The translations under genes were made by a program, and so were the position numbers. DNA of 64,000 bases, taken from positions 124,001 to 188,000 of the forward strand of contig NZ_CACZTX010000009.1 in assembly GCF_902784195.1 (NCBI RefSeq), in the 5' to 3' direction. Source of the DNA: an uncultured Methanobrevibacter sp. (lineage in GTDB: Archaea > Methanobacteriota > Methanobacteria > Methanobacteriales > Methanobacteriaceae). This document shows positions 1 through 64,000 of the stretch, one piece after another (the first letter of the stretch is position 1; each line of letters begins with the position of its first letter). Under the pieces are notes generated by a model. It searched no databases, was not told the DNA's origin, and was given only the letters and a program-made list of their open reading frames with translations.

Positions 1-853
1 AATGAATGGTACCGCCAATAATCACCCCATCACTGTTTTTATTAGAATCCAAATCATCAATATATTCGCTTAAATTACGTTTAAAGCAATAATCTACATT
101 TTCCTTCATTCCTGTTTTATTCATGAGGTCAATTGCAAGATCAATGTCTGAAACCTCAAATTCAACGAATTTGTTTAATCTATTGTGAAGCTCTTCTCGA
201 CTTATCTCATCTATTAACACGCCATTATCCATAAATCCAATTACATCAGCAATGTTTTCTATTTCACTTAGGATATGGCTTGAAATCAGGATTGTCACAC
301 CATAATCACAAGATAGCTTTTTAAGTAAATCTCTGATTTCCTTAATTCCAAATGGATCAAGGCCATTAATAGGTTCATCAAGAATCAACAATTCAGGATT
401 ATGCATAATTGCAGCTGCTATTCCTAAGCGCTGTTTCATTCCCAATGAAAAATCCTTGAATTGCTTGCTCTTTTCATGGTCCAAATTAACCATCTCCAAA
501 ACCATCTTGACATTTAGAGGATTATAGTTTCCTCGAAGCCGAGCAATGATTTCTAAATTTTCATAAGCGGTTAAATTCTCATAGAATCCAGGAGTCTCTA
601 TAATTGAACCTATGTTAGAATAAACATCTCTTGCATATCTTTTAGGATCTTTCCCAAAGAGAAGAATCTCCCCGCCACTTGGATGCACAAGGTTTAGAAG
701 CATACACATGGTTGTGGTTTTTCCAGCCCCATTCTTACCTAAAAGGCCATAGATCTTTCCCTTTTCCACATGCACATCTATGGAATTCACAACTAAGTTT
801 TCTGAATACCTTTTGGATAAGTTAGTTGTTTCAATAACATAATCAGTCATCAT
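1..853 (-). CDS. ABC transporter ATP-binding protein, BcrA-like (3' end outside window)
   Basis: The reading frame is open from an ATG at 853 to the left edge, so the C-terminus is missing. The translation shows Walker A GLLGKNGAGKTT, a signature of the form SLGMKQR (the variant typical of bacitracin/lantibiotic-type BcrA ATPases rather than LSGGQ), and Walker B LLILDEP followed by a D-loop. An AGGTGAT ribosome-binding site precedes the tandem ATGs at 853 and 850. By family it would energise a cytoplasmic-membrane exporter of peptides or drugs; a permease gene would be expected just beyond the window. Its upstream region holds a 20-bp-phased operator array, so regulated expression is likely. 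The ATPase family is certain; the substrate is not visible. Confidence 0.93.
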   Translation of the reverse strand, partial: MMTDYVIETTNLSKRYSENLVVNSIDVHVEKGKIYGLLGKNGAGKTTTMCMLLNLVHPSGGEILLFGKDPKRYARDVYSNIGSIIETPGFYENLTAYENLEIIARLRGNYNPLNVKMVLEMVNLDHEKSKQFKDFSLGMKQRLGIAAAIMHNPELLILDEPINGLDPFGIKEIRDLLKKLSCDYGVTILISSHILSEIENIADVIGFMDNGVLIDEISREELHNRLNKFVEFEVSDIDLAIDLMNKTGMKENVDYCFKRNLSEYIDDLDSNKNSDGVIIGGTIH

Positions 854-1004
854 ATCACCTTTGATAATAAAATAATAATAAATTATAATAAACAATAATT
901 TTAAATGAATTTTTTCAAACTTTTTATAATTGAAGAAATAATTTTTTCTAAATTTATTTGAATATTATGTGCACAAAATAATCAAAGGAGGAAATTAGAA
1001 ATAT

Positions 1005-1080
1005 GTAATTAATTTTTTACTTTTGTCAAAAATTATTTACTTTTGTAAAAAATACATTACATATGTAATAATTATTTTAC
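1005..1080. promoter_or_regulatory. Phased array of TTAC-N4-GTAA operators
   Basis: TTAC half-sites begin at 1017, 1037, 1057 and 1077, and GTAA (or GTCA) half-sites at 1005, 1025, 1045 and 1065, so the period is exactly 20 bp. Complete dyads are 1017-1028 (TTACTTTTGTCA), 1037-1048 (TTACTTTTGTAA) and 1057-1068 (TTACATATGTAA, inside a perfect 14-bp palindrome at 1056-1069). A plus-strand TATA-like ATATATAAAT follows at 1083-1092. The spacing of about two helical turns would place dimers on one face of the DNA. The target could be the ABC gene (minus), a plus-strand transcript toward hisA, or both; the regulator is not in the window. Confidence 0.6.
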
Positions 1081-1265
1081 ATCATATATAAATGTTTTGT
1101 TAAAATCAGCACAAACTTTATGAGATTATTGAAAAAGAAGAACTAAATTCCATATGAGAAAAGTATAAAATAAGAAATAAATTAATAATATAAAGTGAAT
1201 ATATTATAATATTATAATTGTTAATAATTCAAATTATAAATTCAAAGATTTAAAAAGGAATCAAA

Positions 1266-2006
1266 ATGTCATTTCAAGATAATAAAATGCTAATTATGCC
1301 TGCTGTAGACATTAAGAATGGAAAATGCGTACAGTTAGTGCAAGGGGAACCTGGAACCGAACAGGTAATTATTGAAAATCCTGAAAAGGTTGCTAGAAAA
1401 TGGGAAGATTTAGGTGCAGAAGTTGTTCATGTTATTGACCTTGACGGTGCACTTGAAAGCACAACAAACATTGAAACAATTAAGAAAGTGCTTGATGAAG
1501 TAAGCGTTCCCATTCAACTTGGAGGGGGCATAAGAAGCATTGAATATGCAGAAGAGTTGCTCAACCTTGATATTGATAGATTGATTATTGGAACCATGGG
1601 AATCAAGAACCCAGAAACAATAACTAAACTATCTGATGAATATGGCAGTGAAAGGGTAATGATTTCCCTTGACAGCAAAGACAACAAGGTTGTCATAAAA
1701 GGTTGGCAGGAAAAGATAGACAAGTCTGCAACTGAAATAAGCAAAGAATTCCAAAATCTTGGTGCAGGAAGCATATTGTTTACAAATGTTGATGTGGAAG
1801 GATTGCTTGGTGGATTCTATGTGGATCCTGTCATAGACCTTGTAAACTCTGTAGACATTCCAGTTGTATACTCTGGAGGCGTTACAAGCTTGGATGACCT
1901 AAAGCAACTCCAAACAACCGGTGCAAAGGGAGTTGTAATCGGTTCTGCATTATACAAAGACAAAATAAATCTTGTTGATGCTTTGGAATACCAAGATATA
2001 AAATAA
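1266..2006 (+). CDS. hisA: HisA, ProFAR isomerase (histidine biosynthesis)
   Basis: The 246-residue protein is a full-length TIM barrel. It isomerises N'-(5'-phosphoribosyl)-formimino-AICAR-phosphate to the ribulosyl form, the fourth step of histidine synthesis, in the cytoplasm. The usual catalytic pair is visible: Asp15 in PAVDI and Asp176 in TNVDVEG. Phosphate-binding loops GGGIRS (residues 86-91) and SGGVTS are also present. No other his gene lies nearby. The ATG follows GGAATCAAA with no strong Shine-Dalgarno; a TATA-like run near 1199-1215 could be its own promoter, with the operator array lying further upstream. Confidence 0.96.
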   Translation: MSFQDNKMLIMPAVDIKNGKCVQLVQGEPGTEQVIIENPEKVARKWEDLGAEVVHVIDLDGALESTTNIETIKKVLDEVSVPIQLGGGIRSIEYAEELLNLDIDRLIIGTMGIKNPETITKLSDEYGSERVMISLDSKDNKVVIKGWQEKIDKSATEISKEFQNLGAGSILFTNVDVEGLLGGFYVDPVIDLVNSVDIPVVYSGGVTSLDDLKQLQTTGAKGVVIGSALYKDKINLVDALEYQDIK

Positions 2007-2099
2007 ATCTAAAAATTAGAATTAAATTATAAAATTAAAAGAAATAACTAAAAAATTTTTATTCTTATAAAATATTATATTTTAAAATGGAGACAAAAT

Positions 2100-2570
2100 A
2101 TGAAAGTAATGGCAACAGGAGCATTTGACTTATTGCATCCAGGGCATGGATTGTATCTTGAAAAAGCAAAGGAATTAGGTGGAGAAGATGCAGTCCTTGT
2201 AGTTGTAATAGCAAGAGATTCAACTGTTAAGAAGAAAAAGAGAATTCCTGTTATTGATGAGAATCAAAGATTAGAAATGATCAAATATCTCAAGCCCGTT
2301 GATGAAGCGTACATTGGTTATGATGGAGATATGTTCAAGATTGTAGAGGAAATTCAACCTGACATAATAGCTATCGGTTCTGACCAAAATCATGACATTG
2401 CAAAGCTTCAGGAACAACTGGATAAAAGAGGAATCAAAGCTGTAGCTAAAAGGGTTAAAGAGTACAGAACAGGAGATCTCGACAGTACCTGTAAGATAAT
2501 CAATAGAATCAAGCACTCTGAATTGGAAGAGAAAAACTTGGATTGCAGCAATGTAATCAACGATGACTGA
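2100..2570 (+). CDS. ribL: RibL, archaeal FAD synthase
   Basis: This is a 156-residue nucleotidyltransferase of the cytidylyltransferase-like fold. GAFDLLHPGH near the N-terminus carries the HxGH ATP-binding signature, and a second conserved segment, EYRTGDLDSTCKI, lies near the C-terminus where family members have their second signature (ISSTxI-like in most). Archaeal RibL adenylylates FMN to FAD and is unrelated to bacterial RibF. It sits 93 bp after hisA and 74 bp before argC, all in the same direction, so a loose cotranscription unit is possible. Length and N-terminus match the family. A general cytidylyltransferase-like enzyme is the alternative. Confidence 0.88.
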   Translation: MKVMATGAFDLLHPGHGLYLEKAKELGGEDAVLVVVIARDSTVKKKKRIPVIDENQRLEMIKYLKPVDEAYIGYDGDMFKIVEEIQPDIIAIGSDQNHDIAKLQEQLDKRGIKAVAKRVKEYRTGDLDSTCKIINRIKHSELEEKNLDCSNVINDD

Positions 2571-2644
2571 TAATAAAAAAATTATTGATAATAATTAAAT
2601 TGATAATTACTTAAAACAAAAAACAATAAAATCAAGGTGTAAAA

Positions 2645-3661
2645 ATGGTAAGTGTAGCAATTGTAGGTGGAAGCGGATATACTGGAGGAGAATTAATCAG
2701 ACTTCTTTCTGCTCATCCAGAAGTTGAAATCGTGGATATAACTTCAAGACAGTTTGAAGGAACTCCAGTTCATAAAGTTCACCCACATATTAGAGGGACT
2801 GATTTAGTATTTAGAAACAAAAAGCCAAGCGAATTGGATGCAGACATCATATTTACAGCAACTCCACATGGAGCTTCAATGAAAATCGTGCCAGATTTAC
2901 TCGATACTGGAGCTAAAGTCATTGACTTAAGTGGAGATTACAGATTCAATGACATTGACGTTTATGAAAAATGGTATGGAATTGAACATACTTCTGACTT
3001 GAAAGGGGTTTTCGGACTTCCTGAAATCCACAGAGAAGAAATCAAAAAGGCAACATTGCTTGCTAACCCTGGATGCTTTGTAACTGGCGCTATCCTATCA
3101 GGATACCCATTGTCAAAAGCTAAACTTGCAGATAGAATGATCTTCGATTCCAAAACTGGAGTAAGCGGTGCTGGAGTAAATCCTGCTGCATCAACCCATT
3201 ATCCAAACATTGGAGACAATGTAAATCCTTATAAAGTAACCCAACATAGACACATGCCTGAGATCCAACAGGAACTTGGTGCATTTTCAGATGTCAAAGT
3301 TTCCTTCACACCTCATTTGGTGCCAGTAATCAGAGGAATACTTACAACTAACCATTGTTTCTTAGTTGATGGTGCAGATGTCACCAGTGAAGAAGTGTTA
3401 GACATCTATAAGGAAACCTATAAAGGGGAACCATTCATCCAAATCTTGGAAGATGGAGAAATTCCACGCTTAAGCAGTGTAAGAGGATCAAACTATGCTC
3501 AAATCGGTTGCTTTGAAATAGATGAAACCGGCAGATTGGTCATCATTTCAGCGATTGACAACTTAGTTAAAGGAGCATCTGGACAAGCTGTTCACAACAT
3601 GAACATCATGTGCGGATTTGATGAGAAAACCGGTTTGGACTTCTTTGGAATGCATCCATAA
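2645..3661 (+). CDS. argC: ArgC, N-acetyl-gamma-glutamyl-phosphate reductase
   Basis: The 338-residue protein reduces N-acetylglutamyl phosphate to the semialdehyde with NADPH in arginine and ornithine synthesis. Its N-terminal Rossmann motif is [10 protein letters not shown] (residues 8-17). The catalytic cysteine is Cys144 in the strongly conserved NPGCFVTGA segment, and HPHIRG and [12 protein letters not shown] match the family. The length is typical. An AGGTG-type site lies just before the ATG. The product feeds arginine, which the PdaD enzyme at 22735 would decarboxylate. Confidence 0.97.
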
Positions 3662-3765
3662 TAAAATTTTGAAAAAACTTGAAAATAGTCTGAATTTGAA
3701 TATTTGACAATCATGCAAATATTTAAATAGATTATTTTTTATAAAATAGTTCAAGAGGAAAAACT

Positions 3766-4254
3766 ATGGAAAGAATAATTTTATACTATTCAGATGGAGG
3801 AAAAACAAAAGTAGTTGCAGAAACACTTGCAATTAATTTAAGGTGCGATATCTGTCAAATCAAGGATATGAAGAAACGTGATGGAATCAGAAATAGATTT
3901 ACTTCAACTATCGATGCATTCAGAGAAAGCAAGACAGAGATCTATCCGCCTACTCTTGATTTAGAAGAATATGATACCATTTACATAGGCACACCTACTT
4001 GGGCAAACAATCCAACTCCTGCAATCATCACATTGATTGACAGATGCGACTTACGTGGAAAAGACATTGTATTGTTTACCACAACTAACACTTCCGGTGG
4101 GGAATCCGCTTTAGAAAAAATGGAAATGAAAGTTAGGGCAAGAGGTGCAAGGGTAGTTCAACAATTCAGCTTAAAGACTAAAGACAAAAGTCTTGCTCAA
4201 CTCCAAAGAGATACTGACAGATTATTTATGACTTTAGATTTAGCATTATACTAA
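3766..4254 (+). CDS. Flavodoxin-family protein
   Basis: The 162-residue protein has a flavodoxin fold. The N-terminal strand and phosphate loop read ILYYSDGGKTKVVAE (residues 4-18), standing in for the usual SxTGNT, and a central segment, YIGTPTWANNPTPA, is the typical flavin-contacting loop. NTSGGES follows later. Such proteins bind FMN and carry electrons or act as small quinone or flavin reductases. There is no signal peptide or membrane segment, so it is cytoplasmic. The GAGGAAAAACT ribosome site fits the ATG. The partner enzyme cannot be told from sequence, and neighbouring argC and secF give no functional hint. Confidence 0.88.
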   Translation: MERIILYYSDGGKTKVVAETLAINLRCDICQIKDMKKRDGIRNRFTSTIDAFRESKTEIYPPTLDLEEYDTIYIGTPTWANNPTPAIITLIDRCDLRGKDIVLFTTTNTSGGESALEKMEMKVRARGARVVQQFSLKTKDKSLAQLQRDTDRLFMTLDLALY

Positions 4255-4511
4255 ATCTATCTTTTTACTTTTTTTACTTATTCTTAAATTTTATATTATT
4301 TTAAACTTTTTAACTAACTTATGCTGTGTTTAACAATTTGATATCAATTTTCTAATTAAATCAAATATTAAAATATTAATCAAGCAAACTATTTAATACT
4401 ATAAATTAGAAATTTATTAATGTATAATTTTTAATGAATAAACAATCATTAAAATAATTTTTATACTAAATCATTAAATCAAAAATTAAATATTTTAGGT
4501 GCAAAAGAAAA

Positions 4512-5657
4512 ATGTTAGAGAAAATGATGGAAAACCACAAGATCTTAATTGCGATTCCTATTATTCTTGCACTTTTATCATTAGTTCTTATAGGTTTTCA
4601 CGGCTTAGAACAAGGTGTTGACTTAAAAGGAGGTTCACAAGCGGAATTACAGCTATTAGGTTCTGTAACTCCAAGTGAATTGGAAGACACACTTGATGCC
4701 AAATTGAACACCAACAATATAAAAGTCACAAATAATGGAAACAATAAGGTTACTGTGGAATTGGAAAACAATATCAATTCAAGTACATTTACAAGCGCCA
4801 TAAATGGAAAGGCAAAGGTAATCGGCTATAATGAAATTGGTCCAGTATTAAGTGAAGAAGCTATGGGACAAATTTATGTTGCTATGATTTTTGCATTCCT
4901 GTTTATGGCAATTACCGTGTTTGTTGTATTTAGAGAACCTGTACCATCTGTTGCAATTATCCTCGCAGCTTTGTGTGATATACTCATTGCGCTTGGAGGA
5001 ATGTCAATATTCAAGATTCCATTGTCAATTGCATCTGTAGGTGCATTATTAATGCTTATTGGGTACAGCGTAGATACAGATATTCTTCTTACAACCAGAC
5101 TTTTGAAAAGAAGAGAAGGAACTGTGGAAGAGCGTGCTAAAAATGCTATGTATACCGGTTTAACCATGTCCTTTGCGGCAATAGCTGCAATGGGAATCCT
5201 ATTCGTGGTAACCAAGATACTCATGCCTGAAGCAACTACATTAAGCAATATTTCTGCAGTTTTAGTAATCGGATTGATTGGAGATATTCTTTCCACTTGG
5301 TTAATGAACTTAGGAATTCTTAAGACTTACATTGATTGGAGACAATCTAAAAAACAAGAGAAATACAATGTAAGTTCATCTTCAAGCAAGAATAAATCTT
5401 CTGAATCTAAAGATAAAACCTCAGAAAAAGAATCCAAATTAAGTCTTAAAGATAAACTTAAGAGAAAAACTGAAGTTGAAGATGATGAAGTGATGTCTAA
5501 AATCCAAGAGGAATTGGAAAAAATAGACAATATGGAAGAATCTTCCGAAAATGTTCCGAAATCAGAAAAATCTCCAAAAAAGAAGTCCAATAAAAAACAA
5601 AAAGCTAAAGGCAATAAGCGTAAGGCTAAAAAGAAAAAAGGAAAAGGAGGCAAATAA
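4512..5657 (+). CDS. secF: SecF, protein-export membrane subunit, with long basic C-terminal tail
   Basis: SecF works with SecD to support Sec-dependent protein export. Residues 11-28 form the first membrane helix, followed by EQGVDLKGGSQAEL (the family D1 motif) and a short external domain. Five more helices lie between about 120 and 270. Archaeal SecF normally ends soon after the last helix; here about 104 extra residues (278-381) follow, Ser/Glu/Lys-rich and ending in a nearly pure Lys/Gly/Asn run. By topology the tail should be cytoplasmic. The final codons contain AAAGGAGG, which serves as the secD ribosome-binding site 2 bp away, so the tail codons double as a translation signal. Confidence 0.95.
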   Translation: MLEKMMENHKILIAIPIILALLSLVLIGFHGLEQGVDLKGGSQAELQLLGSVTPSELEDTLDAKLNTNNIKVTNNGNNKVTVELENNINSSTFTSAINGKAKVIGYNEIGPVLSEEAMGQIYVAMIFAFLFMAITVFVVFREPVPSVAIILAALCDILIALGGMSIFKIPLSIASVGALLMLIGYSVDTDILLTTRLLKRREGTVEERAKNAMYTGLTMSFAAIAAMGILFVVTKILMPEATTLSNISAVLVIGLIGDILSTWLMNLGILKTYIDWRQSKKQEKYNVSSSSSKNKSSESKDKTSEKESKLSLKDKLKRKTEVEDDEVMSKIQEELEKIDNMEESSENVPKSEKSPKKKSNKKQKAKGNKRKAKKKKGKGGK

Positions 5658-5659
5658 TT

Positions 5660-6883
5660 ATGGCAAGCGATTTATCTAAATTCTTTAAAGACAGACAAGT
5701 AATTATCCTCTTATTATTCCTATTGATCAGTATTGGAAGCATTGCTCTTTTAGGTGTAGAGCAAGGTCTTGACTTGAAAGGTGGATCATCCATCCAATTG
5801 CAACTTGAACATCCAGTTAATGAGAGTACAATGAAAGTTGTAACCTCTGTTTTAGATAAAAGGCTTAACCTTTATGGTGTAAGTGATGTAAAGGTAAGGT
5901 CCAGCGGAGACCAGATGGTTATAGTTGAAATGGCTGGAAAGACACCGGAAGAGGTAGAGCGGCTGATTGGAAATCCAGGTATCTTTGAAGCAAAAATTGA
6001 TAATGTGACTGTCCTTACAGGTAGCGATGTGGCTTCAGTTGAAGCACCGGTTGTTGGAGATAGTGGAGAGTGGCATGTGCCATTTACACTTACAACAGAA
6101 GGGGCTAAAAAATTTGCAGAACTTGCTAAAGGAAAAGGTGGTCATGAAGTAGTGATGTATCTGGATGGAAAGCAAATTGATGACCATCCACCACAACTCT
6201 CTGGAGAATTAGCTGGTGGAGAACCTGTAGCGGAAGTTGAAGTTACAGGCAGCGCAGCAGACGTTGAAACTGCAAAAGAGGAATCCAATACAGTTTATAC
6301 TGTTTTAAAAACAGGTTCACTTCCTGTAAAGATTCACACTATCGGTTCCAATACAGTTTCACCTGAATTAGGTCAGCAATTTGCACAAGGAGCTTTGATT
6401 GCAGGATTATTAGCCATACTTGGTATTGCATTGGTTGTATACATTAGATACAGAAGAGCATTCTTGGCAATCCCAATTTTAATTACAACAATTTCTGAGA
6501 TAATAATTATCTTAGGTGTTGCTTCCATTATCCATTGGAATATAGACCTTGCAGCAATCGCTGGTTTAATCGCATCTGTAGGTACTGGGGTAGACGACCA
6601 GATCATCATTACAGATGAGGTATTGCACCACGACAGTGAAAACACAAGACATAGAAGAACTAGAACCCAAATGAACGTTAAAAATGCATTATTCATTATC
6701 TTCGCATCTGCAGGAACATTAATAGCTGCAATGTTACCACTTGCATATGTTGGATTTGCAAGAGGAAGCAGTGGTATCGGTACCATCGCAGGTTTCGCAT
6801 TCACTACAATCATAGGGGTTTTAATTGGTGTATTCATCACAAGACCAGCTTATGCTAAATTTATTGAAATCTTTGTATCTTAA
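5660..6883 (+). CDS. secD: SecD, protein-export membrane subunit
   Basis: The 407-residue partner of SecF begins 2 bp after the secF stop; secF before secD is the usual archaeal order. One N-terminal helix (about 15-33) is followed by GVEQGLDLKGGSSIQLQL, a large extracytoplasmic domain, and five C-terminal helices. The loop ASVGTGVDDQIIITDE is the conserved D4-type motif of the RND-like core. The start is fixed by AAAGGAGG inside secF. The short length compared with bacterial SecD is normal for archaea. No regulation is visible beyond coupling to secF. Confidence 0.97.
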   Translation: MASDLSKFFKDRQVIILLLFLLISIGSIALLGVEQGLDLKGGSSIQLQLEHPVNESTMKVVTSVLDKRLNLYGVSDVKVRSSGDQMVIVEMAGKTPEEVERLIGNPGIFEAKIDNVTVLTGSDVASVEAPVVGDSGEWHVPFTLTTEGAKKFAELAKGKGGHEVVMYLDGKQIDDHPPQLSGELAGGEPVAEVEVTGSAADVETAKEESNTVYTVLKTGSLPVKIHTIGSNTVSPELGQQFAQGALIAGLLAILGIALVVYIRYRRAFLAIPILITTISEIIIILGVASIIHWNIDLAAIAGLIASVGTGVDDQIIITDEVLHHDSENTRHRRTRTQMNVKNALFIIFASAGTLIAAMLPLAYVGFARGSSGIGTIAGFAFTTIIGVLIGVFITRPAYAKFIEIFVS

Positions 6884-7159
6884 GCAAGATTTAAAATTAA
6901 AAAAAAACATTATGAAAAAGAATAATTTTTATTATTCTTTCTTTTTTTCTATTTTTCTATTATCCAATTATTTTTTTTATTCTATTATTCCATTTCTAAA
7001 ATTTCCATAAAAAATCATTTATAAAAATATAACAATTGTTAAGTATTTATAATATAAAAATAAATATTAATATGAAGGGATTAAACTAGTTTTAAATTTA
7101 ATAAATAATTAATTAAATGATAAAACAAATATATTAATAAAAAACAACGGAGATAAAAA

Positions 7160-8401
7160 ATGGTTATAGTCATAGGTACTGGTGCAGGAGGTTCATTAAT
7201 AGCTATGGAACTTGCAAAAGCAAATATTCCTGTAACAATTATAGAAAGAGGACCATACATAAAAAGCAAAGATTCATTTGAATATTATGACATGAAATAC
7301 TACGATAAGCGTTTGAAAAATACAAACAGTGTCGACTTATTGAAGACAACTTGTATTGGAGGATCCACAATTGTAGCTGCAGGAAATGGCGTAAGGATTC
7401 TTGAAGATGAATTCAAGGAACTTGGAATAGACATATCTGCTGAATATGACAAAATCGAAGAGTTAGTAGGAATTCATCAAATGGATGATGAACATATCGG
7501 TAAGGGAACTCAAGCTTTCATAGACTGTGCAAATGAATTAGGATTTGAAGCAAACAGAATGCCTAAATTCATAAGGGATGAGGATTGCAAGCCTTGTGGA
7601 AAATGCTCATTCGGTTGTCCAAGAGATGCAAAATGGAGTGGAAAAGACTTTGTAGATATAGCAATCGAAAATGGTGCAGAACTAATTACAGATGCTGAAG
7701 TCACAAAAGTTATCTTTTCAGATAAGAAAATCACAGGAGTAGAATACATCAAGGACAATATCAAGCAAAATATCAACTCTGACTTGGTAATCCTCTGTGC
7801 AGGAGCAGTTGACAGTGCAGTGATCCTTCAGAAATCAGGAATTGATGCAGGAAATAAACTCTTCTTTGACCCATTTGTAAGTGTTGGAGGATATTTAAAG
7901 GATATTAATTTCAATAGCGAAGTTCAGATGAATGGGCTTGCAATAGGAAAGGAATACATCCTTGCACCTCATTTCTCATCATTTATTGCTAAATACATCA
8001 AGGAATCAAACCCTGAAGTTGAAGATAAGGATATCTTAAGCATTATGGTTAAAGTTGAAGACGATATGGTAGGTACTGTTGATGCAGATGGAAACGTATT
8101 CAAATTCAATACAATTGATGACATCCGAAGATTGGCTCAAGGCTGTGCTGCAGCAGGTTCAATACTTGAAAAGGCAGGTGTCGATCCAACAACCATGACT
8201 TCAACAATATTTAGAGGAGCTCATCCTGGAGGAACTGCAGCTATTGGAGATGTCGTTGACAATAACTTAAAAACAGAAATAGACGGTTTGTATGTCGGAG
8301 ATGCAAGTGTAATCCCAATGTCTCCAGGAAAACCACCTATATTATTGATTTTAGCATTAGCATTAAGATTAGCTAATCATTTAATTGAAGAAGTTATTTA
8401 A
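7160..8401 (+). CDS. GMC-family FAD-dependent oxidoreductase with Cys cluster
   Basis: The 413-residue protein opens directly with an FAD-binding Rossmann loop, VIGTGAGGSLIAMELA, and ends with the GMC-type segments GTAAIGDVVDN and GLYVGDASVIPMSPGKPP. At about residues 138-149 it has CKPCGKCSFGCP, a ferredoxin-like cysteine motif seen in a subset of GMC dehydrogenases and fatty-alcohol-oxidase-like enzymes, suggesting electron transfer to an Fe-S cluster rather than to oxygen. An alcohol or polyol substrate is possible, but nothing here identifies it. It has its own promoter region and an inverted-repeat terminator at 8429. GGAGATAAAAA precedes the ATG. Confidence 0.82.
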   Translation: MVIVIGTGAGGSLIAMELAKANIPVTIIERGPYIKSKDSFEYYDMKYYDKRLKNTNSVDLLKTTCIGGSTIVAAGNGVRILEDEFKELGIDISAEYDKIEELVGIHQMDDEHIGKGTQAFIDCANELGFEANRMPKFIRDEDCKPCGKCSFGCPRDAKWSGKDFVDIAIENGAELITDAEVTKVIFSDKKITGVEYIKDNIKQNINSDLVILCAGAVDSAVILQKSGIDAGNKLFFDPFVSVGGYLKDINFNSEVQMNGLAIGKEYILAPHFSSFIAKYIKESNPEVEDKDILSIMVKVEDDMVGTVDADGNVFKFNTIDDIRRLAQGCAAAGSILEKAGVDPTTMTSTIFRGAHPGGTAAIGDVVDNNLKTEIDGLYVGDASVIPMSPGKPPILLILALALRLANHLIEEVI

Positions 8402-8428
8402 CTTCTTTAAAAAATAGAAATTAATGAT

Positions 8429-8460
8429 AAAAGAAGTAATTTTACTTCTTTTTACTTTTT
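8429..8460. terminator. Bidirectional stem-loop terminator
   Basis: AAAAGAAGTAA (8429-8439) and TTACTTCTTTT (8442-8452) form a perfect 11-bp stem with a two-base loop, followed by a T-run on the plus strand and preceded by A-rich sequence for the opposite strand. It sits between the convergent oxidoreductase and pyrI genes. Confidence 0.7.
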
Positions 8461-8516
8461 TTAAAATGAGATTTTTAAGATAAAAATAAAAAAATGCTTT
8501 TTTAAAAATTTAAAAA

Positions 8517-8978
8517 TTATTCAAATTGATTATAAATCTCATTTGCTTGAACCAATCTTTCACAATAATGGCATCTTACTGTAATTGGATTTGATTCAAC
8601 AAGATAAAACTTGCTTTCAATAGGTTCTTCAGTATTTGAAATACATTTAGGATTGGTGCATTTTACAATTCCATTTAATTCCTTTACCATTCTAACCTGA
8701 TCCTTTGCAACAATTTCATAATCACGTATAATGTTAATGGTTGCATCAGGAGCTATTAAGGAAATCTTATCTATTTCAGTATGTTCCAACTCCCTGTTTT
8801 CAAATTTCACAATATCCTTAAAACCTAATTTTGAAGAAACATTCATAGCAAGGGTAACATTTGTTCCTTCCTTTGGAAGACCTAATATTTTCAATACTTG
8901 AAGTGCCTTATTGGCAGGAATATGGTCAATTACAGTACCATTTTCAATAGGTTTAACTTTCAATTCATGTTTAGTCAT
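8517..8978 (-). CDS. pyrI: PyrI, aspartate carbamoyltransferase regulatory chain
   Basis: The 153-residue protein is the non-catalytic subunit that binds allosteric nucleotides and bridges ATCase catalytic trimers at the start of pyrimidine synthesis. The N-terminal allosteric domain begins [21 protein letters not shown], which matches the family. The zinc domain has its four cysteines as C-x4-C (CTNPKC) and C-x2-C (CHYC) near residues 107-139. No pyrB lies in the window. The gene converges on the oxidoreductase gene and shares its terminator. The start has little Shine-Dalgarno support but matches the family N-terminus. Confidence 0.96.
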
Positions 8979-9128
8979 GAATAATTATATCTTTTAAATT
9001 TTATTTATAATTTATTATATAAAATCATATTTATGAATAGTTATATCTATTAAAAACAATAAAATAATAAATGAATAAACTTTTATAAAAATTTACTAAT
9101 TAATGAGATAAAATAAAGGAGTCTTAAA

Positions 9129-10499
9129 ATGGAAGAGCATATAGACTTATTTAAAAAGATATTAACTAAAATTGATGATAAGGTTGATTATGCAGATATA
9201 AGAGCAGGAAAAGGAAACAATACAAGCATAATCATGAAAGACAATCAAATTCAAGAAATCAATACAGGCCTTTCCACTGTTGCAAGAATAAGAGTATTGA
9301 ACAATGGAGCATGGGGATTCGCTTCTACAAACGACTTCTCTAAATTAGAGGAGATAAGTGAAAAGGCAATTAAAATATCAAACTCACTTACTGGAGACAT
9401 TGAACTTGCAGAATGTGAAATTATAGAGGATAATGTAAAGACCGATAGAAAAATATCTGTAAGTGATGTTAGCATTGAAGATAAGAAGGAATTGATTCAG
9501 GAAGCAAACAAGGCAAGCAATGTTGGAAAGGTAGTTAGCACAACAGTCAGCTATTCAGATGGTGAAAGCCAAACTGCCTTTGTAAGCAGTGAAGGGAGTG
9601 AAATTCTTGTAGACAGTTCAAGAGTGGCACTTGCACTTAATGCAGTTGCTTCTAATGGAGAACTGATTCAATTCAACCATGGCAGTTTAGGTGGAGTGAA
9701 AGGGTTCGAAATATTGCAGGATGCAGACATTGAATCCTTTGGAAGAAAGATTGGGGAAAAAGCAACTGAACTATTGGATGCAAAGCCAGCTCCATCAGGA
9801 CGCTTTACAATTGTAGCTGACAACAATCTCACTGGAGTGTTCATTCACGAAGCTGTAGGGCATGCTGTTGAGGCAGACCTTGTCCTTCAGGATGATTCAA
9901 TTTTGCATGATCAAATGAACAAGAAAATTGGAACAGACATTGTAAACATCTATGACGATTCTAGTTACAAAGACGGATTCGGCTATTACCCATATGACGT
10001 TGAAGGAGTCAAAACCAGAAAGAATCAAATCGTTAAAAATGGTGAGCTTGTATCATTCCTAACTTCAAGAGAAAGTGCAGGCAAATTAGGAATCCCACTT
10101 ACTGGAAATGCAAGGTCCTCAGTCAGTGACCAACCTATTGTCAGAATGAGTAACACTTTCCTTGAACCTGGAGACTTAAGCTTCGAAGAACTTATTGAAG
10201 ACATCAAGGATGGAATTTACCTTAAGGGCTCAAGAGGAGGACAAGTTGATACCGGTAAAGGAATTTTCCAATTCAATGCAACTGAAGCATACAAGATCGA
10301 AAATGGTGAACTTGCAGATCACTTCCGTGATGTTTCATTATCTGGAAACATTCTTGAAACACTTAAAGGTGTTGATGGAATAGGTTCAGATTTCAAGCTT
10401 AGTGTCGGTTACTGTGGTAAAGGTGGACAAACTGCACCAGTCGGTGATGGCGGACCACACACCAGAATCTTGAATGCAATGGTAGGTGGAAGTAGCTAA
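9129..10499 (+). CDS. tldD: TldD-type metalloprotease
   Basis: The 456-residue protein belongs to the TldD/PmbA family. The zinc motif HEAVGH (His240, Glu241, His245) followed by Glu249 marks the catalytic TldD subunit rather than PmbA, which lacks it. In bacteria TldD-TldE is a cytoplasmic protease that trims ribosomally made peptides and degrades CcdA; the archaeal role is not settled. The C-terminal segments RGGQVDTGKGIF and VGYCGKGGQTAPVGDGGP match the family. Its PmbA/TldE partner is not in the window. AAAGGAGTCTT precedes the ATG. Confidence 0.94.
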   Translation: MEEHIDLFKKILTKIDDKVDYADIRAGKGNNTSIIMKDNQIQEINTGLSTVARIRVLNNGAWGFASTNDFSKLEEISEKAIKISNSLTGDIELAECEIIEDNVKTDRKISVSDVSIEDKKELIQEANKASNVGKVVSTTVSYSDGESQTAFVSSEGSEILVDSSRVALALNAVASNGELIQFNHGSLGGVKGFEILQDADIESFGRKIGEKATELLDAKPAPSGRFTIVADNNLTGVFIHEAVGHAVEADLVLQDDSILHDQMNKKIGTDIVNIYDDSSYKDGFGYYPYDVEGVKTRKNQIVKNGELVSFLTSRESAGKLGIPLTGNARSSVSDQPIVRMSNTFLEPGDLSFEELIEDIKDGIYLKGSRGGQVDTGKGIFQFNATEAYKIENGELADHFRDVSLSGNILETLKGVDGIGSDFKLSVGYCGKGGQTAPVGDGGPHTRILNAMVGGSS

Positions 10500-10752
10500 A
10501 TCAAATAGCTATTGTATATTAAAAATTAAATATATTAATTTTTTATTGAATTTCTTTACTATCAATTTAATTGAAGATATAATTAAAATAAACTATTCAT
10601 GTTAAATAGTAAACGAATTGATAAAAAGATATGTAGATAAAGTAGTCTAAAAATGATATTTTAGAAAAATTTCTAAAAAAATACATTAAACTATTAAAAA
10701 ATATACATTGAAATCTTAAAAAATAATCATGAAAAAATTTGAAGGTGGAAAT

Positions 10753-11310
10753 ATGTTAAGTGAAGATGATGGAAAATATTTGTTAAGTGTAGCAAAAGAT
10801 GCTATTGAAACATATGTCAAAGAGAATAGAAAAATTGACACACCTTCAGATTGTCCAGACTATATGCATGAGGAACTTGGAGTTTTTGTCACATTGAACA
10901 AACACAATAATCTAAGGGGATGCATCGGTTACCCTGAACCTGTTTACCCATTGATTGATGCTGTCATTGATTCAGCAATTTCTGCAGCAATGAGAGATCC
11001 ACGTTTTCCAAGTGTTGATGAAAGTGAATTGGATTCACTCGATTATGAGATTACTGTTTTGACCAAGCCACAAGTCATTGAAGTTGAAAAGCCAATCGAT
11101 TATTTAGACAACATCATCATTGGAAAAGATGGATTGATTGTTGAACGTGGATTCTACCGAGGATTGCTCTTGCCACAAGTGGCTCCAGAACACAATATGG
11201 ACAAAGAAGAGTTCCTATCCCACACTTGCATGAAGGCAGGACTTAGACCAGATGCATGGTTAGATAAAAATACAAAAGTATACAAATTCCAAGGGCAAAT
11301 ATTTAAATAA
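10753..11310 (+). CDS. AMMECR1-domain protein
   Basis: The 185-residue protein is a member of the AMMECR1 family (TIGR00296-like), cytoplasmic and of unknown biochemical role. The family hallmark NNLRGCIGY is present, followed by AAMRDPRFPSV and VAPEHNMDKEEFLSHTC. The upstream in-frame ATG at 10729 is unlikely to be the start because GAAGGTGGAAAT, a good ribosome site, lies between it and the ATG at 10753. Archaeal members often sit beside radical SAM or MEMO-type genes, but no such neighbour occurs here. The family call is firm, the function open. Confidence 0.93.
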   Translation: MLSEDDGKYLLSVAKDAIETYVKENRKIDTPSDCPDYMHEELGVFVTLNKHNNLRGCIGYPEPVYPLIDAVIDSAISAAMRDPRFPSVDESELDSLDYEITVLTKPQVIEVEKPIDYLDNIIIGKDGLIVERGFYRGLLLPQVAPEHNMDKEEFLSHTCMKAGLRPDAWLDKNTKVYKFQGQIFK

Positions 11311-11401
11311 AGCTTTTTATAAAAGTATTAACTTAAATAATAGAATTATAATTATTAAAATTATTAAATATTAAACTATTAAATTATCAAATTTTATTAG
11401 A

Positions 11402-11477
11402 ATCATTAGAATTATTAAAATTATTAAAATTATTAAAATTATTAAAATTATTAAAATTATTAAAATTATTAAAAAAA
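11402..11477. repeat. Seven tandem 9-bp repeats (ATTATTAAA)
   Basis: Seven perfect copies of ATTATTAAA run from 11411 to 11473, preceded by one or two degenerate copies. The array lies 35 bp before the ribosome site of the nog1 gene, where its promoter should be. Tandem 9-mers are prone to slipped-strand copy-number change, which would alter promoter spacing. Confidence 0.9.
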
Positions 11478-11507
11478 TAAATTATTATGATTACATGGTG
11501 ATAAAAA

Positions 11508-12560
11508 ATGATGTTACCAACTATTCCAACTCCAGATGAATTATTAGATAAAGGTTTCAGAAGAGGTAAGAAGGCAGCTGATTTAAGAAGAGGAGAAAAG
11601 ATGCCTAAACACTTAAAAGGCAAACGTATCGAAGAAACAAGAGTAATCACTGCTTGTCAAGTCATTAAAGATAGACTTAAAATGATCTTGGACCGTACCC
11701 CTGAAATCGAAGAGTTACCTGAATTTTATCAAGATTATATAGACATCACTGTAGGTGTAGATGATTTCAAGCAAGCATTAGGTGCACTTAATTGGGCTTA
11801 TGGTATTATTACCCAGCTCGAAAAGGAATATGGTGCAAAAATCAGAAAATCCTCTTCTGAAAGGGCAACTGGCCTTAGAAAACAGGCTTATGGAAGAATC
11901 TCTTCAGTTGTTCATAAGATTGAAAAGGATCTTGACTTCTTAGACTTTGCAAAACAATCCTTAAGGAATATGCCTACTGTTGACTTTGATGCAATAAGCA
12001 TTGTAATTGCAGGTTTCCCAAATGTAGGTAAATCAACATTGCTTACCCACATTACAGATGCAGAGCCTCAAGTGGCTAACTATCCATTTACAACAAAAGG
12101 TATTCAAATAGGACACTTTGAGAAAAAATGGCAGCATTACCAAATCATTGACACTCCCGGTTTATTGGATAGACCTATTGGAGACATGAATGATATTGAA
12201 TTGAATGCTATGGTAGCTCTTGAACACTTGGCAGATGCAATATTGTTCATTTTTGATGGATCTGAAACCTGCGGATACCTTCTTGAAAATCAATACAATC
12301 TTTTAGAAGAGATTCAAAATGTGTTTGATGCTCCTATCATCTACTTATTCAATAAAATGGATATTGCTGAGTATGATGGCATAAGACATGATTATGTACA
12401 ACAGTACATTGATAAATGTGAAGATCCATTGCTTATCTCAGCTGCAGAGGGAGAAGGTATTGAAGAAATCATTGACTTAATAATGAAAGTTGAAAAAAGA
12501 GAAAGAATTGAAGAAGAAGACGAATATGAAGATGATGAAAATTACTTTGATTTAACATAA
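11508..12560 (+). CDS. Nog1-family ribosome-biogenesis GTPase
   Basis: The 350-residue protein is a Nog1/Obg-type GTPase, expected to act in assembly of the large ribosomal subunit. An N-terminal helical domain (residues 1-160) precedes the G domain. The P-loop is GFPNVGKST (169-177), G2 lies in the YPFTTKGI segment, G3 is DTPG, and G4 is NKMD. The C-terminus ends in an acidic patch. It starts ATG-ATG after GGTGATAAAAA; either codon could be used. The upstream tandem 9-bp repeat probably lies in its promoter. Eukaryotic Nog1 has a longer C-terminal region that is absent here, as is normal for archaea. Confidence 0.92.
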
Positions 12561-12763
12561 GTAATTTTTCATGATTCTTTTTTTTTGATTTTTATTCTAC
12601 TTTCTATTTTTTATTTTTCCATTAATTTTATTTTTTTAATTATTTTATAATTATTTTATAAATATTTTATAATTATTTTATTATTTTTTTACTATTTTTA
12701 AAAAATCATTTTCTAATTCAACATTTTTTTTATCAAACTTTTAGTAACTTTTTATTACTAAAA
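12561..12763 (+). terminator. U-rich termination region after nog1
   Basis: The first 200 bp after the nog1 stop contain many T-runs of five to nine bases on the plus strand and repeated ATTATTTTATA blocks around 12637-12680. This matches the oligo-U termination style of archaeal RNA polymerase. No hairpin is evident and I see no gene here. Confidence 0.55.
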
Positions 12764-12974
12764 TAGAAAAGTTTATAAATGATGAATTACTAGTATACAT
12801 TATGAATAAAAAGTATACTTAAAAATTCTAAATTTTTTGAATTTCTGAAAAATTTGAGAAAAATCTTAAAAAAATTAAGAATTTTGTATACTAAATGAGT
12901 AAAATGTATACAATTCATAGAAATATTTATAAGATATGAGTCATATAGTATACATTAGAAATAAATGTACACTA
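12764..12974 (+). promoter_or_regulatory. Duplicated promoter/operator module with three GTATAC pairs
   Basis: Six GTATAC-type hexamers occur in three pairs: 12793/12813, 12886/12906 (each exactly 20 bp apart) and 12948/12967 (the last is GTACAC). The first and third pairs sit in two copies of one module: TAGAAAN then TTTATAA (12772-12778 and 12926-12932), then TAGTATACATTA about 19-20 bp later. The hexamers therefore lie where transcription should start. The middle pair is in inverted orientation. The only gene downstream is the Hsp20-like gene at 13096, so this is probably a heat-shock or stress operator with two alternative start sites and a long leader. Confidence 0.65.
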
Positions 12975-13095
12975 AGTTTTATAAAAAAATTTTATAAAAT
13001 TTACAGATCATGTTTATAATTTATAAAAATTTTATCTATAAAACATAGGTACAAGTTTTATGAATTTTAAAAAATAATGTAAAGGAGATATTAAA

Positions 13096-13740
13096 ATGCC
13101 TGAAGATGTAAAAGAAGACATTGAAGTAGAATTTGAAGAAGTTGACGTAGAAGTAGAAACTTCCAAATCTGACGAATTAAAAGAAAAAGCAGAAAAATTC
13201 AGAGAAGACTTCAGAACCAAAGCTGAAGCAAGAAATGAGGCTAACAAAGAAAAATTCGATGAAACCTTAAACAAAAGTAAAGATGTTGCTGGAAAAGTTG
13301 GTGAAAACCTTAGTAAAACTATCGATGACACCATTATTGCAATGAAAGCTCTTCAAAAGAATTTCGATACCAGATACCAAGGCTACAAAGAAACCGTTGC
13401 AACCGGAAATATCAGCATCGACTTAGCAGAAAACAAAGATTTCTACTACTTACAAGCTTACTTAGCAGGTATCGAAAAAGAAGACATCTCCATTGAAGCA
13501 ACTAACAACTCTGTAACCATCAAAGCATGCTTTGACAACATCATGAAAAACATTGAAAGTACTGAAGAAAACCCAGCAACTTTAATTGTTTCCGGTATCA
13601 AAGCAGGTGAAGCAGACAGAACAGTTACTTTAACTGAAGACATTGTAAAAGAAGAAATTACTGCAAAACACAACAATGGAACCTTATTCGTAACAATTCC
13701 AAAAAGAATAGTTCCTAAAACTAAAATAGACATCGAATAA
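13096..13740 (+). CDS. Small heat-shock protein, Hsp20/alpha-crystallin-like, with helical N-terminus
   Basis: The 214-residue protein has an acidic then strongly charged helical region (about residues 1-95, predicted coiled coil) and a C-terminal alpha-crystallin-like domain (about 100-205). The diagnostic segment near the end is NNGTLFVTIPK, matching the A-x-x-x-G-x-L-x-x-x-x-PK motif of Hsp20 proteins, and the extreme C-terminus KIDIE carries an I-x-I docking motif. Such proteins hold unfolding proteins without ATP. The N-terminal region is longer and more charged than in common archaeal Hsp20, which may alter oligomerisation. AAAGGAGAT is an excellent ribosome site. Upstream operators point to stress regulation. 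Confidence 0.82.
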   Translation: MPEDVKEDIEVEFEEVDVEVETSKSDELKEKAEKFREDFRTKAEARNEANKEKFDETLNKSKDVAGKVGENLSKTIDDTIIAMKALQKNFDTRYQGYKETVATGNISIDLAENKDFYYLQAYLAGIEKEDISIEATNNSVTIKACFDNIMKNIESTEENPATLIVSGIKAGEADRTVTLTEDIVKEEITAKHNNGTLFVTIPKRIVPKTKIDIE

Positions 13741-13790
13741 ATTATTTAATAAATTATTTAATAAATTATTTCGAACAATTATCTCAACAT

Positions 13791-13830
13791 TAAAAAGATT
13801 AAATTAATTTTTAATCTTTTTAATTTTTTA
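13791..13830 (+). terminator. Stem-loop terminator after the Hsp20 gene
   Basis: TAAAAAGATTAAA (13791-13803) pairs perfectly with TTTAATCTTTTTA (13810-13822) across a six-base loop and is followed by a T-run. It lies 50 bp after the stop codon. Confidence 0.65.
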
Positions 13831-13869
13831 AATTATTAAACACAACATAAACACCTTAACTTTTTTTAA

Positions 13870-13904
13870 TTTTTGCAAGATTTTCTTGCAAAAATATTTT
13901 TTTC
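13870..13904 (+). terminator. Second stem-loop with T-run
   Basis: TTTTTGCAAGA (13870-13880) and TCTTGCAAAAA (13884-13894) form an 11-bp perfect stem with a three-base loop, followed by a T-rich run. It may back up the first terminator or end a short RNA. Confidence 0.6.
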
Positions 13905-14089
13905 ATTTTCAATTTGATTTTTCATATTCAAATTTTCAATGCTAAATTATGTATAAATTTCTCAAATATTAAAATATTATAAATTATTAACTATTTTTAT
14001 AAAATAAATCTAAAATTCAAATATATTTGAAAAATAAGTATTGACAATATAGATATAGGAATTTAAGAAAATTTAAGTGAAAAAAAGGG

Positions 14090-14145
14090 AAAAGGTTTAA
14101 TACTAAGTAATGATATAATATTACTATACTATTATAACGGAGGTG
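14090..14145 (+). promoter_or_regulatory. Histone gene promoter with dyad and strong ribosome site
   Basis: GGTTTAATAC at about 14095-14104 is the best TATA candidate. The inverted repeat AGTAAT (14106-14111) and ATTACT (14120-14125) lies where transcription should start. GGAGGTGA at 14139-14146 is a strong ribosome site for the ATG at 14152. The rest of the 410-bp spacer from 13741 holds only the two stem-loops. Confidence 0.5.
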
Positions 14146-14151
14146 AAAATT

Positions 14152-14355
14152 ATGGCAATTCCTAAAGCTCCTGTAAATAGGATTATTAAAGATGCTGGTG
14201 CTGAAAGAGTAAGTGATGCAGCTGTAGTTGCATTAGTAGAATACTTAGAAGCTGACGCAGCAGCAGTAGCTAAAAAAGCAATTGAATACGCTAAAATTGC
14301 AAAAAGACAAACTGTAAAAGCAGATGATATTGCATTAGCTATCGACAAAGAATAA
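14152..14355 (+). CDS. Archaeal histone, HMf family
   Basis: The 67-residue protein is a single histone fold that dimerises and wraps DNA. PKAPVNRIIKDAGAERVSDAA and KRQTVKADDIALAI match the HMfA/HMfB family closely, including the RVS contact and the helix alpha-3 KADDI motif. It ends directly after the fold, with no tail. A GTG at 14143 in frame is part of the ribosome site GGAGGTGA, so the ATG at 14152 is the start. The gene is monocistronic, followed by U-rich sequence. It is one of the clearest markers that this is archaeal DNA. Confidence 0.98.
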   Translation: MAIPKAPVNRIIKDAGAERVSDAAVVALVEYLEADAAAVAKKAIEYAKIAKRQTVKADDIALAIDKE

Positions 14356-14440
14356 GTGTATTAACTTTTCTTTTAAACATTTTTAATAAAATTTTATTTT
14401 ATTTTTTACTATTTTTTTATATTTTTTACTATTTTTAACA
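14356..14440 (+). terminator. U-rich terminator after the histone gene
   Basis: After the histone stop the plus strand carries repeated T-runs (CTTTTCTTTT, TTTTTAAT, TTTTATTTTATTTTTT) within 60 bp, the usual oligo-U archaeal termination signal. No hairpin is needed or seen. Confidence 0.5.
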
Positions 14441-14531
14441 ATTTAAACATTTTAAACTACTTTTATTAGATATTTTTATAATAAACTAAAAAAAATTAAT
14501 TTTAAAAAAAAAGAAAAAAAGAAGTGGAAAA

Positions 14532-15203
14532 TTAAATTTTCAAGGTATCTTGAGCTATTTTTACACCTAAACCATAAGCGTCTTTCAAGTCAATTGGGAA
14601 GTGTATTTCTTTCCTTTTAGCTTTTAATTCAGGGTCAAATGCATAATTTTCATACTTGGAATAATCTGTAAATTGATAAGTGTCATAAACCTTTAATGAA
14701 TGTGGGTTTGAGTAAACATTTTCAAGATTGCTTTCTAAAAGATCAAATGTGCTGCCATAAAGCGGAGCGCATATGTCCTCAGTAACATTCATAGTGTAAA
14801 TCATTCCAATAGGCATTCTTTTAGGAGCATTGGACTCTCCACCGTAAACGAATAAAGAAAATAAAAACCTTTCAAAAAAGGATCTGAGTTCTCCAGTTAT
14901 CTCACCAAAGTAAATAGGGCTTCCAAAAATGATTCCATCAGACTCTTTCATTTTAGGAAGCAAATCCCTTAAGTCATCTTTGATAGGGCATTGCGCATAA
15001 TATTTCCCGCCAATCTTTTTACAATGGAAACATGATTTGCATCCTTTGAAATCCAAGTCATAAAGATGAACATTATGAATGTTAATTTCTTCTTCATCAT
15101 GGTTCTTCTTTAATTCATCAACAATGCCTTGACTTGCTTTTTCCAATAATTGGGCAGTGTTAAATTTCTTTCTTGGACCGCCATTCACTATATAAAAATC
15201 CAT
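14532..15203 (-). CDS. Iron-sulfur flavoprotein / NADPH-dependent FMN reductase family
   Basis: The 223-residue protein has a flavodoxin-like fold beginning FYIVNGGPRKKFNTAQLL, with the flavin loop GSPIYFGEITGELRSFFER. Between them is a compact cysteine cluster, C-x2-C-x2-C plus a later C (CKSCFHC then AQC at about residue 71), as in the iron-sulfur flavoprotein (Isf) group of methanogens, which moves electrons or reduces oxygen and peroxide. Family membership is clear; the donor and acceptor are not. It stands alone on the minus strand and the ATG has no strong ribosome site. Confidence 0.85.
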   Translation of the reverse strand: MDFYIVNGGPRKKFNTAQLLEKASQGIVDELKKNHDEEEINIHNVHLYDLDFKGCKSCFHCKKIGGKYYAQCPIKDDLRDLLPKMKESDGIIFGSPIYFGEITGELRSFFERFLFSLFVYGGESNAPKRMPIGMIYTMNVTEDICAPLYGSTFDLLESNLENVYSNPHSLKVYDTYQFTDYSKYENYAFDPELKAKRKEIHFPIDLKDAYGLGVKIAQDTLKI

Positions 15204-15376
15204 AAAATCACGTTATAATCTGTTTAAAAAAATTAATAAAAAATATCTGAATTAATTATAAAAAATATTAAAAAATTCTTATAAAAATCTTATAAAAATC
15301 AAAATAATAAAAAAAAATTAAAAATAAAAATGAAAAAAGATAAAGAATTTTTCATTTACCAAAAAAATCAAACAAA

Positions 15377-16390
15377 CTATTCGTATCTTACTTTACCAAT
15401 ATGTCTTGTACTGCCCGGATCTTCACCATTGAAGTGTGCTAAATAGTAAACAAACCATTCTAAAGGTATTACAAGTATAAATGGTGCAAGCAATGGATTA
15501 ATATCTGCATAATCCTTAAGGTTATATATTATCACATTTGCAGATAATTCATTCCTGGAATTTCTAATAGCTATCTTAGTCAACTCATCACTTTCCAAGT
15601 CAGCATCCAAGAAAATTAGAGGAACATCTTTTTCTGCCCTTTCTATTAAACCATGCCTATATTCAGATGAATAAAGTGGACAAGCATGCTTGATAGCCCC
15701 TTCCATCAACATGGTCATAGCCAATTTATATGCAAGACCAAAGTTAACACCGCTACCTAAACAGTAGAATCCTTCTTCATCTTTTAATTCTTCTGCCAAT
15801 TTTTTATTGTCTTCTTCAGTAGTTTTTAGAAGATCTTCAATTAAATCAGGCATAGCAGATAACTGTTCTAAAATTTCATCCGCCTTTTCATAACCTGAAG
15901 CTGCAAATAAAATTTGATAAAGACATGCTAATTGAGTGATATAAGTTTTAGTACCAAGAATGGCTGTTTCAGTATTTCCTAAGGTTTTGACAGGATATTT
16001 GGCTTCCTTAATCATTGAACTTTCAGGTTCATTTGAAATTGAAACAGTGTCAATATTAAATTCATTAGCTCTCCTTAAAGCGGCTAAAGTGTCAGCAGTT
16101 TCACCAGATTGGGAAGTTGCAATAAACAATGAATTTTCATTTTCATTTAATTTTTTATTGTATAAGAATTCATAGCCAGTGAAAACTTCTATTCTTAAAT
16201 CAGATACAGATGCCAATGCATCCCTTATAGAATAACAGGTGGAAATAGAACTTCCACATCCAATTAAATAGATAGTATCAACAGATTCAACTAATTTAGA
16301 AATATTAGCCATATTATCCAATTCAGAAGCAAAAGTCCTTCTTAAAGCTTCTGGTTGTTCCATCATTTCATAATACATCTGATATTTCAT
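15377..16390 (-). CDS. Double SIS-domain sugar-phosphate isomerase/deaminase (GlmS isomerase-like)
   Basis: The 337-residue protein contains two SIS domains and no glutaminase domain. [11 protein letters not shown] at the N-terminus resembles the linker that precedes the GlmS isomerase part. The first SIS phosphate loop reads [13 protein letters not shown] and continues with [11 protein letters not shown]; the second starts near [17 protein letters not shown]. Proteins of this layout are ammonia-using glucosamine-6-phosphate synthases or deaminases, or deglycases of Amadori sugars (AgaS/FrlB-like). The true substrate cannot be read from sequence. An AAGGTGGTTTT site precedes the ATG. It is cytoplasmic and monocistronic. 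Confidence 0.82.
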
Positions 16391-16585
16391 AAAACCACCT
16401 TATAAATTGAAATAACAATCTTATAAACTTTTTTATTAAAATTAAGTTATTAAAGCCATTATTTTTAATTTTTAGCTATTTTAATATATTATATATACTT
16501 TTATCATTTATACTATAAAAAGTTTATATAATTAATTATTAATAAATACTAATAGAATTTAAAAACAATTAATTAGAGGCAAAAA

Positions 16586-17199
16586 ATGGAAATTGATTTA
16601 ACAAAAATAGGCATGTATAAAGACCAGCAATATGAAGTCATTATCACTACAATAGACAATAATGGAAAATCCAATGCTGCACCATTTGGACTAAGAGTCT
16701 TGGAATAAAAGAAAAAGAAGAATTCGTCGTAAATGTCACAACTGACCCATTAATGTTTACTCTCGCAACAACAAATACAATTCCTGACGAATATCTGACC
16801 AGAATCTCTAATAAAACCCAAAGCAGTAATGAATTGGCATATTTGACTGATGCTGATGCTTATTTCATATGTGAAGTTAAAAGTTTGAAAACATCCCTAA
16901 GAGAAGATGACATTAAATCAAGCGATGTCAATTTCATTAAATCAGAAGTAGTTAAGCTCAATATTAAAAATAAATGCGTTAAACCAATAAATAGAGCAAT
17001 TCATGCATTGACTGAGGCATTGGTAAATTATTCCAGAATAAACATTGTTGATGAGGATACACGAAAATATTTCATTGAAAGATTTTTAGAATCCGAAAGA
17101 GTAATCAAAAGAGTGGGAAATGAAAAGGAAAAAGAATCAATTCAAATCCTAAAAGATGATTTGATAAATCAAGGATTTGAGATTTTGAAAAAAGAATAG
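16586..17199 (+). pseudogene. DUF447-family FMN-binding protein, broken by an internal deletion
   Basis: An ATG at 16586, after a GAGGC ribosome site, opens a frame with the family N-terminus EIDLTKIGMYKDQQYEVIITT and NAAPFGLRVL, then stops at 16706-16708. The rest continues in another frame from about 16702 (IKEKEEFVVNVTTDPLMFTLAT) to a stop at 17199. Against the family layout, roughly 20 residues are missing between LRVL and the IKEKEEF segment, with a net frame change. The longest intact frame, from 16753, lacks the first half of the split-barrel flavin domain and is unlikely to work. A sequencing or assembly error is possible but would have to remove dozens of bases. Confidence 0.75.
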
Positions 17200-17222
17200 G
17201 GTTATAAAAATAATTAAAAATT

Positions 17223-17292
17223 AAAAATAGTTTAAATTAATAAAAAAAATTAAAATTTAAAAAAATAAAAATAGTTTAAATTAATAAAAAAA
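17223..17292. repeat. Two copies of an AT-rich 25-bp repeat
   Basis: AAAAATAGTTTAAATTAAT plus an A-run occurs at 17223-17248 and again at 17267-17292, 44 bp apart, between the DUF447 remnant and adenine deaminase. This is low-complexity sequence with no evident function. Confidence 0.5.
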
Positions 17293-17337
17293 TAAAAAAA
17301 GAATAGATTAATAAAAAAAGATTAAATAATAAATTAT

Positions 17338-19206
17338 TTAAAAATTATGTATTAAATCTATAAATTCAAGCTTATCCACATCAAATAGCCCTTGATTGCT
17401 TATTTTAAAATGAGGAATTGAAAGCAATGCCATAAAGGATAAAGTAGTAAATGGAGATGTTAAATTACATCCTAATTTATTTACTGCCTCTCCTAGTTTT
17501 CTATTTTTATCTGCCACATAATCAATATCCCTATTGGACATTAGCCCAGCTATTGGAAGCTCTAAAACTTCACAAAGATCTTCTTCTGATGAATAAACTG
17601 CTAGTCCACCTTGATGCTCTCTAATAATATTAACCACTTTAGCCATATCTTCACTATTTGTTCCTATGACTAAAATATTATGAGAATCATGTGCCACTGA
17701 AGCTCCGAAAGCTCCTTTTTTAAGATTGAACCCTTTAATGAAACCATTCATTATATTGTTTCCACCATATCTGTTTACTACAGCAATCTTAACAACATCC
17801 TTATTTAAATCCGATTGGATTACACCATCTTGAACAAGCAGGGTCTCTTCACACTTTTCTGTAAGAATACTGCTGTCATATGCCTTAATTGCAAAAACAT
17901 TAGTTGTCTCATCCATTAATGAATTTGTCCAACTCATTTCCATTTTTGCATCAAAATCCTCAGCTTTAACCTCATCTAAAACAATGCTAGGTTTTGATTC
18001 GGCTATTTCTGTTTCAAATAGGACTTTACCATCATCAACGACAAGCTCTCCATGAACCCAAACTTTGCTGACATTCAAGTTTCTTAAGTCATCAACCAAT
18101 GCGAAATTTGCAATTCTGCCTTCTTCAATCGCACCACAATTTAATCCATAATGTTCTGCAGGATTAAATGTTGCCATTTTAATGGCTTCCTTAGGATTGA
18201 TTTTTAATGAAATGGCTTTTTTTATCACTCTGTCCAAATGCCCTTCAGACAAGTCTTCAGCATCAATATCATCACATACTAAAATCTCAAATGGTGGAAT
18301 AGACATAGCATCATCAATGCTTTCTATAACCGCATTACCCGCCATTTCCTCTTCAATCAAGTAATTCAATCTATCATCATAATCTAAAAGGGCATCCATA
18401 TCCTTAGCAGATGATCCTTCACGAACCATGATTGTCATTCCAAGACGAGACTTTTCAATAGCTTCGCTAAAGCTAGTGCATTCATGGTCAGTTGTAATTC
18501 CATATGAGACATATCTTTTCAAGTCTTCACCAGACAATAAAGGAGCATGACCATCAATAGGTTTTCCTAATTTATGAGCCCCTTCAATTTTCCTTAAAAC
18601 TTCTTCATCACCGGATAAAACTGCTGGAAAATTCATTTCGCCAAGAGCAACCATTTCATCACGTTTCAGCAATTCCTTTACATCAGAACTTGTAATTACC
18701 GCTCCTGAATTTTCAAAGCTAGAATGGGGGACGCATGATGGGACAGCATAATAAAAATCAAATGGCACATACTTTCCATCCTCCACCATCCAATTAATTC
18801 CATCAATTCCTAAAACGTTTGCAATCTCATGAGAATCCGCCACTACAGAAGTGGTCCCATAAGGCAATACCGCTTTAGCAAAATTGGAAGGGGATAATTT
18901 TGAACTTTCAATGTGAATGTGTGAATCAATAAACCCTGGTATTAAAATGCCATCATAATCCAAATCAAGTTCGTTATCGTCATCAGTGATGATTGGAATG
19001 ACCTCTTTAAACAGACCATCTTCAATTACAATCTCCGCAGGGTAAACTTCTCCAAATTCAACATTAAGATATTTTGCAGTTATTATAAGGTCACCTTCAA
19101 GCTCTTCTGCATCCTCAAAGCTTATATCTGCAATTTCAAAATCATCAATACCATCTACAGATATTATAATTTCATTTCCATCCACATCTATAATTCTTTC
19201 ATCCAT
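17338..19206 (-). CDS. ade: Adenine deaminase
   Basis: The 622-residue amidohydrolase converts adenine to hypoxanthine and ammonia in purine salvage. The metal motif HIHIES (His96, His98) follows PGFIDS, and later motifs include GHAPLLSG, TTDHECTS and the C-terminal adenine-deaminase domain with VAHDSHNILVIG. About 40 residues precede the usual N-terminal strand, so the protein is slightly extended; no closer start has a better ribosome site. It is separated by 133 bp from the next minus-strand gene, so it may be cotranscribed with the LOR/SDH gene upstream. Confidence 0.95.
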   Translation of the reverse strand: MDERIIDVDGNEIIISVDGIDDFEIADISFEDAEELEGDLIITAKYLNVEFGEVYPAEIVIEDGLFKEVIPIITDDDNELDLDYDGILIPGFIDSHIHIESSKLSPSNFAKAVLPYGTTSVVADSHEIANVLGIDGINWMVEDGKYVPFDFYYAVPSCVPHSSFENSGAVITSSDVKELLKRDEMVALGEMNFPAVLSGDEEVLRKIEGAHKLGKPIDGHAPLLSGEDLKRYVSYGITTDHECTSFSEAIEKSRLGMTIMVREGSSAKDMDALLDYDDRLNYLIEEEMAGNAVIESIDDAMSIPPFEILVCDDIDAEDLSEGHLDRVIKKAISLKINPKEAIKMATFNPAEHYGLNCGAIEEGRIANFALVDDLRNLNVSKVWVHGELVVDDGKVLFETEIAESKPSIVLDEVKAEDFDAKMEMSWTNSLMDETTNVFAIKAYDSSILTEKCEETLLVQDGVIQSDLNKDVVKIAVVNRYGGNNIMNGFIKGFNLKKGAFGASVAHDSHNILVIGTNSEDMAKVVNIIREHQGGLAVYSSEEDLCEVLELPIAGLMSNRDIDYVADKNRKLGEAVNKLGCNLTSPFTTLSFMALLSIPHFKISNQGLFDVDKLEFIDLIHNF

Positions 19207-19339
19207 TTTGACACCAATTGATAAGATTAAGTAAATTATTAGAAAAATTATACAAATTTTAAAAATACTTATATAAAAAAAATTAAAAATAATTAAAAAT
19301 TATTAAAAAATTAAAAAAAGAAAAAAGAATAAAATAAAT

Positions 19340-20560
19340 TTATTCATGTAATGCATTGTATAAAACAGGCAAGAATGCTCCTACATCAGTTACAATACCT
19401 ACAACTTGTGCACTGCCTCTATCTGCAAGTTTAGTAACAGTAGATGGGTTTATGTCTACACAAATACTTTTAACTCTTGAAGGCAATAGGTTACCAGTTG
19501 CAATGGAATGCAACATAGTTGAAATCATAATGACCATGTCAACTTCCTGAGCATACTTACGCATTAACTTTTGTGATTCAACAGTGTCTGTTATCACATC
19601 AGGAAGAGGTCCGTCGTCACGAATGGATCCTGCCAAAACGAATGGAACATCGTTTTTAATACATTCATACATGATTCCACTTTTTAAGGTTCCATCTTCA
19701 ACAGCTTCCCTAATTGAACCGGAATTATTGATTCTGTTAATGGCTCTCATATGGTGAGTGTGACCATGAGCTACAACTTCACCGGTTTTTACATTTACAC
19801 CAAGGGAAGTTCCGAATTGATCACATTCAATATCGTGAGTAGCCAATGCGTTTCCTGCAAAGATCACATCAATGAATCCTTCCTTAATGAGTTGTGCAAC
19901 AATTCCTGCAGAACCTGTGTGAACAATAGCTGGCCCTCCTACAAGAGCTATTTTTCCGCCATTTGCCTTGACATTCTTAATTTCAGTTGCAACATCATTA
20001 ATGATGCTCATCATTGGCTTTTCGGAAGAAACTTCACTGTTCATGAATTCAAATACGCCTTGCTTACCTCTTGATCTTTGAGGTGGTGTGATTTTTACTC
20101 CTTCTCTACCAACGACAATCAAGTCTCCTTCCTTAATGTCTGCAATTGGCTTGCATCTAGCAGTCTTGTTTTCCTCATCAATGACAATAAGGCAATCCAT
20201 TTCAATTTCTTCTACAAGAATCCATTCACCTTTGTAGTAAATATGAGTAACATGATGGCTTGTTGAATAAAAACCCTCTGGAGCTACTTGATCTTTTGGA
20301 GAAGGCACTAAGTTTACCTCTTCAATTTCAGATATTGAAACCCCAATAAAGTTAAGTTCATCAAGAATAGAATTTAAAATATCGGGAGATTCTGCTGAAA
20401 CCATTATTTTAGCTTTACTAGTATCAGATTTGCGTTTTCCTATATCAAACTCTAGTATATCAAAGTCTCCACCATTATCCATGATAATATCCATGGTTTT
20501 AGGAAGAGTTAAAGAATCAATGATATGACCAGACAATTCTATTTCTCTCTTATACATCAA
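19340..20560 (-). CDS. LOR/SDH-family protein, probable archaeal ornithine cyclodeaminase
   Basis: The 406-residue protein matches the TIGR00300-type LOR/SDH conserved domain family. Members from methanococci, and the C-terminal half of cyanobacterial AgrE/ArgZ, convert ornithine to proline with release of ammonia. An N-terminal half with [15 protein letters not shown] and [18 protein letters not shown] precedes a Rossmann part, [25 protein letters not shown], then [21 protein letters not shown]. The setting near agmatinase and arginine decarboxylase supports an arginine/ornithine role. The family is certain; the activity is inferred. An AAGGAGATTTTT site fits the tandem ATGs. Confidence 0.8.
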
Positions 20561-20831
20561 AAATCTCCTTAATTTTTTATAATTTGTAAATATGATTAAT
20601 AAATTATTAATAATTTTTTTATTTTTGTAAAAATGACTTGTAATAATATTAATTTTAAATAATATTAATTTTTAATAATTTTTATTTTACTTTTATAGTA
20701 AATAATAAATTATAATTAAAATATGTGTTTAAGTAATATTTATATTATTTGTTAAATAATAATGGCTAAATAAAAAGTAAAAATAACTAACGAAAAAATC
20801 GGGTCATGAAGTATTGAATATTAAAAAAAAT

Positions 20832-21761
20832 TTAAGCAAATAATGTCAAGAAGTCATAAATCATTTTAGCTGCAAGAACAGCAGTGATATCGCCTAATTT
20901 ATCACTTGCAACCTCTACAAGGTCAAAACCAATTATATCAATAGATTCATTATTTGCTAATGCTTCAAAAATATTTTCAACATCCACAGGATGCAATCCA
21001 TTCGGAGTTGGATTTCCTACAGATGGTGCAAATGCGGGGTCAATTACATCCATATCAATGGAAATGTAAACTTTTCCCTCAATTGATTCAAGCTTTTCCA
21101 AAAGAATATCAAAATCGTCAAAAAGGTCTTTTGCTAAAAAGCTAGTGATATTCTCTTTACCTTCAACAAATTCCTTTTCTTCAATGGAGAAAGATCTGAT
21201 TCCTATTTGAATCAATTCCTTAGGATTCAAATCATGGACTCTTCTCATAATTGTAGCATGAGAATCCTTTTCTCCAATATATGTATCAATAATATCTCTA
21301 TGAGCATCTAAATGGATAATGATAATGTCAGATAAATCTTTATTCTCTTCAAAATCAGCTAATGCCTTTAGGGATCCTATGCTTACGCTATGTTCACCAC
21401 CAATGATAATCGGCCTGATATTGGATTCAATTAATTCTCTTACAGCATCTTCAAGAGAATCACAAGTTTTTCTGCAGTTTCCATGAACAACATTCAAGTC
21501 GCCACAGTCATAAAATACACCATCCAAAAGCTTTTCGAATGTTGAATTGTATTGTTCAAATCCAAATGATGCTTCTCTAATGATTGTTGGACCATACCTT
21601 GAACCATGATGATAGGAACAAGTGCTGTCGAATGGAACTCCAATTATCCCCCACCTTTTTGATTCATTAGAATCATTAGAATCTCCATTATCTAAATTAT
21701 TTAAATCTATAGATTCTGCTGAAAAAGCAAATTTCCATGGTTCATAAGTATTGAAAAGCAT
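20832..21761 (-). CDS. speB: Agmatinase (ureohydrolase family)
   Basis: The manganese ureohydrolase has metal motifs GGEHS, DAHRD and SIDMDVIDP and the downstream GFDLVEVASD. Agmatinase converts agmatine to putrescine and urea. The frame can be extended to 21815, but the ATG at 21761, after AAGTGATAAA and followed by LFNTYEPWKFAFS, fits the family start, giving 309 residues. An acidic, Ser/Asn-rich insert (NLDNGDSNDSNES) lies near residue 22-40. It follows aIF5A on the same strand with divergent pdaD beyond. In haloarchaea a homologue acts on agmatine-modified aIF5A in deoxyhypusine formation, so that role is possible here. Confidence 0.92.
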   Translation of the reverse strand: MLFNTYEPWKFAFSAESIDLNNLDNGDSNDSNESKRWGIIGVPFDSTCSYHHGSRYGPTIIREASFGFEQYNSTFEKLLDGVFYDCGDLNVVHGNCRKTCDSLEDAVRELIESNIRPIIIGGEHSVSIGSLKALADFEENKDLSDIIIIHLDAHRDIIDTYIGEKDSHATIMRRVHDLNPKELIQIGIRSFSIEEKEFVEGKENITSFLAKDLFDDFDILLEKLESIEGKVYISIDMDVIDPAFAPSVGNPTPNGLHPVDVENIFEALANNESIDIIGFDLVEVASDKLGDITAVLAAKMIYDFLTLFA

Positions 21762-21955
21762 TTTATCACTTGATTTAATAATATTTATAATAATTCTTAT
21801 TTTTGAATTTATCATGAAAAATAATTAATTAATTGATTAATTGAATTATTGAAAAACCTCAGTTAATCAAGTAATTAATTAAAAATAGAATAAATAAAAA
21901 ATAAAAAAAGTTTGATTTGATTTTAGATTTGATTTGATTTGAAAAAAGATTGAAA

Positions 21956-21976
21956 ACGGATTTTAAAAAAATCCGT
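21956..21976 (-). terminator. Stem-loop terminator after aIF5A
   Basis: ACGGATTTT (21956-21964) and AAAATCCGT (21968-21976) form a 9-bp stem with a three-base loop. On the minus strand it is followed by T-rich sequence. It lies 25 bp past the aIF5A stop and would separate that gene from speB. Confidence 0.65.
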
Positions 21977-22000
21977 AAAAAGTGTAAAAAAACTAAAAAA

Positions 22001-22408
22001 TTATACTTTTTTAGTTCTCATGATTTTCATATTGCCTAAAGCAATGATATATTCTACACCTAAGTCAGTACCTACAGCACCTCTGATTTCTTCATCGAAT
22101 TCAGCAGGTATAGGTAATTCAAAGGTTTCGAATGATTCTAAGTCCATGATTTGAACTTGGTCACCCATAACAGCTAAAATTTGACCAATTCTTTTGTCAA
22201 GAATAGGTACTTCTACTTTAGTGTCTACAGGTTTTACTAAACTTCTTTTTTGACCATCAAAAATACCAACAGCTTCTAATCTTGCTTTTGCAGCCCCATG
22301 TTTACCAGGGGATGAAGTGGTTAAGCTAGTTACTTTAGAAGCTTCTCCGTCTAATACAATATATTTTCCGACTTTTACGGTTTTAAGTTCTACAACTTTG
22401 GTTGACAT
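22001..22408 (-). CDS. Translation factor aIF5A
   Basis: The 135-residue protein has the SH3-like N-terminal domain and an OB-fold C-terminal domain. The hypusination loop reads [12 protein letters not shown], with the modified lysine in PGKHG (about Lys36). It helps ribosomes through stalling sequences. The gene is divergent from pdaD and upstream of speB, so three steps that could supply the hypusine group lie together. CCTCACAATAATA-type sequence gives a modest GAGGTTATTTTA ribosome site. Its promoter is described separately. Confidence 0.97.
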
Positions 22409-22527
22409 TAAAATAACCTCACAATAATAATTAAAAATAAATTTAATTGAAATTTATTTATTTAATTTCATTTTTTGAAATTAAATACGATTAACCTAAT
22501 AAAATATAGATTAATAATATATTAATT

Positions 22528-22600
22528 TAAAATTATATATAAACTTTCGTATGAAAAATATGTCAAAATGGAATATACGAAATAATATTTAATAAATTAA
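22528..22600. promoter_or_regulatory. Back-to-back promoters of aIF5A and pdaD
   Basis: On the minus strand CGAAAGTTTATATATAA (BRE plus TATA, about 22533-22549) points to aIF5A. On the plus strand ACGAAATAATATTTAATA (about 22577-22594) points to pdaD. As a result TTTCGTAT (22545-22552) and ATACGAAA (22575-22582) form an inverted repeat 30 bp apart centre to centre. The remaining divergent spacer (22409-22734) shows nothing else, apart from A/T runs. Confidence 0.6.
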
Positions 22601-22734
22601 TATATTATAAAAGATAAATATTATTTAAGATAAAAAATTTTTTAATCAAAGTGAGACAAATAAACGATTAAAAAATAAAAAATAAAAAATATTAATCAGA
22701 ATATTAATCAAATTTTTTAAAACAAAGTGGTATA

Positions 22735-23193
22735 ATGAGAATAGCTATTGTTTCAGGTTCAAGCGAAGGGCCAACAGAATTGAATGCTTTTGATAATGCT
22801 TTATATGAAGCAGAAATAGGTGATGTGAACTTAATAAAAGTTTCTAGCATGCTTGAAGCTAATACCAAAGTGGAAAAATTGCCTAAATTGAAAGCAGGAT
22901 CAATGGTAAACTGCGTTTTATCAAGCTTAACCTCAGATAACGAAGGAGATGAGCTTATTGCATGTGTTGCAGTGGCTATCGGTGATGAACTTGGATGTGT
23001 CGTTGAGGCAAACGGAACAAATCAAAATCCAGAAGACATAAAGAGTGAAGCAATAGAAATGGTAAAGTACATGATGGATAAGCGTAATGTAAGAATCAAG
23101 GAATTAATTGTAGAGGAAGCACATCATACCGTGAAAGAAATAGGATCTGCAATAGCTGCAGTAATCTACATTAGAGAAGATATTTTAGAATAA
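22735..23193 (+). CDS. pdaD: Pyruvoyl-dependent arginine decarboxylase
   Basis: The 152-residue proenzyme self-cleaves between two serines to form a pyruvoyl cofactor; here the site is KVSSML, so Ser38 would become the pyruvoyl group. It decarboxylates arginine to agmatine, the archaeal entry to polyamines and agmatidine. IPE-type family features such as EGPTELNAFDNAL and the C-terminal segment VEEAHHTVKEIGSAIAAVIY are present. AAGTGGTATA precedes the ATG. Together with speB and aIF5A it forms a divergent agmatine cluster. Confidence 0.94.
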   Translation: MRIAIVSGSSEGPTELNAFDNALYEAEIGDVNLIKVSSMLEANTKVEKLPKLKAGSMVNCVLSSLTSDNEGDELIACVAVAIGDELGCVVEANGTNQNPEDIKSEAIEMVKYMMDKRNVRIKELIVEEAHHTVKEIGSAIAAVIYIREDILE

Positions 23194-23235
23194 TTTATAA
23201 ATTTTTAATCAAAAGAACATTATTGAGGGGATAGA

Positions 23236-25107
23236 ATGAATCAAGAGGATATAGATATTTGCAGAAACATAGCCACCACAGTTTTTGAAAAAGTGGAAAA
23301 TCTCCTTGAAGGGCAAGTTGGAAATCCAAAAGCTGGGGAATTTGTTAAAATAGGTGCAGACGGCACCCCTACATCCTATATCGATATCATAGCAGAAGAT
23401 GAAGTAATCAAACTTCTTAAGGATGCTGATTTTGAGTCTTATCTGATTAGTGAGGAAATAGGTGAACTTAAGCTAGGAAAAGGAAAACAGGAAGCAATCA
23501 GTCTTAGTGAAGAATTGCTTAATAATGTTCCTAAAACCAAAAAGGAAAGGGAAGACCAAGATAAACCTAGATTCATATTCCTAATCGATCCTCTTGATGG
23601 AACAAGCAATGCAATAAAGAACATTCCAGCATATGGTATGTCCATTGCAGTGGCTAATGTGCCTGAAGGAAGAGAAGCAACCTTAAATGATGTTCAATTA
23701 GGATTCGTAAAGAATTATGCTAATGGAAACTTCTATGAAGCCATTAAAGGAAACGGAGCAAAAAGAAATGGGGAGCCAATGACTCCAAGCAGTGAAACTG
23801 ACTTGACAAAAATAAGCCTGGGAGGATTTACCAAAAGCAAGACATTATCCGTATCCAAATTAGTGGACACTGCAAGAAGGATGAGAGTATTAGGTTCTGT
23901 AGTACTGGAACTTGCATATGTTGCAAGCGGAAAATACGATGCATTTCTCGATTTGAGAGGAAGTAGAATCATCGATATTGCTGCTTCAAAGCTTATCGTA
24001 GAGGAAGCTGGAGCTATTGTAACCGATAAGTACGGTGAAAAACTAAACAGCAGATTAAGCATCTACGAAAAGGCGGTTGTTGTAAGTGCAGGAAATCCTG
24101 ACTTGCATAATCAAATAATCAAAATCATAAACAATGACGAGTTGGATAAGATTCAAAGCGTTGCAATCGTCAGTAGAGTTGACGAGTATAAGTCCGTATT
24201 GTTCTCACTTAAAATCTTTGAGACATTGATTCAAAAAAACATGGAAACCGTTATTGAATCCTCACTTGCAGAAAAGCTGGAAGAAATCAAAGAAAATCCA
24301 GAACTCCATAAGATCATTGCAAAAACAATGAATGAAACTCCGGAAATCGCTAAGCATATTGAAAGCCTGAACTTCAACTACAACTTTAGGGATTATGCAA
24401 AAGAGTTGAATGAACTTAGAACAGATATGGCAATCATTCTTGGAGGAGATGGAACTCTGCTAAGAACACAAAACCAATTGACTAAGGAAATTCCAATTTT
24501 TGGAATCAATATGGGTACTGTTGGATTCTTGACTGAAATTGAAGTTGAAAACACTTTCGAAGCTCTTGATGCAATATTAGATGGAGAATGGTCTAAAGAG
24601 AAAAGAACACAGCTCATCATTTCCCACGAAAACCAAACTTTCCGTGCATTGAATGAAGTTGTAATCATGACTGCAAGACCTGCTAAAATGCTTCATTATG
24701 AAATCTCTGTAGACGGAGAAGTTGTAGAGGAATTAAGGGCAGATGGATTGATCATCTCTACACCAAGTGGTTCAACAGCATATTCAATGTCTGCAGGGGG
24801 ACCTATTGTAGACCCTAAAGTAGGTGCATTCATTATAGTGCCAATTTGTCCATACAAACTTGGAGTAAGGCCATTTGTTGTATCTGATGGAAGTGAAATC
24901 AGAATCAAGCTCCTTAAAAGAGGTAAGAAAGCAATCTTCGTAATGGATGGGCAAATTCAAAAAGAAGTGAACTATATGGAAGAGCTCGTTATCAAGAAAT
25001 CTGAAAAAGACGTTTACTTCATGAGAATCAATAAGAAATACTTCTACAAGAAAGTTAAGGATAAACTTAATGAAGGAGGATTAGACAGCATTAACAGAGT
25101 ATTATAA
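23236..25107 (+). CDS. Bifunctional inositol/NADP phosphatase - NAD kinase
   Basis: The 623-residue fusion joins an inositol-monophosphatase/fructose-bisphosphatase-type domain (about 1-295; metal motif DPLDGTSNA at 118-126, later DIAASKLIVEEAG) to an NAD kinase domain (about 305-610; GGDGT at 403-407, NMGTVGFLTE, TPSGSTAYSMSAGGP). The same fusion is known in Methanocaldococcus, where it has both NADP phosphatase and NAD kinase activity, so one protein may set the NAD/NADP ratio. It starts at an ATG after TGAGGGGAT, 42 bp behind pdaD, so the two may be cotranscribed. Confidence 0.93.
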   Translation: MNQEDIDICRNIATTVFEKVENLLEGQVGNPKAGEFVKIGADGTPTSYIDIIAEDEVIKLLKDADFESYLISEEIGELKLGKGKQEAISLSEELLNNVPKTKKEREDQDKPRFIFLIDPLDGTSNAIKNIPAYGMSIAVANVPEGREATLNDVQLGFVKNYANGNFYEAIKGNGAKRNGEPMTPSSETDLTKISLGGFTKSKTLSVSKLVDTARRMRVLGSVVLELAYVASGKYDAFLDLRGSRIIDIAASKLIVEEAGAIVTDKYGEKLNSRLSIYEKAVVVSAGNPDLHNQIIKIINNDELDKIQSVAIVSRVDEYKSVLFSLKIFETLIQKNMETVIESSLAEKLEEIKENPELHKIIAKTMNETPEIAKHIESLNFNYNFRDYAKELNELRTDMAIILGGDGTLLRTQNQLTKEIPIFGINMGTVGFLTEIEVENTFEALDAILDGEWSKEKRTQLIISHENQTFRALNEVVIMTARPAKMLHYEISVDGEVVEELRADGLIISTPSGSTAYSMSAGGPIVDPKVGAFIIVPICPYKLGVRPFVVSDGSEIRIKLLKRGKKAIFVMDGQIQKEVNYMEELVIKKSEKDVYFMRINKKYFYKKVKDKLNEGGLDSINRVL

Positions 25108-25229
25108 ATGCTCTACTACTAATCTTTCCATTTAATTTATTTTCAAATCAAATCTATTTTTAATTTTTTTATTTTTTATTATTCAATTGCAATTTTTTAC
25201 TAATAATTATTTAATCAAGAGTTGAAACA

Positions 25230-26879
25230 ATGAATGTTTTTTTAGTTGATTTGACACATGGAGGAGTCAAGATATCCTCAGAACTTGCCAAATCAGGAAA
25301 TTATGAAAAGGTATATGCTTATGACTTATACAATACATTGAAAAGTGAAGAAGAAGATCTTTTAATCACTTATGATGTTAATATAATAAATGATTTGGAC
25401 TCATTTAAAAATCAGCTAAAATTAAATTCCATTAAAAAGATTGGAGAAAGATGGGAAAAGGACCTAATAATCAATCCAATTCACTCATCATTAAACATTG
25501 AAGAATTATTGGTTGAAATAGCTAATCTAATTGGCTCTGATAAGGACAAGATATTAAATCAATATGATATCATAAACCATCATCAAGCTACAGAACTTGT
25601 TTTATCTCTTTGGAAAGAGGAAACAAAGAATCAAAATATAAAAACCATTGAAATAACTGGAGTTAAAGGAAAAACAAGCGTTGCATTCCTCTTAAAGGAA
25701 ATATTTTTAGAAAACAATAAAGACACTTTACTATTATCCAGCTTAGGGGCTTACTTATTTAGAAAAAATAATGATAATGAGCAGAAGATTATTTTACAAA
25801 AGGATATTAGCATCACTCCAGCAAATATCATAAACACCATTCAACTAGCTAAAAAAATAGCAAATCCAAAATGCAGCACATTTCCAATATGCGATAAGAA
25901 TCTTGATTTGGATGAAAGAATGGCGGAAAGTGATATTCAGGAAGAATTTGATGAAAATCCATATACTGATTTGAATTATGAAATGGCAATCTTTGAAAAC
26001 TCATTAGGAATTTGCGGTTTGGCTGACATTGGAATCTTGACTAATCTTGTTGAAAACTATTCCATTGCAAAAGGCAAATCAGATGCAAGAAACGCAAAAA
26101 GACAAGTCTTCAAATCCCCAGCAGTTGTGATTGAATATGAAACATTGAATGAATTCTATCCGAATGAAAAAGAGGAATTCAAAAATAAAATCAATAGCTT
26201 TTCCTTAACTGACAGAAATGCAAATGTCTACTGCGAATCCATTGATTACAATATTGATAAAACTAATGCAAAGGTCATTTATCATGACTTAAAAACTATT
26301 GATGGAAAATTAATTAATGGTAAACTTGATGTAGGTTGCTTTGCACCAGGACCTCATCATATCCTAAACGTTTTAGCATCTACAACAACTGCACTTGCAT
26401 TAGGCATAGAAGAGGAAACCATTCAAAATGCTTTATCAAAATTTAAAGGAATCGATGGGCGAACAAATGTTAGGGAAATCGATGCTGAGAATGGTTTAAG
26501 AATTATTGAAGAAATCAATCCGGGCATAAATACAAAAGCTATTGAAAGCTCAATAAATATGATAAAGGACATTGACAATTATTACATAATCATTGGTGGA
26601 AAGTATGGAGTTACATGTGAAGAGATAGACGAAGACAAACTATCTAAATTCTTACACGAATACTTGACTCATAATCCAAACACTAACTTAATATTAACAG
26701 ACGAGCTTGGAAAGAGTTTAGAGAATAAAATAAGCTCATTAAATGGGGAAGGGGAAGAAAATAGATTTAAAATGGAATTTATTGAAGATTATCAGGAAGC
26801 TCAAAACATAGCAATAGACAATAATAAAAATATCCTATTTATTTATAGATCAAATTATTCCCAAGTTTCTAAACGTTAA
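25230..26879 (+). CDS. cfbE: Mur-ligase-family protein, probable coenzyme F430 synthase CfbE
   Basis: The 549-residue protein has a Mur-ligase ATP loop GVKGKTSVAFLL (about residues 145-156) and central PGPHHILNVLASTTTALALG and GIDGRTNVRE segments, so it forms an amide or lactam bond with ATP. An unusual N-terminal domain starts VFLVDLTHGGVKISSELA. This layout matches CfbE, the MurF-like enzyme that makes the gamma-lactam of seco-F430 in F430 biosynthesis. The tetrapyrrole gene hemC follows directly, which supports the call. Another amide ligase cannot be excluded. AGAGTTGAAACA gives only a weak ribosome site. Confidence 0.7.
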   Translation: MNVFLVDLTHGGVKISSELAKSGNYEKVYAYDLYNTLKSEEEDLLITYDVNIINDLDSFKNQLKLNSIKKIGERWEKDLIINPIHSSLNIEELLVEIANLIGSDKDKILNQYDIINHHQATELVLSLWKEETKNQNIKTIEITGVKGKTSVAFLLKEIFLENNKDTLLLSSLGAYLFRKNNDNEQKIILQKDISITPANIINTIQLAKKIANPKCSTFPICDKNLDLDERMAESDIQEEFDENPYTDLNYEMAIFENSLGICGLADIGILTNLVENYSIAKGKSDARNAKRQVFKSPAVVIEYETLNEFYPNEKEEFKNKINSFSLTDRNANVYCESIDYNIDKTNAKVIYHDLKTIDGKLINGKLDVGCFAPGPHHILNVLASTTTALALGIEEETIQNALSKFKGIDGRTNVREIDAENGLRIIEEINPGINTKAIESSINMIKDIDNYYIIIGGKYGVTCEEIDEDKLSKFLHEYLTHNPNTNLILTDELGKSLENKISSLNGEGEENRFKMEFIEDYQEAQNIAIDNNKNILFIYRSNYSQVSKR

Positions 26880-27054
26880 AATTAAAAAAATTAAAATAAA
26901 AAATATTAAAAATTTAAATAATTTTATTAAGAATAATTTACAAAATTAATATGTTAAAGATTAAAACAATGATTTAATCACAATTTAATCTATTAATCAA
27001 TTAAATCAAATTTATAAATTCACAAATTTCATATAAAAAGCTAAGGCGAATCAA

Positions 27055-27924
27055 ATGATTGTTGGAACTAGAGGAAGTAAACTTGCACTTGTACAGACAG
27101 ACTACATCAGAAGCTGTTTATACAATATCACTGGAGAAGAAGTAGAAAAGAATATCATAAAGACCAAAGGAGACAAGATAACAAACTCCCAGTTATATAA
27201 TATGGATTCTAAAGGACTTTTTACAAGAGAACTTGACAACGCACTACTTGATGAAGAGGTTGATTTTGCAGTACACAGCCTAAAGGATGTGCCAACCGAA
27301 TTGAACGAGGATCTTGAGATTGTTGCAGTTCCTCCAAGGGAAAGTCCTAACGAAGTGCTCATCTCAAACTACAGCTGGAGCGAACTTGAGGAAGGTTCCA
27401 CACTTGGAACAAGCAGCTTAAGAAGAGAAGCATTCTGCAAGCTCCACGACAAGGACTTTGAATTAAAGCCAATAAGAGGAAATGTTGAAACAAGAATCAA
27501 AAAGGTCATGGATGGAGAAGTGGATGCGACAATCATGGCAGAAGCGGGATTGAATAGATTAGGCCTTCAAAAATACATTAAAACCCAGTTCCCAACAGAT
27601 TATATTATGCCTGCAGCCGGCCAAGGCGCTTTAGCAGTAATCACCAGAAAAGACAGTGAATTTAAAGAGACAATAGCCAAATTAAACCATTATTTCTCAT
27701 TCCAGGAAGTGCTTGCTGAAAAGACTATCCTTGAAGAGATAGGGGTTGGATGCCAATGGCCAATTGGAGCAATAGCTGGAATAAAAAACAACAAGCTAGA
27801 ACTTAATTCCATCTTGCTTGATAAGAATGGGGAAATCCTATATCAGGAAACAATTAGGGGCAGCATAAGAGAAGCTGAGGAAATGGGAAGGAAAATAGGC
27901 AAAAATATGCTTGAATTCCTTTAA
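27055..27924 (+). CDS. hemC: Hydroxymethylbilane synthase (porphobilinogen deaminase)
   Basis: The 289-residue enzyme joins four porphobilinogen units into hydroxymethylbilane, the tetrapyrrole precursor for F430, corrinoids and siroheme. The N-terminus GTRGSKLALVQT, catalytic Asp78 in HSLKDVPT, and the cofactor cysteine Cys233 in GVGCQWPIGA are all present. Its length is usual for archaea. AAGGCGAAT precedes the ATG. It lies downstream of the probable F430 synthase in the same direction. Confidence 0.97.
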   Translation: MIVGTRGSKLALVQTDYIRSCLYNITGEEVEKNIIKTKGDKITNSQLYNMDSKGLFTRELDNALLDEEVDFAVHSLKDVPTELNEDLEIVAVPPRESPNEVLISNYSWSELEEGSTLGTSSLRREAFCKLHDKDFELKPIRGNVETRIKKVMDGEVDATIMAEAGLNRLGLQKYIKTQFPTDYIMPAAGQGALAVITRKDSEFKETIAKLNHYFSFQEVLAEKTILEEIGVGCQWPIGAIAGIKNNKLELNSILLDKNGEILYQETIRGSIREAEEMGRKIGKNMLEFL

Positions 27925-28261
27925 AATAGCTGAAAATCCTTGAATTAGATTTTAAAAATTTAATTATTCTAATATTTTTTTAATAGATAATTGCATTTCA
28001 TGAAAAAACTTGAATTTTCATGAAATCAAAAATTTATCAAAATTTGAAAAATGATTAATAATTCTTAAAAATCAATTTATCCTATTTTTTACAATATTTT
28101 AAGAAAATAAACAACTAATTCTTTTTTATTTTAGATATTAATCAATTTAATAGTGATTATGATAATTATTAAGAAAAAATTATATAAAAAAATATAAAAT
28201 TTTAATAATATTTATAAGTTATAAAACACAAAAATATAGTTGAATAATTGGAGGAATATCT
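27925..28261. promoter_or_regulatory. Spacer with twin TTTCATGAAA palindromes
   Basis: The perfect palindrome TTTCATGAAA occurs at 27996-28005 and 28016-28025, exactly 20 bp apart. Together they also form an 11-bp stem-loop. The downstream gene starts at 28262 with a TATA-like TATTTATAAGTT near 28208. This could be an operator or a hemC terminator; no gene is seen in the spacer. Confidence 0.4.
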
Positions 28262-29209
28262 TTGAGAACTATAAATGTTGGAGTTATAGGTGTAGGTGCA
28301 ATGGGATATAACCATGCACGTGTATATTCGAAATTAGAAAAAGCCAATCTCGTGGCAGTGGCTGATGTAGTAAAGCCAACCTTAGATAAAGTTGTGAAAA
28401 AATATAAGACAAAAGGTTACTCTGAAATTGAAGACTTATTGAAAGACCCTGAAATTGAAGCAGTTAGTGTTTGTGTACCAACAACCTTCCACCACGAAGT
28501 CGTAATGGAAGCCATTAAACATGGAAAACACGTTTTAGTTGAAAAGCCAATCGCTTTTACTGCTGAAGAAGCAGAAGAAATGATTGCAGCTGCAAAAGAA
28601 GCAGGGGTAAAGCTTGCAACTGGTCACGTTGAAAGATTCAATCCTGCAGTGCAAAAAGCTAAGGAACTCATTGAAAATGAGGTTATCGGTGACTTGGTAA
28701 CAATTTCAGCAAAAAGAGTAGGTCCTTTCCCACCAAGAATTAAGGATGTGGGAGTAGCTATTGACCTTGCAATTCACGATTTAGATGTAATGAACTTCTT
28801 GATTGAAGCACCTGTAAAACAAGTTTATGCTACTATGAGCAGCATATTAGATCAATCTGACTTTGAAGACCATGCTGAAATCATGGTTAGCTTTGATGAA
28901 GACATTACCGGTATTTTAGAAGTAAACTGGTTAACTCCGTACAAACGTAGACAAATCGAAATCACTGGTACTGATGGAATAATTACCATTGACTACATTG
29001 ACCAAAGCATTGAAGTTTATGGTAAATTCGCACAAGACATTCAAATCAAACCAGTAGAACCATTAAGTGAAGAATTAAATTCATTCCTATGCAAAATTGA
29101 AGCTGATGAAGAACCTGAAATCACTGGTGAAGATGGGCTTAAGGCTCTTAAGATGGTTCTTGCAGCAAACAAGTCATCTAAAGAACACAGTCCAATCAAT
29201 TTTAGATAG
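28262..29209 (+). CDS. Gfo/Idh/MocA-family NAD(P)-dependent oxidoreductase
   Basis: The 315-residue protein has an N-terminal Rossmann domain, GVIGVGAMGYNHARVY, the family EKP motif in LVEKPIAFT, and a C-terminal alpha/beta domain with AIDLAIHDLDVMNFL. Enzymes of this family oxidise a sugar or sugar nucleotide; similarity of layout to UDP-GlcNAc 3-dehydrogenases (GnnA) is suggestive only. Translation starts at TTG 28262, fixed by the strong GGAGGAATATC site; no suitable ATG lies nearer. It stands between hemC and the PyrE-like gene with its own promoter. Confidence 0.85.
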   Translation: MRTINVGVIGVGAMGYNHARVYSKLEKANLVAVADVVKPTLDKVVKKYKTKGYSEIEDLLKDPEIEAVSVCVPTTFHHEVVMEAIKHGKHVLVEKPIAFTAEEAEEMIAAAKEAGVKLATGHVERFNPAVQKAKELIENEVIGDLVTISAKRVGPFPPRIKDVGVAIDLAIHDLDVMNFLIEAPVKQVYATMSSILDQSDFEDHAEIMVSFDEDITGILEVNWLTPYKRRQIEITGTDGIITIDYIDQSIEVYGKFAQDIQIKPVEPLSEELNSFLCKIEADEEPEITGEDGLKALKMVLAANKSSKEHSPINFR

Positions 29210-29332
29210 AATTTAATTTTTCAATGTTAAAAATATATTCCCATTTATTATTATAAAAATAAATAACTCAAAGATTCCTAAAATATTTAACCAAAAATAT
29301 TTAATAAAATTTATGATTAATGAGGTAAAAAA

Positions 29333-29921
29333 ATGAATCAAGATCTTATTAACAGAGCTCAGGAACTTAGAAACCATGGATTCACAACTGGTGAAATAGC
29401 TGATGAGCTTAATGTATCAATGGATACTGCACAATGGTGCACAAACAGAAGCACCTGTTGACATTGCAATTAACTGGAACAGTTTAGGTGGTAGTGCAAC
29501 TAGACTCAGATATGTTGCAGCAGCTTTAAGTGACATTGCATTGAAACATGGAGAAATCGACCTTGTTGTAGGTATTGCAACAAGTGGAGTTCCATTTGCA
29601 ACCATGATGGCTGACGTAATTGAAGAATTGACTGGAACCACAACATGCATATCTATTTTCCACCCTAAAAAACACAGAACCAATGCAGCTAACAGTGATG
29701 AAGGAGCTATAAGCAGCAACTTTGGTACTGTAGAAGGTAAAAAAATAGTTATTGTTGATGACGTAACTACCAGTGGTGACACAATTACTGATGTAATTAA
29801 AGTAGTTAAAGACCATGGTGGAAATCCAATTGTGGTAACTGTTTTAATCGATAAATCAGGACTCGAAGAAGTGGACGGAGTCCCAATCGAATCATTAATT
29901 AAAGTAAGTCAATTAAGATAA
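29333..29921 (+). pseudogene. PyrE-like HTH-phosphoribosyltransferase (GfcR family) with frameshift
   Basis: An ATG at 29333 after GAGGT encodes a helix-turn-helix, [24 protein letters not shown], then stops at 29459-29461. The phosphoribosyltransferase part ([16 protein letters not shown], then [12 protein letters not shown] and the PRPP motif [13 protein letters not shown]) lies in the +1 frame to 29921. Intact homologues join these with a short linker, so a small frame-changing deletion near 29435-29445 is likely. The catalytic part is otherwise intact and could start at ATG 29403, which follows GGTGAA by seven bases, so a separated PRTase may still be made. Confidence 0.7.
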
Positions 29922-29994
29922 TCTTAATTGCTTTATTTCTTTTTTTATTGAATGTTAATTAGTTTGATAAATTGCGAATAAATTAAGATGTCTT

Positions 29995-30387
29995 TCATTT
30001 TTTATCCTGATTCCCAATATTCAATGTAGTTCTGAACAGATGAATAATCTCATCACGTTTATTGTCTGATGGAAAATCATCTTTTTCTAAAGTAAACATA
30101 GCCAATTCATAGATGATCTTATTCATTCTTTTTCCTTCATCAGTCAAATAGTACTCAGTCACTTTAGAATTGTCCTCAAAAGTCCTTTTCCCAATCAATC
30201 CATTAGATTCCAAATCCTTTAAGCAACTTGTTAAAACCTTATTGCTCAAATCAGGCTTATCTTCTTTGAACTCTTTAAATCTATTTTTACCAAAGAACAA
30301 ATCTCTGATAATCAGAATATGCCACTTTTTGCTAAACAATTTTAAAGACTGATCTACAGGACAGATATTACCCTCTAATTTTGTCAT
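29995..30387 (-). CDS. HxlR-family winged-helix regulator
   Basis: The 130-residue protein is an HxlR-type transcription factor. It has the typical N-terminus with a conserved cysteine, GNICPVDQSLKLFSKKWHILIIRDLF, a recognition region LSNKVLTSCLKDLESNGLI, and a wing. Several relatives (YodB, HypR, QorR) sense oxidants or electrophiles through that cysteine, here Cys9. The promoter carries GTTACT-N4-AGTAAC directly upstream of its TATA box, indicating autoregulation. The same element precedes the divergent FMN-binding gene and the macrodomain/sirtuin operon. Confidence 0.93.
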   Translation of the reverse strand: MTKLEGNICPVDQSLKLFSKKWHILIIRDLFFGKNRFKEFKEDKPDLSNKVLTSCLKDLESNGLIGKRTFEDNSKVTEYYLTDEGKRMNKIIYELAMFTLEKDDFPSDNKRDEIIHLFRTTLNIGNQDKK

Positions 30388-30500
30388 AAAATACCCCTTT
30401 TAAATTAGCATTAAAATATTTTTTTAAATTCGACAATTTTTATAAAATTTCATAACTTAGTTCATATAACAATTCATTAAAACTATTTTATTAAAAATTA

Positions 30501-30604
30501 TTTATAAAATTTTAGTTACTAAAAAGTAACCAAAACCATATAAATGATTATACTCCAATTTGAAGCATTTATGTTACTTTTTGGTTACAAAACCTTTATA
30601 TTTA
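30501..30604. promoter_or_regulatory. Divergent promoters with GTTAC-type HxlR operator candidates
   Basis: The perfect inverted repeat GTTACT-AAAA-AGTAAC at 30515-30530 lies against the minus-strand TATA (TTTATAAAAT, about 30501-30510) of the HxlR gene. GTTAC at 30573 and 30584 (GTTACTTTTTGGTTAC) lies five bases before the plus-strand TATA CTTTATATTTA (about 30594-30604). On the minus strand the first site reads GTTAC-N6-GTAAC, so both have the same layout relative to their own TATA box. Confidence 0.7.
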
Positions 30605-30691
30605 CCTCTAAACAATCTATAATTAACGTTAAATCCAAAACGTTCAAAATAAATAAAAATATGAACTTATATAAATTTGCGAGATGATAAA

Positions 30692-31096
30692 ATGGAAGAA
30701 GTAATTAAATTCTTAACTGAAAACCCACAACAATATTTGGCAACTACCGGACTTGATGGAAATGCAAAAGTAAGGCCTATCCTATTCTACTTTGCAGAAA
30801 ATGACAAACCATACTTCTGTACTAGCAATCAAAAGCCTATGTACAAAGAATTGGAAGCTAACCCTAACTTTGAAATGACTGCAGCAACCCCTGAATTCCA
30901 ATGGATAAGAATTGCAGGAAAAGTTGAATTTGTAGATGATTTGGAAATCAAACAAAAGGTCATTGAAGCAAATGAACTTGTAAAAGCATTATATGAAAGT
31001 GGAGACAACCCAATCTTTGAAGTATTTACAATTAGTGAAGGTAAGGCAACAATTGCTGACTTCTCTGGAGAACCTCCAAAAGTTTATGAAATATAA
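30692..31096 (+). CDS. Pyridoxamine 5'-phosphate oxidase-like FMN-binding protein
   Basis: The 134-residue protein is a split-barrel flavin-binding protein: EEVIKFLTENPQQYLATTGLDGNAKVRPI and PYFCTSNQKPMYKELEANPNFEMT are typical of the small PNPOx-like group that binds FMN or F420. Such proteins reduce or detoxify small molecules; the substrate is unknown. The frame can be read from TTG 30677, but the ATG at 30692 fits the family start. It is divergent from the HxlR regulator and shares its operator type, so it is the likely primary target of that regulator. Confidence 0.88.
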   Translation: MEEVIKFLTENPQQYLATTGLDGNAKVRPILFYFAENDKPYFCTSNQKPMYKELEANPNFEMTAATPEFQWIRIAGKVEFVDDLEIKQKVIEANELVKALYESGDNPIFEVFTISEGKATIADFSGEPPKVYEI

Positions 31097-31106
31097 TAAG
31101 CGAATG

Positions 31107-31170
31107 CTTATTTATTTTCACTTATTTATCTACACATTATTTACTTCACTTATTTATCTTCACTTTATTT
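31107..31170 (+). terminator. U-rich terminator with 28-bp direct repeat
   Basis: TTCACTTATTTATCTNCAC occurs at 31117-31135 and 31145-31163 in a T-rich tract just after the FMN-protein gene, followed by a T-run. It probably terminates transcription; the exact repeat suggests a local duplication. Confidence 0.45.
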
Positions 31171-31216
31171 TTTTAAAACATCCAATGCTATTTTTATAAA
31201 AAACATTGACTAATCA

Positions 31217-32023
31217 TTATTTATTTCCAAAATCATCCCAGAAATGAGTTTGGAAAACACTTCTTTTACTAAGTTCCTCTAATTTTAGGAACAGTTTCCA
31301 TGGCATGGACAAGTTCATGTATTCATCTGGAATCAATCTTCTCATATGAGCTCTTGCTGCAAAGTCAAGCGGACTTAAAACAGGCACTGGATCATCACTA
31401 TCATTTTGCTCAAAAGTGAATGCACCAATAGCTTGGCATGCAGATGCCTGAGGAGTCATTATATGGGCGCTTTCAGTTCTGAATGAACCGTTCAATTGAA
31501 GAATTGCTGATAATTCCATAGTGTTTAATGTAAATACAACAGAATCTGGAACTTCTCCTTCTTCAAGAAGCTCTATTGGCTTAAAGACAACATATTCACC
31601 TTCATCATATAAAGGCCTGTTCTTGATGTTTTCATAAGCTGTATCAAAATCTGAAAAGATCCTTTCCCCTTTCTTAAACATTTCTTGAGTTGGCTTTGGC
31701 ATGAAGCTTAACCTATGAAGAAATGCTTCCTTATCCTTAGCTGATTCTGTACCTAATGATAAAAATGTAGCTTGAAATGCTCTGTCTTCATCTGTCTTGA
31801 ATCCAGTTCCCCAACCGAATCCTGCAGAAACTCCTCCGCAAGTTATGTTTTCACGACCAAAAGCAGTGACTTTTCTCTTTGCAATTGTTTGTCCAACAAG
31901 AGACATTACACAACCGCCCTTACCTGCTTTAGGAGCCAATGCATCCTCTGGCTTTAAATCAGCTTTGATTAAGACAATAGGATTAAATTGACCATTTAAT
32001 TCCTTTACAATATTGAATTCCAT
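31217..32023 (-). CDS. DUF169-family protein
   Basis: The 268-residue protein matches DUF169, a family common in methanogens and anaerobes with no assigned function. Features include IVLIKADLKPEDALAPKAGKGGC near the N-terminus and glycine/cysteine-rich segments ENITCGGVSAGFGWGTG and MTPQASACQAIGAF. Three conserved-looking cysteines suggest metal or redox chemistry, though this is inference. The frame extends to 32074, but the ATG at 32023 (MEFNIVKELNG) fits better after AAGGGTTGTTTTAAA. It is divergent from the macrodomain gene, sharing a 210-bp regulatory spacer. Confidence 0.83.
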   Translation of the reverse strand: MEFNIVKELNGQFNPIVLIKADLKPEDALAPKAGKGGCVMSLVGQTIAKRKVTAFGRENITCGGVSAGFGWGTGFKTDEDRAFQATFLSLGTESAKDKEAFLHRLSFMPKPTQEMFKKGERIFSDFDTAYENIKNRPLYDEGEYVVFKPIELLEEGEVPDSVVFTLNTMELSAILQLNGSFRTESAHIMTPQASACQAIGAFTFEQNDSDDPVPVLSPLDFAARAHMRRLIPDEYMNLSMPWKLFLKLEELSKRSVFQTHFWDDFGNK

Positions 32024-32150
32024 TTTAAAACAACCCTTAAATAGATTTATATAATTAATTCTAGATTTATGCAATGAAATATAAAGATTTTACTATTTAA
32101 AGGAAAGATGAGAATTATTAATCAAATTAAGTATTTGTATAAAAAATCAA

Positions 32151-32184
32151 GTTACTCCCCAGTTACAAAAAAGATTTAAATATA
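32151..32184 (+). promoter_or_regulatory. Promoter of the macrodomain/sirtuin operon with GTTAC direct repeat
   Basis: GTTAC at 32151-32155 and 32162-32166 (GTTACTCCCCAGTTAC) has the same 11-bp spacing as the element before the FMN-protein gene. It is followed by AAAAAAGA and the TATA box TTTAAATATA (32175-32184). Transcription should start near 32205-32210, ahead of the GAGGT ribosome site at 32225. Confidence 0.65.
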
Positions 32185-32234
32185 TGCGAACAATAATTAA
32201 TATAATAATGAAAAGAAGATTCATGAGGTTAAAG

Positions 32235-33053
32235 ATGAAAGAATTTGATAAAAACATTGAAATAAATTTTCTCATAAATGAATTGATTTCCACCAACGAA
32301 AGAATAGATAATGATATGGAAATCCCTAATGACTACGAAGAGAAAAGAAAATTGCTTAGAGCATTGATGAATATACAAACTCCAGTTCAATTAAGTGATG
32401 AATTTTATGAGATACAAGACCAAATCCTCAGTGAAGAAACAAATACTAAGGATTTGATTTCATGTATGGACATAAATCCGATTAGCCAGAATCATGATGG
32501 GATAGACTCAAAAATAGCATTGTGGCAAGGAGACATAACTTGCCTTAAGGTGGATGCAATTGTAAATGCTGCAAATGGACAAATGTTAGGTTGCTTCATT
32601 CCACTGCACAACTGCATTGACAATCAGATTCATTCAGCTGCAGGATTCCAGTTAAGAATGGACTGCTATAAAATCATGCAAGAGCAAGGACATGAAGAGG
32701 AAAACGGAAATGCAAAAATCACCTCTGCTTATAATCTCCCTTCAAAATATGTCATTCATACTGTAGGCCCTGCAATTGCCAATGGACGGGAACCTAATGA
32801 AAGGGAAATAAAGGAACTTGAAAGCTGTTATGAATCCTGTTTAGAGCTTGCAGATGAATATGGCTTAAAATCAATAGCTTTTTGTTCAATATCCACCGGA
32901 GTCTTTAACTTCCCAAAAGACCAAGCATCCAAATTAGCTATTGAAACTGTAAGGAACTATTTAAAAAATAATCCAAAAACAAGCATTGAACGGGTAATCT
33001 TCAATACATTTTCAGATGAAGCTACAGAAATCTATAGGAAAAACCTAAAATAG
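32235..33053 (+). CDS. Zinc-containing macrodomain ADP-ribosyl hydrolase
   Basis: The 272-residue protein has a helical N-terminal part (1-90) and a macrodomain (about 91-272). WQGDITCLKVDAIVNAANG is the ADP-ribose-binding start, and LGCFIPLHNCIDNQIHSAAG carries the Cys120, His125, Cys127 pattern that binds zinc in the Zn-Macro class. Later motifs STGVFNFP and the AYNLPSKYVIHTVGP strand are typical. Such enzymes remove ADP-ribose added by a partner SirTM. The start at 32235 follows GAGGTTAAAG; the upstream ATG at 32184 overlaps the TATA box and is rejected. The sirtuin gene follows 11 bp later, clearly as one operon. Confidence 0.92.
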   Translation: MKEFDKNIEINFLINELISTNERIDNDMEIPNDYEEKRKLLRALMNIQTPVQLSDEFYEIQDQILSEETNTKDLISCMDINPISQNHDGIDSKIALWQGDITCLKVDAIVNAANGQMLGCFIPLHNCIDNQIHSAAGFQLRMDCYKIMQEQGHEEENGNAKITSAYNLPSKYVIHTVGPAIANGREPNEREIKELESCYESCLELADEYGLKSIAFCSISTGVFNFPKDQASKLAIETVRNYLKNNPKTSIERVIFNTFSDEATEIYRKNLK

Positions 33054-33064
33054 GAGACAATATC

Positions 33065-33967
33065 ATGTGTGACTACAATAAAAGAGTGAAAAAATTAAAA
33101 GAATTGATTGATGATGCTGATTATATATTGATAGGTGCAGGAGCAGGATTATCAACTGCTGCAGGAGTGGAATATGCTGGGAAAAGGTTTACAGACAACT
33201 TCCCAGAATTTATTGAAAAATATGGATTCCAAGATATGTACACTTCAATGTTCTATCCATTCAAAAGCTCAGAAGAAAGATGGGCATATTTTGCAAAGCA
33301 CATTTATGTAAACAACATTGGAATGGAAGGAACTGATTTATATAAAAAACTGTTCAGCATAGTGAAAGATAAGGATTATTTCGTTATCACAACAAATACT
33401 GATGACCAATTCCTGAAATCCGGATTTGATAAGGAGAGGTTCTTTAGAACACAGGGAACATACAGCAAAATCCAATGCTCAAAAGCATGCCACAATAAAC
33501 TATATGATGACGAAGAATTAATCTTGGAAATGATGGGAAAGACTGATGAAGACTTGAAAATACCATCTGAACTTGTCCCAAAATGTCCTGTTTGTGGAGA
33601 GGAAATGGACTTGAACTTAAGAAAAGACAGCTTCTTTGTAGAGGATGATGAGTGGCATGAACAGAATCAAAATTACATTGATTTTAGAAAAAAGGCACTA
33701 AATGGAAAATTGCTCCTTTTGGAATTTGGAATAGGATTTAACACTCCAATTATAATTCGTTTCCCCTTTGATGATTTAGTGAAATCATATGACAATGTCA
33801 ATCTTGTGAGATTCAACAGAAGTCACACAGAATTAACAGTGAAGCATAATGGAAATTATTATTTGGTTCCTGAAGATGAACTTGACAAGTATGTTTCGCC
33901 AGACATTAAAGAGAGATATGTTCCTTTCAATGAGAGCATTGATGAAACATTGAATAAAATAAGATAA
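33065..33967 (+). CDS. SirTM-class sirtuin, putative protein ADP-ribosyltransferase
   Basis: The 300-residue sirtuin has the NAD loop GAGAGLSTAAGVEYAG (24-39) and TTNTDDQF (109-116), where classical sirtuins have TQNID. The catalytic His-Gly is replaced by Gln130-Gly131, as in class M sirtuins, which transfer ADP-ribose instead of deacylating. Zinc ligands are Cys138, Cys142, Cys174 and Cys177. In staphylococci and streptococci such enzymes modify a lipoylated GcvH-like protein encoded in the same operon; no GcvH-L or lipoate ligase gene is present here, so the target is unknown. GGAGACAATATC precedes the ATG. Confidence 0.9.
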   Translation: MCDYNKRVKKLKELIDDADYILIGAGAGLSTAAGVEYAGKRFTDNFPEFIEKYGFQDMYTSMFYPFKSSEERWAYFAKHIYVNNIGMEGTDLYKKLFSIVKDKDYFVITTNTDDQFLKSGFDKERFFRTQGTYSKIQCSKACHNKLYDDEELILEMMGKTDEDLKIPSELVPKCPVCGEEMDLNLRKDSFFVEDDEWHEQNQNYIDFRKKALNGKLLLLEFGIGFNTPIIIRFPFDDLVKSYDNVNLVRFNRSHTELTVKHNGNYYLVPEDELDKYVSPDIKERYVPFNESIDETLNKIR

Positions 33968-34022
33968 AATAAGAGATGAAAATTAAAATAGATAAAATAA
34001 ACTATTTTTGTATATCTGAACA

Positions 34023-35399
34023 TTATTTACTATTTGATTTTATCAATTTCTTAATATGCAAATCTGCCCAAATCATTGTGATTGTGTTTACAACAATCTC
34101 TCCAAGGATTATTCCCCACCAAGCACCATATTCTCCATAACCTAATACAATAGCTAAAAGTATTGCAAATGCAAGAGTGAAAACTGTTTCCCTTAAGATT
34201 GTCTGGAACATTGCAGTTATTCCATTCCCAGTTCCTTGGAAAACGAATGTTGATGTGCATCCATAACCCATTGTTGGGAAATAAATGACTATCACTGATA
34301 GGAATGCAATGAGCTGTGGAGCCAATCTTGTGCTTGTGCCTGTGTATGCAAACACGGATACTATCTGCGGAGCAAATAAATAAACAACTATGGCAGCTAT
34401 GAAACCAAATAGAATAGCTATTTTCATTGAATACCTATGAGCCACCAAAATCTCTTCATACTTTTTAGCACCATAATTTGCACCCACAACTGATATCAAT
34501 GCTGTAGCTATTGCAATGATAGGTGTGGTTGCAATGGTCACAACTCTCCAGCCAGTTGAATATACTGCAACAGCATCAGTTGAAGCCACAACAACAAGCA
34601 AAAGTGAGAACAATGCTGCAAATAAAGCATTGTTTATAAGTTCTAGACTTGCAGGCAAACCTACTTTCAAGATATCAATTGAAATGGATTTGCTGAATTT
34701 GTAATTGGATAAGAATGGCTTTAAGTAAGTGTTTTTCTTAATGTAGAACCAGTAAAACAAAATGACATTTACAAGCAATAGAGAAATCAATGTTGCAATA
34801 GCTGCACCTCTTACCCCTAAATTCAAGCCATAGATGAAAATCGGATCCAATATCATATTTAGAATTGAAGAAAATAGCATAGCATACATTGTCCTGCTTG
34901 CATCACCTTCCCCTCTTAAAACACCATATAATGCATTTGATAAGATAACAAGAATTGAACCAAAGGATAGGATTACCCCATAATCCATTGCATAATCAAT
35001 TGTGCTTCCTGCACCCATTCCAAGTAGAATATCCTTTAGGAAAATAAGTAACAAAATTGTTGTTATTACTGAAATGATTACTGTAATAAAAAAAGTGTGA
35101 ATGGCTCCATTATCTGCTTTTTGCTTATTTTCCTCACCGATATACTTTGATAAAGCGGATGCAGAACCGGCACCTAAACCATTACCAATTCCCATAAGTG
35201 CAATGAAAATAGGGCTTACAAAACCAACACCTGCGAGAGCATCAGCACCTAAGCCAGATACCCAAATGGCATCGATTACACTATAAAGACTTGTGATAAG
35301 CAATGAAATTATAAGCGGAATGGACATCTTCCATAAGGCCTTCTTAGGATCACCTAGTATGGCATCCACTCCTTGAGAATTTCTTATATTATCACTCAT
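34023..35399 (-). CDS. MATE-family multidrug/toxin exporter
   Basis: The 458-residue membrane protein has twelve predicted helices in two similar halves. The N-terminal half begins KKALWKMSIPLIISLLITSLYSVID, the standard MATE signature, and the repeat half begins near SKSISIDILKVGLPASLELINNALF. It should export cationic drugs or metabolites using a sodium or proton gradient. It converges on the sirtuin gene and completes the stress-related neighbourhood, but its own promoter has no GTTAC pair, so coregulation is not shown. A TGATAA-type ribosome site lies before the ATG. Confidence 0.95.
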   Translation of the reverse strand: MSDNIRNSQGVDAILGDPKKALWKMSIPLIISLLITSLYSVIDAIWVSGLGADALAGVGFVSPIFIALMGIGNGLGAGSASALSKYIGEENKQKADNGAIHTFFITVIISVITTILLLIFLKDILLGMGAGSTIDYAMDYGVILSFGSILVILSNALYGVLRGEGDASRTMYAMLFSSILNMILDPIFIYGLNLGVRGAAIATLISLLLVNVILFYWFYIKKNTYLKPFLSNYKFSKSISIDILKVGLPASLELINNALFAALFSLLLVVVASTDAVAVYSTGWRVVTIATTPIIAIATALISVVGANYGAKKYEEILVAHRYSMKIAILFGFIAAIVVYLFAPQIVSVFAYTGTSTRLAPQLIAFLSVIVIYFPTMGYGCTSTFVFQGTGNGITAMFQTILRETVFTLAFAILLAIVLGYGEYGAWWGIILGEIVVNTITMIWADLHIKKLIKSNSK

Positions 35400-35565
35400 T
35401 TTATCACAATTATTAAATAGTTTTGAATACTTAAAATTAATTCTTAAAATAGCTTAAAATTCTTTAAAACTTGAATTAATTAACTATTTTTAATTCTTTT
35501 TAGTTTAATCCCTATAACTATATATTAATCAAAATTTATATAAGTAACTATCAAGATGTGGTAAA

Positions 35566-35904
35566 ATGGATGAAAAGAATTATGTAATATTTAAAAAACA
35601 GTACGGAAACATTAAACACCCAAGAGTAAAGGAATTATCCATCAATTTAAATGGCGTGAAAATATATGAAAAAGAACAATCCATGATAATCAATATCATA
35701 GTTCCTGTTGAAGATTCAACAAAGACAGTGCAATACTTTGAGGAATTTAACTTGGGAGAAGACATTCAGTTCAATATTGCTGGCACTGGAGACTTTGAAT
35801 GTACCTTTAGAGGAATCTCTCCAGTGATTGATAAAAATAGTTATTCATCATTTTCAATTACAGTTCAAGAAAAGAATCCGAGACCTGATGAACTTCAAGA
35901 ATAA
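35566..35904 (+). CDS. Hypothetical protein, beta-rich, 112 residues
   Basis: I do not recognise this protein. It starts at an ATG after GTGGTAAA and has alternating hydrophobic segments (SMIINIIVPVED, FSITVQEK) that suggest a small beta sandwich, with acidic ends and no signal peptide or membrane helix. Codon use resembles its neighbours, so it looks like a real gene. A TATA-like AATTTATATAAG lies at about 35530-35541, making a short leader. A stem-loop at 36040-36072 may end its transcript. Confidence 0.7.
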   Translation: MDEKNYVIFKKQYGNIKHPRVKELSINLNGVKIYEKEQSMIINIIVPVEDSTKTVQYFEEFNLGEDIQFNIAGTGDFECTFRGISPVIDKNSYSSFSITVQEKNPRPDELQE

Positions 35905-36481
35905 GCTAATTGAAATCAACCGGAAAATGGAAAACCAATTCAAGAATGCATCTTATGTGAATTGCATAGAAACAAAATCATAATATCACAAAAGCGAAAA
36001 TCACAAAAATAATTCCATTAATTTAAATGAAAACACGACTAATATTCTAAATAGTTATTATTTAGAATATTAATTTAATCAACCATATATTTCATTATTT
36101 CATATCTAAAACTTTTTTTAAAAAACAAATCAAACCTTATCAACATCACCCATACCATTATGGCAAATTTATTAAAATTTTATAAAAATTACAAAAATAA
36201 AAAATTGAAAATTTTAAAAATTTTCAAACACTGCTTTTTAAAAAATTTTTTTATTGAACTATTTTTAAAACTTATTTTTCAAGATAAACATCTATAAAAA
36301 AGACTTTATTAAATTTAAAATTAGATGAAAAATTACGAAATGACATCAATATTAAAATAAAGTTGTAAAATTGCTTTAATTTTGTTATAATATTCTAAAA
36401 ACTTTTTATAAACGATAATAATTTATATTATGAAGATAAATAGAAAAATAAAGAATATTAAGCATTATTAAGGTGAAATAT
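35905..36481. other. Non-coding spacer with a 13-bp stem-loop
   Basis: TAATATTCTAAAT (36040-36052) and ATTTAGAATATTA (36060-36072) form a perfect stem with a seven-base loop; it could be a terminator. The last 80 bp hold a TATA-like CTTTTTATAAACG near 36402 and an AAGGTGAAA ribosome site for the next gene. I see no credible gene; a 31-codon frame at 35888-35983 overlaps the preceding gene and has no support. Confidence 0.55.
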
Positions 36482-37339
36482 ATGATTGACGAAATTTTTC
36501 AAGAGTATAAAAAGCAGGAAAATGACAACATCATCCTTATGACAAAGCACTTTGGAATTGATGTGAAGTGCCTCCTGTATCCCAATATAAACAACGATTT
36601 GATAGTCATTTTAGATAGTGTAAATCTCTTAAATGAAGAAATGGATTCCTTTAAGCTTATTGATGATTTTTATGAGAAAATCATTAAGGAAGGAATATTA
36701 TTGGGCATTGGTTTTGGAAAGGCTCATATGATAAAGAAAATATTGGAATTTCCTCTAAGCAAAAGTGAAATTTTTGATATAGACCTAAAGGAATACCATG
36801 AATATTATCCCCCTTTTGACGAATCAAAATCCGATTTTGAAAAAGTTGATGAAGATGGAATCGAAAGACTCAAAGTATCTGTAAATGATGATCCAAGTAA
36901 ACTTGAAGTTGAAATATCTGCAGTTGCATACATCTCCAAAATCATTGATGAAAACCATAAGGAATTAAAGAAAATTCTTTTTGAAGAGTTTTTTGATGAA
37001 TTTGAAATAGACAGGAAGAAAGCCAAATTCAGAATCAATAAAAAGATTCGAATTGATAGTGAAAGTTTAAGACCATTAATAAAATCCAGATTTTTCAAAG
37101 AGAAAAGGGGAAAATATAAAATCAAGAAGATAATCGAAGACTACTTTGAATACATGATAGATATGGGTTTGGACATAGGAATCAGAACAGGGCTGCGATT
37201 GGTAATTGAAGATATTCAAAAGGAAATCATGCCTTATGAACTATTAGGGAACTTATCTGAAACGGAAACAATGATGTATATTCAAAAGGAACACAGCGAT
37301 TATATCTATAAGAAATACGACACTAAAGTTAGCATTTGA
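36482..37339 (+). CDS. Hypothetical protein, first of a paralogue pair
   Basis: I do not recognise the family. The protein is highly charged and mostly helical. Near residue 65 it has IIKEGILLGIGFGKAHMI, and near 235 YMIDMGLDIGIRTGLRLVIEDIQKE. The same two landmarks, a glycine-rich G-x2-x-G-x3-GK helix and its repeat near the C-terminus, recur in the gene at 37472. The start is the ATG at 36482, since the in-frame GTG at 36473 is part of the AAGGTGAAA ribosome site. No catalytic motif, signal peptide or membrane helix is evident. The pair may be a lineage-specific family. Confidence 0.75.
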   Translation: MIDEIFQEYKKQENDNIILMTKHFGIDVKCLLYPNINNDLIVILDSVNLLNEEMDSFKLIDDFYEKIIKEGILLGIGFGKAHMIKKILEFPLSKSEIFDIDLKEYHEYYPPFDESKSDFEKVDEDGIERLKVSVNDDPSKLEVEISAVAYISKIIDENHKELKKILFEEFFDEFEIDRKKAKFRINKKIRIDSESLRPLIKSRFFKEKRGKYKIKKIIEDYFEYMIDMGLDIGIRTGLRLVIEDIQKEIMPYELLGNLSETETMMYIQKEHSDYIYKKYDTKVSI

Positions 37340-37370
37340 TCAAATATGGAATTTATGGAATTATAGAAAT

Positions 37371-37415
37371 TATAGAATTATTGGAATTTAAAATTTATAG
37401 AATTATTGGAATTTA
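37371..37415. repeat. Perfect 20-bp direct repeat
   Basis: TATAGAATTATTGGAATTTA occurs at 37371-37390 and 37396-37415, with shorter partial copies before it. It lies between the two paralogues, just before the TATA-like GTTTATAAAAG (about 37433-37443) of the second gene. Confidence 0.75.
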
Positions 37416-37471
37416 GGAATTCAGATGGGGGTGTTTATAAAAGCTATTTATGAATCAAAAAAGGTGAAAGC

Positions 37472-38425
37472 ATGAGCTATTTAATCAATGAAATTTATGA
37501 ACTTTACGAAAAGCATTTGGAAATTACAGAACCTGTCCTGAAGAATATGGGAGTTGAAGACAATATTCACAATTATCTTATTGATGTAAACATTGACCTT
37601 GAAATATTGCTTGAATCCAATGACATAATCAGATATGAATATGATGAGCTTCAAGAAAAAGTGAAACAGGCATATGATGAAATATTCAAGGAAGGAATAC
37701 TATTTGGAATCATAGTCGGAAAAATCATCAAGCTAAACAACTGCTTGGGAGATAAGGAAAAGTACAATGAATATATGGGCAGAAACTATGATTATTACAC
37801 AGAATACAGCTTTAAAATAGACTTTTTTAAAAAGGTAATTCCTCCAATAAAAATCAGGAAATCTACAAGGGAAAGCAACCCAAGACAATTGAATTACAGA
37901 AACAAGAAGTATGAGGAAAAAAGGAAAGTCAATGGAATCAATGTAAGCTGTGAAGAAATCAAGGATTCATATTACACCATCAATGAAGAGATAATTGAAT
38001 ATAAGAAAAGAATTAAAGAAGATGGAATAATGAGATTCCTTGAGGATGAGGAGATTGATGATGAGATAAAAAATCAATATTCCAACATAAATGACAAGTT
38101 ATTTGAAAAGCTCTTTAATATCTTAGAAGTCAATCTGAACAATGCTGAGAGAGCTTGTCAAAATTACTATCGCTTCGACACATTTACAGCACACGACATG
38201 TTTGTATCCGATTTGTTTGCAAACTTAGAAGGGGAATTTGAAGCAAGGGAATTGATTGATTTCTACTTAAAATATGTCTTCTTTAAAGGAATTGACATTG
38301 GAATATTAAATGGAAAAATGTTTTTCGTATATGATATCCAAGAAGGATTCTTGAATTACTATAAAATACAAAACATGAACAGTGAAGAAAAAAGCAGATA
38401 TTTGATTAAAGAATTGTTTGATTAG
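37472..38425 (+). CDS. Hypothetical protein, second of a paralogue pair
   Basis: This 317-residue protein shares the order and landmarks of the gene at 36482: LINEIYELYEKH at the start, IFKEGILFGIIVGKIIKL near residue 70, and YVFFKGIDIGILNGKMFFVYDIQE near 270, followed by MNSEEKSRYL compared with LSETETMMYI. The middle region is divergent and strongly charged. Function is unknown. A good AAAGGTGAAAGC site precedes the ATG, and a promoter-like TATA occurs about 30 bp earlier, so it can be transcribed independently. Confidence 0.78.
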   Translation: MSYLINEIYELYEKHLEITEPVLKNMGVEDNIHNYLIDVNIDLEILLESNDIIRYEYDELQEKVKQAYDEIFKEGILFGIIVGKIIKLNNCLGDKEKYNEYMGRNYDYYTEYSFKIDFFKKVIPPIKIRKSTRESNPRQLNYRNKKYEEKRKVNGINVSCEEIKDSYYTINEEIIEYKKRIKEDGIMRFLEDEEIDDEIKNQYSNINDKLFEKLFNILEVNLNNAERACQNYYRFDTFTAHDMFVSDLFANLEGEFEARELIDFYLKYVFFKGIDIGILNGKMFFVYDIQEGFLNYYKIQNMNSEEKSRYLIKELFD

Positions 38426-38535
38426 GTTATAATAACTTAATCAATGAAAAAAAGAAAAAAAGCCTATATAAAAAAGATGAAAAGTTAAAAAAGACTTTTC
38501 AAAATTAAATTAAATTCAATAAATTAAAACATAAG

Positions 38536-39477
38536 TTATTGAATCTTTTGACCGCAATTGGTACAGAAATTGTCTCCAGGATCAATTTGAGTTCCACATT
38601 TCGGACATACATTAGCTTTTGAAGCAATAGGGGCAGCAGGATTTGCTTTACCGTATTCTGCTGTAGGTTTAGCATCACCAATTACAGGGCCTTTAGTGAA
38701 ATCCTTATCACTGTCAATCTCAGCGATTAAAGCTTTCATGTTTGCAATCCTTTTTTCATCAGATGGGTGTGTTGAGAAGAATTCAAAATTATTTCCTCCT
38801 CTTTGACTCATACTTTCCCAAAATGCGGGGATTTGTTTGATGTCATAACCGGCCCAATGAATAATCAACATGCCTAATCTGTCTGCTTCCAATTCTTGGT
38901 CTCTTCCAAATGGCTTTACGAATAAAAAGTCAGACCCAATGTTTGCAGCATTGATTGATGCTCTTGTAATGTCACCTATTGCACCTAAACCAAATACATC
39001 TAGAATGAAACTTCCTAAGTAACCGGCAGTAGCAACAGTGTTTTTAGCACTTTCTACACTTGCACGGGTTCTTGAATGGTCAAGCAATGCATGCGCCATT
39101 TCGTGACCTAAAATGAAAGCTATTCTCTCTTCGGTATTTGCAATTGAAAGAATACCTGAAAACATCACTATTTTTCCACCAGGCATACAAAATGCGTTTA
39201 CGGTTTTATCAGCCAATAAATGCACGTCCCAATCATAATAATCTTGAATATAGTCCATTCTGCCAATTTGTGTAAGATATGCTTCCACTGCCTTAATCAA
39301 TCTTACAGCAACTGCCCTAACCAATTGGCCTTCAGGAGCATTGTCAAGAACTTGAGCCTGTTGGACCATACCGTAATATTGCCTGTAGGAATCCTCTAGA
39401 AACTTATCATCATTTACTATATCAAAATGACTTTTGCCAGTGAATGGGTTTAAACTGCTTCTTTGATCTTTTGCCAT
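38536..39477 (-). CDS. M48-family zinc metalloprotease with C-terminal zinc ribbon
   Basis: The 313-residue protein carries the HExxH motif HEMAH (His125, Glu126, His129) and the distal ELEAD glutamate of M48 peptidases (Oma1/BepA-like group). After a linker, CPKC and CTNC (Cys291, 294, 305, 308) form a zinc ribbon. There is no signal peptide and only weakly hydrophobic segments, so it looks cytoplasmic or peripheral, unlike secreted BepA/LoiP relatives. M48 enzymes usually clear damaged or misfolded proteins. The upstream region contains a long imperfect direct repeat. A GGTGATAAA ribosome site precedes the ATG. Confidence 0.9.
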   Translation of the reverse strand: MAKDQRSSLNPFTGKSHFDIVNDDKFLEDSYRQYYGMVQQAQVLDNAPEGQLVRAVAVRLIKAVEAYLTQIGRMDYIQDYYDWDVHLLADKTVNAFCMPGGKIVMFSGILSIANTEERIAFILGHEMAHALLDHSRTRASVESAKNTVATAGYLGSFILDVFGLGAIGDITRASINAANIGSDFLFVKPFGRDQELEADRLGMLIIHWAGYDIKQIPAFWESMSQRGGNNFEFFSTHPSDEKRIANMKALIAEIDSDKDFTKGPVIGDAKPTAEYGKANPAAPIASKANVCPKCGTQIDPGDNFCTNCGQKIQ

Positions 39478-39515
39478 TTTATCACCAAAATCAATTAATC
39501 ACTTTATGATATTAT

Positions 39516-39611
39516 ATATTGTTCATTAATAAAAATTATTCACATTTAATTGAAAATTTATTTTTTTACGAAAGACATATTGTTCATAGTAAATTATTTA
39601 CATTTAATAAA
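39516..39611. repeat. Imperfect direct repeat upstream of the M48 protease gene
   Basis: ATATTGTTCATTAATAAAAA-type sequence at 39516-39551 is repeated at 39577-39611 (ATATTGTTCATAGTAAATTA), including the later CACATTTAAT / TACATTTAAT part. The period is 61 bp. The block fills the space between the thioesterase stop and the protease start, so it is a candidate operator or promoter duplication. Confidence 0.6.
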
Positions 39612-39615
39612 AAAA

Positions 39616-40014
39616 TTACATTTTATACCCTGTTCCAACAAACTGGGCAATTTCCCTGCCAGTGTCATCTGTAATGTCAACATTTATGACAGAGGTTGTC
39701 CTCCCATCTTTACGAACTGTAGCCTTTGCTATAAGTTTTTCTCCTTTTGCTCCACTTAAATAGTTTATGCTTACCTGAAGACCTACTGTCAACTTGTGCA
39801 GTTGATTGGACATGACAGCAAATGCAAAATCTCCAAGAGTGAATATAGCTCCACCCATTACAGCACCGAAACCATTTCTGAAATCATCCTTGATCTCTAC
39901 ACTGCAAATGCAATAATCATCTCCAAGCTCATCTAACTGAATCCCCAATTTTGCTGCAAATTTATCTCCATTGAAAAATTCTCTTGCTTCATCTATTGAT
40001 TCAAATGTTGTCAA
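39616..40014 (-). CDS. PaaI-family hotdog thioesterase
   Basis: The 132-residue protein has the hotdog fold signature of PaaI-type thioesterases: RNGFGAVMGGAIFTLGDFAFAVMSN, where the conserved glycine-rich turn and Asp lie, then VGLQVSINYLSGAKGEKLIAKATV. Such enzymes hydrolyse acyl-CoA esters, often aromatic ones, in the cytoplasm. The substrate is not evident. It lies upstream of the M48 gene on the same strand, with the repeat block between them. TTAGGTGATTTT is a good ribosome site. Confidence 0.88.
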   Translation of the reverse strand: MTTFESIDEAREFFNGDKFAAKLGIQLDELGDDYCICSVEIKDDFRNGFGAVMGGAIFTLGDFAFAVMSNQLHKLTVGLQVSINYLSGAKGEKLIAKATVRKDGRTTSVINVDITDDTGREIAQFVGTGYKM

Positions 40015-40127
40015 AAAATCACCTAATAAAAATGTAACATATAATTAATTTATTATAATATTATTATATTCAAAATCATTTAAAAGATTATTCTACTTAA
40101 TAAGGTTTAGAAATTATGAAAAATAGA

Positions 40128-40706
40128 TTATTCATCTGTTTTAACCTTTCTAATAAATTTAGCAGGGATTCCTGCAACAATGGAACATTCCTCAACATCT
40201 TTTGTCACTACTGCTCCAGCTGCAATGATTGCACCATCACCTATTGTAACTCCTGGCAAAATGGTTGCATTTGAACCTATCCAAACCTTGTTTCCAATCA
40301 TGATGGGAGCTGCAATTAGATTAGCCCTATTCTGCGGATTTTCATCATGATTTAAGGTAGCCATAACAACATTATGGCCAATCAATACATCATCCCCAAT
40401 ATAGATTCCACCTTGATCCTGGAACTTGCATCCTGCATTGATAAATACATTCTTGCCCAAGTGAATGTTCTTTCCGAAATCTGTGAAAAATGGAGTGAAA
40501 ACCCTAAATTCATCATCAAGTTCCTTACCGATTAGCTTAGAGAAGAGTTCCCTCCTTTCATCAAAATCATGAAAATTATAATTTAATTCACAAGTGATCT
40601 TTTGAGCTTCAATGCTGTAATAATTGCATGCATCAGCAGCTTCATCATCCATAACCAATGCATCACCCTCATTGAAAATATCCAATAATTCATTAAGTTC
40701 TAACAT
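40128..40706 (-). CDS. Hexapeptide-repeat sugar O-acetyltransferase
   Basis: The 192-residue protein is of the maltose/galactoside acetyltransferase (LacA/Maa) type. A helical N-terminal region is followed by left-handed beta-helix hexapeptides. The active-site segment [13 protein letters not shown] contains the expected catalytic His. [23 protein letters not shown] is the typical signature. It transfers acetyl from acetyl-CoA to a sugar or related acceptor; which one cannot be told. It precedes the thioesterase on the same strand by 113 bp. Confidence 0.9.
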
Positions 40707-40861
40707 ATATATAAATTGGTTTTAATAAAATATAAAAATTTTTAAAAAAATGAAATTTAGATTTAAAAAATGAAATAATGAAAAATAGATAATAAATTTA
40801 ATATAAAAAAAGCAATAGTTTAAAACTATTAAAAAAAAGAGAATAAGGAAGTATAGAAAAT

Positions 40862-43143
<2,282 letters not shown>

Positions 43144-43695
43144 ATGAGAATCTTAATATCAAACCTAAAGGGGAAAGAACTTTTAGACATAGCCATGAAA
43201 AACAGGATTGAAAAATTGATATCCGTATATACAAACTATAACGAAACCAGCTTGCTTGATCAGTACATGATGAAAGAAAACATTAAAATCAGCACAACAA
43301 GTGCTATTGAAGCTTCAAAGCAATTAACATACATAATAAGAAATTCAAAAGAAGAGGGAAATGAAATCTTTGTTGCAACTGATGGAAACTTCATAGGATC
43401 CATCTTAAACTTCGTTGCAAATAAGGAAGGTGCGGACCACATTTACTATTGCTTCAATGACCAAGCCATACAAATGCCAAAATTAAGCATAAACCTATCC
43501 AAAACAAAAATGAAAATTCTAAAAACCCTTGAAGAGTCCGAACAGACCGCTATTCTAATAGGAAAGAATGTTGGAATCTCAAGAGCTATGGTCTATAAAC
43601 ACATCAATAGCTTAATGGAAGATGGTTTGGTGGGACAGACAAAACAGTATGAAAAATATTACCTTACAAATGCAGGAAAGATGGCAATCATTTAA
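43144..43695 (+). CDS. Winged-helix regulator with possible CARF-like N-terminal domain
   Basis: The 183-residue protein has a C-terminal MarR/ArsR-like winged helix (about 118-183: KMKILKTLEESEQTAILIGKNVGISRAMVYKHINSLMEDGLV). The N-terminal 115 residues alternate strands and helices; NEIFVATDGNFIGSILNFVANKEGADHIYY recalls the nucleotide-pocket segment of CARF-type sensor domains, so a Csa3-like layout is possible but unproven. The start is the ATG at 43144, since GAGGAATT lies between it and the ATG at 43132. No cas gene occurs in the window. The long spacer before it suggests complex control. Confidence 0.7.
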   Translation: MRILISNLKGKELLDIAMKNRIEKLISVYTNYNETSLLDQYMMKENIKISTTSAIEASKQLTYIIRNSKEEGNEIFVATDGNFIGSILNFVANKEGADHIYYCFNDQAIQMPKLSINLSKTKMKILKTLEESEQTAILIGKNVGISRAMVYKHINSLMEDGLVGQTKQYEKYYLTNAGKMAII

Positions 43696-43845
43696 AAAAA
43701 AATAGTCTTATGGATTAATGAAATTTGAGATAATAAATTTCCTCTTAAAAAAAGAAATATCAAAATGTGAAATAAATCATTCACATTTGATTTAAAAATT
43801 TTAATTTTCGTTTTCAATAACTAATTTATATTCTACATTATCAAA

Positions 43846-44487
43846 TTAAGCTTCAGCAGGTTTTCCTTTTTCAGCCCATCTTACAGTCATGGTAGTGAAT
43901 GGCTGAGCAATTGCAGTCCAAATCAAACTTAATATCCAGTGAGTGATGATCATTATTAAGATGTCTACAACAGAGTAAACACCAACAAATGCCAATCCAA
44001 TGAATACGAAGTTATCAATAAATTCACTGAAAGCAAGAACTAATAAGTTTATTCCTGATGCGTAAGCTTTTCCTTCATTTACAATAGTAGTCAATCTTGC
44101 ATTTACCAAGTTACCGATTAAGTAACTGATGTAAGAAGCTATAAGAATTCTTGGGGTTTGGGTAAATACAAAGGATAATGCTGCATCACCAGTAAAGAAA
44201 TCTGGGGATGGCAAGAATAATATTAATGTAGTCATAAATACGAATAATACATCAGCAGCAATACCTAATACAAGGGTTCTTTGTGCTACTCTTTCACCGT
44301 ATACATCAGCAATTACATTAGTTAAAATGTATACTAAAGGATAGATCAATACTCCAGCAGGAGTTTCCATACCTAAGAAATTAATATTGATAATCTTAAC
44401 AGTAATTAAGTTTGCAATGGTAAAAGCCATACAGAAGAATACTGTGAGTATTACTCTTTTTTCTGTAAAGTCAAAATTTAAATCCAT
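43846..44487 (-). CDS. Queuosine-precursor-type transporter (YhhQ/VUT family)
   Basis: The 213-residue membrane protein has six predicted helices. The family signature appears as ANLITVKIININFLGMETPAGVLIYPLVYILTNVIADVYGE, and the last helices end WTAIAQPFTTMTVRWAEKG. Bacterial relatives import preQ0 or preQ1. In archaea preQ0 feeds archaeosine in tRNA, so the protein could salvage it; that role is inferred. It is monocistronic, convergent with the regulator gene at 43144. AAGGATTGATT precedes the ATG. Confidence 0.9.
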   Translation of the reverse strand: MDLNFDFTEKRVILTVFFCMAFTIANLITVKIININFLGMETPAGVLIYPLVYILTNVIADVYGERVAQRTLVLGIAADVLFVFMTTLILFLPSPDFFTGDAALSFVFTQTPRILIASYISYLIGNLVNARLTTIVNEGKAYASGINLLVLAFSEFIDNFVFIGLAFVGVYSVVDILIMIITHWILSLIWTAIAQPFTTMTVRWAEKGKPAEA

Positions 44488-44799
44488 TTAATCAATCCTT
44501 AATCTAATAAAGTTAAAATAATAGATTAAAATATTTTAAGTTAATGAAATATTAATTTAAAAAGAAGATTTTTAAAAAATAAGATATTTCATACAACATA
44601 ATTATATTTAACTTAATCTAATATAAATATTTAGTATTACTTATACAAATTTTCATTAAATCGGCAAAATTTTTTTGAATCTAAGAAAATTTTATATAAT
44701 TTATAAACATATTAATTAATAGAATTAATATAACTAATGAACTAATAAAACTAAAAGATTATTATCATTATCTAATTTTTAAAACTGGGGAATTGAATC
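44488..44799. promoter_or_regulatory. Divergent promoter spacer
   Basis: This spacer separates the transporter and a small hypothetical gene. TTTCATTAAATCGGCA at 44651-44666 nearly repeats TTTCATTAATCGGCA at 42992-43006, at a similar distance (about 140 bp) before the next plus-strand start. TATA-like TTTATATAATTTATAAAC occurs at 44690-44707. Nothing else is evident. Confidence 0.4.
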
Positions 44800-45033
44800 A
44801 TGAGCTCCAAAAACAACCAAGAAGATCTAAGTCCAATTGAGGAAATCAAGAAGGAATACTTGGAAAAAATAGACTATTTTGGAAACAGAAGAAGCAAATA
44901 CGCTCTTTATAAAAAGTTTTCAAAAAAGTACAATCTCAACAAGAGAGTTTTCCTTTACATCATCAATCAGGCTCATGAAGATGTTGGAAGCCCAAAAAGA
45001 TATGAATTGAATGCAAATAGAAATAGAAAATAA
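44800..45033 (+). CDS. Small basic hypothetical protein, 77 residues
   Basis: I do not recognise a family. The N-terminus is acidic (QEDLSPIEEIKKEYLEKIDYFG) and the rest strongly basic and helical (RRSKYALYKKFSKKYNLNKRVFLYIINQAHED), which could bind nucleic acid or ribosomes. GGGGAATTG precedes the ATG, and the codon use and clean reading frame support a real gene. It is followed by a long non-coding tract with MITE-like elements. Confidence 0.65.
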   Translation: MSSKNNQEDLSPIEEIKKEYLEKIDYFGNRRSKYALYKKFSKKYNLNKRVFLYIINQAHEDVGSPKRYELNANRNRK

Positions 45034-45246
45034 GAGATGATCTTATCTAATTTTTAAAAGATTTCATAATGAAATAAAACATGTTTCATATCTTAAATAA
45101 TATCTGATTTTTTTATCCTTGAAAATTAAAACGAAAAATTTATAAGCCCTCATAACATAATATTATACGATGTGTATATAATTACATATCATATTAATAA
45201 ATTTATAATCTCCAATAAAAATAATTTATTAATAAATAATATTAAT

Positions 45247-45410
45247 ATAAGAGGATATTTGACTATCGTCTTTAATTAAAAAAAGTCCTATATAAATTAC
45301 CTTAAAAACTGATATTTGCTTAATTGCAATTATCTTATACAAATTACCTAAATAATATAATAAAGTACTTATTAATTTTTTAAAAAGATGATAAAAAAAT
45401 ATCCTCTTAT
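45247..45410. mobile_element. MITE-like element with about 27-bp terminal inverted repeats
   Basis: ATAAGAGGATATTT at 45247-45260 is exactly inverted at 45397-45410. Beyond it the arms keep matching (TATCGTCTTT versus TATCATCTTT), giving about 27 bp with four mismatches. The 164-bp interior is AT-rich with no gene. This is the layout of a miniature inverted-repeat element; I see no clear target-site duplication, so a large stem-loop is the alternative. Confidence 0.5.
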
Positions 45411-45665
45411 TTTAAATCTCTTTTTTAAACATAAAGTAATTAAGGAAATGTCTTCATAGGTCAATTAATTATTATTTTTTTAATATTTTAAACATAAAGA
45501 TAATATTTTCATAAAAAACTAAAAATATTTTAATTATTAGTAATGTTAAAAATAGTTCTGAAATATGAAAATATTTATTAATTAAAAAAATAAAAATAAG
45601 TATAGGATTAACATCCATTGGGAAAATGAAAAATATTATAAACTTTTTTATAGTAATTTTCATTA

Positions 45666-45767
45666 AAAGAACATAGTAAAACGGAATTTTTATGATTTAT
45701 ATTGTAAAAATAAATTTTAAAAATTTTTTAAAAGATTAGAAGCTAACAAAAAATTACTATGTTCTTT
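45666..45767. mobile_element. Second short inverted-repeat element
   Basis: AAAGAACATAGTAA at 45666-45679 is exactly inverted as TTACTATGTTCTTT at 45754-45767, spanning 102 bp without a gene. Its ends differ from those of the element at 45247. It could be a different MITE, a relic of an insertion sequence, or a folded transcript end. The rest of the 45034-45902 tract shows only AT-rich sequence. Confidence 0.45.
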
Positions 45768-45902
45768 CCAATTTTTTTCTGATTTTACTATTTTTAGAAG
45801 TTTTTTAGCAATCTAATACTATTTTTAAAATCTTTACTAACTTTTTAAAACCATATTTTCTATTTTTAAAAAAAAAATTAAATTTAAGCAAAATATCATG
45901 AA

Positions 45903-46700
45903 TTAGATATCATCAAGAATTTCTTTTGGAGCTCCAGCAACTTCCACCAAGTATTCCGCTTCAACAATATGCAATTTAGAAGGAATAACTATGCAATGAA
46001 GAGGACCGCCAAAATCAAAATCAATCAAGTCCTTAATATATCCTGCCTTTACAAGATTATCCTTAGATCCGACTCTTGCAATTCCAATAGCTAAAGTGTC
46101 TTCATTAACTAGTCCTTCATGATCAAGATTTTCCTTGATTGTCATCAAATTCTTTAATCCTTCATTTACAGTCATGTACTTATCCTTATGAGCTTGAATA
46201 TCCAATAGAACCAAGGTGTGCATATCCATCTTTAAGTTCTCTTCAATACCCATATAAGGGGATTTAGGGAAATAGTTATACTCCAAATCAGGAAATGGAA
46301 TAGTTGTGACCTTACCGAACTTATATGCCTGAAGGCCTGAAATAGCTGGTGCTGAAGATAAAATGCTTGATCCGTGAATTACTTCAAAATCAATGCATTT
46401 TCTTGCACATTCCACTAGAAAATCAGAGTGTGTTGTAGCGATTAAAGGATCTCCACCAGTAATCAATGCAACATCCATATCTTTTGCTTCCTTTAAGAAA
46501 ATTGACTCCTCTTCCACTTGAGTCCGGTCAAGAACAATGATTTCCTTTCCAATAATTGATTCTATCTTTTCAAAATTAGAGCCAAATAAGCGTGAAGTGA
46601 AAAATTCAGCATAAACCTTATCCACTTTTTTTAATGCTTCCACACCTTTTAAAGATATGTCCTTTTCATCGAATAATCCTAAACCAACCAAATAAAACAT
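45903..46700 (-). CDS. dphB: Diphthine synthase (Dph5)
   Basis: The 265-residue SAM-dependent methyltransferase methylates the modified histidine of aEF2 in diphthamide synthesis. MFYLVGLGLFDEKDISLKGVEALKK is the family N-terminus, with GGDPLIATTHSD as the tetrapyrrole-methylase-type SAM loop and GSSILSSAPAISGLQAYKFG in the centre. The length is typical. A TGATTTT site precedes the ATG. The gene lies 130 bp downstream of a candidate structured RNA on the same strand. Confidence 0.97.
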   Translation of the reverse strand: MFYLVGLGLFDEKDISLKGVEALKKVDKVYAEFFTSRLFGSNFEKIESIIGKEIIVLDRTQVEEESIFLKEAKDMDVALITGGDPLIATTHSDFLVECARKCIDFEVIHGSSILSSAPAISGLQAYKFGKVTTIPFPDLEYNYFPKSPYMGIEENLKMDMHTLVLLDIQAHKDKYMTVNEGLKNLMTIKENLDHEGLVNEDTLAIGIARVGSKDNLVKAGYIKDLIDFDFGGPLHCIVIPSKLHIVEAEYLVEVAGAPKEILDDI

Positions 46701-46828
46701 AAAATCACTTAAAGCATCTTAATATAATATTTTAATTAATATCCTAATATAATCAATCTAAATGTACAATCAATAACAAAATAAAGAGTTATAATTCAAT
46801 AAAAAGTAAAAATAGATTAATAAAAAAA

Positions 46829-46898
46829 AGGGCGCTTAATAACACAGGCCCACCATAAACCTGCTCTTCACGTTAAAAAGCAACCCTTTTTACACCAT
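46829..46898. ncRNA. Candidate structured RNA (strand uncertain)
   Basis: This is a GC-richer island within very AT-rich DNA. On the plus strand GGGCGCTTAATAAC (46831-46844) can pair with GTTAAAAAGCAACCC (46873-46887) as a stem with small internal loops, enclosing a CAGG/CCTG hairpin whose loop is CCCACCATAAA. A T-run follows; on the minus strand the structure is equally good and also ends in a T-run of eight. It is not a tRNA. It could be a small RNA, a riboswitch-like leader of dphB (minus), or an elaborate terminator. Confidence 0.4.
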
Positions 46899-46911
46899 AC
46901 ATCACCACTTT

Positions 46912-46985
46912 ATTTTAAAAAAAAAGCGTAGCTGTTTTATAAACAGCTAATAATATTTTATACATAACTTATATTTAAAGGTTCG
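46912..46985 (-). promoter_or_regulatory. Minus-strand promoter with early stem-loop
   Basis: Read on the minus strand, GAACCTTTAAATATAAG (about 46968-46984) is a good BRE/TATA. Shortly after the expected start, TAGCTGTTT and AAACAGCTA form a 9-bp stem followed by ACGC and a T-run, a terminator or attenuator shape. TCATA-TTCG-TATGA (46988-47001) lies just upstream of the promoter. The rest of the 46701-47175 spacer shows nothing. Confidence 0.4.
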
Positions 46986-47175
46986 TGTCATATTCGTATG
47001 ATATGAAACTATTTTTCAAATTCTAATAAAGAAGATAATTGGAAGTTAAGGGATTTGCATATAATTAAAAAAAATGATATTTTGTGTAATAAAATATAGA
47101 AAGAAATAAAAAAAGTAAAAAATGTAAAAAAATGAAAATGAAAAACTGAAAGAAATAAAAAAAGTAAAAAACTAA

Positions 47176-48330
47176 TCATTCATCTTTAGTAAATCCGTAC
47201 ACTTCTGTTTCAAAGGTTTTAGCAACTTCTGGCATTAAGCTTGCAATGTCAAGCTGTTGTGGGCATTCCTTCATGCATGCTTCACAGCCAGTGCAGTCAG
47301 AAGCAATACCTACCCCTTCCAAACAGGAATAGTTCCTATACGCATTACCAACTGCAGTGAATTCACCAACCTTTAAACCTTGAATCTTCTCGTTGTTATA
47401 CAAGTCAAACAATTTAGGAATCATGATATTTGAAGGACAAGAACTAATGCAGTAATTACACTTAGTACAAGGGATTGCAATGTTACTGTTAATAATTTCA
47501 GTAACGTCCTCAATGATCTTATGCTCTTCCTCATTAAGTGGCTTGTAGTCATCCATGAAACCGATGTTTTCTTCCATTTGCTCCAAGCTGCTTGCACCAG
47601 ACAATACCATGAACACACCATCGATTCCTGCTACATAACGCAATGCCCAAGAAACTGGAGATTCATCAGGATTATACTCTTTCAACTTTTTCTCTGCTTC
47701 TTCAGGAAGATCTGCCAAGAATCCGCCTTTCAATGGTTCCATAACAATTATTGGCAAACCATACTTATGAGCAACTTCAACACATTTTCTGGATTCCACA
47801 CCATCATTTTCCCAATCAAGGTAATTGATCTGCAATTGGACAAATTCCATTTCAGGATGTTCCTTCAATATATTGTCCAGGAATTCTGCATTTGCATGAG
47901 TGGAAAGACCTAACTTCTTGATTTTGCCTTCATCTTTCATCTTTTTACAGAAACCAAAGGTGTCAACATATTTCCATCCCGCTTCAGAAAAGCTGCTTAC
48001 ATTATGAATCATATAATAATCAAAGTAATCTACACCGCAACGTTCCAATTGTTCCTTGAAAATCGGTTCCACTTGAGACTCTTCAGTGATTAAGAAAGTC
48101 GGCATCTTGTCTGCAATTACAAATGAGTCTCTTGGATAACGTTCGACAACCGCTTTTCTTAAAGCGACTTCGCTTGCTCCATCATGATAAGCATAAGCGG
48201 TATCAAAGTAATTGAAACCATTTTCCATATAAACGTCAGCCATCTTCTTAACTTGTTCAAAATCTACACTTGAGAAATCATTTTCATCAAGCTGCGGCAA
48301 TCTCATCATTCCAAATCCCATATTCTTCAT
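47176..48330 (-). CDS. Aldo/keto reductase with C-terminal 2[4Fe-4S] ferredoxin-like domain
   Basis: The 384-residue protein joins an aldo/keto reductase barrel (about 1-290) to an Fe-S domain. The barrel starts KNMGFGMMRLPQLDEND, with catalytic-type residues in FDTAYAYHDG (Asp, Tyr), Lys in ADKMP and His in YMIHNVS. The tail has CTKCNYCISSCP and CTGCEACMKECP, two ferredoxin-type clusters. Such fused enzymes are common in anaerobes and probably exchange electrons with ferredoxin; the substrate is unknown. The ATG at 48330 follows AGGAGATTAAAT and is preferred to 48351. Confidence 0.92.
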   Translation of the reverse strand: MKNMGFGMMRLPQLDENDFSSVDFEQVKKMADVYMENGFNYFDTAYAYHDGASEVALRKAVVERYPRDSFVIADKMPTFLITEESQVEPIFKEQLERCGVDYFDYYMIHNVSSFSEAGWKYVDTFGFCKKMKDEGKIKKLGLSTHANAEFLDNILKEHPEMEFVQLQINYLDWENDGVESRKCVEVAHKYGLPIIVMEPLKGGFLADLPEEAEKKLKEYNPDESPVSWALRYVAGIDGVFMVLSGASSLEQMEENIGFMDDYKPLNEEEHKIIEDVTEIINSNIAIPCTKCNYCISSCPSNIMIPKLFDLYNNEKIQGLKVGEFTAVGNAYRNYSCLEGVGIASDCTGCEACMKECPQQLDIASLMPEVAKTFETEVYGFTKDE

Positions 48331-48419
48331 ATTTAATCTCCTAATGCACAATAATTAATTAAATAATTTATAAATTAGTTTAATAGTTTTATTAAATAAC
48401 AAAATTCTTTTAAAAATCA

Positions 48420-48767
48420 TTAATCTTTATACAACATCTGTTTATTGTATTCCTTTTCCAATTCCAATTGTCTGATTTTCCTATCGTATTGAGCAGCCTC
48501 TTCCTCTTTAAATTCAATCAAGCCACTGATAAGAATATCAATCTTCTTTTGACAATCTCTCATTGCCTTTTCCTTTTGAATCTTCAAGGATTCAATTTCA
48601 TTGTCTATTTCCAAAAGTCTCAATTCACTCATGGGGTAATAGCTAAATCCTAAAGCTTCATCAAGGGCATGGTCCAAAAGATCCTGCAATTTCAATCCCT
48701 TTGATTTGGCAAGGTCTTTTTTCTGCTTATTTATCTTCACACTAGTTGTCTCATTAAAACAACCCAT
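48420..48767 (-). CDS. Hypothetical protein: RHH-like N-terminus and coiled coil
   Basis: I do not recognise a named family. Residues 5-40 (TSVKINKQKKDLAKSKG then KLQDLLDHALDEAL) read like a ribbon-helix-helix DNA-binding unit, and residues 50-112 form a long charged coiled coil. AGGTGATAATT supports the ATG at 48767. It lies upstream of the aldo/keto reductase on the same strand with a 90-bp gap, so cotranscription and regulation of that gene are possible. No toxin-like partner is visible. Confidence 0.65.
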   Translation of the reverse strand: MGCFNETTSVKINKQKKDLAKSKGLKLQDLLDHALDEALGFSYYPMSELRLLEIDNEIESLKIQKEKAMRDCQKKIDILISGLIEFKEEEAAQYDRKIRQLELEKEYNKQMLYKD

Positions 48768-49113
48768 AATTATCACCTAAAGATAATGCTAAAATCATTA
48801 TATTTCAAAAATACTTCAATAATATGAATATAATATATAATCTAAAATTTTATATATATAAAATTAATGTTAAAGGACAATATATATAATTCTTAAAAAA
48901 TGATTTAAGGATAAGATAATCTTAAAAACAATAAAAATTAAATATTTACTCAAAAGAGAAAAACAATTTAAAGTAATAAAACAATAAAATAAATATTGAA
49001 AATTCGATACGAAAAAACCATCTATTTAAATAAAATAACGATTGATAAAACTTAAAGCACACACAACAAATAGTAAAATTATCAATGATAAAACTAATTT
49101 AATAAAAGATACT
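48768..49113. other. Divergent spacer, promoter signals only
   Basis: The 346-bp spacer between the minus-strand coiled-coil gene and trm5b is almost pure A/T. TTCGATACGAA (49003-49013) and CTATTTAAATAAA (49022-49034) probably form the trm5b promoter. I see no gene or RNA. Confidence 0.45.
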
Positions 49114-50223
49114 ATGTTAACACTAAAAATTCCAGTGCAGAATATAGAGGCGACAAGGCAAATTGTGCTAAATCATAAGATTATTGACTTTGACTATAAG
49201 ATTAAAGTCGAAAATGGTTTCGGATATATTCCCATTAAAGAAGGGACAGATGAAGATGTGCTTTCAAAAGTGATGGAAGAGTGCAAGGAAGAAATCATTA
49301 AGCAAAATGAGAATTATACAATTGAAATCATGGATTTAAGCCAAGATGATAACCTCGAAACTGTAAAGAGATTTCCAAGAAGCATAACAGAACTTCTTAA
49401 AGACAAATTAAGTGAAGAGGAAATTGAAGAGCTTAAAAAATCCTTTGACATCATTGGAGATGTTGTCATTGTAGAGATTCCAGAAGACCTTGAAGCCCAT
49501 AAAAAGGAAATAGGTCAAGCAACCCTTCAATTCACTAAACGAAAAACAGTTTACATGAAAAAAAGTGCTGTTAAAGGTGTTACAAGAGTTAGGGAACTTG
49601 AACTTATCGCTGGAGAGGACAATCCTATCACAATCCATAAGGAACATGGCACAAGATTGAAATTAGATGTCAAAAACGTTTACTTCTCACCAAGACTTGC
49701 TACTGAAAGGAAAAGAGTTCAAGAAGCAACAAATGAGGGAGAAGAGATTCTTGACATGTTTGCAGGAATCGGTCCGTTTCCAATTGTAATAGCTCATGAA
49801 AAGAATGTGAATATCACTGCAGTGGACATTAATGAATATGCAATCAAATACTTAAATGAGAATATCAAGTTAAACAAGTTAGCTCCTAATGCCCATATAA
49901 CTGCAATTTGCGGTGATACAAATGAAGTTGCATTAAATGAATTGAAAGGCAAAAAATTCGATAGGCTTATCATGAATCTTCCAGGATTAGCACCGGAATT
50001 CCTTGATTTAGCTGTTTCATTATGCAAGGATGGTGGAGTAATTCACTACTACGAATTTTCAGACGGATTTTCACAAGGAATAGAAAGAGCACAAATAGCT
50101 TGTGAGAAGCAAAATAAAGAAGTTGAGATACTCAATACACGTAAAGTTAAATCTTCAAGCCCTGGAATGTGGCATGTAGCTATTGATTGTAAAGTAACAG
50201 AAAAAAAAATAAAAAAAGATTAA
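49114..50223 (+). CDS. trm5b: Trm5-type tRNA (guanine37-N1)-methyltransferase
   Basis: The protein methylates G37 next to the anticodon, which prevents frameshifting, and in archaea also feeds wyosine synthesis. An N-terminal D1 domain (MLTLKIPVQNIEATRQI) is followed by the SAM domain with DMFAGIGPFPIVIA, VDINEYAIKYLNENI and the catalytic MNLPGLAPEFL (NPPG-like loop). The frame opens at TTG 49042, but the ATG at 49114 matches the family start and gives 369 residues. No clear ribosome site is seen, so a leaderless or short-leader transcript is possible. Confidence 0.9.
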   Translation: MLTLKIPVQNIEATRQIVLNHKIIDFDYKIKVENGFGYIPIKEGTDEDVLSKVMEECKEEIIKQNENYTIEIMDLSQDDNLETVKRFPRSITELLKDKLSEEEIEELKKSFDIIGDVVIVEIPEDLEAHKKEIGQATLQFTKRKTVYMKKSAVKGVTRVRELELIAGEDNPITIHKEHGTRLKLDVKNVYFSPRLATERKRVQEATNEGEEILDMFAGIGPFPIVIAHEKNVNITAVDINEYAIKYLNENIKLNKLAPNAHITAICGDTNEVALNELKGKKFDRLIMNLPGLAPEFLDLAVSLCKDGGVIHYYEFSDGFSQGIERAQIACEKQNKEVEILNTRKVKSSSPGMWHVAIDCKVTEKKIKKD

Positions 50224-50260
50224 AAAAAATAATTAAAAAAATTATTTAAATAAAAAAATA

Positions 50261-50579
50261 TTATTTTTGAGGAACTACAGTATAAAACACCAAATCCTCA
50301 TCACCAACATTTATTATGGAGTGAGTGGATCCCTTTGGACAAACATGACAAGTTCCAGCTTTTAAAATCTCTTCAAAATCATCACATATTGCAATCCCTT
50401 CACCAGATTATATCATCATTTGTTTCCTGAAGATGATGCCCAATTGATGATTTAGGTGGAATAACAGTTTTAATAAATCTTCCACAATCATTCACATCCA
50501 TTTTTGCAATTATCTTTCCTTCCCCACCATTCATATTTGGAATTGTGATTTCTGAAAGTTCATTAAAATCAATTAACAT
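50261..50579 (-). pseudogene. Cupin-domain protein broken by a small deletion
   Basis: From an ATG at 50579, after GGTGATGAA, the frame encodes LIDFNELSEITIPNMNGGEGKI and the cupin motif-1 region SSIGHHLQETNDDI, then meets a TGA. The continuation GEGIAICDDFEEIL, then STHSIINVGDEDLVFYTVVP, lies in another frame to a stop at 50261. Intact cupins have a few more residues (of the type YVLSGEG) between these parts, so a short deletion that changes frame has removed the centre of the barrel. It follows mtnA on the same strand by 22 bp. Confidence 0.75.
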
Positions 50580-50601
50580 TTCATCACCAATTTAAAGAAT
50601 A

Positions 50602-51561
50602 TTAGAAAAGATCCTTAAAGTCCTTTTCTAAATTGTTTAAATCAATTACTCCTTTTTCTGTAATGATTCCAGTGATTAAGTCTTTAGGAACTATATCAAA
50701 AGCAGGGTTGATTACTTCAGTTCCTTCTGGACAGATTCTTGCTCCACCATAGTAAATCACTTCATTTGGATCTCTTTCTTCAATAACTGTATCAAAGATG
50801 GAAATCTCCTTATCAAAGGTACTGAAAGGAGCGGCTATATAAAATGGAATGTCAAATCTTTTAGCTGCAAGAGCGACCATAAATGAACCAATCTTGTTTG
50901 CAATACCGTCATAAGCCACTCTGTCTGCACCGATTACAACCTTATCAATCTTTCCTATTGACATGAGATATCCGCTTGCCACATCTGGAATAAGTTTTAC
51001 AGGAATTCCTTCCTGTTGCATTTCCCAAACGCTTAAGCTTGCACCTTGTCCTCTTGGACGGGTTTCATCACAGATGACTTGAATATCCTTTCCTTGATTG
51101 AATGCAGAACGGAAAACACCTAATGCAGTACCATAATCTACACAGGCAAGTGCTCCTGCATTACAATGGGTTAAGACTGTATCTCCATCATCAATAAGCT
51201 CAGCCCCATATTCACCAATAGCTAAGTTAGTGTTTATGTCTTCTCCAGCCATTGCCATTGCTTCATTAAGCATATTGTCAGCCTTCATGACCCTGTCAAC
51301 TGCCCACATAAGATTGACTGCAGTAGGTCTTGCATTTTTCATCTCTACAGCAACCTTTTCCATGTCTTCACCTGCAATCTGAGCAAGAGCCATACCGAAA
51401 GCAGCTGAAACACCTATTGCAGGAGCTCCACGAACAACCATGGTCTTGATTGCATCTATAACTTCCTGATAAGTGCAGCAATAGACATAAGTCAATTCAT
51501 CCGGCAATTTGGTTTGATCTATAAGCTTTAATTTGTTGTCTTCCCATTCTAAAGTTCTCAT
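50602..51561 (-). CDS. mtnA: S-methyl-5-thioribose-1-phosphate isomerase (MtnA, aIF2B-like)
   Basis: The 319-residue protein opens ALD-like with RTLEWEDNKLKLIDQTKLP, followed by VVRGAPAIGVSAAFG, HCNAGALACVDYGTALG with the catalytic Cys, and GADRVAYDGIANKIGS. It isomerises methylthioribose 1-phosphate to the ribulose form in recycling of methylthioadenosine, and in methanogens also of 5'-deoxyadenosine. The start at 51561 follows GTGATTATT. A ribose-1,5-bisphosphate isomerase is the main alternative, less likely given the N-terminal domain. Confidence 0.9.
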   Translation of the reverse strand: MRTLEWEDNKLKLIDQTKLPDELTYVYCCTYQEVIDAIKTMVVRGAPAIGVSAAFGMALAQIAGEDMEKVAVEMKNARPTAVNLMWAVDRVMKADNMLNEAMAMAGEDINTNLAIGEYGAELIDDGDTVLTHCNAGALACVDYGTALGVFRSAFNQGKDIQVICDETRPRGQGASLSVWEMQQEGIPVKLIPDVASGYLMSIGKIDKVVIGADRVAYDGIANKIGSFMVALAAKRFDIPFYIAAPFSTFDKEISIFDTVIEERDPNEVIYYGGARICPEGTEVINPAFDIVPKDLITGIITEKGVIDLNNLEKDFKDLF

Positions 51562-51796
51562 AATAATCACATGAAAAATATTAATAATAAAAATAATCGA
51601 TTAATGAAATAAAAATTGTTAAAATACAATAAAATATTGGTCTTTTTAAAATAAATAGATTATTATAAAAAGTTTCATAGAAGAAATAGTTAAAAAACTT
51701 AAAAAATAAGTAAAAAAAATAAAATTAGTAAAAAAATTTAATTAGTTAAAAAAGAAATAGGGAATACAATAATCCCATTAAAATAAATATAATCGC

Positions 51797-52687
51797 TTAG
51801 AAGTGAGACTGAGGGGCATTTCCTAAGTGATGATCTTCATGTTTCTTACCAGGAATTCCATAAGCGTCTGCTCTACATTGAGTGCATGCTCTGAAAACTG
51901 GAAGATACTCTTCAACATCACTACGTGCCTTTTCAATCTCTCCACATCCCGGTCTTGGATAATCAGCCATCTTGTTTAATGGAATGAGTGGGAGAACATT
52001 CACTAAGTCTGCACCGCATTCTTTTACTGTTTTAGCGATTTCCACAATATGCTCATCATTCAATCCAGGAATAAGAACAATGTTGACTTTTACAACTACA
52101 CCGAGATCAGTGATTTTCTTGATTCCTTCCAATTGGTTTCTAGAGAGAATTTCAGCTGCTTCAAGTCCTTTGTATGCTTTGCCTTCATAGACGATGAATC
52201 CATTGATTTCCTTTAGGATTTCAGGATCCACTGCATTCACTGTAACAGTTACTGTATTTACGCCAAGCTCTGCAATTCTTTCAGCATATTTTGGAAGCAA
52301 AAGACCATTTGTACTCATACATTTGATTAAATCCGGCTTAACCTCATTGATTTTTTCAAAGAACTCAAATGTAGCCTCGTTAGCTAATGAATCTCCAGGA
52401 CCTGCAACACCTACAACAGTGATTGCACTGTCTTTAGTTACATTCAATACATGTTCCACTGCAGCATCTGCATCCATAATGGAACCTGCAACTCCTGGTC
52501 TGTCCTCTTCAGTATTAATTGATCTTATACAGAAATTACATCCAATATTACATTTAGGAGCGATTGGTACGTGAACTCTTCCTACCTTATCATGCAATTT
52601 TTCATTATAGCATGGATGCACTTTTGTAATGTGTGCAAATTTTGCACCTTTATGACTTCCTCCACAAGTTAAATCTTTTTTAGTCAT
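51797..52687 (-). CDS. nifB: NifB-type radical SAM FeMo-cofactor precursor synthase
   Basis: The 296-residue protein has the radical SAM motif CNIGCNFC (Cys47, 51, 54 region) and NifB-specific HPCYNEKLHDKVGRVHVPIAP, PRPGCGEIEKA and a C-terminal CTQCRADAYG segment. It lacks the NifX-like C-terminal domain of bacterial NifB, as usual in methanogens. NifB makes the 8Fe-9S-C core of the nitrogenase cofactor. No nif structural genes lie in the window, so it may be a stand-alone copy. GGTAATACT precedes the ATG. Confidence 0.93.
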   Translation of the reverse strand: MTKKDLTCGGSHKGAKFAHITKVHPCYNEKLHDKVGRVHVPIAPKCNIGCNFCIRSINTEEDRPGVAGSIMDADAAVEHVLNVTKDSAITVVGVAGPGDSLANEATFEFFEKINEVKPDLIKCMSTNGLLLPKYAERIAELGVNTVTVTVNAVDPEILKEINGFIVYEGKAYKGLEAAEILSRNQLEGIKKITDLGVVVKVNIVLIPGLNDEHIVEIAKTVKECGADLVNVLPLIPLNKMADYPRPGCGEIEKARSDVEEYLPVFRACTQCRADAYGIPGKKHEDHHLGNAPQSHF

Positions 52688-53077
52688 AGTATTACCTCAA
52701 CACAATATTTTAATTATTATAATCATTTTAATTAATTTATTCTTTAATTAACTTATCATTAAATTAATAGTCATTCAATTAACTTAATTTTTTCTCCAAT
52801 TTTAATTTAATCCCACTACAATTTACAAAATTTATTCATTATATTCATTCATTTACGCTTAAACTTATAACTATTGTTATTAACAATATAGTATTTAAAG
52901 CTTCCTATTTGTTTCTAACATATACGAACAAACTATTGAAAATTACGAACCGTTTTAAAAAATTAATGAAAAATTGGACAAAAAATTAAAACAACCCTAT
53001 AAAAAATGAAAATTTAATGATTTAAAAAAATAAATGGATTAAATCTAAAAAGATTTAATCAATCATATGAATTAAAT
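52688..53077 (-). promoter_or_regulatory. nifB promoter region with dyad between TATA and start
   Basis: On the minus strand AAGCTTTAAATAC (about 52891-52903) is a BRE/TATA. Its expected start point lies within the perfect dyad TATTGTT-ATT-AACAATA (52872-52888), the usual place for an archaeal repressor site. TACGAAC occurs at 52923 and 52944, 21 bp apart, upstream of the BRE. About 180 bp of leader would precede nifB. Nothing else is seen. Confidence 0.5.
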
Positions 53078-53644
53078 TTAATCCCATGTCTTAGGAGTGT
53101 TCAATTCAACAATATATCCTTCAGCCTTTTCAACCCATTCATCCTTAATGAGCTCATCAGTAGCTATAACAGAAACGATATCATCACGGGAAATGTCCTT
53201 CATTATCTTGAATCCTTCAGGAACTATTCTGAATATTGCATCATAGATTCTTCGCTTAAGGTTCTCATGAGGGTCATCCACTACCAAATCAGACACTTCA
53301 TGCTCTCCTTTCATGTGAATGACATATCTGCTTGGCTGATGGACATTTTCTCTACCATTAGTATTCCAAAGGGTTTTTAAGATGTTTGGAAGATAATTTT
53401 CATCATCTATCAAGACAACTGTTGTATCATCTTCCGCTTCATAATTTACTTTAGCGACTTCCTTTAAGGTAATGTGCTTGGAAGTCTTTCTCATCTTTAT
53501 AGCAATGATGAAGCATACCTCATCCGGATTGACATAAGCGCGCATGTCATCAATGGAAGGAGGTAAGACCAAATCCTGCAAGATTTGTCTGATGATCATA
53601 TCGTAGACTTTTGCTCCTTCAGGGTCATTTGATTCAATATACAT
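53078..53644 (-). CDS. mmp17: Methanogenesis marker protein 17
   Basis: The 188-residue protein matches the methanogen-only marker 17 (DUF2102) family, starting YIESNDPEGAKVYDMIIRQILQDL and containing SRYVIHMKGEHEVSDLVVDDPHENLKRRIYDA. Family members have been reported as part of the ATP-driven complex that activates methyl-coenzyme M reductase. It is the last gene of the mmp3-mmp6-mmp5-mmp15-mmp17 run and lies 81 bp after mmp15. A GAGTGATTAT site precedes the ATG. Confidence 0.92.
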   Translation of the reverse strand: MYIESNDPEGAKVYDMIIRQILQDLVLPPSIDDMRAYVNPDEVCFIIAIKMRKTSKHITLKEVAKVNYEAEDDTTVVLIDDENYLPNILKTLWNTNGRENVHQPSRYVIHMKGEHEVSDLVVDDPHENLKRRIYDAIFRIVPEGFKIMKDISRDDIVSVIATDELIKDEWVEKAEGYIVELNTPKTWD

Positions 53645-53725
53645 ATAATCACTCTACTTAAAATAATAAATAAAAATGAAAAGGGGATAAAAATATTTTA
53701 AAATTTAAATCCAATCACAAATTAT

Positions 53726-54961
53726 TTATTCATGCCTATTTCCCATACCAGATACAAGCAATGCTGCACCTACTGCACCAATATGCTGTGAGTATTCTGG
53801 CACGATAACTTCAATTCCACCTAAAGTTTCACTTACCGCTTCAACAAGTCCTGAAATCAAACTGGTTCCACCTACTTGGATTAAAGGTTCACGAATGTCA
53901 ATTTCCTGCAATTGCTGTTCATAAACTTGTTCAGATACGGAGTGACATGCAGCAGCTGCTACATCTGCCTTAGATCCTCCAGCAGCAAGAGTGGTAACCA
54001 AGTCTTGAATACCGAATACAATACAGTAGGAGTTAAGCATAGCTTTTCTCCAGTCCCCTTGCACTGCAAGTGGACCAAGCTCTGTAATGTCCACATCCAA
54101 TCTTCTTGAAGTCATGTCCAAGAATCTACCAGATGCACCTGCACAGATACCACCCATGGTGAAGTTGTCCGGAATACCATTGTTTACGGTAATTACCTTG
54201 TTGTCCATACCACCGATATCGAGTACGGTAGCTTCACCTTTTTGACAATCAGCCAAGTATACTGCACCTTTTGCGTTTACAGACAATTCCTCTTGGATAA
54301 GTTCAGCTCCAAATTCCTGACCCATAGTGAATCTACCGTAACCGGTAGTTCCTATACCATCAACATCATCCCATTTGTAGCCAGTTCCTTCAAATGCCTC
54401 TGCAGCTGCAGTTTGAGCAGATGCAATGATGTCTTTTGTGGAAGTCCAACCGGTTCCGATAACCTTGTTGTTTTCCATAAGAACAGCTTTTGTAGTTGTT
54501 GAACCTGAGTCAAGTCCAAGGGTAAGTCCTTCTTGCTTTTCACGTGCAAGAATGCTTCTACGTGTAACAGTGGTGGCCAATGCTTCCATACGGATGAATA
54601 ATTCATCTGCTTTTGTCCTTTCAGTGAAGGAATATGTTACTACCGGAATACGTGTATTGTTCTGGATGAAACGTCTTACTTCGTTTCTGACCAATGCACC
54701 TTCTGCACATCTGAAACAGGTAGCAATGAATACTGCATCAGGCTTGCACTTTCCTTCTACAATAGACATGGCTCTTGCAATCATAAGCTTTAAGCTTGAA
54801 CTTTGAGCAGAGAAACCGAATTTTTCATAAGCTTCATTTATGTAATCCAAATCAATTTCAGGAAGAATAATTTCAGCTCCAAATTTTAAAGCTGCCTTTT
54901 CGATTTCCTTTTGGATACCACTGTATTCAGTACCACAGGAAACCAATGCAATCTGTACCAT
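53726..54961 (-). CDS. mmp15: Methanogenesis marker protein 15 (activator-type ATPase)
   Basis: The 411-residue protein combines an N-terminal region ([19 protein letters not shown]) with a BadF/BcrA/HgdC-type ASKHA ATPase domain: [27 protein letters not shown] and [13 protein letters not shown], whose cysteine would ligate a bridging 4Fe-4S cluster in relatives. Such ATPases drive low-potential electron transfer, fitting a role in reducing the F430 nickel of MCR. The ATG at 54961, after AAAGGAGGAAAATA, is the start; the stop of mmp5 is one base away, so the two are translationally coupled. Confidence 0.93.
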
Positions 54962-54962
54962 A

Positions 54963-55469
54963 TTATTTTCCTCCTTTATTTGCAATAGGTTCACCTAAAA
55001 CATCACTTTCTCCTTCCAAGTCTCCCCCGCCTCCAGGCAAGGAATCAAGGAATTCCATGATTTGATTTACCATTAGTCTTGTTCCATCCTCATCATCAGG
55101 GTATGTGACTTCCAAGACAGGTATGTCTTTTTTACGTAAACAGAAAATTGATAATTCGTTTGTTCTTGCACATCCTACACAACCAAAACCAAATGGAGCT
55201 CCATCAACAATGATTGCTGCTTCTGCTGCATCTATAAGAGGTCCAATAATGGACATTCTTCCTCTGACCCCTGAAGGCACTTCAATAGCTGCATATTTCA
55301 ATCCATTAATCGGATCTTCTTCTGTAATGTTCATTGGAGGAGAATCAATCTCCGGATCTTTAATCTTTTGTCTTATTTGTTTTTGAAGAGCTAAAGGAGT
55401 GTGGCCTTTTCTCTCAATCAAGTCAGCTAGAACCAATGAATTTGGTGGATAAATAGCTACTTTTACCAT
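54963..55469 (-). CDS. mmp5: Methanogenesis marker protein 5
   Basis: The 168-residue protein matches the marker 5 family: [26 protein letters not shown] at the start, IPSG-type [25 protein letters not shown], and the conserved [14 protein letters not shown] with two cysteines. Biochemical function is unassigned; its fixed place among MCR-activation genes suggests the same process. Its last codons contain the AAAGGAGG ribosome site of mmp15. The C-terminus is glycine-rich. GAGGATGATATT precedes the ATG. Confidence 0.93.
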
Positions 55470-55532
55470 AATATCATCCTCTTAATATAATCAAGAAAAC
55501 TTTTTGCAAACAATCCCATTTAAAAAGTTTTC

Positions 55533-56015
55533 TTATTGTTTATCATCCTCTTTTTTATTTTCTTCTTCTTGTAAAATCTCTTTGAAGTAATCAACAGAAA
55601 CAGGTTCCTTTTTCTCAATTACAACTTCCTTAGGATTCTTTAAAGCTTCTCCAACATAATCAAGAATCTTAAATTCCTTTTCCATTTGGTGGAAACCTTC
55701 TCTTGGTCCGTATCTGTGACCTCTGCATCTTCTTGGGTCACCAGGAGCAAAACCTCTTTCCTTTGTAAAAATTCCATAAGGGTCTAATTTACGGAGTTCA
55801 CGAATAGCTTCTCTCACATATTCATCTTTTCCACTAATCATAGCCCCATAACAAGTCCATTTGATTGTAATAGGCAAATTCAACATATGGAGGAAGTTCA
55901 CTACCTCACTTTCACTTACATTTGCCTTTGAACTTAAAATGATCATCCTTGTTGAAACTTCTGGATCCATATCCTCTTTACCTAAATCTGGAGTTATACA
56001 TAAATTTGCAGGCAT
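55533..56015 (-). CDS. mmp6: Methanogenesis marker protein 6
   Basis: The 160-residue protein matches marker 6: [35 protein letters not shown] and [38 protein letters not shown] are typical. The C-terminus is a charged, disordered tail. The ATG at 56015 is preferred over 56021 because GGAGGA lies directly against the latter. It begins 11 bp after mmp3, so the genes form one operon. Its molecular role is unknown. Confidence 0.92.
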
Positions 56016-56026
56016 AATCATTCCTC

Positions 56027-57580
56027 CTATTCCTCATCCTCGTATACTTCATGAATATAAAGAGTGCTTCCATCTTTAAGCTTGTTCAAGCCTTCAATGT
56101 TTCCAACAACTTCACCGACAACGTTTGTAGCTGAGAAAGGCTCACCGGTAGGTCCGAAATCAGTGGTGTCAATGGTTCTTATACCGACAAGTCCCACATT
56201 CTTCTTGGACATGTTTGTTACACCTATCTCTCCAGCTTTCATAAGGTCAGTTGGATTGTTTTCAGGAATAAGTCCCTTGGATTCATCGTTATCACCATTG
56301 AACATGAACATGTTCATGTCAGGCACTGCAAAGTAAACCTTCAATGTTCCAACTGGCTTTTCTGCAAGACCAGTGATTTTCTCAAGATACCATCTGGTTC
56401 TTGGAGCCTTATCGGTTAACTTGACTTTCAAGAGCTCATCGCTTGCAAGACCAAAGGTAATCACTTCACCAGCTTCTATGATGCCAACAGTGCTTTCAGG
56501 CTCTTGGGTCACGACAATTGCATCATCATCCTCATTGCCAGTTCTTACATGAGTGATGCCTAAAGATGCGAGTTTTTCTTCCGCCTCTTTTTGAGTCATC
56601 ATCATAAGCATGATTCTGTCAGGGTTGCTTCTTACAGTGATGAAATCCCCTTCTTTAGCTATGTCAAACAATTCCATACCTTGCTTGACGGTAGCTAAAT
56701 TGGTGTGGGTTTCAGCTCTTACTCTGTCTTCTCTATAAATATAAACTCTACCTTTACCGAATCCATCATTTCTCAAGGTAACTGTTCCTCTTTTACGTTC
56801 AGTGATCTCTTCCTTCTCCTTAGTTAAACCAGTCAATTCATAGAACCCTACAAATGAGTTGGATTCGAAGCTGACTTCTATCTTGTCATTCCTAATGAGT
56901 GAAAACAAGTGTTCAACAGATTTAGGGGAATTGAAGTTAGGTTCAAAAAGAACATAGGTGAACAATTGATTTCCTTCCTCCAAGACTTCATCCAAGTTTG
57001 AACCGCCAGTGCTCTCTCTAACTGTACTGCGCTCAATTACAGGTTCAATAGCTAGGATTTCATCATCATCAGTAAGGGAGAACAAAGTTTTTCTTCCACC
57101 TATAACCCTTGCAAAGACTCCACGGTCACTGTATTTTGGAACACCGTAAACGTTCTTGTGGTCATCCTTGACAAAGATTATATGAGTGGCATCATTTGAA
57201 AATCCAGATAAGCTAATCAGGACCTCATTGTCGAAATATGCAAATTCGTCATGTGAAGGTTCAAAATTAGAGCTTACAGGACCTATAGCCACTTCATTAG
57301 ATGTTTCCCAACGAACATTATTAGAGATAAACTGAGAATAGTTTTCCTTGAAGAAATCAGTTAAAGGTTGTGATTTTTCAGAAACTTCCAATTCAATGAG
57401 AATACTTCCCTTAGGTGTTTTGATCTTATATTTAAGGATATTGCTTTGTATTTCGCTTTCTCCCTTGATAAGACAAACGATACTTCCTTTCTTGTAAGGA
57501 GCATTTGAGATTTCAATTGCATCCTTGATGGTAGAACCTTCAGGAATATCCACATCTTCTCCATTAATTTTAATTAGCAT
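56027..57580 (-). CDS. mmp3: Methanogenesis marker protein 3
   Basis: The 517-residue protein is the first gene of the marker operon. It begins with a ubiquitin-like beta-grasp segment ([21 protein letters not shown]), and the body contains repeated cyclophilin-like beta domains, for example [34 protein letters not shown]. Members have been placed in the MCR activation complex. The final residues overlap the GAGGA ribosome site of mmp6. An AGGCAAGCCT-type region and GAAAAAAGAGGC precede the ATG. Confidence 0.93.
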
Positions 57581-57862
57581 AGGCTTGCCTCTTTTTTCAA
57601 TAAATAATAATTATTATCTAATGTTAAAATTTTAACAATATTATAAAATAAGATAAATTCAATAAGTAAAAAATTAAAAAAAATATCCCTATTTTATAAA
57701 TTAAATATATGTATATTTTTAATAATATAAAACAGTTTTTAAATAAATTTAGAATAATAAAAATAGTACAATAAATATTAAAAATCCTATTTAAAAAATG
57801 GAATAAAAAAAGAGAAAAATAATAAAAAATTTTTAAAAAAAATAGAAAAAAGTAAATTCTAT

Positions 57863-58546
57863 CTATTCATAGAATTTACCTAAGAAATCTTTCATTCTTT
57901 GGTTGTCTGATGAGAATACCTCTTCAGGTGATCCCTGCTCTACAATGACTCCACCATCCATGAAAATGATGGTATCAGACACATTACGAGCGAAGTTCAT
58001 CTCGTGGGTAACAATTACCATTGTCATATGCTCTGCAGCCAAATCCTTGATTACCTGCAAAATCTCACCAGTAAGCTCAGGGTCAAGTGCAGAAGTAGGT
58101 TCATCAAAGAACAGAATGTCCGGATTCATACAAAGTGCCCTTGCAATGGATACCCTTTGCTGCTGTCCACCAGAGAGCTCAGAAGGATATGCATCTTCCT
58201 TATCTTCAAGACCCATCTTTTTAAGCAAGTCTCTTGCATGAGCGTAAACTTCTTCTTTATCTCTTTTTTGAACCCTTATAGGTGCATTTGCAATATTCTT
58301 CATTACAGAATGATGTGGGAACAGATTGAAATTCTGGAACACCAAACCGAAGGTTCCATCAAAATTGATCTCTCCGCTGTCTTCAGTTTCCAAATCTGTA
58401 ATGCATCTGAGCAATGTAGACTTACCAGATCCAGATGGCCCAATAATGGATAACACTTCTCCCTTTTCAACATTAAAAGAGATATCCTTTAATACTACAT
58501 TGTCACCAAAACTTTTCTTTAGATTTTTAACTTCCAATAAACTCAT
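57863..58546 (-). CDS. Polar amino-acid ABC transporter, ATP-binding subunit
   Basis: The 227-residue ATPase has Walker [10 protein letters not shown], signature LSGGQQQR and Walker [15 protein letters not shown], and it belongs to the GlnQ/HisP group that powers uptake of polar amino acids. It follows the permease gene by 11 bp with an AGGGAGAGATATC site, and is the last gene of the binding protein-permease-ATPase set. The substrate, probably glutamine or a related amino acid, is inferred from family only. Confidence 0.93.
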
Positions 58547-58557
58547 GATATCTCTCC

Positions 58558-59211
58558 CTATGTATCATAATAATCCAATCTCTTTTCAAAGCGTTCCATT
58601 ATAAATGCCACTAATGCATTGAATACATAATAGAAAACACCTGCAATCAGCAATGCTGAGATGGATGCTTCAGCAGCTGCAATCTGTTTTGCAACTGTGA
58701 ACATTTCTGGAATTGCAAGAACGAATGAAAGAGAAGTGTCTTTTACCAATGTAATGACCTCATTTGTAATTGAAGGAAGCACAATCTTGATTACTTGTGG
58801 CAGGATAATGATAAAGAATGTCTCTAATCTATTATAACCCAATACTTGTGCAGCTTCATACTGACCATTTGGAATGGATTCGATTCCTCCACGGAAGATT
58901 TCTGCAAAGTATGCTGCATAGTTAATGGTAAATGCAATGATAACTGCAATCATCCTGAAATCTCTTGAGAGACTCATTCCGAAAATATAGTATGGTCCAA
59001 AGAACACCACAATCAATTGCAGCATCAATGGAGTACCTCTCATAATTGAAATATATGCTTTCATAAACCATTGCAATGGCTTAAAGCTACTCATTCTTCC
59101 TGCAGCTACAGCTAAACCAAGAGGAATTGAAAATAACAATGTAAGCAAGAATATTTCTATGGAGGTTCCCATACCCCATAATAATTCTTCTAAAATTTTA
59201 CTCAATAACAT
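58558..59211 (-). CDS. Polar amino-acid ABC transporter, permease
   Basis: The 217-residue membrane protein has about five helices and the HisM/GlnP permease features RGTPLMLQL and [22 protein letters not shown] (the EAA loop that contacts the ATPase). It would form a homodimeric channel. It lies between the binding-protein gene and the ATPase gene, 11 bp from the latter. GGAGAATTTAA precedes the ATG. Confidence 0.94.
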
Positions 59212-59444
59212 TTAAATTCTCCAAACATAAAAAAATAAATTTAAAATTAATCGTTTAACAAATAATCATTAATTAATTAAGTCATATTGCTTAAATCAAA
59301 TTAATTATTTTTAATTAAATAAATTTAAATAAATTATTCAAAACATCATTGTAAATCAAATAATTTATTTAAATTTAAAAAATAGGAAAAATAATAAAAA
59401 AAGTTTATACATAACGAATTATGCATAAACTAAGAATATATCAC

Positions 59445-60272
59445 TTATTTTTGAATAAGAGAACCTGGAACACCAAATTCATCGTATTTTTGTGCGATTT
59501 TTGCAACGGTTCCGTCTTCAAACATTTCGTCTAAAGTAGCTTGGATTTGGTCTCTTAATTCTTCATTACCTTTTTTGAAACCTACACCATATTGTTCAGA
59601 AGAGATTTCTTCATCTAATATTTTGTATTGGTCACTGCCTTTTTGGCTGATTTGGTATTGAGCTACACCAATATCGATTGCAACTGCGTCACAAGCACCG
59701 GATTCTAAGTCCATGAATGCAGTGTTATAATCAGCAATTTGAGTTAAGGAATCAAAGGTGTCTGCTAAAGGTTTTTGATCTCCTTCAAGAGCTGCTAATG
59801 CAGAGGAATCTTTTTGGGTTTCTACGATTTTACCTTTTAAGTCATCTAAATCGTCGATACCGGAATCAGTTTTTACAACAATAACTTGTTTGTTGTCAAT
59901 GTATGGTTCAGACCAGGTGTAATCGTTTTCTCTACCGTTGATGGTAAATCCGTTCCAAATACAGTCGATTGAACCAGAGTCTAATTCACTGTCTTTAGCG
60001 TCCCAGTCTATTGGTTGTTTTACTAAAGTCCAGTTATTTCTGTCACAAACTTCTTGAGCTAAGTCTAAGTCAAATCCAACATATTCCCCACTGTCATCTT
60101 TGTATCCGTATGGAGGGAATTCTGCGTCGAAACCAACAACTAAAGTGCTGTCATCGTTATCAGTAGCTGCTTGATCGCCACCTAAAAAATCAAAGAAACC
60201 TGCGCTGGAAGCACCGATTAATAAGAAGACTAATAATGCAGCCCCTAATATAATTCCTATTTTTTTATTCAT
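59445..60272 (-). CDS. Polar amino-acid ABC transporter, substrate-binding protein
   Basis: The 275-residue protein has an N-terminal hydrophobic segment (KKIGIILGAALLVFLLIGASSAG) without a lipobox cysteine, so it is either cleaved or anchored by that helix outside the membrane. The mature part is a family-3 binding protein: LVVGFDAEFPPYGYKDDSGEYVGFDLDLA and IWNGFTINGRENDYTWSEPYI. It is separated by 233 bp from the permease, as expected for a highly expressed binding protein. GGTGTAAAT precedes the ATG. Confidence 0.94.
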   Translation of the reverse strand: MNKKIGIILGAALLVFLLIGASSAGFFDFLGGDQAATDNDDSTLVVGFDAEFPPYGYKDDSGEYVGFDLDLAQEVCDRNNWTLVKQPIDWDAKDSELDSGSIDCIWNGFTINGRENDYTWSEPYIDNKQVIVVKTDSGIDDLDDLKGKIVETQKDSSALAALEGDQKPLADTFDSLTQIADYNTAFMDLESGACDAVAIDIGVAQYQISQKGSDQYKILDEEISSEQYGVGFKKGNEELRDQIQATLDEMFEDGTVAKIAQKYDEFGVPGSLIQK

Positions 60273-60796
60273 ATTTACACCAAATATTTTTAATTTATAA
60301 TATATTATAAATTAGATAAATAAAAAAATCTAATCTACATAATTATTTAAGAAAATCATATTATATAAAATAGTGTCATTTAATCAAAAAAATATTAAAA
60401 ATAGAGTCAAAAATGCAAGTTATGACTAATAAAAGCAAAAAATAATAAATAATGTTTAAGTTTTATTAAATTAGAAAATGAATAATTTTTAATAAAAATT
60501 ATAAAACAATATGATAAAATTTTTTAATAAAAATAGAAATTATAGTAAAAATCTGTTTCATATAATAAAAACAAAAGAAAATGTTTGGAAAAATGAAAAT
60601 TTTAAAGGGCAATGAATCAAATAAAAAGAAAATAAAGAATAATTACGTTATTATAAGCAAAATAAATAACAATTAATTAAAATAATGAAAAAGTTAAAAA
60701 AATAGGATTAAAAAAAATATTAGAAAAAATTAAAAAAAATAGGATTAAAAAAATATTAGAAAAAATTAAAAAAAATTTGAAATTGAAAAAATTAAT
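60273..60796. repeat. AT-rich spacer with a 37-bp tandem repeat
   Basis: A 37-bp unit beginning AATAGGATTAAAAAAAATAT occurs twice, at 60701-60737 and 60738-60775, just after the mmp2 stop. The first part of the spacer holds the promoter of the binding-protein gene, but no clear TATA or operator stands out. No gene is seen. Confidence 0.6.
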
Positions 60797-61777
60797 TTAT
60801 TCATTCATTTTCAATACAGGATTCTTTTCCTGAGAGAATAAAACTGCTCTTTCATCGCCATGTTCCAAATAAAGAACTTTCTCTTCTATCACATCACCAA
60901 CAACAGCAACTTCAAATGAATATGGAGTTAAAGTATCAATGATCTCTTGGCAGTTTTCCTCTTTGGCAGTCAATACAAAAGCTGCTCCAGGATAAGCCCT
61001 TAACCAATCTTCCCAAGAGACATCAGGATTTCTTGGAATCAAATCAAGGTTAACGCAAGCACCTACACCAGATGCCTCAAGAAGCATCTCTAAAGTGCCT
61101 AATGTTCCCGGATTACTGATATCCTTTCCAGCTGTAGGAAGATGCGCTTCTGCAATTTCCTGCATGACCTTTATTTGATCTTGAACCAACTTGTCATCCT
61201 TTTCATAGGTAGTGTCCCAATTTAAAGCAAATTGGGGATGTTGCCTTCCATCAGTATCAATAGCTATAAGGACCTTATCACCAACACTCGCACCTGCAGA
61301 AGTTATCAATGAATCCTTCTTAGCAATCCCTGCAATAGCCACATCCAATGAATTGAATTCGGAATCAGGGTGAAGGTGTCCACCAACCATAGGGACATTG
61401 AACTTCTTGCATCCATCCACAATTCCTTGAAGAAGATCATCATAAATCTCATCATCGAAAATGGACATTGTATTCACCATAGCTATTGGCTTTCCACCCA
61501 TAGCAGCAATATCATTAACATTTACAAGCACTGAACAATAACCTGCCCAATAAGGATTTACACTCATCAATTGGCCCCAAATCCCATCTGCTGCAAGCAA
61601 TATAACCTTATTGTTTCCAATGTCAATAGCTGAAGCATCATCTCCAAAATCAAGAAGGACTTCGCCGGAGATATTATAAACTTCACCTAAGGTTTTTGTA
61701 ACTTTCTCAATGAAATTCTTACGGCTGACTCCTACAAATTCCTGAAGTGATTTAACAAGTTCTTCAAAATCCATCAT
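60797..61777 (-). CDS. mmp2: Methanogenesis marker protein 2 (PurM/SelD-like)
   Basis: The 326-residue protein is an AIR-synthase-related ATP-dependent enzyme of the marker 2 family. [25 protein letters not shown] is the metal/ATP segment, [21 protein letters not shown] is the core signature, and [22 protein letters not shown] follows. Relatives such as HypE, ThiL and SelD activate carboxylate or selenide groups; the marker 2 reaction is unknown. GGTGTAATG overlaps the first ATG, so the second ATG (61774) may be the start. It follows the DUF2117 gene on the same strand. Confidence 0.92.
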
Positions 61778-61917
61778 TACACCTTTAATAATAAAAATAA
61801 TTTAAAATAATTGAATTGAAATAATAATTGAATTTAAATAATAATTGAATTAAATGATAATTAAATTAAATAATAAAATAATTTTAAGAAAAATATTTAA
61901 TAAATTAAATCAAAAAG

Positions 61918-63897
61918 TTAATCCTGTTTGTTTTCATCCTCTGACTGTTCAATAGACTCTCCAAATTCCTCTTCAATATATTCAGCCCATCCATCAGCCT
62001 CATCTGCATCTTCATCAACAGACACTTCATCAACAGGCTCTTCTGGAGAAACCTCATTTATATTTTCATCTAAATAAACCTCTTCAACAGGAACATCTTC
62101 ATAAATGACTTCCTCATCATGATCAACATAGATCTCCTCAACTAAAGGCTCATCGGCAGTTTCTTCAAATGGAACTTCATCATAATAAATGGCATCCTCT
62201 TCATCAGGATAGGCCTCATCATCAAGATAAATCTCTTCATCGAAATAGACTTCTTCGTATTCACCAGACCCATGTTCAACTAACAGTTCTTCAAGTTGAG
62301 CATCTGAAAGTTCCTCAAAATCATCATCAGTATATTCCTCTTCAAGTGGAGAATCATAATTTTCATCCAAATAAACTTCTTCCCCTTCCTCAAAGGACTC
62401 ATATTCAAATCCATCAATAAACTCATCCAGATTTTCCACAAGCTCAGGATTCTCATCAACAACCTCATGATAAGAATCAATTACATTATAATCGCAATCC
62501 TTCTCTACGAAACTTGGAACGATATCCTTTACCTTCTCAATCACAAGCCCCTTGAAGACATTGAATATTGCATTTTTAAACTCTTCTACAGAATTGGCTT
62601 CCTCATCAAAAGGCATTTCAAAAGTGTCCTTTGACATGAATATTTCCTCATTGATGTATTGGCCGACAATATCATCAAAACCGGAAGCGACTTCAATGAA
62701 TATTGATTTTTCATTGACAAAACCGTTTTCAACAACCTTATCCAAATCTCCATCAATGATACCAATGATTGGGATATTGAATCTGTACAAAATGTCAGAA
62801 GCGACCAATGAAGTGTCATCACCAATTGTAACAACCAAGTCAAAGTCCTTGAATTTATAAATGTCATAAGCGGCATGATCCACATAAGCCACTTTAAATG
62901 AATACTCATCCTCAGAAATTTCACCGGAATAAAGATTTCTTTCAGTATCCTTTACATAAATATCATTATGAGACAATATCCTCGGATTAACGTCCTCAGA
63001 TTTTCTTAGCAATCCTGTTTTCACAATAATCCTTTCCAAATCAACTGGCCCTAATTTTTCCAGACCATGATATTTTATGGTACCGTTGATAATGTCTACA
63101 ATCATTCCATCACGTGCAATCAGGACAATTGAATCTGCATTGGAATATCCAACAACAATTCCATTAATGAAGATATTCTCATCAGGGCTTACACCATGAA
63201 TCTTACGGTAAGTGTAATGGCTGGTTTCATAATCATCATAGGATTGCAATAAGTTTTCAATGGATTTTTCATCTTCGCTTTCCTGATTGTTTGAGAAATA
63301 GTCTGAAACAACTTCTTCAGGTGTGACTTCAATTAAATCCAAAGCTGCCTTTAAGCCATCAAACAATTCTTCAAAGCTAAATGAAAGAGATTCAAGCATG
63401 TTCTTATCGCCTAAGCCTAAACGTGCCCTTTTGCTCTTTTTGCTTTTAGCCAATTGTTCGTTTAAAACCACATTCCAGCTGATGATTGCACCATCTTCCT
63501 CCCCAGGTCTTTCTATCTGAATAACCGGAATGCTTGATTCATACAATGGCTTATGATTGGTAGCCAAGAAATCCTCATTGGAAATCTGTTTGAAATAATG
63601 AGTAAACACTTTATACCCAAAAACACGTCCAGTTTCAGGGGATTTTCCATAATTCAATAGGAAAATGACATCAGCATGTTCCCTGTTGAACAACTCCAAT
63701 GATTGACTAGGCAATAATTTTAATGATATGTCAATGACATCCTCCAATCCAGCATCAATAACTGCTGTTCTGCCCATTGTTCCTCCTAAACGACAACTGA
63801 CATTACCAAAATTAGATAGGATATCAATAATCTTTTCGGCCCATCCGGAATCAACTATTCCTGGACCATGTACTACAACACCAATTTCCATATTCAC
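61918..63897 (-). CDS. DUF2117-family protein with long acidic tail
   Basis: The 659-residue protein starts GVVVHGPGIVDSGWAEKIIDIL and GGTMGRTAVIDAG, the DUF2117 signature, known in methanogens and without assigned function. The folded part ends near residue 480. The last 180 residues are dominated by Glu, Asp, Tyr, Val and Pro in loosely repeated blocks such as EEVYLDEN, EEIYVDHDEE and DEVPFEE. No basic stretch occurs in the tail, so it is probably disordered. GGTGTGAAT precedes tandem possible starts. It lies upstream of mmp2 and 13 bp from a zinc-ribbon gene. Confidence 0.85.
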   Translation of the reverse strand: MNMEIGVVVHGPGIVDSGWAEKIIDILSNFGNVSCRLGGTMGRTAVIDAGLEDVIDISLKLLPSQSLELFNREHADVIFLLNYGKSPETGRVFGYKVFTHYFKQISNEDFLATNHKPLYESSIPVIQIERPGEEDGAIISWNVVLNEQLAKSKKSKRARLGLGDKNMLESLSFSFEELFDGLKAALDLIEVTPEEVVSDYFSNNQESEDEKSIENLLQSYDDYETSHYTYRKIHGVSPDENIFINGIVVGYSNADSIVLIARDGMIVDIINGTIKYHGLEKLGPVDLERIIVKTGLLRKSEDVNPRILSHNDIYVKDTERNLYSGEISEDEYSFKVAYVDHAAYDIYKFKDFDLVVTIGDDTSLVASDILYRFNIPIIGIIDGDLDKVVENGFVNEKSIFIEVASGFDDIVGQYINEEIFMSKDTFEMPFDEEANSVEEFKNAIFNVFKGLVIEKVKDIVPSFVEKDCDYNVIDSYHEVVDENPELVENLDEFIDGFEYESFEEGEEVYLDENYDSPLEEEYTDDDFEELSDAQLEELLVEHGSGEYEEVYFDEEIYLDDEAYPDEEDAIYYDEVPFEETADEPLVEEIYVDHDEEVIYEDVPVEEVYLDENINEVSPEEPVDEVSVDEDADEADGWAEYIEEEFGESIEQSEDENKQD

Positions 63898-63909
63898 ACC
63901 AAATACAGT

Positions 63910-64000
63910 TTAATAGGTTTTTATTCTTCTTTTAAAAACTTTAGACCCGCATATTTCACAATCATCGAAAGGATAATCTGCATCAAACTCCTTCTTGCAT
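63910..64000 (-). CDS. C-terminal end of a zinc-ribbon protein (partial)
   Basis: The right edge cuts this gene. The last 30 residues include C-K-K-E-F and C-E-I-C-G followed by a basic end, KVFKRRIKTY, then TAA at 63910-63912. The cysteine pairs suggest a zinc ribbon or HypA-like metal site. It ends 12 bp before the DUF2117 start, so the two are probably in one operon. Nothing more can be said. Confidence 0.6.
   Translation of the reverse strand, partial: CKKEFDADYPFDDCEICGSKVFKRRIKTY

What the first reader, a model, noticed from the sequence alone, without database searches (positions are those of the whole stretch)
1005..1080. Strictly 20-bp-phased TTAC-N4-GTAA operator array
Eight half-sites fall on a perfect 20-bp grid over 76 bp between a BcrA-like ABC ATPase gene and hisA, directly upstream of a plus-strand TATA. 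Such phasing suggests cooperative binding of dimers along one face of DNA, as in drug-responsive repressor arrays. No regulator gene is adjacent.
Basis: seen in the sequence. Interest (0 to 1): 0.65.

Follow-up and report, generated by a model that had tools for sequence, protein, structure and literature searches.

The report
Archaeal repressor array for ABC transporter
Four back-to-back 20-base binding sites sit right after a gene switch in a gut methane-making microbe; they most likely let one small DNA-binding protein, encoded elsewhere in the genome, shut off an antimicrobial-immunity-like membrane pump together with its own gene.

Summary
The array is real and far beyond chance (31 of 32 letters on a 20-bp grid; best of 600 simulated windows 24). 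Its promoter points the other way: on the minus strand TTTATATA (1092-1085) is followed 2 bp later by the operators, then by the ABC ATPase and permease. hisA is incidental: it is the other neighbour in 9 of 14 genomes with the array; the ABC gene follows in 13 of 14. A profile search finds three full modules in the genome: this one, one before an 80-aa XRE protein with two DUF4013 membrane proteins, one before a YtfJ-like gene. The XRE protein is the probable regulator: 40 of 40 testable loci of its close group have the same TATA-plus-operator before the XRE gene, and in 32 of 34 loci of another clade the ABC gene lies downstream of it on the same strand. In the window's genus the transporter stands apart but has its own operators. 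The XRE protein resembles CylR2, repressor of enterococcal cytolysin. Binding and repression are inferred. Ten literature searches found no description of this regulon.

The parts
1093..1100 (-). BRE-like A-rich stretch (ACAAAACA; GAAAC or AAAAC in the sister promoters)
   Evidence: position read from sequence; 19-row alignment. The label BRE is recalled, not from a call
1085..1092 (-). TATA box TTTATATA of the ABC operon promoter
   Evidence: near-invariant in alignment A3
1063..1082 (-). operator 1, ATGTAAAATAATTATTACAT (12 of 12 letters of ATGTAA-N8-TTACAT)
   Evidence: 98% conserved in nine orthologous regions, blocks 1055-1094
1043..1062 (-). operator 2 (11 of 12)
1023..1042 (-). operator 3 (9 of 12)
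1003..1022 (-). operator 4 (11 of 12)
955..1000 (-). conserved stretch of the presumed 5' leader (CCTCCTTTGAT...TTGTGCACA), function unknown
   Evidence: conservation 0.86-0.91 in blocks 955-1014 against 0.46-0.70 in 875-954; sequences
1..853 (-). ABC transporter ATPase gene (start 853 or 850; its end lies outside the window at C9:123870), BcrA/LanF-like
   Evidence: permease follows outside the window at C9:123090-123812

Best explanation
The array is a set of four abutting 20-bp operators placed just downstream of the TATA box of a minus-strand archaeal promoter that drives the ABC ATPase-permease pair. A dimer of the 80-aa XRE protein encoded at G000:C6:82128-82367 most likely binds each operator. 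Operator 1 begins 2 bp after the TATA box and reaches the expected start site (about 1062, from the usual archaeal distance, recalled), so binding would block TFB/RNA polymerase; operators 2-4 would add cooperative, graded repression. The same module stands before the XRE gene itself (autoregulation) and before a YtfJ-like gene. In another clade XRE, two DUF4013 membrane proteins, ABC ATPase and permease follow one another on one strand; in the window's genus the transporter stands apart with its own operators and would be co-regulated in trans. Release probably needs a partner, since the XRE protein has no ligand domain; the co-encoded DUF4013 membrane protein is the candidate sensor, as CylR1 is thought to be for CylR2. 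Shown here: array, conservation, fixed orientation, three-member module set, XRE/ABC linkage. Inferred: binding, repression, cooperativity, operon structure, the signal, and an envelope or antimicrobial-peptide defence role.
For: Array beyond chance. Present in 14 of 19 genus genomes, with the ABC gene downstream in 13 of 14 (cut by the locus end in G002 and G014) while the other side varies. In nine hisA-adjacent orthologous regions 1015-1094 is 94-99% conserved, flanking 20-bp blocks 46-91% on the ABC side and 64-89% on the hisA side. Profile search: three full modules in the own genome at 43.9, 39.2 and 37.7 bits; the next hit, 20.2 bits, is a further operator of the XRE promoter. Autoregulation: of 43 XRE loci of the 78-80 aa group, 40 had at least 160 bp upstream and 40 of 40 have TATA with an operator exactly 10 bp after its start; of 35 other XRE loci 3 do; among 805 other ATG-started ORFs of 100 aa or more in the 80 loci 5 do, 3 of them ABC genes (two near-identical) and 1 the XRE site seen from the next gene. 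ABC downstream of XRE-DUF4013 on the same strand in 32 of 34 loci L122-L155; in the genus 0 of the 5 loci (of 9) that reach far enough. Outside the genus, 13 module loci read: first gene an ABC ATPase in 7, XRE in 2, FtsX/MacB-like in 2, a divergent XRE-like gene before DUF4013 in 1, contig end in 1. Array length changes by whole units: 3 in G010, 5 in G017. XRE model matches CylR2, Z 11.2-11.3.
Against: No binding, expression or start-site data. The module scan and the R1 profile were seeded from these same sequences, so own-genome and genus hits are partly by construction; only the score gap, the control ORFs and the hits in genomes outside the training set are independent. G061 and G081 carry the module at an ABC gene but only an XRE paralogue without operators in its own promoter. 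G027 and G065 have the module before an FtsX/MacB-like gene, and their best XRE genes lack the operator. G013 keeps one operator but not at the TATA+10 position. G007 has the array but no XRE orthologue was found (62% complete). G004 keeps a four-unit array beside hisA though the ABC gene is gone (not including it; sequence). G017's transporter is more divergent (ABC 60%, permease 50%) and falls outside the genus clade on a long branch. The 26-bp spacing in XRE promoters argues against a strict same-face rule.
Confidence: 0.8

Rival explanations
1. The array controls hisA (or both genes) from a plus-strand TATA.
For: TATATAAA can be read on the plus strand; hisA is the other neighbour in 9 of 14 genomes; and in G004 the array persists beside hisA after the ABC gene was lost.
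Against: In 5 of 14 genomes another gene lies directly on that side. Four same-genus hisA loci without the ABC gene lack the array (L002, L010, L012, L018). The XRE, YtfJ and other-genus copies point from TATA through operators to the gene. The hisA start is about 180 bp away and the stretch between is less conserved.
Confidence: 0.06
2. A different regulator binds the array, and the XRE gene is only one of its targets.
For: G061 and G081 have the module at the ABC gene without an XRE orthologue that bears it; the recognition-helix letters are shared with paralogues that do not have this operator.
Against: XRE is the most constant partner (40 of 40), is a DNA-binding protein of a fitting kind, and self-operators are common for such proteins (recalled).
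Confidence: 0.12
3. The XRE protein binds the array but activates, or represses and activates by occupancy.
For: No expression data exist; other XRE proteins can activate (for example a paper title in the listing).
Against: The operators begin 2 bp downstream of TATA and run over the expected start, a repressor's place; archaeal activators usually bind upstream of BRE/TATA (recalled).
Confidence: 0.08
4. A-rich repeat, nucleosome-positioning signal or chance pattern without a regulator.
For: The window is AT-rich and full of short tandem repeats.
Against: Score gap to simulations, conservation island, and association with the same gene families across genera.
Confidence: 0.01

Closest known systems
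CylR2 of Enterococcus faecalis (PDB 1utx, 2xiu), with CylR1
   Same: Small stand-alone Cro-type fold (Z 11.2-11.3, 65 residues aligned, 43% identity). Review passages say that CylR2 binds the promoter of the cytolysin (lantibiotic) operon and that a suspected membrane protein, CylR1, is needed for induction. Here too a membrane protein gene (DUF4013) stands next to the XRE gene.
   Different: Archaeal TATA promoter; controls an exporter-like ABC pair and its own operon, not a toxin; DUF4013 was not compared with CylR1; the operators were not compared with CylR2's sites, as that paper is not held.
DR_2454 of Deinococcus radiodurans (PDB 9k3w)
   Same: Best sequence and fold match in the PDB (E 1.8e-12; Z 11.4, 53% identity).
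   Different: Only the structure title was seen; its target genes are unknown to me.
LanFEG/BcrAB-type immunity ABC transporters
   Same: Best NCBIfam hit of the ATPase (window part, 283 aa) is TIGR03740 lantibiotic protection (E 2.7e-74); the permease hits MutG (E 5.6e-12) and PF12730.
   Different: Both score below the curated NCBIfam cut-offs (249.6 of 309.75; 45.6 of 117.2), so membership is not claimed.
Tandem operators of phage and restriction-modification control proteins of the XRE class (recalled)
   Same: Several dyads for one small repressor overlapping a promoter, with autoregulation.
   Different: Chromosomal, archaeal, three promoters in one genome, up to five abutting 20-bp units.

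Membership tests
XRE / HTH_3 (PF01381) regulator | HTH_3 domain above Pfam gathering score | tested here: met
   58.4 bits against 23, residues 5-53
CylR2-like small XRE repressor | whole-length fold of a stand-alone HTH protein of about 65-80 aa | tested here: met
   model pLDDT 91; CylR2 Z 11.2-11.3, rmsd 1.3-1.4, 65 of 66 residues
CylR2-like small XRE repressor | binds sites in its target promoter and represses | not testable with these tools
   only sequence association, 40 of 40 promoters
CylR1/CylR2 two-protein system | membrane protein partner related to CylR1 | not tested
   a DUF4013 gene is adjacent; no comparison with CylR1 was made
Lantibiotic-immunity ABC transporter (TIGR03740, MutG TIGR03733) | score above the curated NCBIfam cut-off | tested here: not met
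   249.6 of 309.75 (window part of the ATPase) and 45.6 of 117.2 bits
Drug-responsive repressor (TetR, MarR, PadR type) | HTH of that family plus a ligand-binding part | tested here: not met
   the candidate regulator has 80 residues and one XRE-type HTH; no such family matched
Archaeal TATA/BRE promoter | TTTAWATA with A-rich stretch before it, in fixed register to the operator | tested here: met
   the consensus is recalled
Archaeal TATA/BRE promoter | transcription start about 26 bp downstream | not testable with these tools
   no RNA data
GerW/YtfJ sporulation protein (third target) | TIGR02874 equivalog cut-off | tested here: not met
   42.3 of 116.3 bits; but PF09579 met, 40.6 against 25

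The most novel reading that the evidence does not exclude
Gut methanogens own a CylR2/CylR1-like envelope defence switch: the small XRE protein is held off or on its operators by the co-encoded DUF4013 membrane protein, which senses bacterial antimicrobial peptides or membrane damage and so releases the immunity-like transporter, a membrane-protein set and, in one subclade, YtfJ-family genes. Regulon membership has been rewired by moving the transporter with its operator array.
Probability: 0.25. Interest if true: 0.75.

Novelty: new member of a known kind. Interest (0 to 1): 0.5.

Why it matters
Few regulator-operator pairs are known in Methanobacteriales (recalled). Here one sequence island in an intergenic gap leads to a candidate regulator, its operator, three target promoters and a readable evolutionary path (one gene cluster in some clades, two or three unlinked units in another). 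The pump and membrane proteins under it are candidates for how rumen and gut methanogens withstand the peptides of their bacterial neighbours, a question of practical interest for methane control, and the system is small enough to test in vitro.

Tried and rejected
Whether the array is a general feature of hisA loci: rejected; the seven hisA loci of other genera scanned for the module (L014-L017, L019-L021) have none. Whether the dimer site is TTAC-N4-GTAA: rejected because the array begins and ends with whole GTAA-N8-TTAC units, arrays differ by whole 20-bp units and XRE promoters break the junction with a 26-bp step while keeping the unit. The counts (85 modules, none without a GTAA-N8-TTAC of 7 of 8 or better; 5 without the junction dyad) are largely by construction, since modules were picked by that unit, and are not used as proof. 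Spacings there: 96 of 117 are 20 bp, 8 are 26, 13 others.

RNA folding of the presumed leader gave no convincing structure (z -1.29; 20 of 200 shuffles at least as stable), so the 8-nt complementarity between the leader CCTTTGAT and the ABC ribosome-binding region ATCAAAGG is only noted.

The other XRE-like gene found in this genome (G000:C12:21847, 47% identity) was considered as regulator and set aside: the profile search shows no full module near it. The 67-aa XRE paralogues of other clades share the recognition-helix letters but have other promoters, so helix sequence alone does not predict the operator.

Literature: ten searches. Search listings only were seen, except passages of PMC3709268 and PMC3062615. 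DUF4013 occurs in one held paper, on cotton. No listed title or abstract describes this regulon; most subscription papers are not held.

Gene labels that come from my reading of the sequence and from no call: NUDIX-like (G014), iron-sulphur protein (G002, G011), GNAT-like (G004, G011), FtsX/MacB-like (L164, L219, L222), and the ABC label of the first genes.

Full report
What is there. The window (G000:C9:124001-188000) comes from an archaeon of the Methanobrevibacter kind; the named records nearest to its XRE protein are mostly Methanobrevibacter MAGs. Between a minus-strand ABC ATPase gene and plus-strand hisA lies an array of eight TTAC/GTAA half-sites on a 20-bp grid. Scored as four GTAA-N8-TTAC units it reaches 31 of 32; 300 simulated windows with the window's dinucleotide composition reached at most 23 and 300 with the intergenic composition at most 24; no other period from 14 to 30 scores above 20 here.

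Conservation. A pattern of two TTAC-N4-GTAA dyads at 20 bp, with up to one mismatch, occurs in 14 of the 19 genus genomes and in none of the other 41 genomes searched; the reversed-pattern control hit 4 of 60 genomes. In nine orthologous regions with hisA on the other side, the 20-bp blocks from 1015 to 1094 are 94-99% conserved, dropping to 74% and 68% in the next two blocks on the hisA side; on the ABC side 955-1014 is 86-91% and 875-954 46-70%. On the other side of the array lies hisA in 9 of 14 genomes; in G002 and G011 an iron-sulphur-type gene lies between, in G014 a NUDIX-like gene, and in G010 and G017 other genes are the neighbours (labels are my reading). The ABC gene follows in 13 of 14, cut by the locus end in G002 and G014; in G004 the ABC pair is gone and a GNAT-like gene, which follows the permease in G011, stands next to the kept array, still beside hisA. 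Four same-genus hisA loci have neither array nor ABC gene (L002, L010, L012, L018). The array therefore goes with the ABC gene, with G004 as the one exception.

Direction. On the minus strand the block reads A-rich BRE-like stretch, TTTATATA (1092-1085), two bases, then four abutting 20-bp dyads, 1082-1063, 1062-1043, 1042-1023 and 1022-1003, with 12, 11, 9 and 11 of 12 letters of ATGTAA-N8-TTACAT. The ABC start codon is at 853 or 850. In G005 the ABC gene begins about 30 bp after the array, so the rest of the leader is dispensable there. Array size changes by whole units, three in G010 and five in G017.

The other copies. A DNA search with the 106-bp block and a profile of TATA plus operator 1 found three full modules in this genome: C9:125063 (this one, 39.2 bits), C6:82477 (43.9) and C6:3304 (37.7); the next hit, 20.2 bits, is a further operator of the C6:82477 promoter, and the next independent one has 19.5. 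The profile contains these three sequences, so the informative parts are the gap and the hits outside the training set. C6:82477 stands before an 80-aa XRE protein followed by two DUF4013 membrane proteins and a protein without family match; two CPBP-like genes, one of them tested, precede it. C6:3304 stands before a YtfJ-family gene. In all three the gene lies downstream in the TATA-to-operator direction.

The regulator. The XRE protein matches HTH_3 and related HTH families only; by sequence and predicted fold its nearest solved relatives are DR_2454 and CylR2. Eighty loci with relatives of it were fetched from named genomes, the best 80 of 103. Of the 43 loci with the 78-80 aa form (L113-L155), 3 had under 160 bp upstream and were dropped; all 40 others have TTTAWATA with an operator of at least 10 of 12 letters starting exactly 10 bp after it. 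Of the other 37 XRE loci 2 were dropped for the same reason, and 3 of 35 have it. Of 805 other ATG-started ORFs of 100 aa or more in the same loci, 5 have it within 300 bp upstream: three ABC genes (two of them near-identical), one gene directly behind an XRE gene (the same site), and one FtsX/MacB-like permease.

The link to the transporter. In loci L122-L155, from another Methanobrevibacter clade, relatives of the window's ABC ATPase (66-73% identity in nearly all, with partial matches in L131 and L141) lie downstream of XRE and DUF4013 on the same strand in 32 of 34 loci, at times with a gap of some 800 bp; two of these loci come from one MAG. In the window's genus none of the nine loci L113-L121 shows it, but four of them (L113, L114, L120, L121) end too soon, so the fair count is 0 of 5. 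In Methanosphaera-like loci the order is ABC, permease, XRE, DUF4013 (L161, L168, L170, L171), with the module before ABC in three of the four. A tree of 49 permease rows (rows under 90% coverage dropped) puts 11 split-off copies of the genus in one supported clade (96/100) together with the XRE-cluster copies in a weakly resolved group (95/78); G017's copy lies outside on a long branch. Outside the genus the profile hit 15 of 70 genomes at E up to 1e-4 (32 of 89 with the genus). One locus each was read for 13 of these 15 (not G032, G075): the first gene is an ABC ATPase in 7, XRE in 2, FtsX/MacB-like in 2, a divergent XRE-like gene before DUF4013 in 1 (G035, module with one extra base), contig end in 1.

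How it probably works. The array is an operator set for the ABC promoter; the XRE protein binds it as dimers and blocks the promoter from the TATA edge downstream; it also limits its own operon. The abutting 20-bp units suggest neighbour contacts, but the 26-bp step in the XRE promoters shows that strict two-turn phasing is not needed. As the protein has no ligand domain, a partner must carry the signal; the DUF4013 membrane protein is the natural candidate, by analogy with CylR1 (review passages). All of this paragraph is inference from position and association.

Results against. G061 and G081 have the module before an ABC gene but only an XRE paralogue whose promoter lacks it; G027 and G065 have the module before an FtsX/MacB-like gene and their best XRE genes lack it. 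G013 retains one operator away from the TATA+10 place. In G007 (62% complete) no XRE orthologue was found, and in G006 (73%) neither XRE nor a full module. The YtfJ gene carries the module in 4 genomes (G000, G009, G012, G018) of 14 with a match to the gene, some of these at contig ends, so that branch of the regulon is a recent addition or loss. G004 keeps the array without the ABC gene.

Verdict. Real, conserved, and explained as the operator array of a small archaeal XRE regulon, a new member of a known kind of control. On re-checking, several counts were narrowed (0 of 5 rather than 0 of 9; four hisA loci rather than three; seven other-genus hisA loci); the odds did not need to change.

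Noticed in passing
window 955-1000 (-): Conserved leader stretch after the array, CCTCCTTTGAT...TTGTGCACA, partly complementary (8 nt) to the ABC ribosome-binding region and similar to an anti-Shine-Dalgarno (recalled); partly duplicated in G018, absent in G005.
   Followed up: partly
L093 3304-3972 (G000:C6): A YtfJ-family gene, followed by two genes without a curated family match, has the operator module in 4 of 14 genus genomes that match the gene.
   Followed up: partly
L004 2465-3646 (G004:C17): Four-unit array left behind after loss of the ABC pair; a natural orphan array beside hisA.
   Followed up: yes
L101 / L171 (G016:C8, SUTG01000090.1): Contig in a M. olleyae MAG carries an ABC-permease-XRE set whose permease is identical to that of a Methanosphaera record; coverage in the titles 27.98 against 1.99 for another contig, so probably a binning contaminant.
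   Followed up: partly
L210 1322 and 1506 (G111): Two complete TATA-plus-operator modules 184 bp apart before one ABC gene.
   Followed up: no
L164 925, L219, L222: The same module before an FtsX/MacB-like permease gene (my reading) in other genera.
   Followed up: partly
L156, L158-L160, L163 and similar: 67-aa XRE paralogues followed by CPBP-like genes have nearly the same recognition helix but a different promoter sequence.
   Followed up: partly
window 11345-11474: 9-bp tandem repeat (ATTAAAATT, about 15 copies).
   Followed up: no

Follow-up and report, generated by a model that had tools for sequence, protein, structure and literature searches.

The locus examined here raises the question of which protein might be modified by a writer-eraser pair for ADP-ribosylation in a rumen-type methanogen, where the gene for the staphylococcal substrate, GcvH-L, does not accompany the pair. 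The window (the whole 64,000-nucleotide stretch of Methanobrevibacter DNA analysed) contains a zinc macrodomain gene followed by a class M sirtuin (SirTM) gene. The extended SirTM operon of S. aureus and S. pyogenes, which consists of GcvH-L, Zn-Macro, SirTM, LplA, OYE, and LLM, is similar in having a Gln-Gly sirtuin as writer, a zinc macrodomain as eraser, and flavin-type oxidoreductases in the neighbourhood; in contrast, the window locus lacks GcvH-L, LplA, OYE, and LLM, as well as the macrodomain docking patch, and its SirTM and macrodomain are ~36% and ~44% identical, respectively, to the extended-operon proteins. In base-pair order, the features of the locus are:

29995-30387, minus strand: HxlR/DUF24 regulator gene with a conserved N-terminal Cys9, 1.8 kb from the pair
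30515-30530, strand not assigned: regulatory element copy 2, the perfect palindrome GTTACTAAAAAGTAAC, on the HxlR side
30573-30588, plus strand: regulatory element copy 3, GTTACTTTTTGGTTAC, just upstream of the PPOX gene TATA box
30692-31096, plus strand: PPOX-class (pyridoxamine-phosphate-oxidase-like) enzyme, ORF opening at 30677; candidate partner or substrate
31217-32074, minus strand: DUF169 protein, divergent from the pair and kept at the locus in the genus
32151-32166, plus strand: 16-bp regulatory element upstream of the pair, GTTACTCCCCAGTTAC
32167-32174: purine-rich BRE-like stretch before the TATA box
32175-32184, plus strand: putative TATA box of the operon, TTTAAATATA, conserved in relatives
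32235-33053, plus strand: Zn-macrodomain ADP-ribosyl hydrolase (eraser, activity by homology), 272 aa from ATG 32235, ORF opening at 32184
32592-32615, plus strand: zinc-binding Cx4HxC motif, codons for C137 to C144 (289-aa numbering)
33065-33967, plus strand: SirTM, class M sirtuin (putative writer), 300 aa
33452-33457, plus strand: codons for Gln130-Gly131, in place of the sirtuin His-Gly

The 32235-33053 protein matched the NCBIfam protein-ADP-ribose hydrolase model NF003163 at 352 bits (cut-off 272) and Pfam Macro at 127 bits, and has both the Cx4HxC loop and the NAAN motif (residues 128-131) of its class. Its zinc triad, Cys137, His142, and Cys144, is unchanged in all 92 aligned relatives. 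The likely start is ATG 32235, because the ORF opening at 32184 overlaps the TATA box (~32175-32184), whereas ATG 32235 lies downstream of that box, is preceded by a GAGG ribosome-binding site, and agrees with the start in relatives. The nearest solved structures are the zinc macrodomains of M. oralis (MorMacro, 55% identity), S. aureus, and S. pyogenes and the fungal fusion Mfs1; an N-terminal helical extension of ~90 residues can be aligned to 8RSI. The Arg/Lys/Arg patch with which SpyMacro docks GcvH-L is Ala/Asn/Glu in the window protein. By analogy with its relatives, the window macrodomain is predicted to remove ADP-ribose in a Zn-dependent manner.

The SirTM gene starts 11 nt past the macrodomain stop. 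No Pfam model exceeded its threshold on the SirTM protein, and canonical sirtuin models matched weakly; among solved structures it comes closest to S. pyogenes SirTM (5A3A, E 3e-53) and Mfs1 (8RSN, 2e-30). Gly24, Gly26, Thr110, Asn111, Gln130, Gly131, and Arg186 are unchanged in 110/110 aligned relatives, and the four zinc-ribbon cysteines are kept in 108 of them. Alignment with the S. pyogenes protein places Asn111 and Arg186 at the NAD-site Asn and the Gln-contacting Arg (SpySirTM N118 and R192). The original prediction, of a Cys-His-Cys zinc macrodomain 11 nt before a Gln-Gly class M sirtuin, is thus borne out in both genes and their motifs, including the SirTM-specific residues whose loss would have undone the class call. 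By analogy with its class, the protein is presumably an ADP-ribosyltransferase that lacks deacylase activity; in the literature we found no activity measurement for any archaeal SirTM. A Zn-macrodomain gene adjoins the SirTM gene at 40/44 archaeal and 53/72 bacterial loci, and at some loci SirTM occurs with no macrodomain beside it. Four sister species carry a second SirTM-like gene after the first (L043:6665-7522, L033:8603-9463, L034:8054-8908, and L047:1987-2844); its zinc ribbon is intact, but it is probably an inactive paralogue because it has lost the NAD-binding glycines (GAGAG to AGGEY) and has Asn in place of the Gln and Thr in place of the Arg. At two further loci (L048 and L050, in G006 and G009), SirTM is 34% identical to that of the window and the adjacent Zn-macrodomain ~58-60%, so that the writer there has either diverged quickly or been replaced.

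No gcvH-like or lplA-like gene lies near the pair (32235-33967), as had been noted, and the absence extends to the source genome (2.05 Mb in 18 contigs, 99.77% complete), on searches of which our genome-wide statements rest. Its sole GcvH Pfam match turned out to be no lipoyl protein but the PycB biotin carrier domain, and its sole LplA-type match is the biotin ligase BirA, encoded beside a biotin carboxylase gene. GcvH passed E 1e-6 in none of 139 Methanobacteriaceae genomes, against 10 of 14 control genomes; LplA passed in no pair-bearing genome of the family, and the sole genome in which it did (G027) has no pair. Since GcvH is absent across the family and the source-genome matches are biotin proteins, the staphylococcal substrate, judged from the genome sequences, cannot be the target in the source methanogen. 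Absence of gcvH-L is also the normal state in bacterial minimal operons, and therefore it does not, alone, point to a special archaeal target.

Much of this has a precedent. According to Ariza et al. 2024 (PMC11490716), the Zn-macrodomain of a minimal operon from Methanobrevibacter oralis, MorMacro, was crystallized in the apo form, with ADP-ribose, and with Asn-ADP-ribose (PDB 8RSI/8RSJ/8RSK); Zn-dependent hydrolysis of Glu/Asp ADP-ribose was shown, Glu/Asp-modified PARP1 but not SpyGcvH-L was demodified, and the positive patch was described as missing from archaeal Zn-macrodomains. The M. oralis operon shares with the window locus the genus name, the two-gene arrangement, the Cx4HxC zinc loop, and the lack of a GcvH-L gene; it differs in species clade and in sequence, and MorMacro activity was measured, whereas the window protein is known from its sequence. 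Because that operon had been described (PMC11490716), an archaeal pair that is independent of GcvH-L is largely known already, and the original prediction was overstated on this point; its expectation of a substrate other than GcvH-L agrees with the absence of GcvH and LplA but was anticipated by the MorMacro result. The SirTM class itself was defined by Rack et al. 2015 (PMC4518038), in whose account the S. pyogenes enzyme modifies its target specifically and reversibly and the fungal Mfs1 is tied to oxidative stress in Candida albicans; Mfs1 fuses the same two domains that the window encodes as two separate, unfused genes. Minimal operons seem far commoner than the GcvH-L form. To our knowledge, no substrate is known for any minimal Zn-Macro/SirTM operon.

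What is new here is a shared element, GTTAC-N6-GT(T/A)AC, tying the pair to an HxlR regulator of thiol-sensing type and a flavin-type enzyme gene; we found no description of it for the M. oralis operon in the accessible part of that report (PMC11490716). An upstream alignment of genus members revealed a conserved GTTAC-N6-GTTAC abutting the BRE/TATA region. The looser pattern GTTAC-N3..9-GTWAC occurs at five sites in the 64-kb window (seven matches, both strands) vs. 0.42 matches expected. Three copies are at the locus, two between the HxlR and PPOX genes and one before the pair, and all lie beside TATA-like boxes. The strict N6 element has six sites in the 2.05-Mb genome, and only these three, all at the pair/HxlR/PPOX locus, are intergenic; the other three were judged to be background because they fall inside coding sequence (one in mcrB). 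In a set of 44 archaeal loci, 23/41 Zn-macrodomain, 14/20 HxlR, and 10/13 PPOX genes have the element in their upstream region, compared with only 2/438 others, and nothing was seen with spacers other than 6; the Fisher p of 5.6e-26 should be read as nominal, the genomes being related and the counts not independent. It also precedes 6/12 DUF169 genes in these loci, where DUF169 and the pair have a common intergenic region. None of 62 bacterial Zn-macrodomain promoters has the element, and Methanosphaera operons mostly lack it (one case, L061). Lying on the BRE side of the TATA box, it could possibly serve activation or repression. Two further GTTAC pairs in the window have spacers of 7 (44110-44126) and 3 (41424-41436). 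Elsewhere in G017 (L170), another HxlR gene with two element copies lies near radical-SAM/SPASM and dehydrogenase-like genes, whose homologues adjoin SirTM in Sporomusa (L101).

The 29995-30387 protein matched PF01638 at 69.8 bits (cut-off 20.8) and has the HxlR fold and the N-terminal cysteine; 45 of 46 linked HxlR proteins have Cys9, and nearly all have the N-terminal Cys-Pro to which it belongs. An HxlR gene occurs within three genes of the pair at 24/72 bacterial and 17/44 archaeal loci, the bacterial linkage falling to ~0-1% beyond six genes, and an HxlR or Rrf2 regulator is within five genes of the pair at 42/73 bacterial loci. PPOX-class, flavodoxin-like, flavin-reductase-like, and DUF1848 genes recur near bacterial pairs. 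The earlier description of the neighbours as redox or detoxification genes was sound but unspecific, the specific link being the shared operator-like element and the HxlR regulator. In this family, HypR, YodB, and CatR use the N-terminal cysteine to detect HOCl, quinones, and diamide (PMC6943732), and HxlR is a formaldehyde sensor (PMC7835342). The window regulator resembles HypR, YodB, and CatR of B. subtilis in family, in its N-terminal Cys-Pro, and in the near-palindromic operator-like sites beside flavin-type enzyme genes; it differs in its archaeal promoter context, and the spacer and half-sites are not those of YodB, which prefers TACT-N7-AGTA (PMC8063818), while its binding and signal are putative. 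The placement of the element suggests that HxlR binds it and that the locus responds to thiol stress.

From the observed genes and motifs, the absence of the known substrate, the shared element, and the gene linkage, we consider that the minimal operon is probably an HxlR-controlled ADP-ribosylation switch for thiol or electrophile stress with a substrate other than GcvH-L. Both enzyme activities are taken from homologues. SirTM would use NAD+ to mono-ADP-ribosylate an acidic side chain in a single protein or a small number of them, with release of nicotinamide; the zinc macrodomain would strip the ADP-ribose that SirTM adds. The HxlR/DUF24 regulator would control transcription, in whichever direction, through the sites beside the three TATA boxes and hence three units: its own gene, the PPOX-class enzyme gene, and the Zn-macrodomain/SirTM pair. 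Its N-terminal cysteine would most likely sense thiol-reactive stress, i.e., disulfide, quinone, aldehyde, or oxygen exposure.

Alternatively, the element and HxlR could serve PPOX only, the pair being a passenger under its own control that plays no part in stress and acts on a substrate of a broad or housekeeping kind. Several sister species indeed hold the pair with no linked HxlR/PPOX unit: in four (G021, G031, G032, and G033) the element is kept at the pair although no HxlR gene is at the locus, which speaks against a simple story, and in G017, where the unit is missing from the locus, the element at the pair departs from the strict pattern. G019 has lost the pair and yet keeps the locus, and G031 and G033 (L044 and L046) have reading-frame breaks in the pair, which is therefore dispensable there unless these are draft assembly errors. 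However, most members of the genus and two other genera have the element at the pair's own promoter, at a constant spacing to the TATA box. Moreover, G030 has its HxlR/PPOX unit on a different contig from the pair, and the element is present both at that unit and at the pair promoter, an arrangement that favours action in trans. We consequently regard the passenger explanation as unlikely, though worth keeping in mind, and retain the HxlR-controlled switch.

The distribution of the pair bears on a second alternative. About 75 of the 139 Methanobacteriaceae genomes have the pair; SirTM matches were found in 76 (one a weak canonical-type match) and Zn-macrodomain matches, looser ones included, in 83. 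Gut Clostridia, Bacilli, and Bacteroidales account for most of the best 80 loci listed from named genomes, with identities of 44-62%. The SirTM tree groups the window genus with Methanosphaera (support 90, not starred) within a set of gut Clostridia and Bacilli, whereas the macrodomain tree groups it with other Methanobrevibacter clades (98, starred) and places Methanosphaera among gut Clostridia. A single clade of all archaeal Zn-macrodomains was rejected (p-AU 3e-5), as was a macrodomain clade of the window genus plus Methanosphaera (2e-11); one archaeal SirTM clade was not rejected (p 0.60 and 0.17), and SirTM of the window genus with the large Methanobrevibacter group was mildly rejected (p 0.022), the groups in these tests having been partly chosen after the trees were seen. 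The macrodomain rejections therefore support more than one acquisition of the eraser from gut bacteria, in keeping with the predicted and plausible gut bacterial source, and writer and eraser at the window locus may have different histories. In Methanosphaera loci L053-L063 (L054:2823-11836 and equivalents), the pair is inside a conserved same-strand run of CMD, cupin, hydrolase, GNAT, glutathione-peroxidase-like, flavodoxin-like, and class-II glutamine amidotransferase genes. G018:C61 (L035) has the same match coordinates and gene order as the Methanosphaera contig G126:C3 (L063) and has probably entered the M. olleyae SIG14 assembly as a contaminant.

Tight pairing of writer and eraser, patchy occurrence with frequent loss, and transfer between lineages are what might be seen in a toxin-antitoxin or anti-phage module like DarT/DarG, in which the sirtuin would be harmful and the macrodomain its antidote. 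We consider this improbable: PADLOC models gave no match to the pair, just two loci were present among 2.9 million viral contigs, linkage to stress regulators is common to these pairs, SirTM stands at some loci with no macrodomain beside it, and S. pyogenes SirTM is specific and reversible (PMC4518038). It is scarcely credible that the target is a lipoyl protein after all, its gene divergent or lost in the small gap that an assembly of this completeness allows, given the family-wide absence of GcvH, the lack of LplA in every pair-bearing genome, the lost docking patch, and the failure of MorMacro to demodify GcvH-L (PMC11490716).

Other neighbours were considered as partners or substrates. After the pair, in the same locus or operon, G021, G030, and G034 carry a gene for NAMPT, a nicotinamide phosphoribosyltransferase (NF006629, 599 bits; domains NAMPT_N and NAPRTase), of which G031 and G033 have a damaged or interrupted version (coordinates of NAMPT genes: L043:4944-6377, L037:59-1480, and L077:8059-9489). 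NAMPT fits a nicotinamide-releasing sirtuin but is optional: the source genome has none, and in G019 it lies between DUF169 and MATE with no pair, so that it was rejected as an obligatory partner. DUF1848 was likewise rejected; it is at 13/73 bacterial loci and in G029, but its one copy in the source genome is away from the pair, and co-occurrence within the genus is weak and confounded by incomplete genomes. In Clostridia, a 264-aa gene, often beside HxlR, lies just before the Zn-macrodomain gene at 17 of the best 80 loci (L085, L116, L155, and 14 more); it is a candidate substrate in bacteria but not a universal one, having no Pfam match and no homologue in the source genome. Two tandem paralogous genes in the window (36473-37339 and 37472-38425) are conserved in position in the genus.

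Under the HxlR-controlled switch, the first substrate candidate would be the co-regulated PPOX-class protein and the second the HxlR regulator. The full proposal, that in methanogens and gut anaerobes a lipoate-independent, HxlR-controlled pair reversibly ADP-ribosylates the PPOX-class enzyme or HxlR under thiol or electrophile stress, is doubtful, and we offer it as a conjecture; if true, either protein would be the first substrate known for such a minimal operon, and the first from archaea. The pair itself is real and well preserved, but it belongs to a class that has been published and is already known from a close archaeal relative, and the useful addition is a candidate HxlR regulon with a short list of possible targets. 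This one-locus regulon of HxlR, a PPOX-class enzyme, and the pair would narrow the target question to a small, testable list, hint at the inducing signal, and provide a concrete route into reversible protein ADP-ribosylation in archaea.
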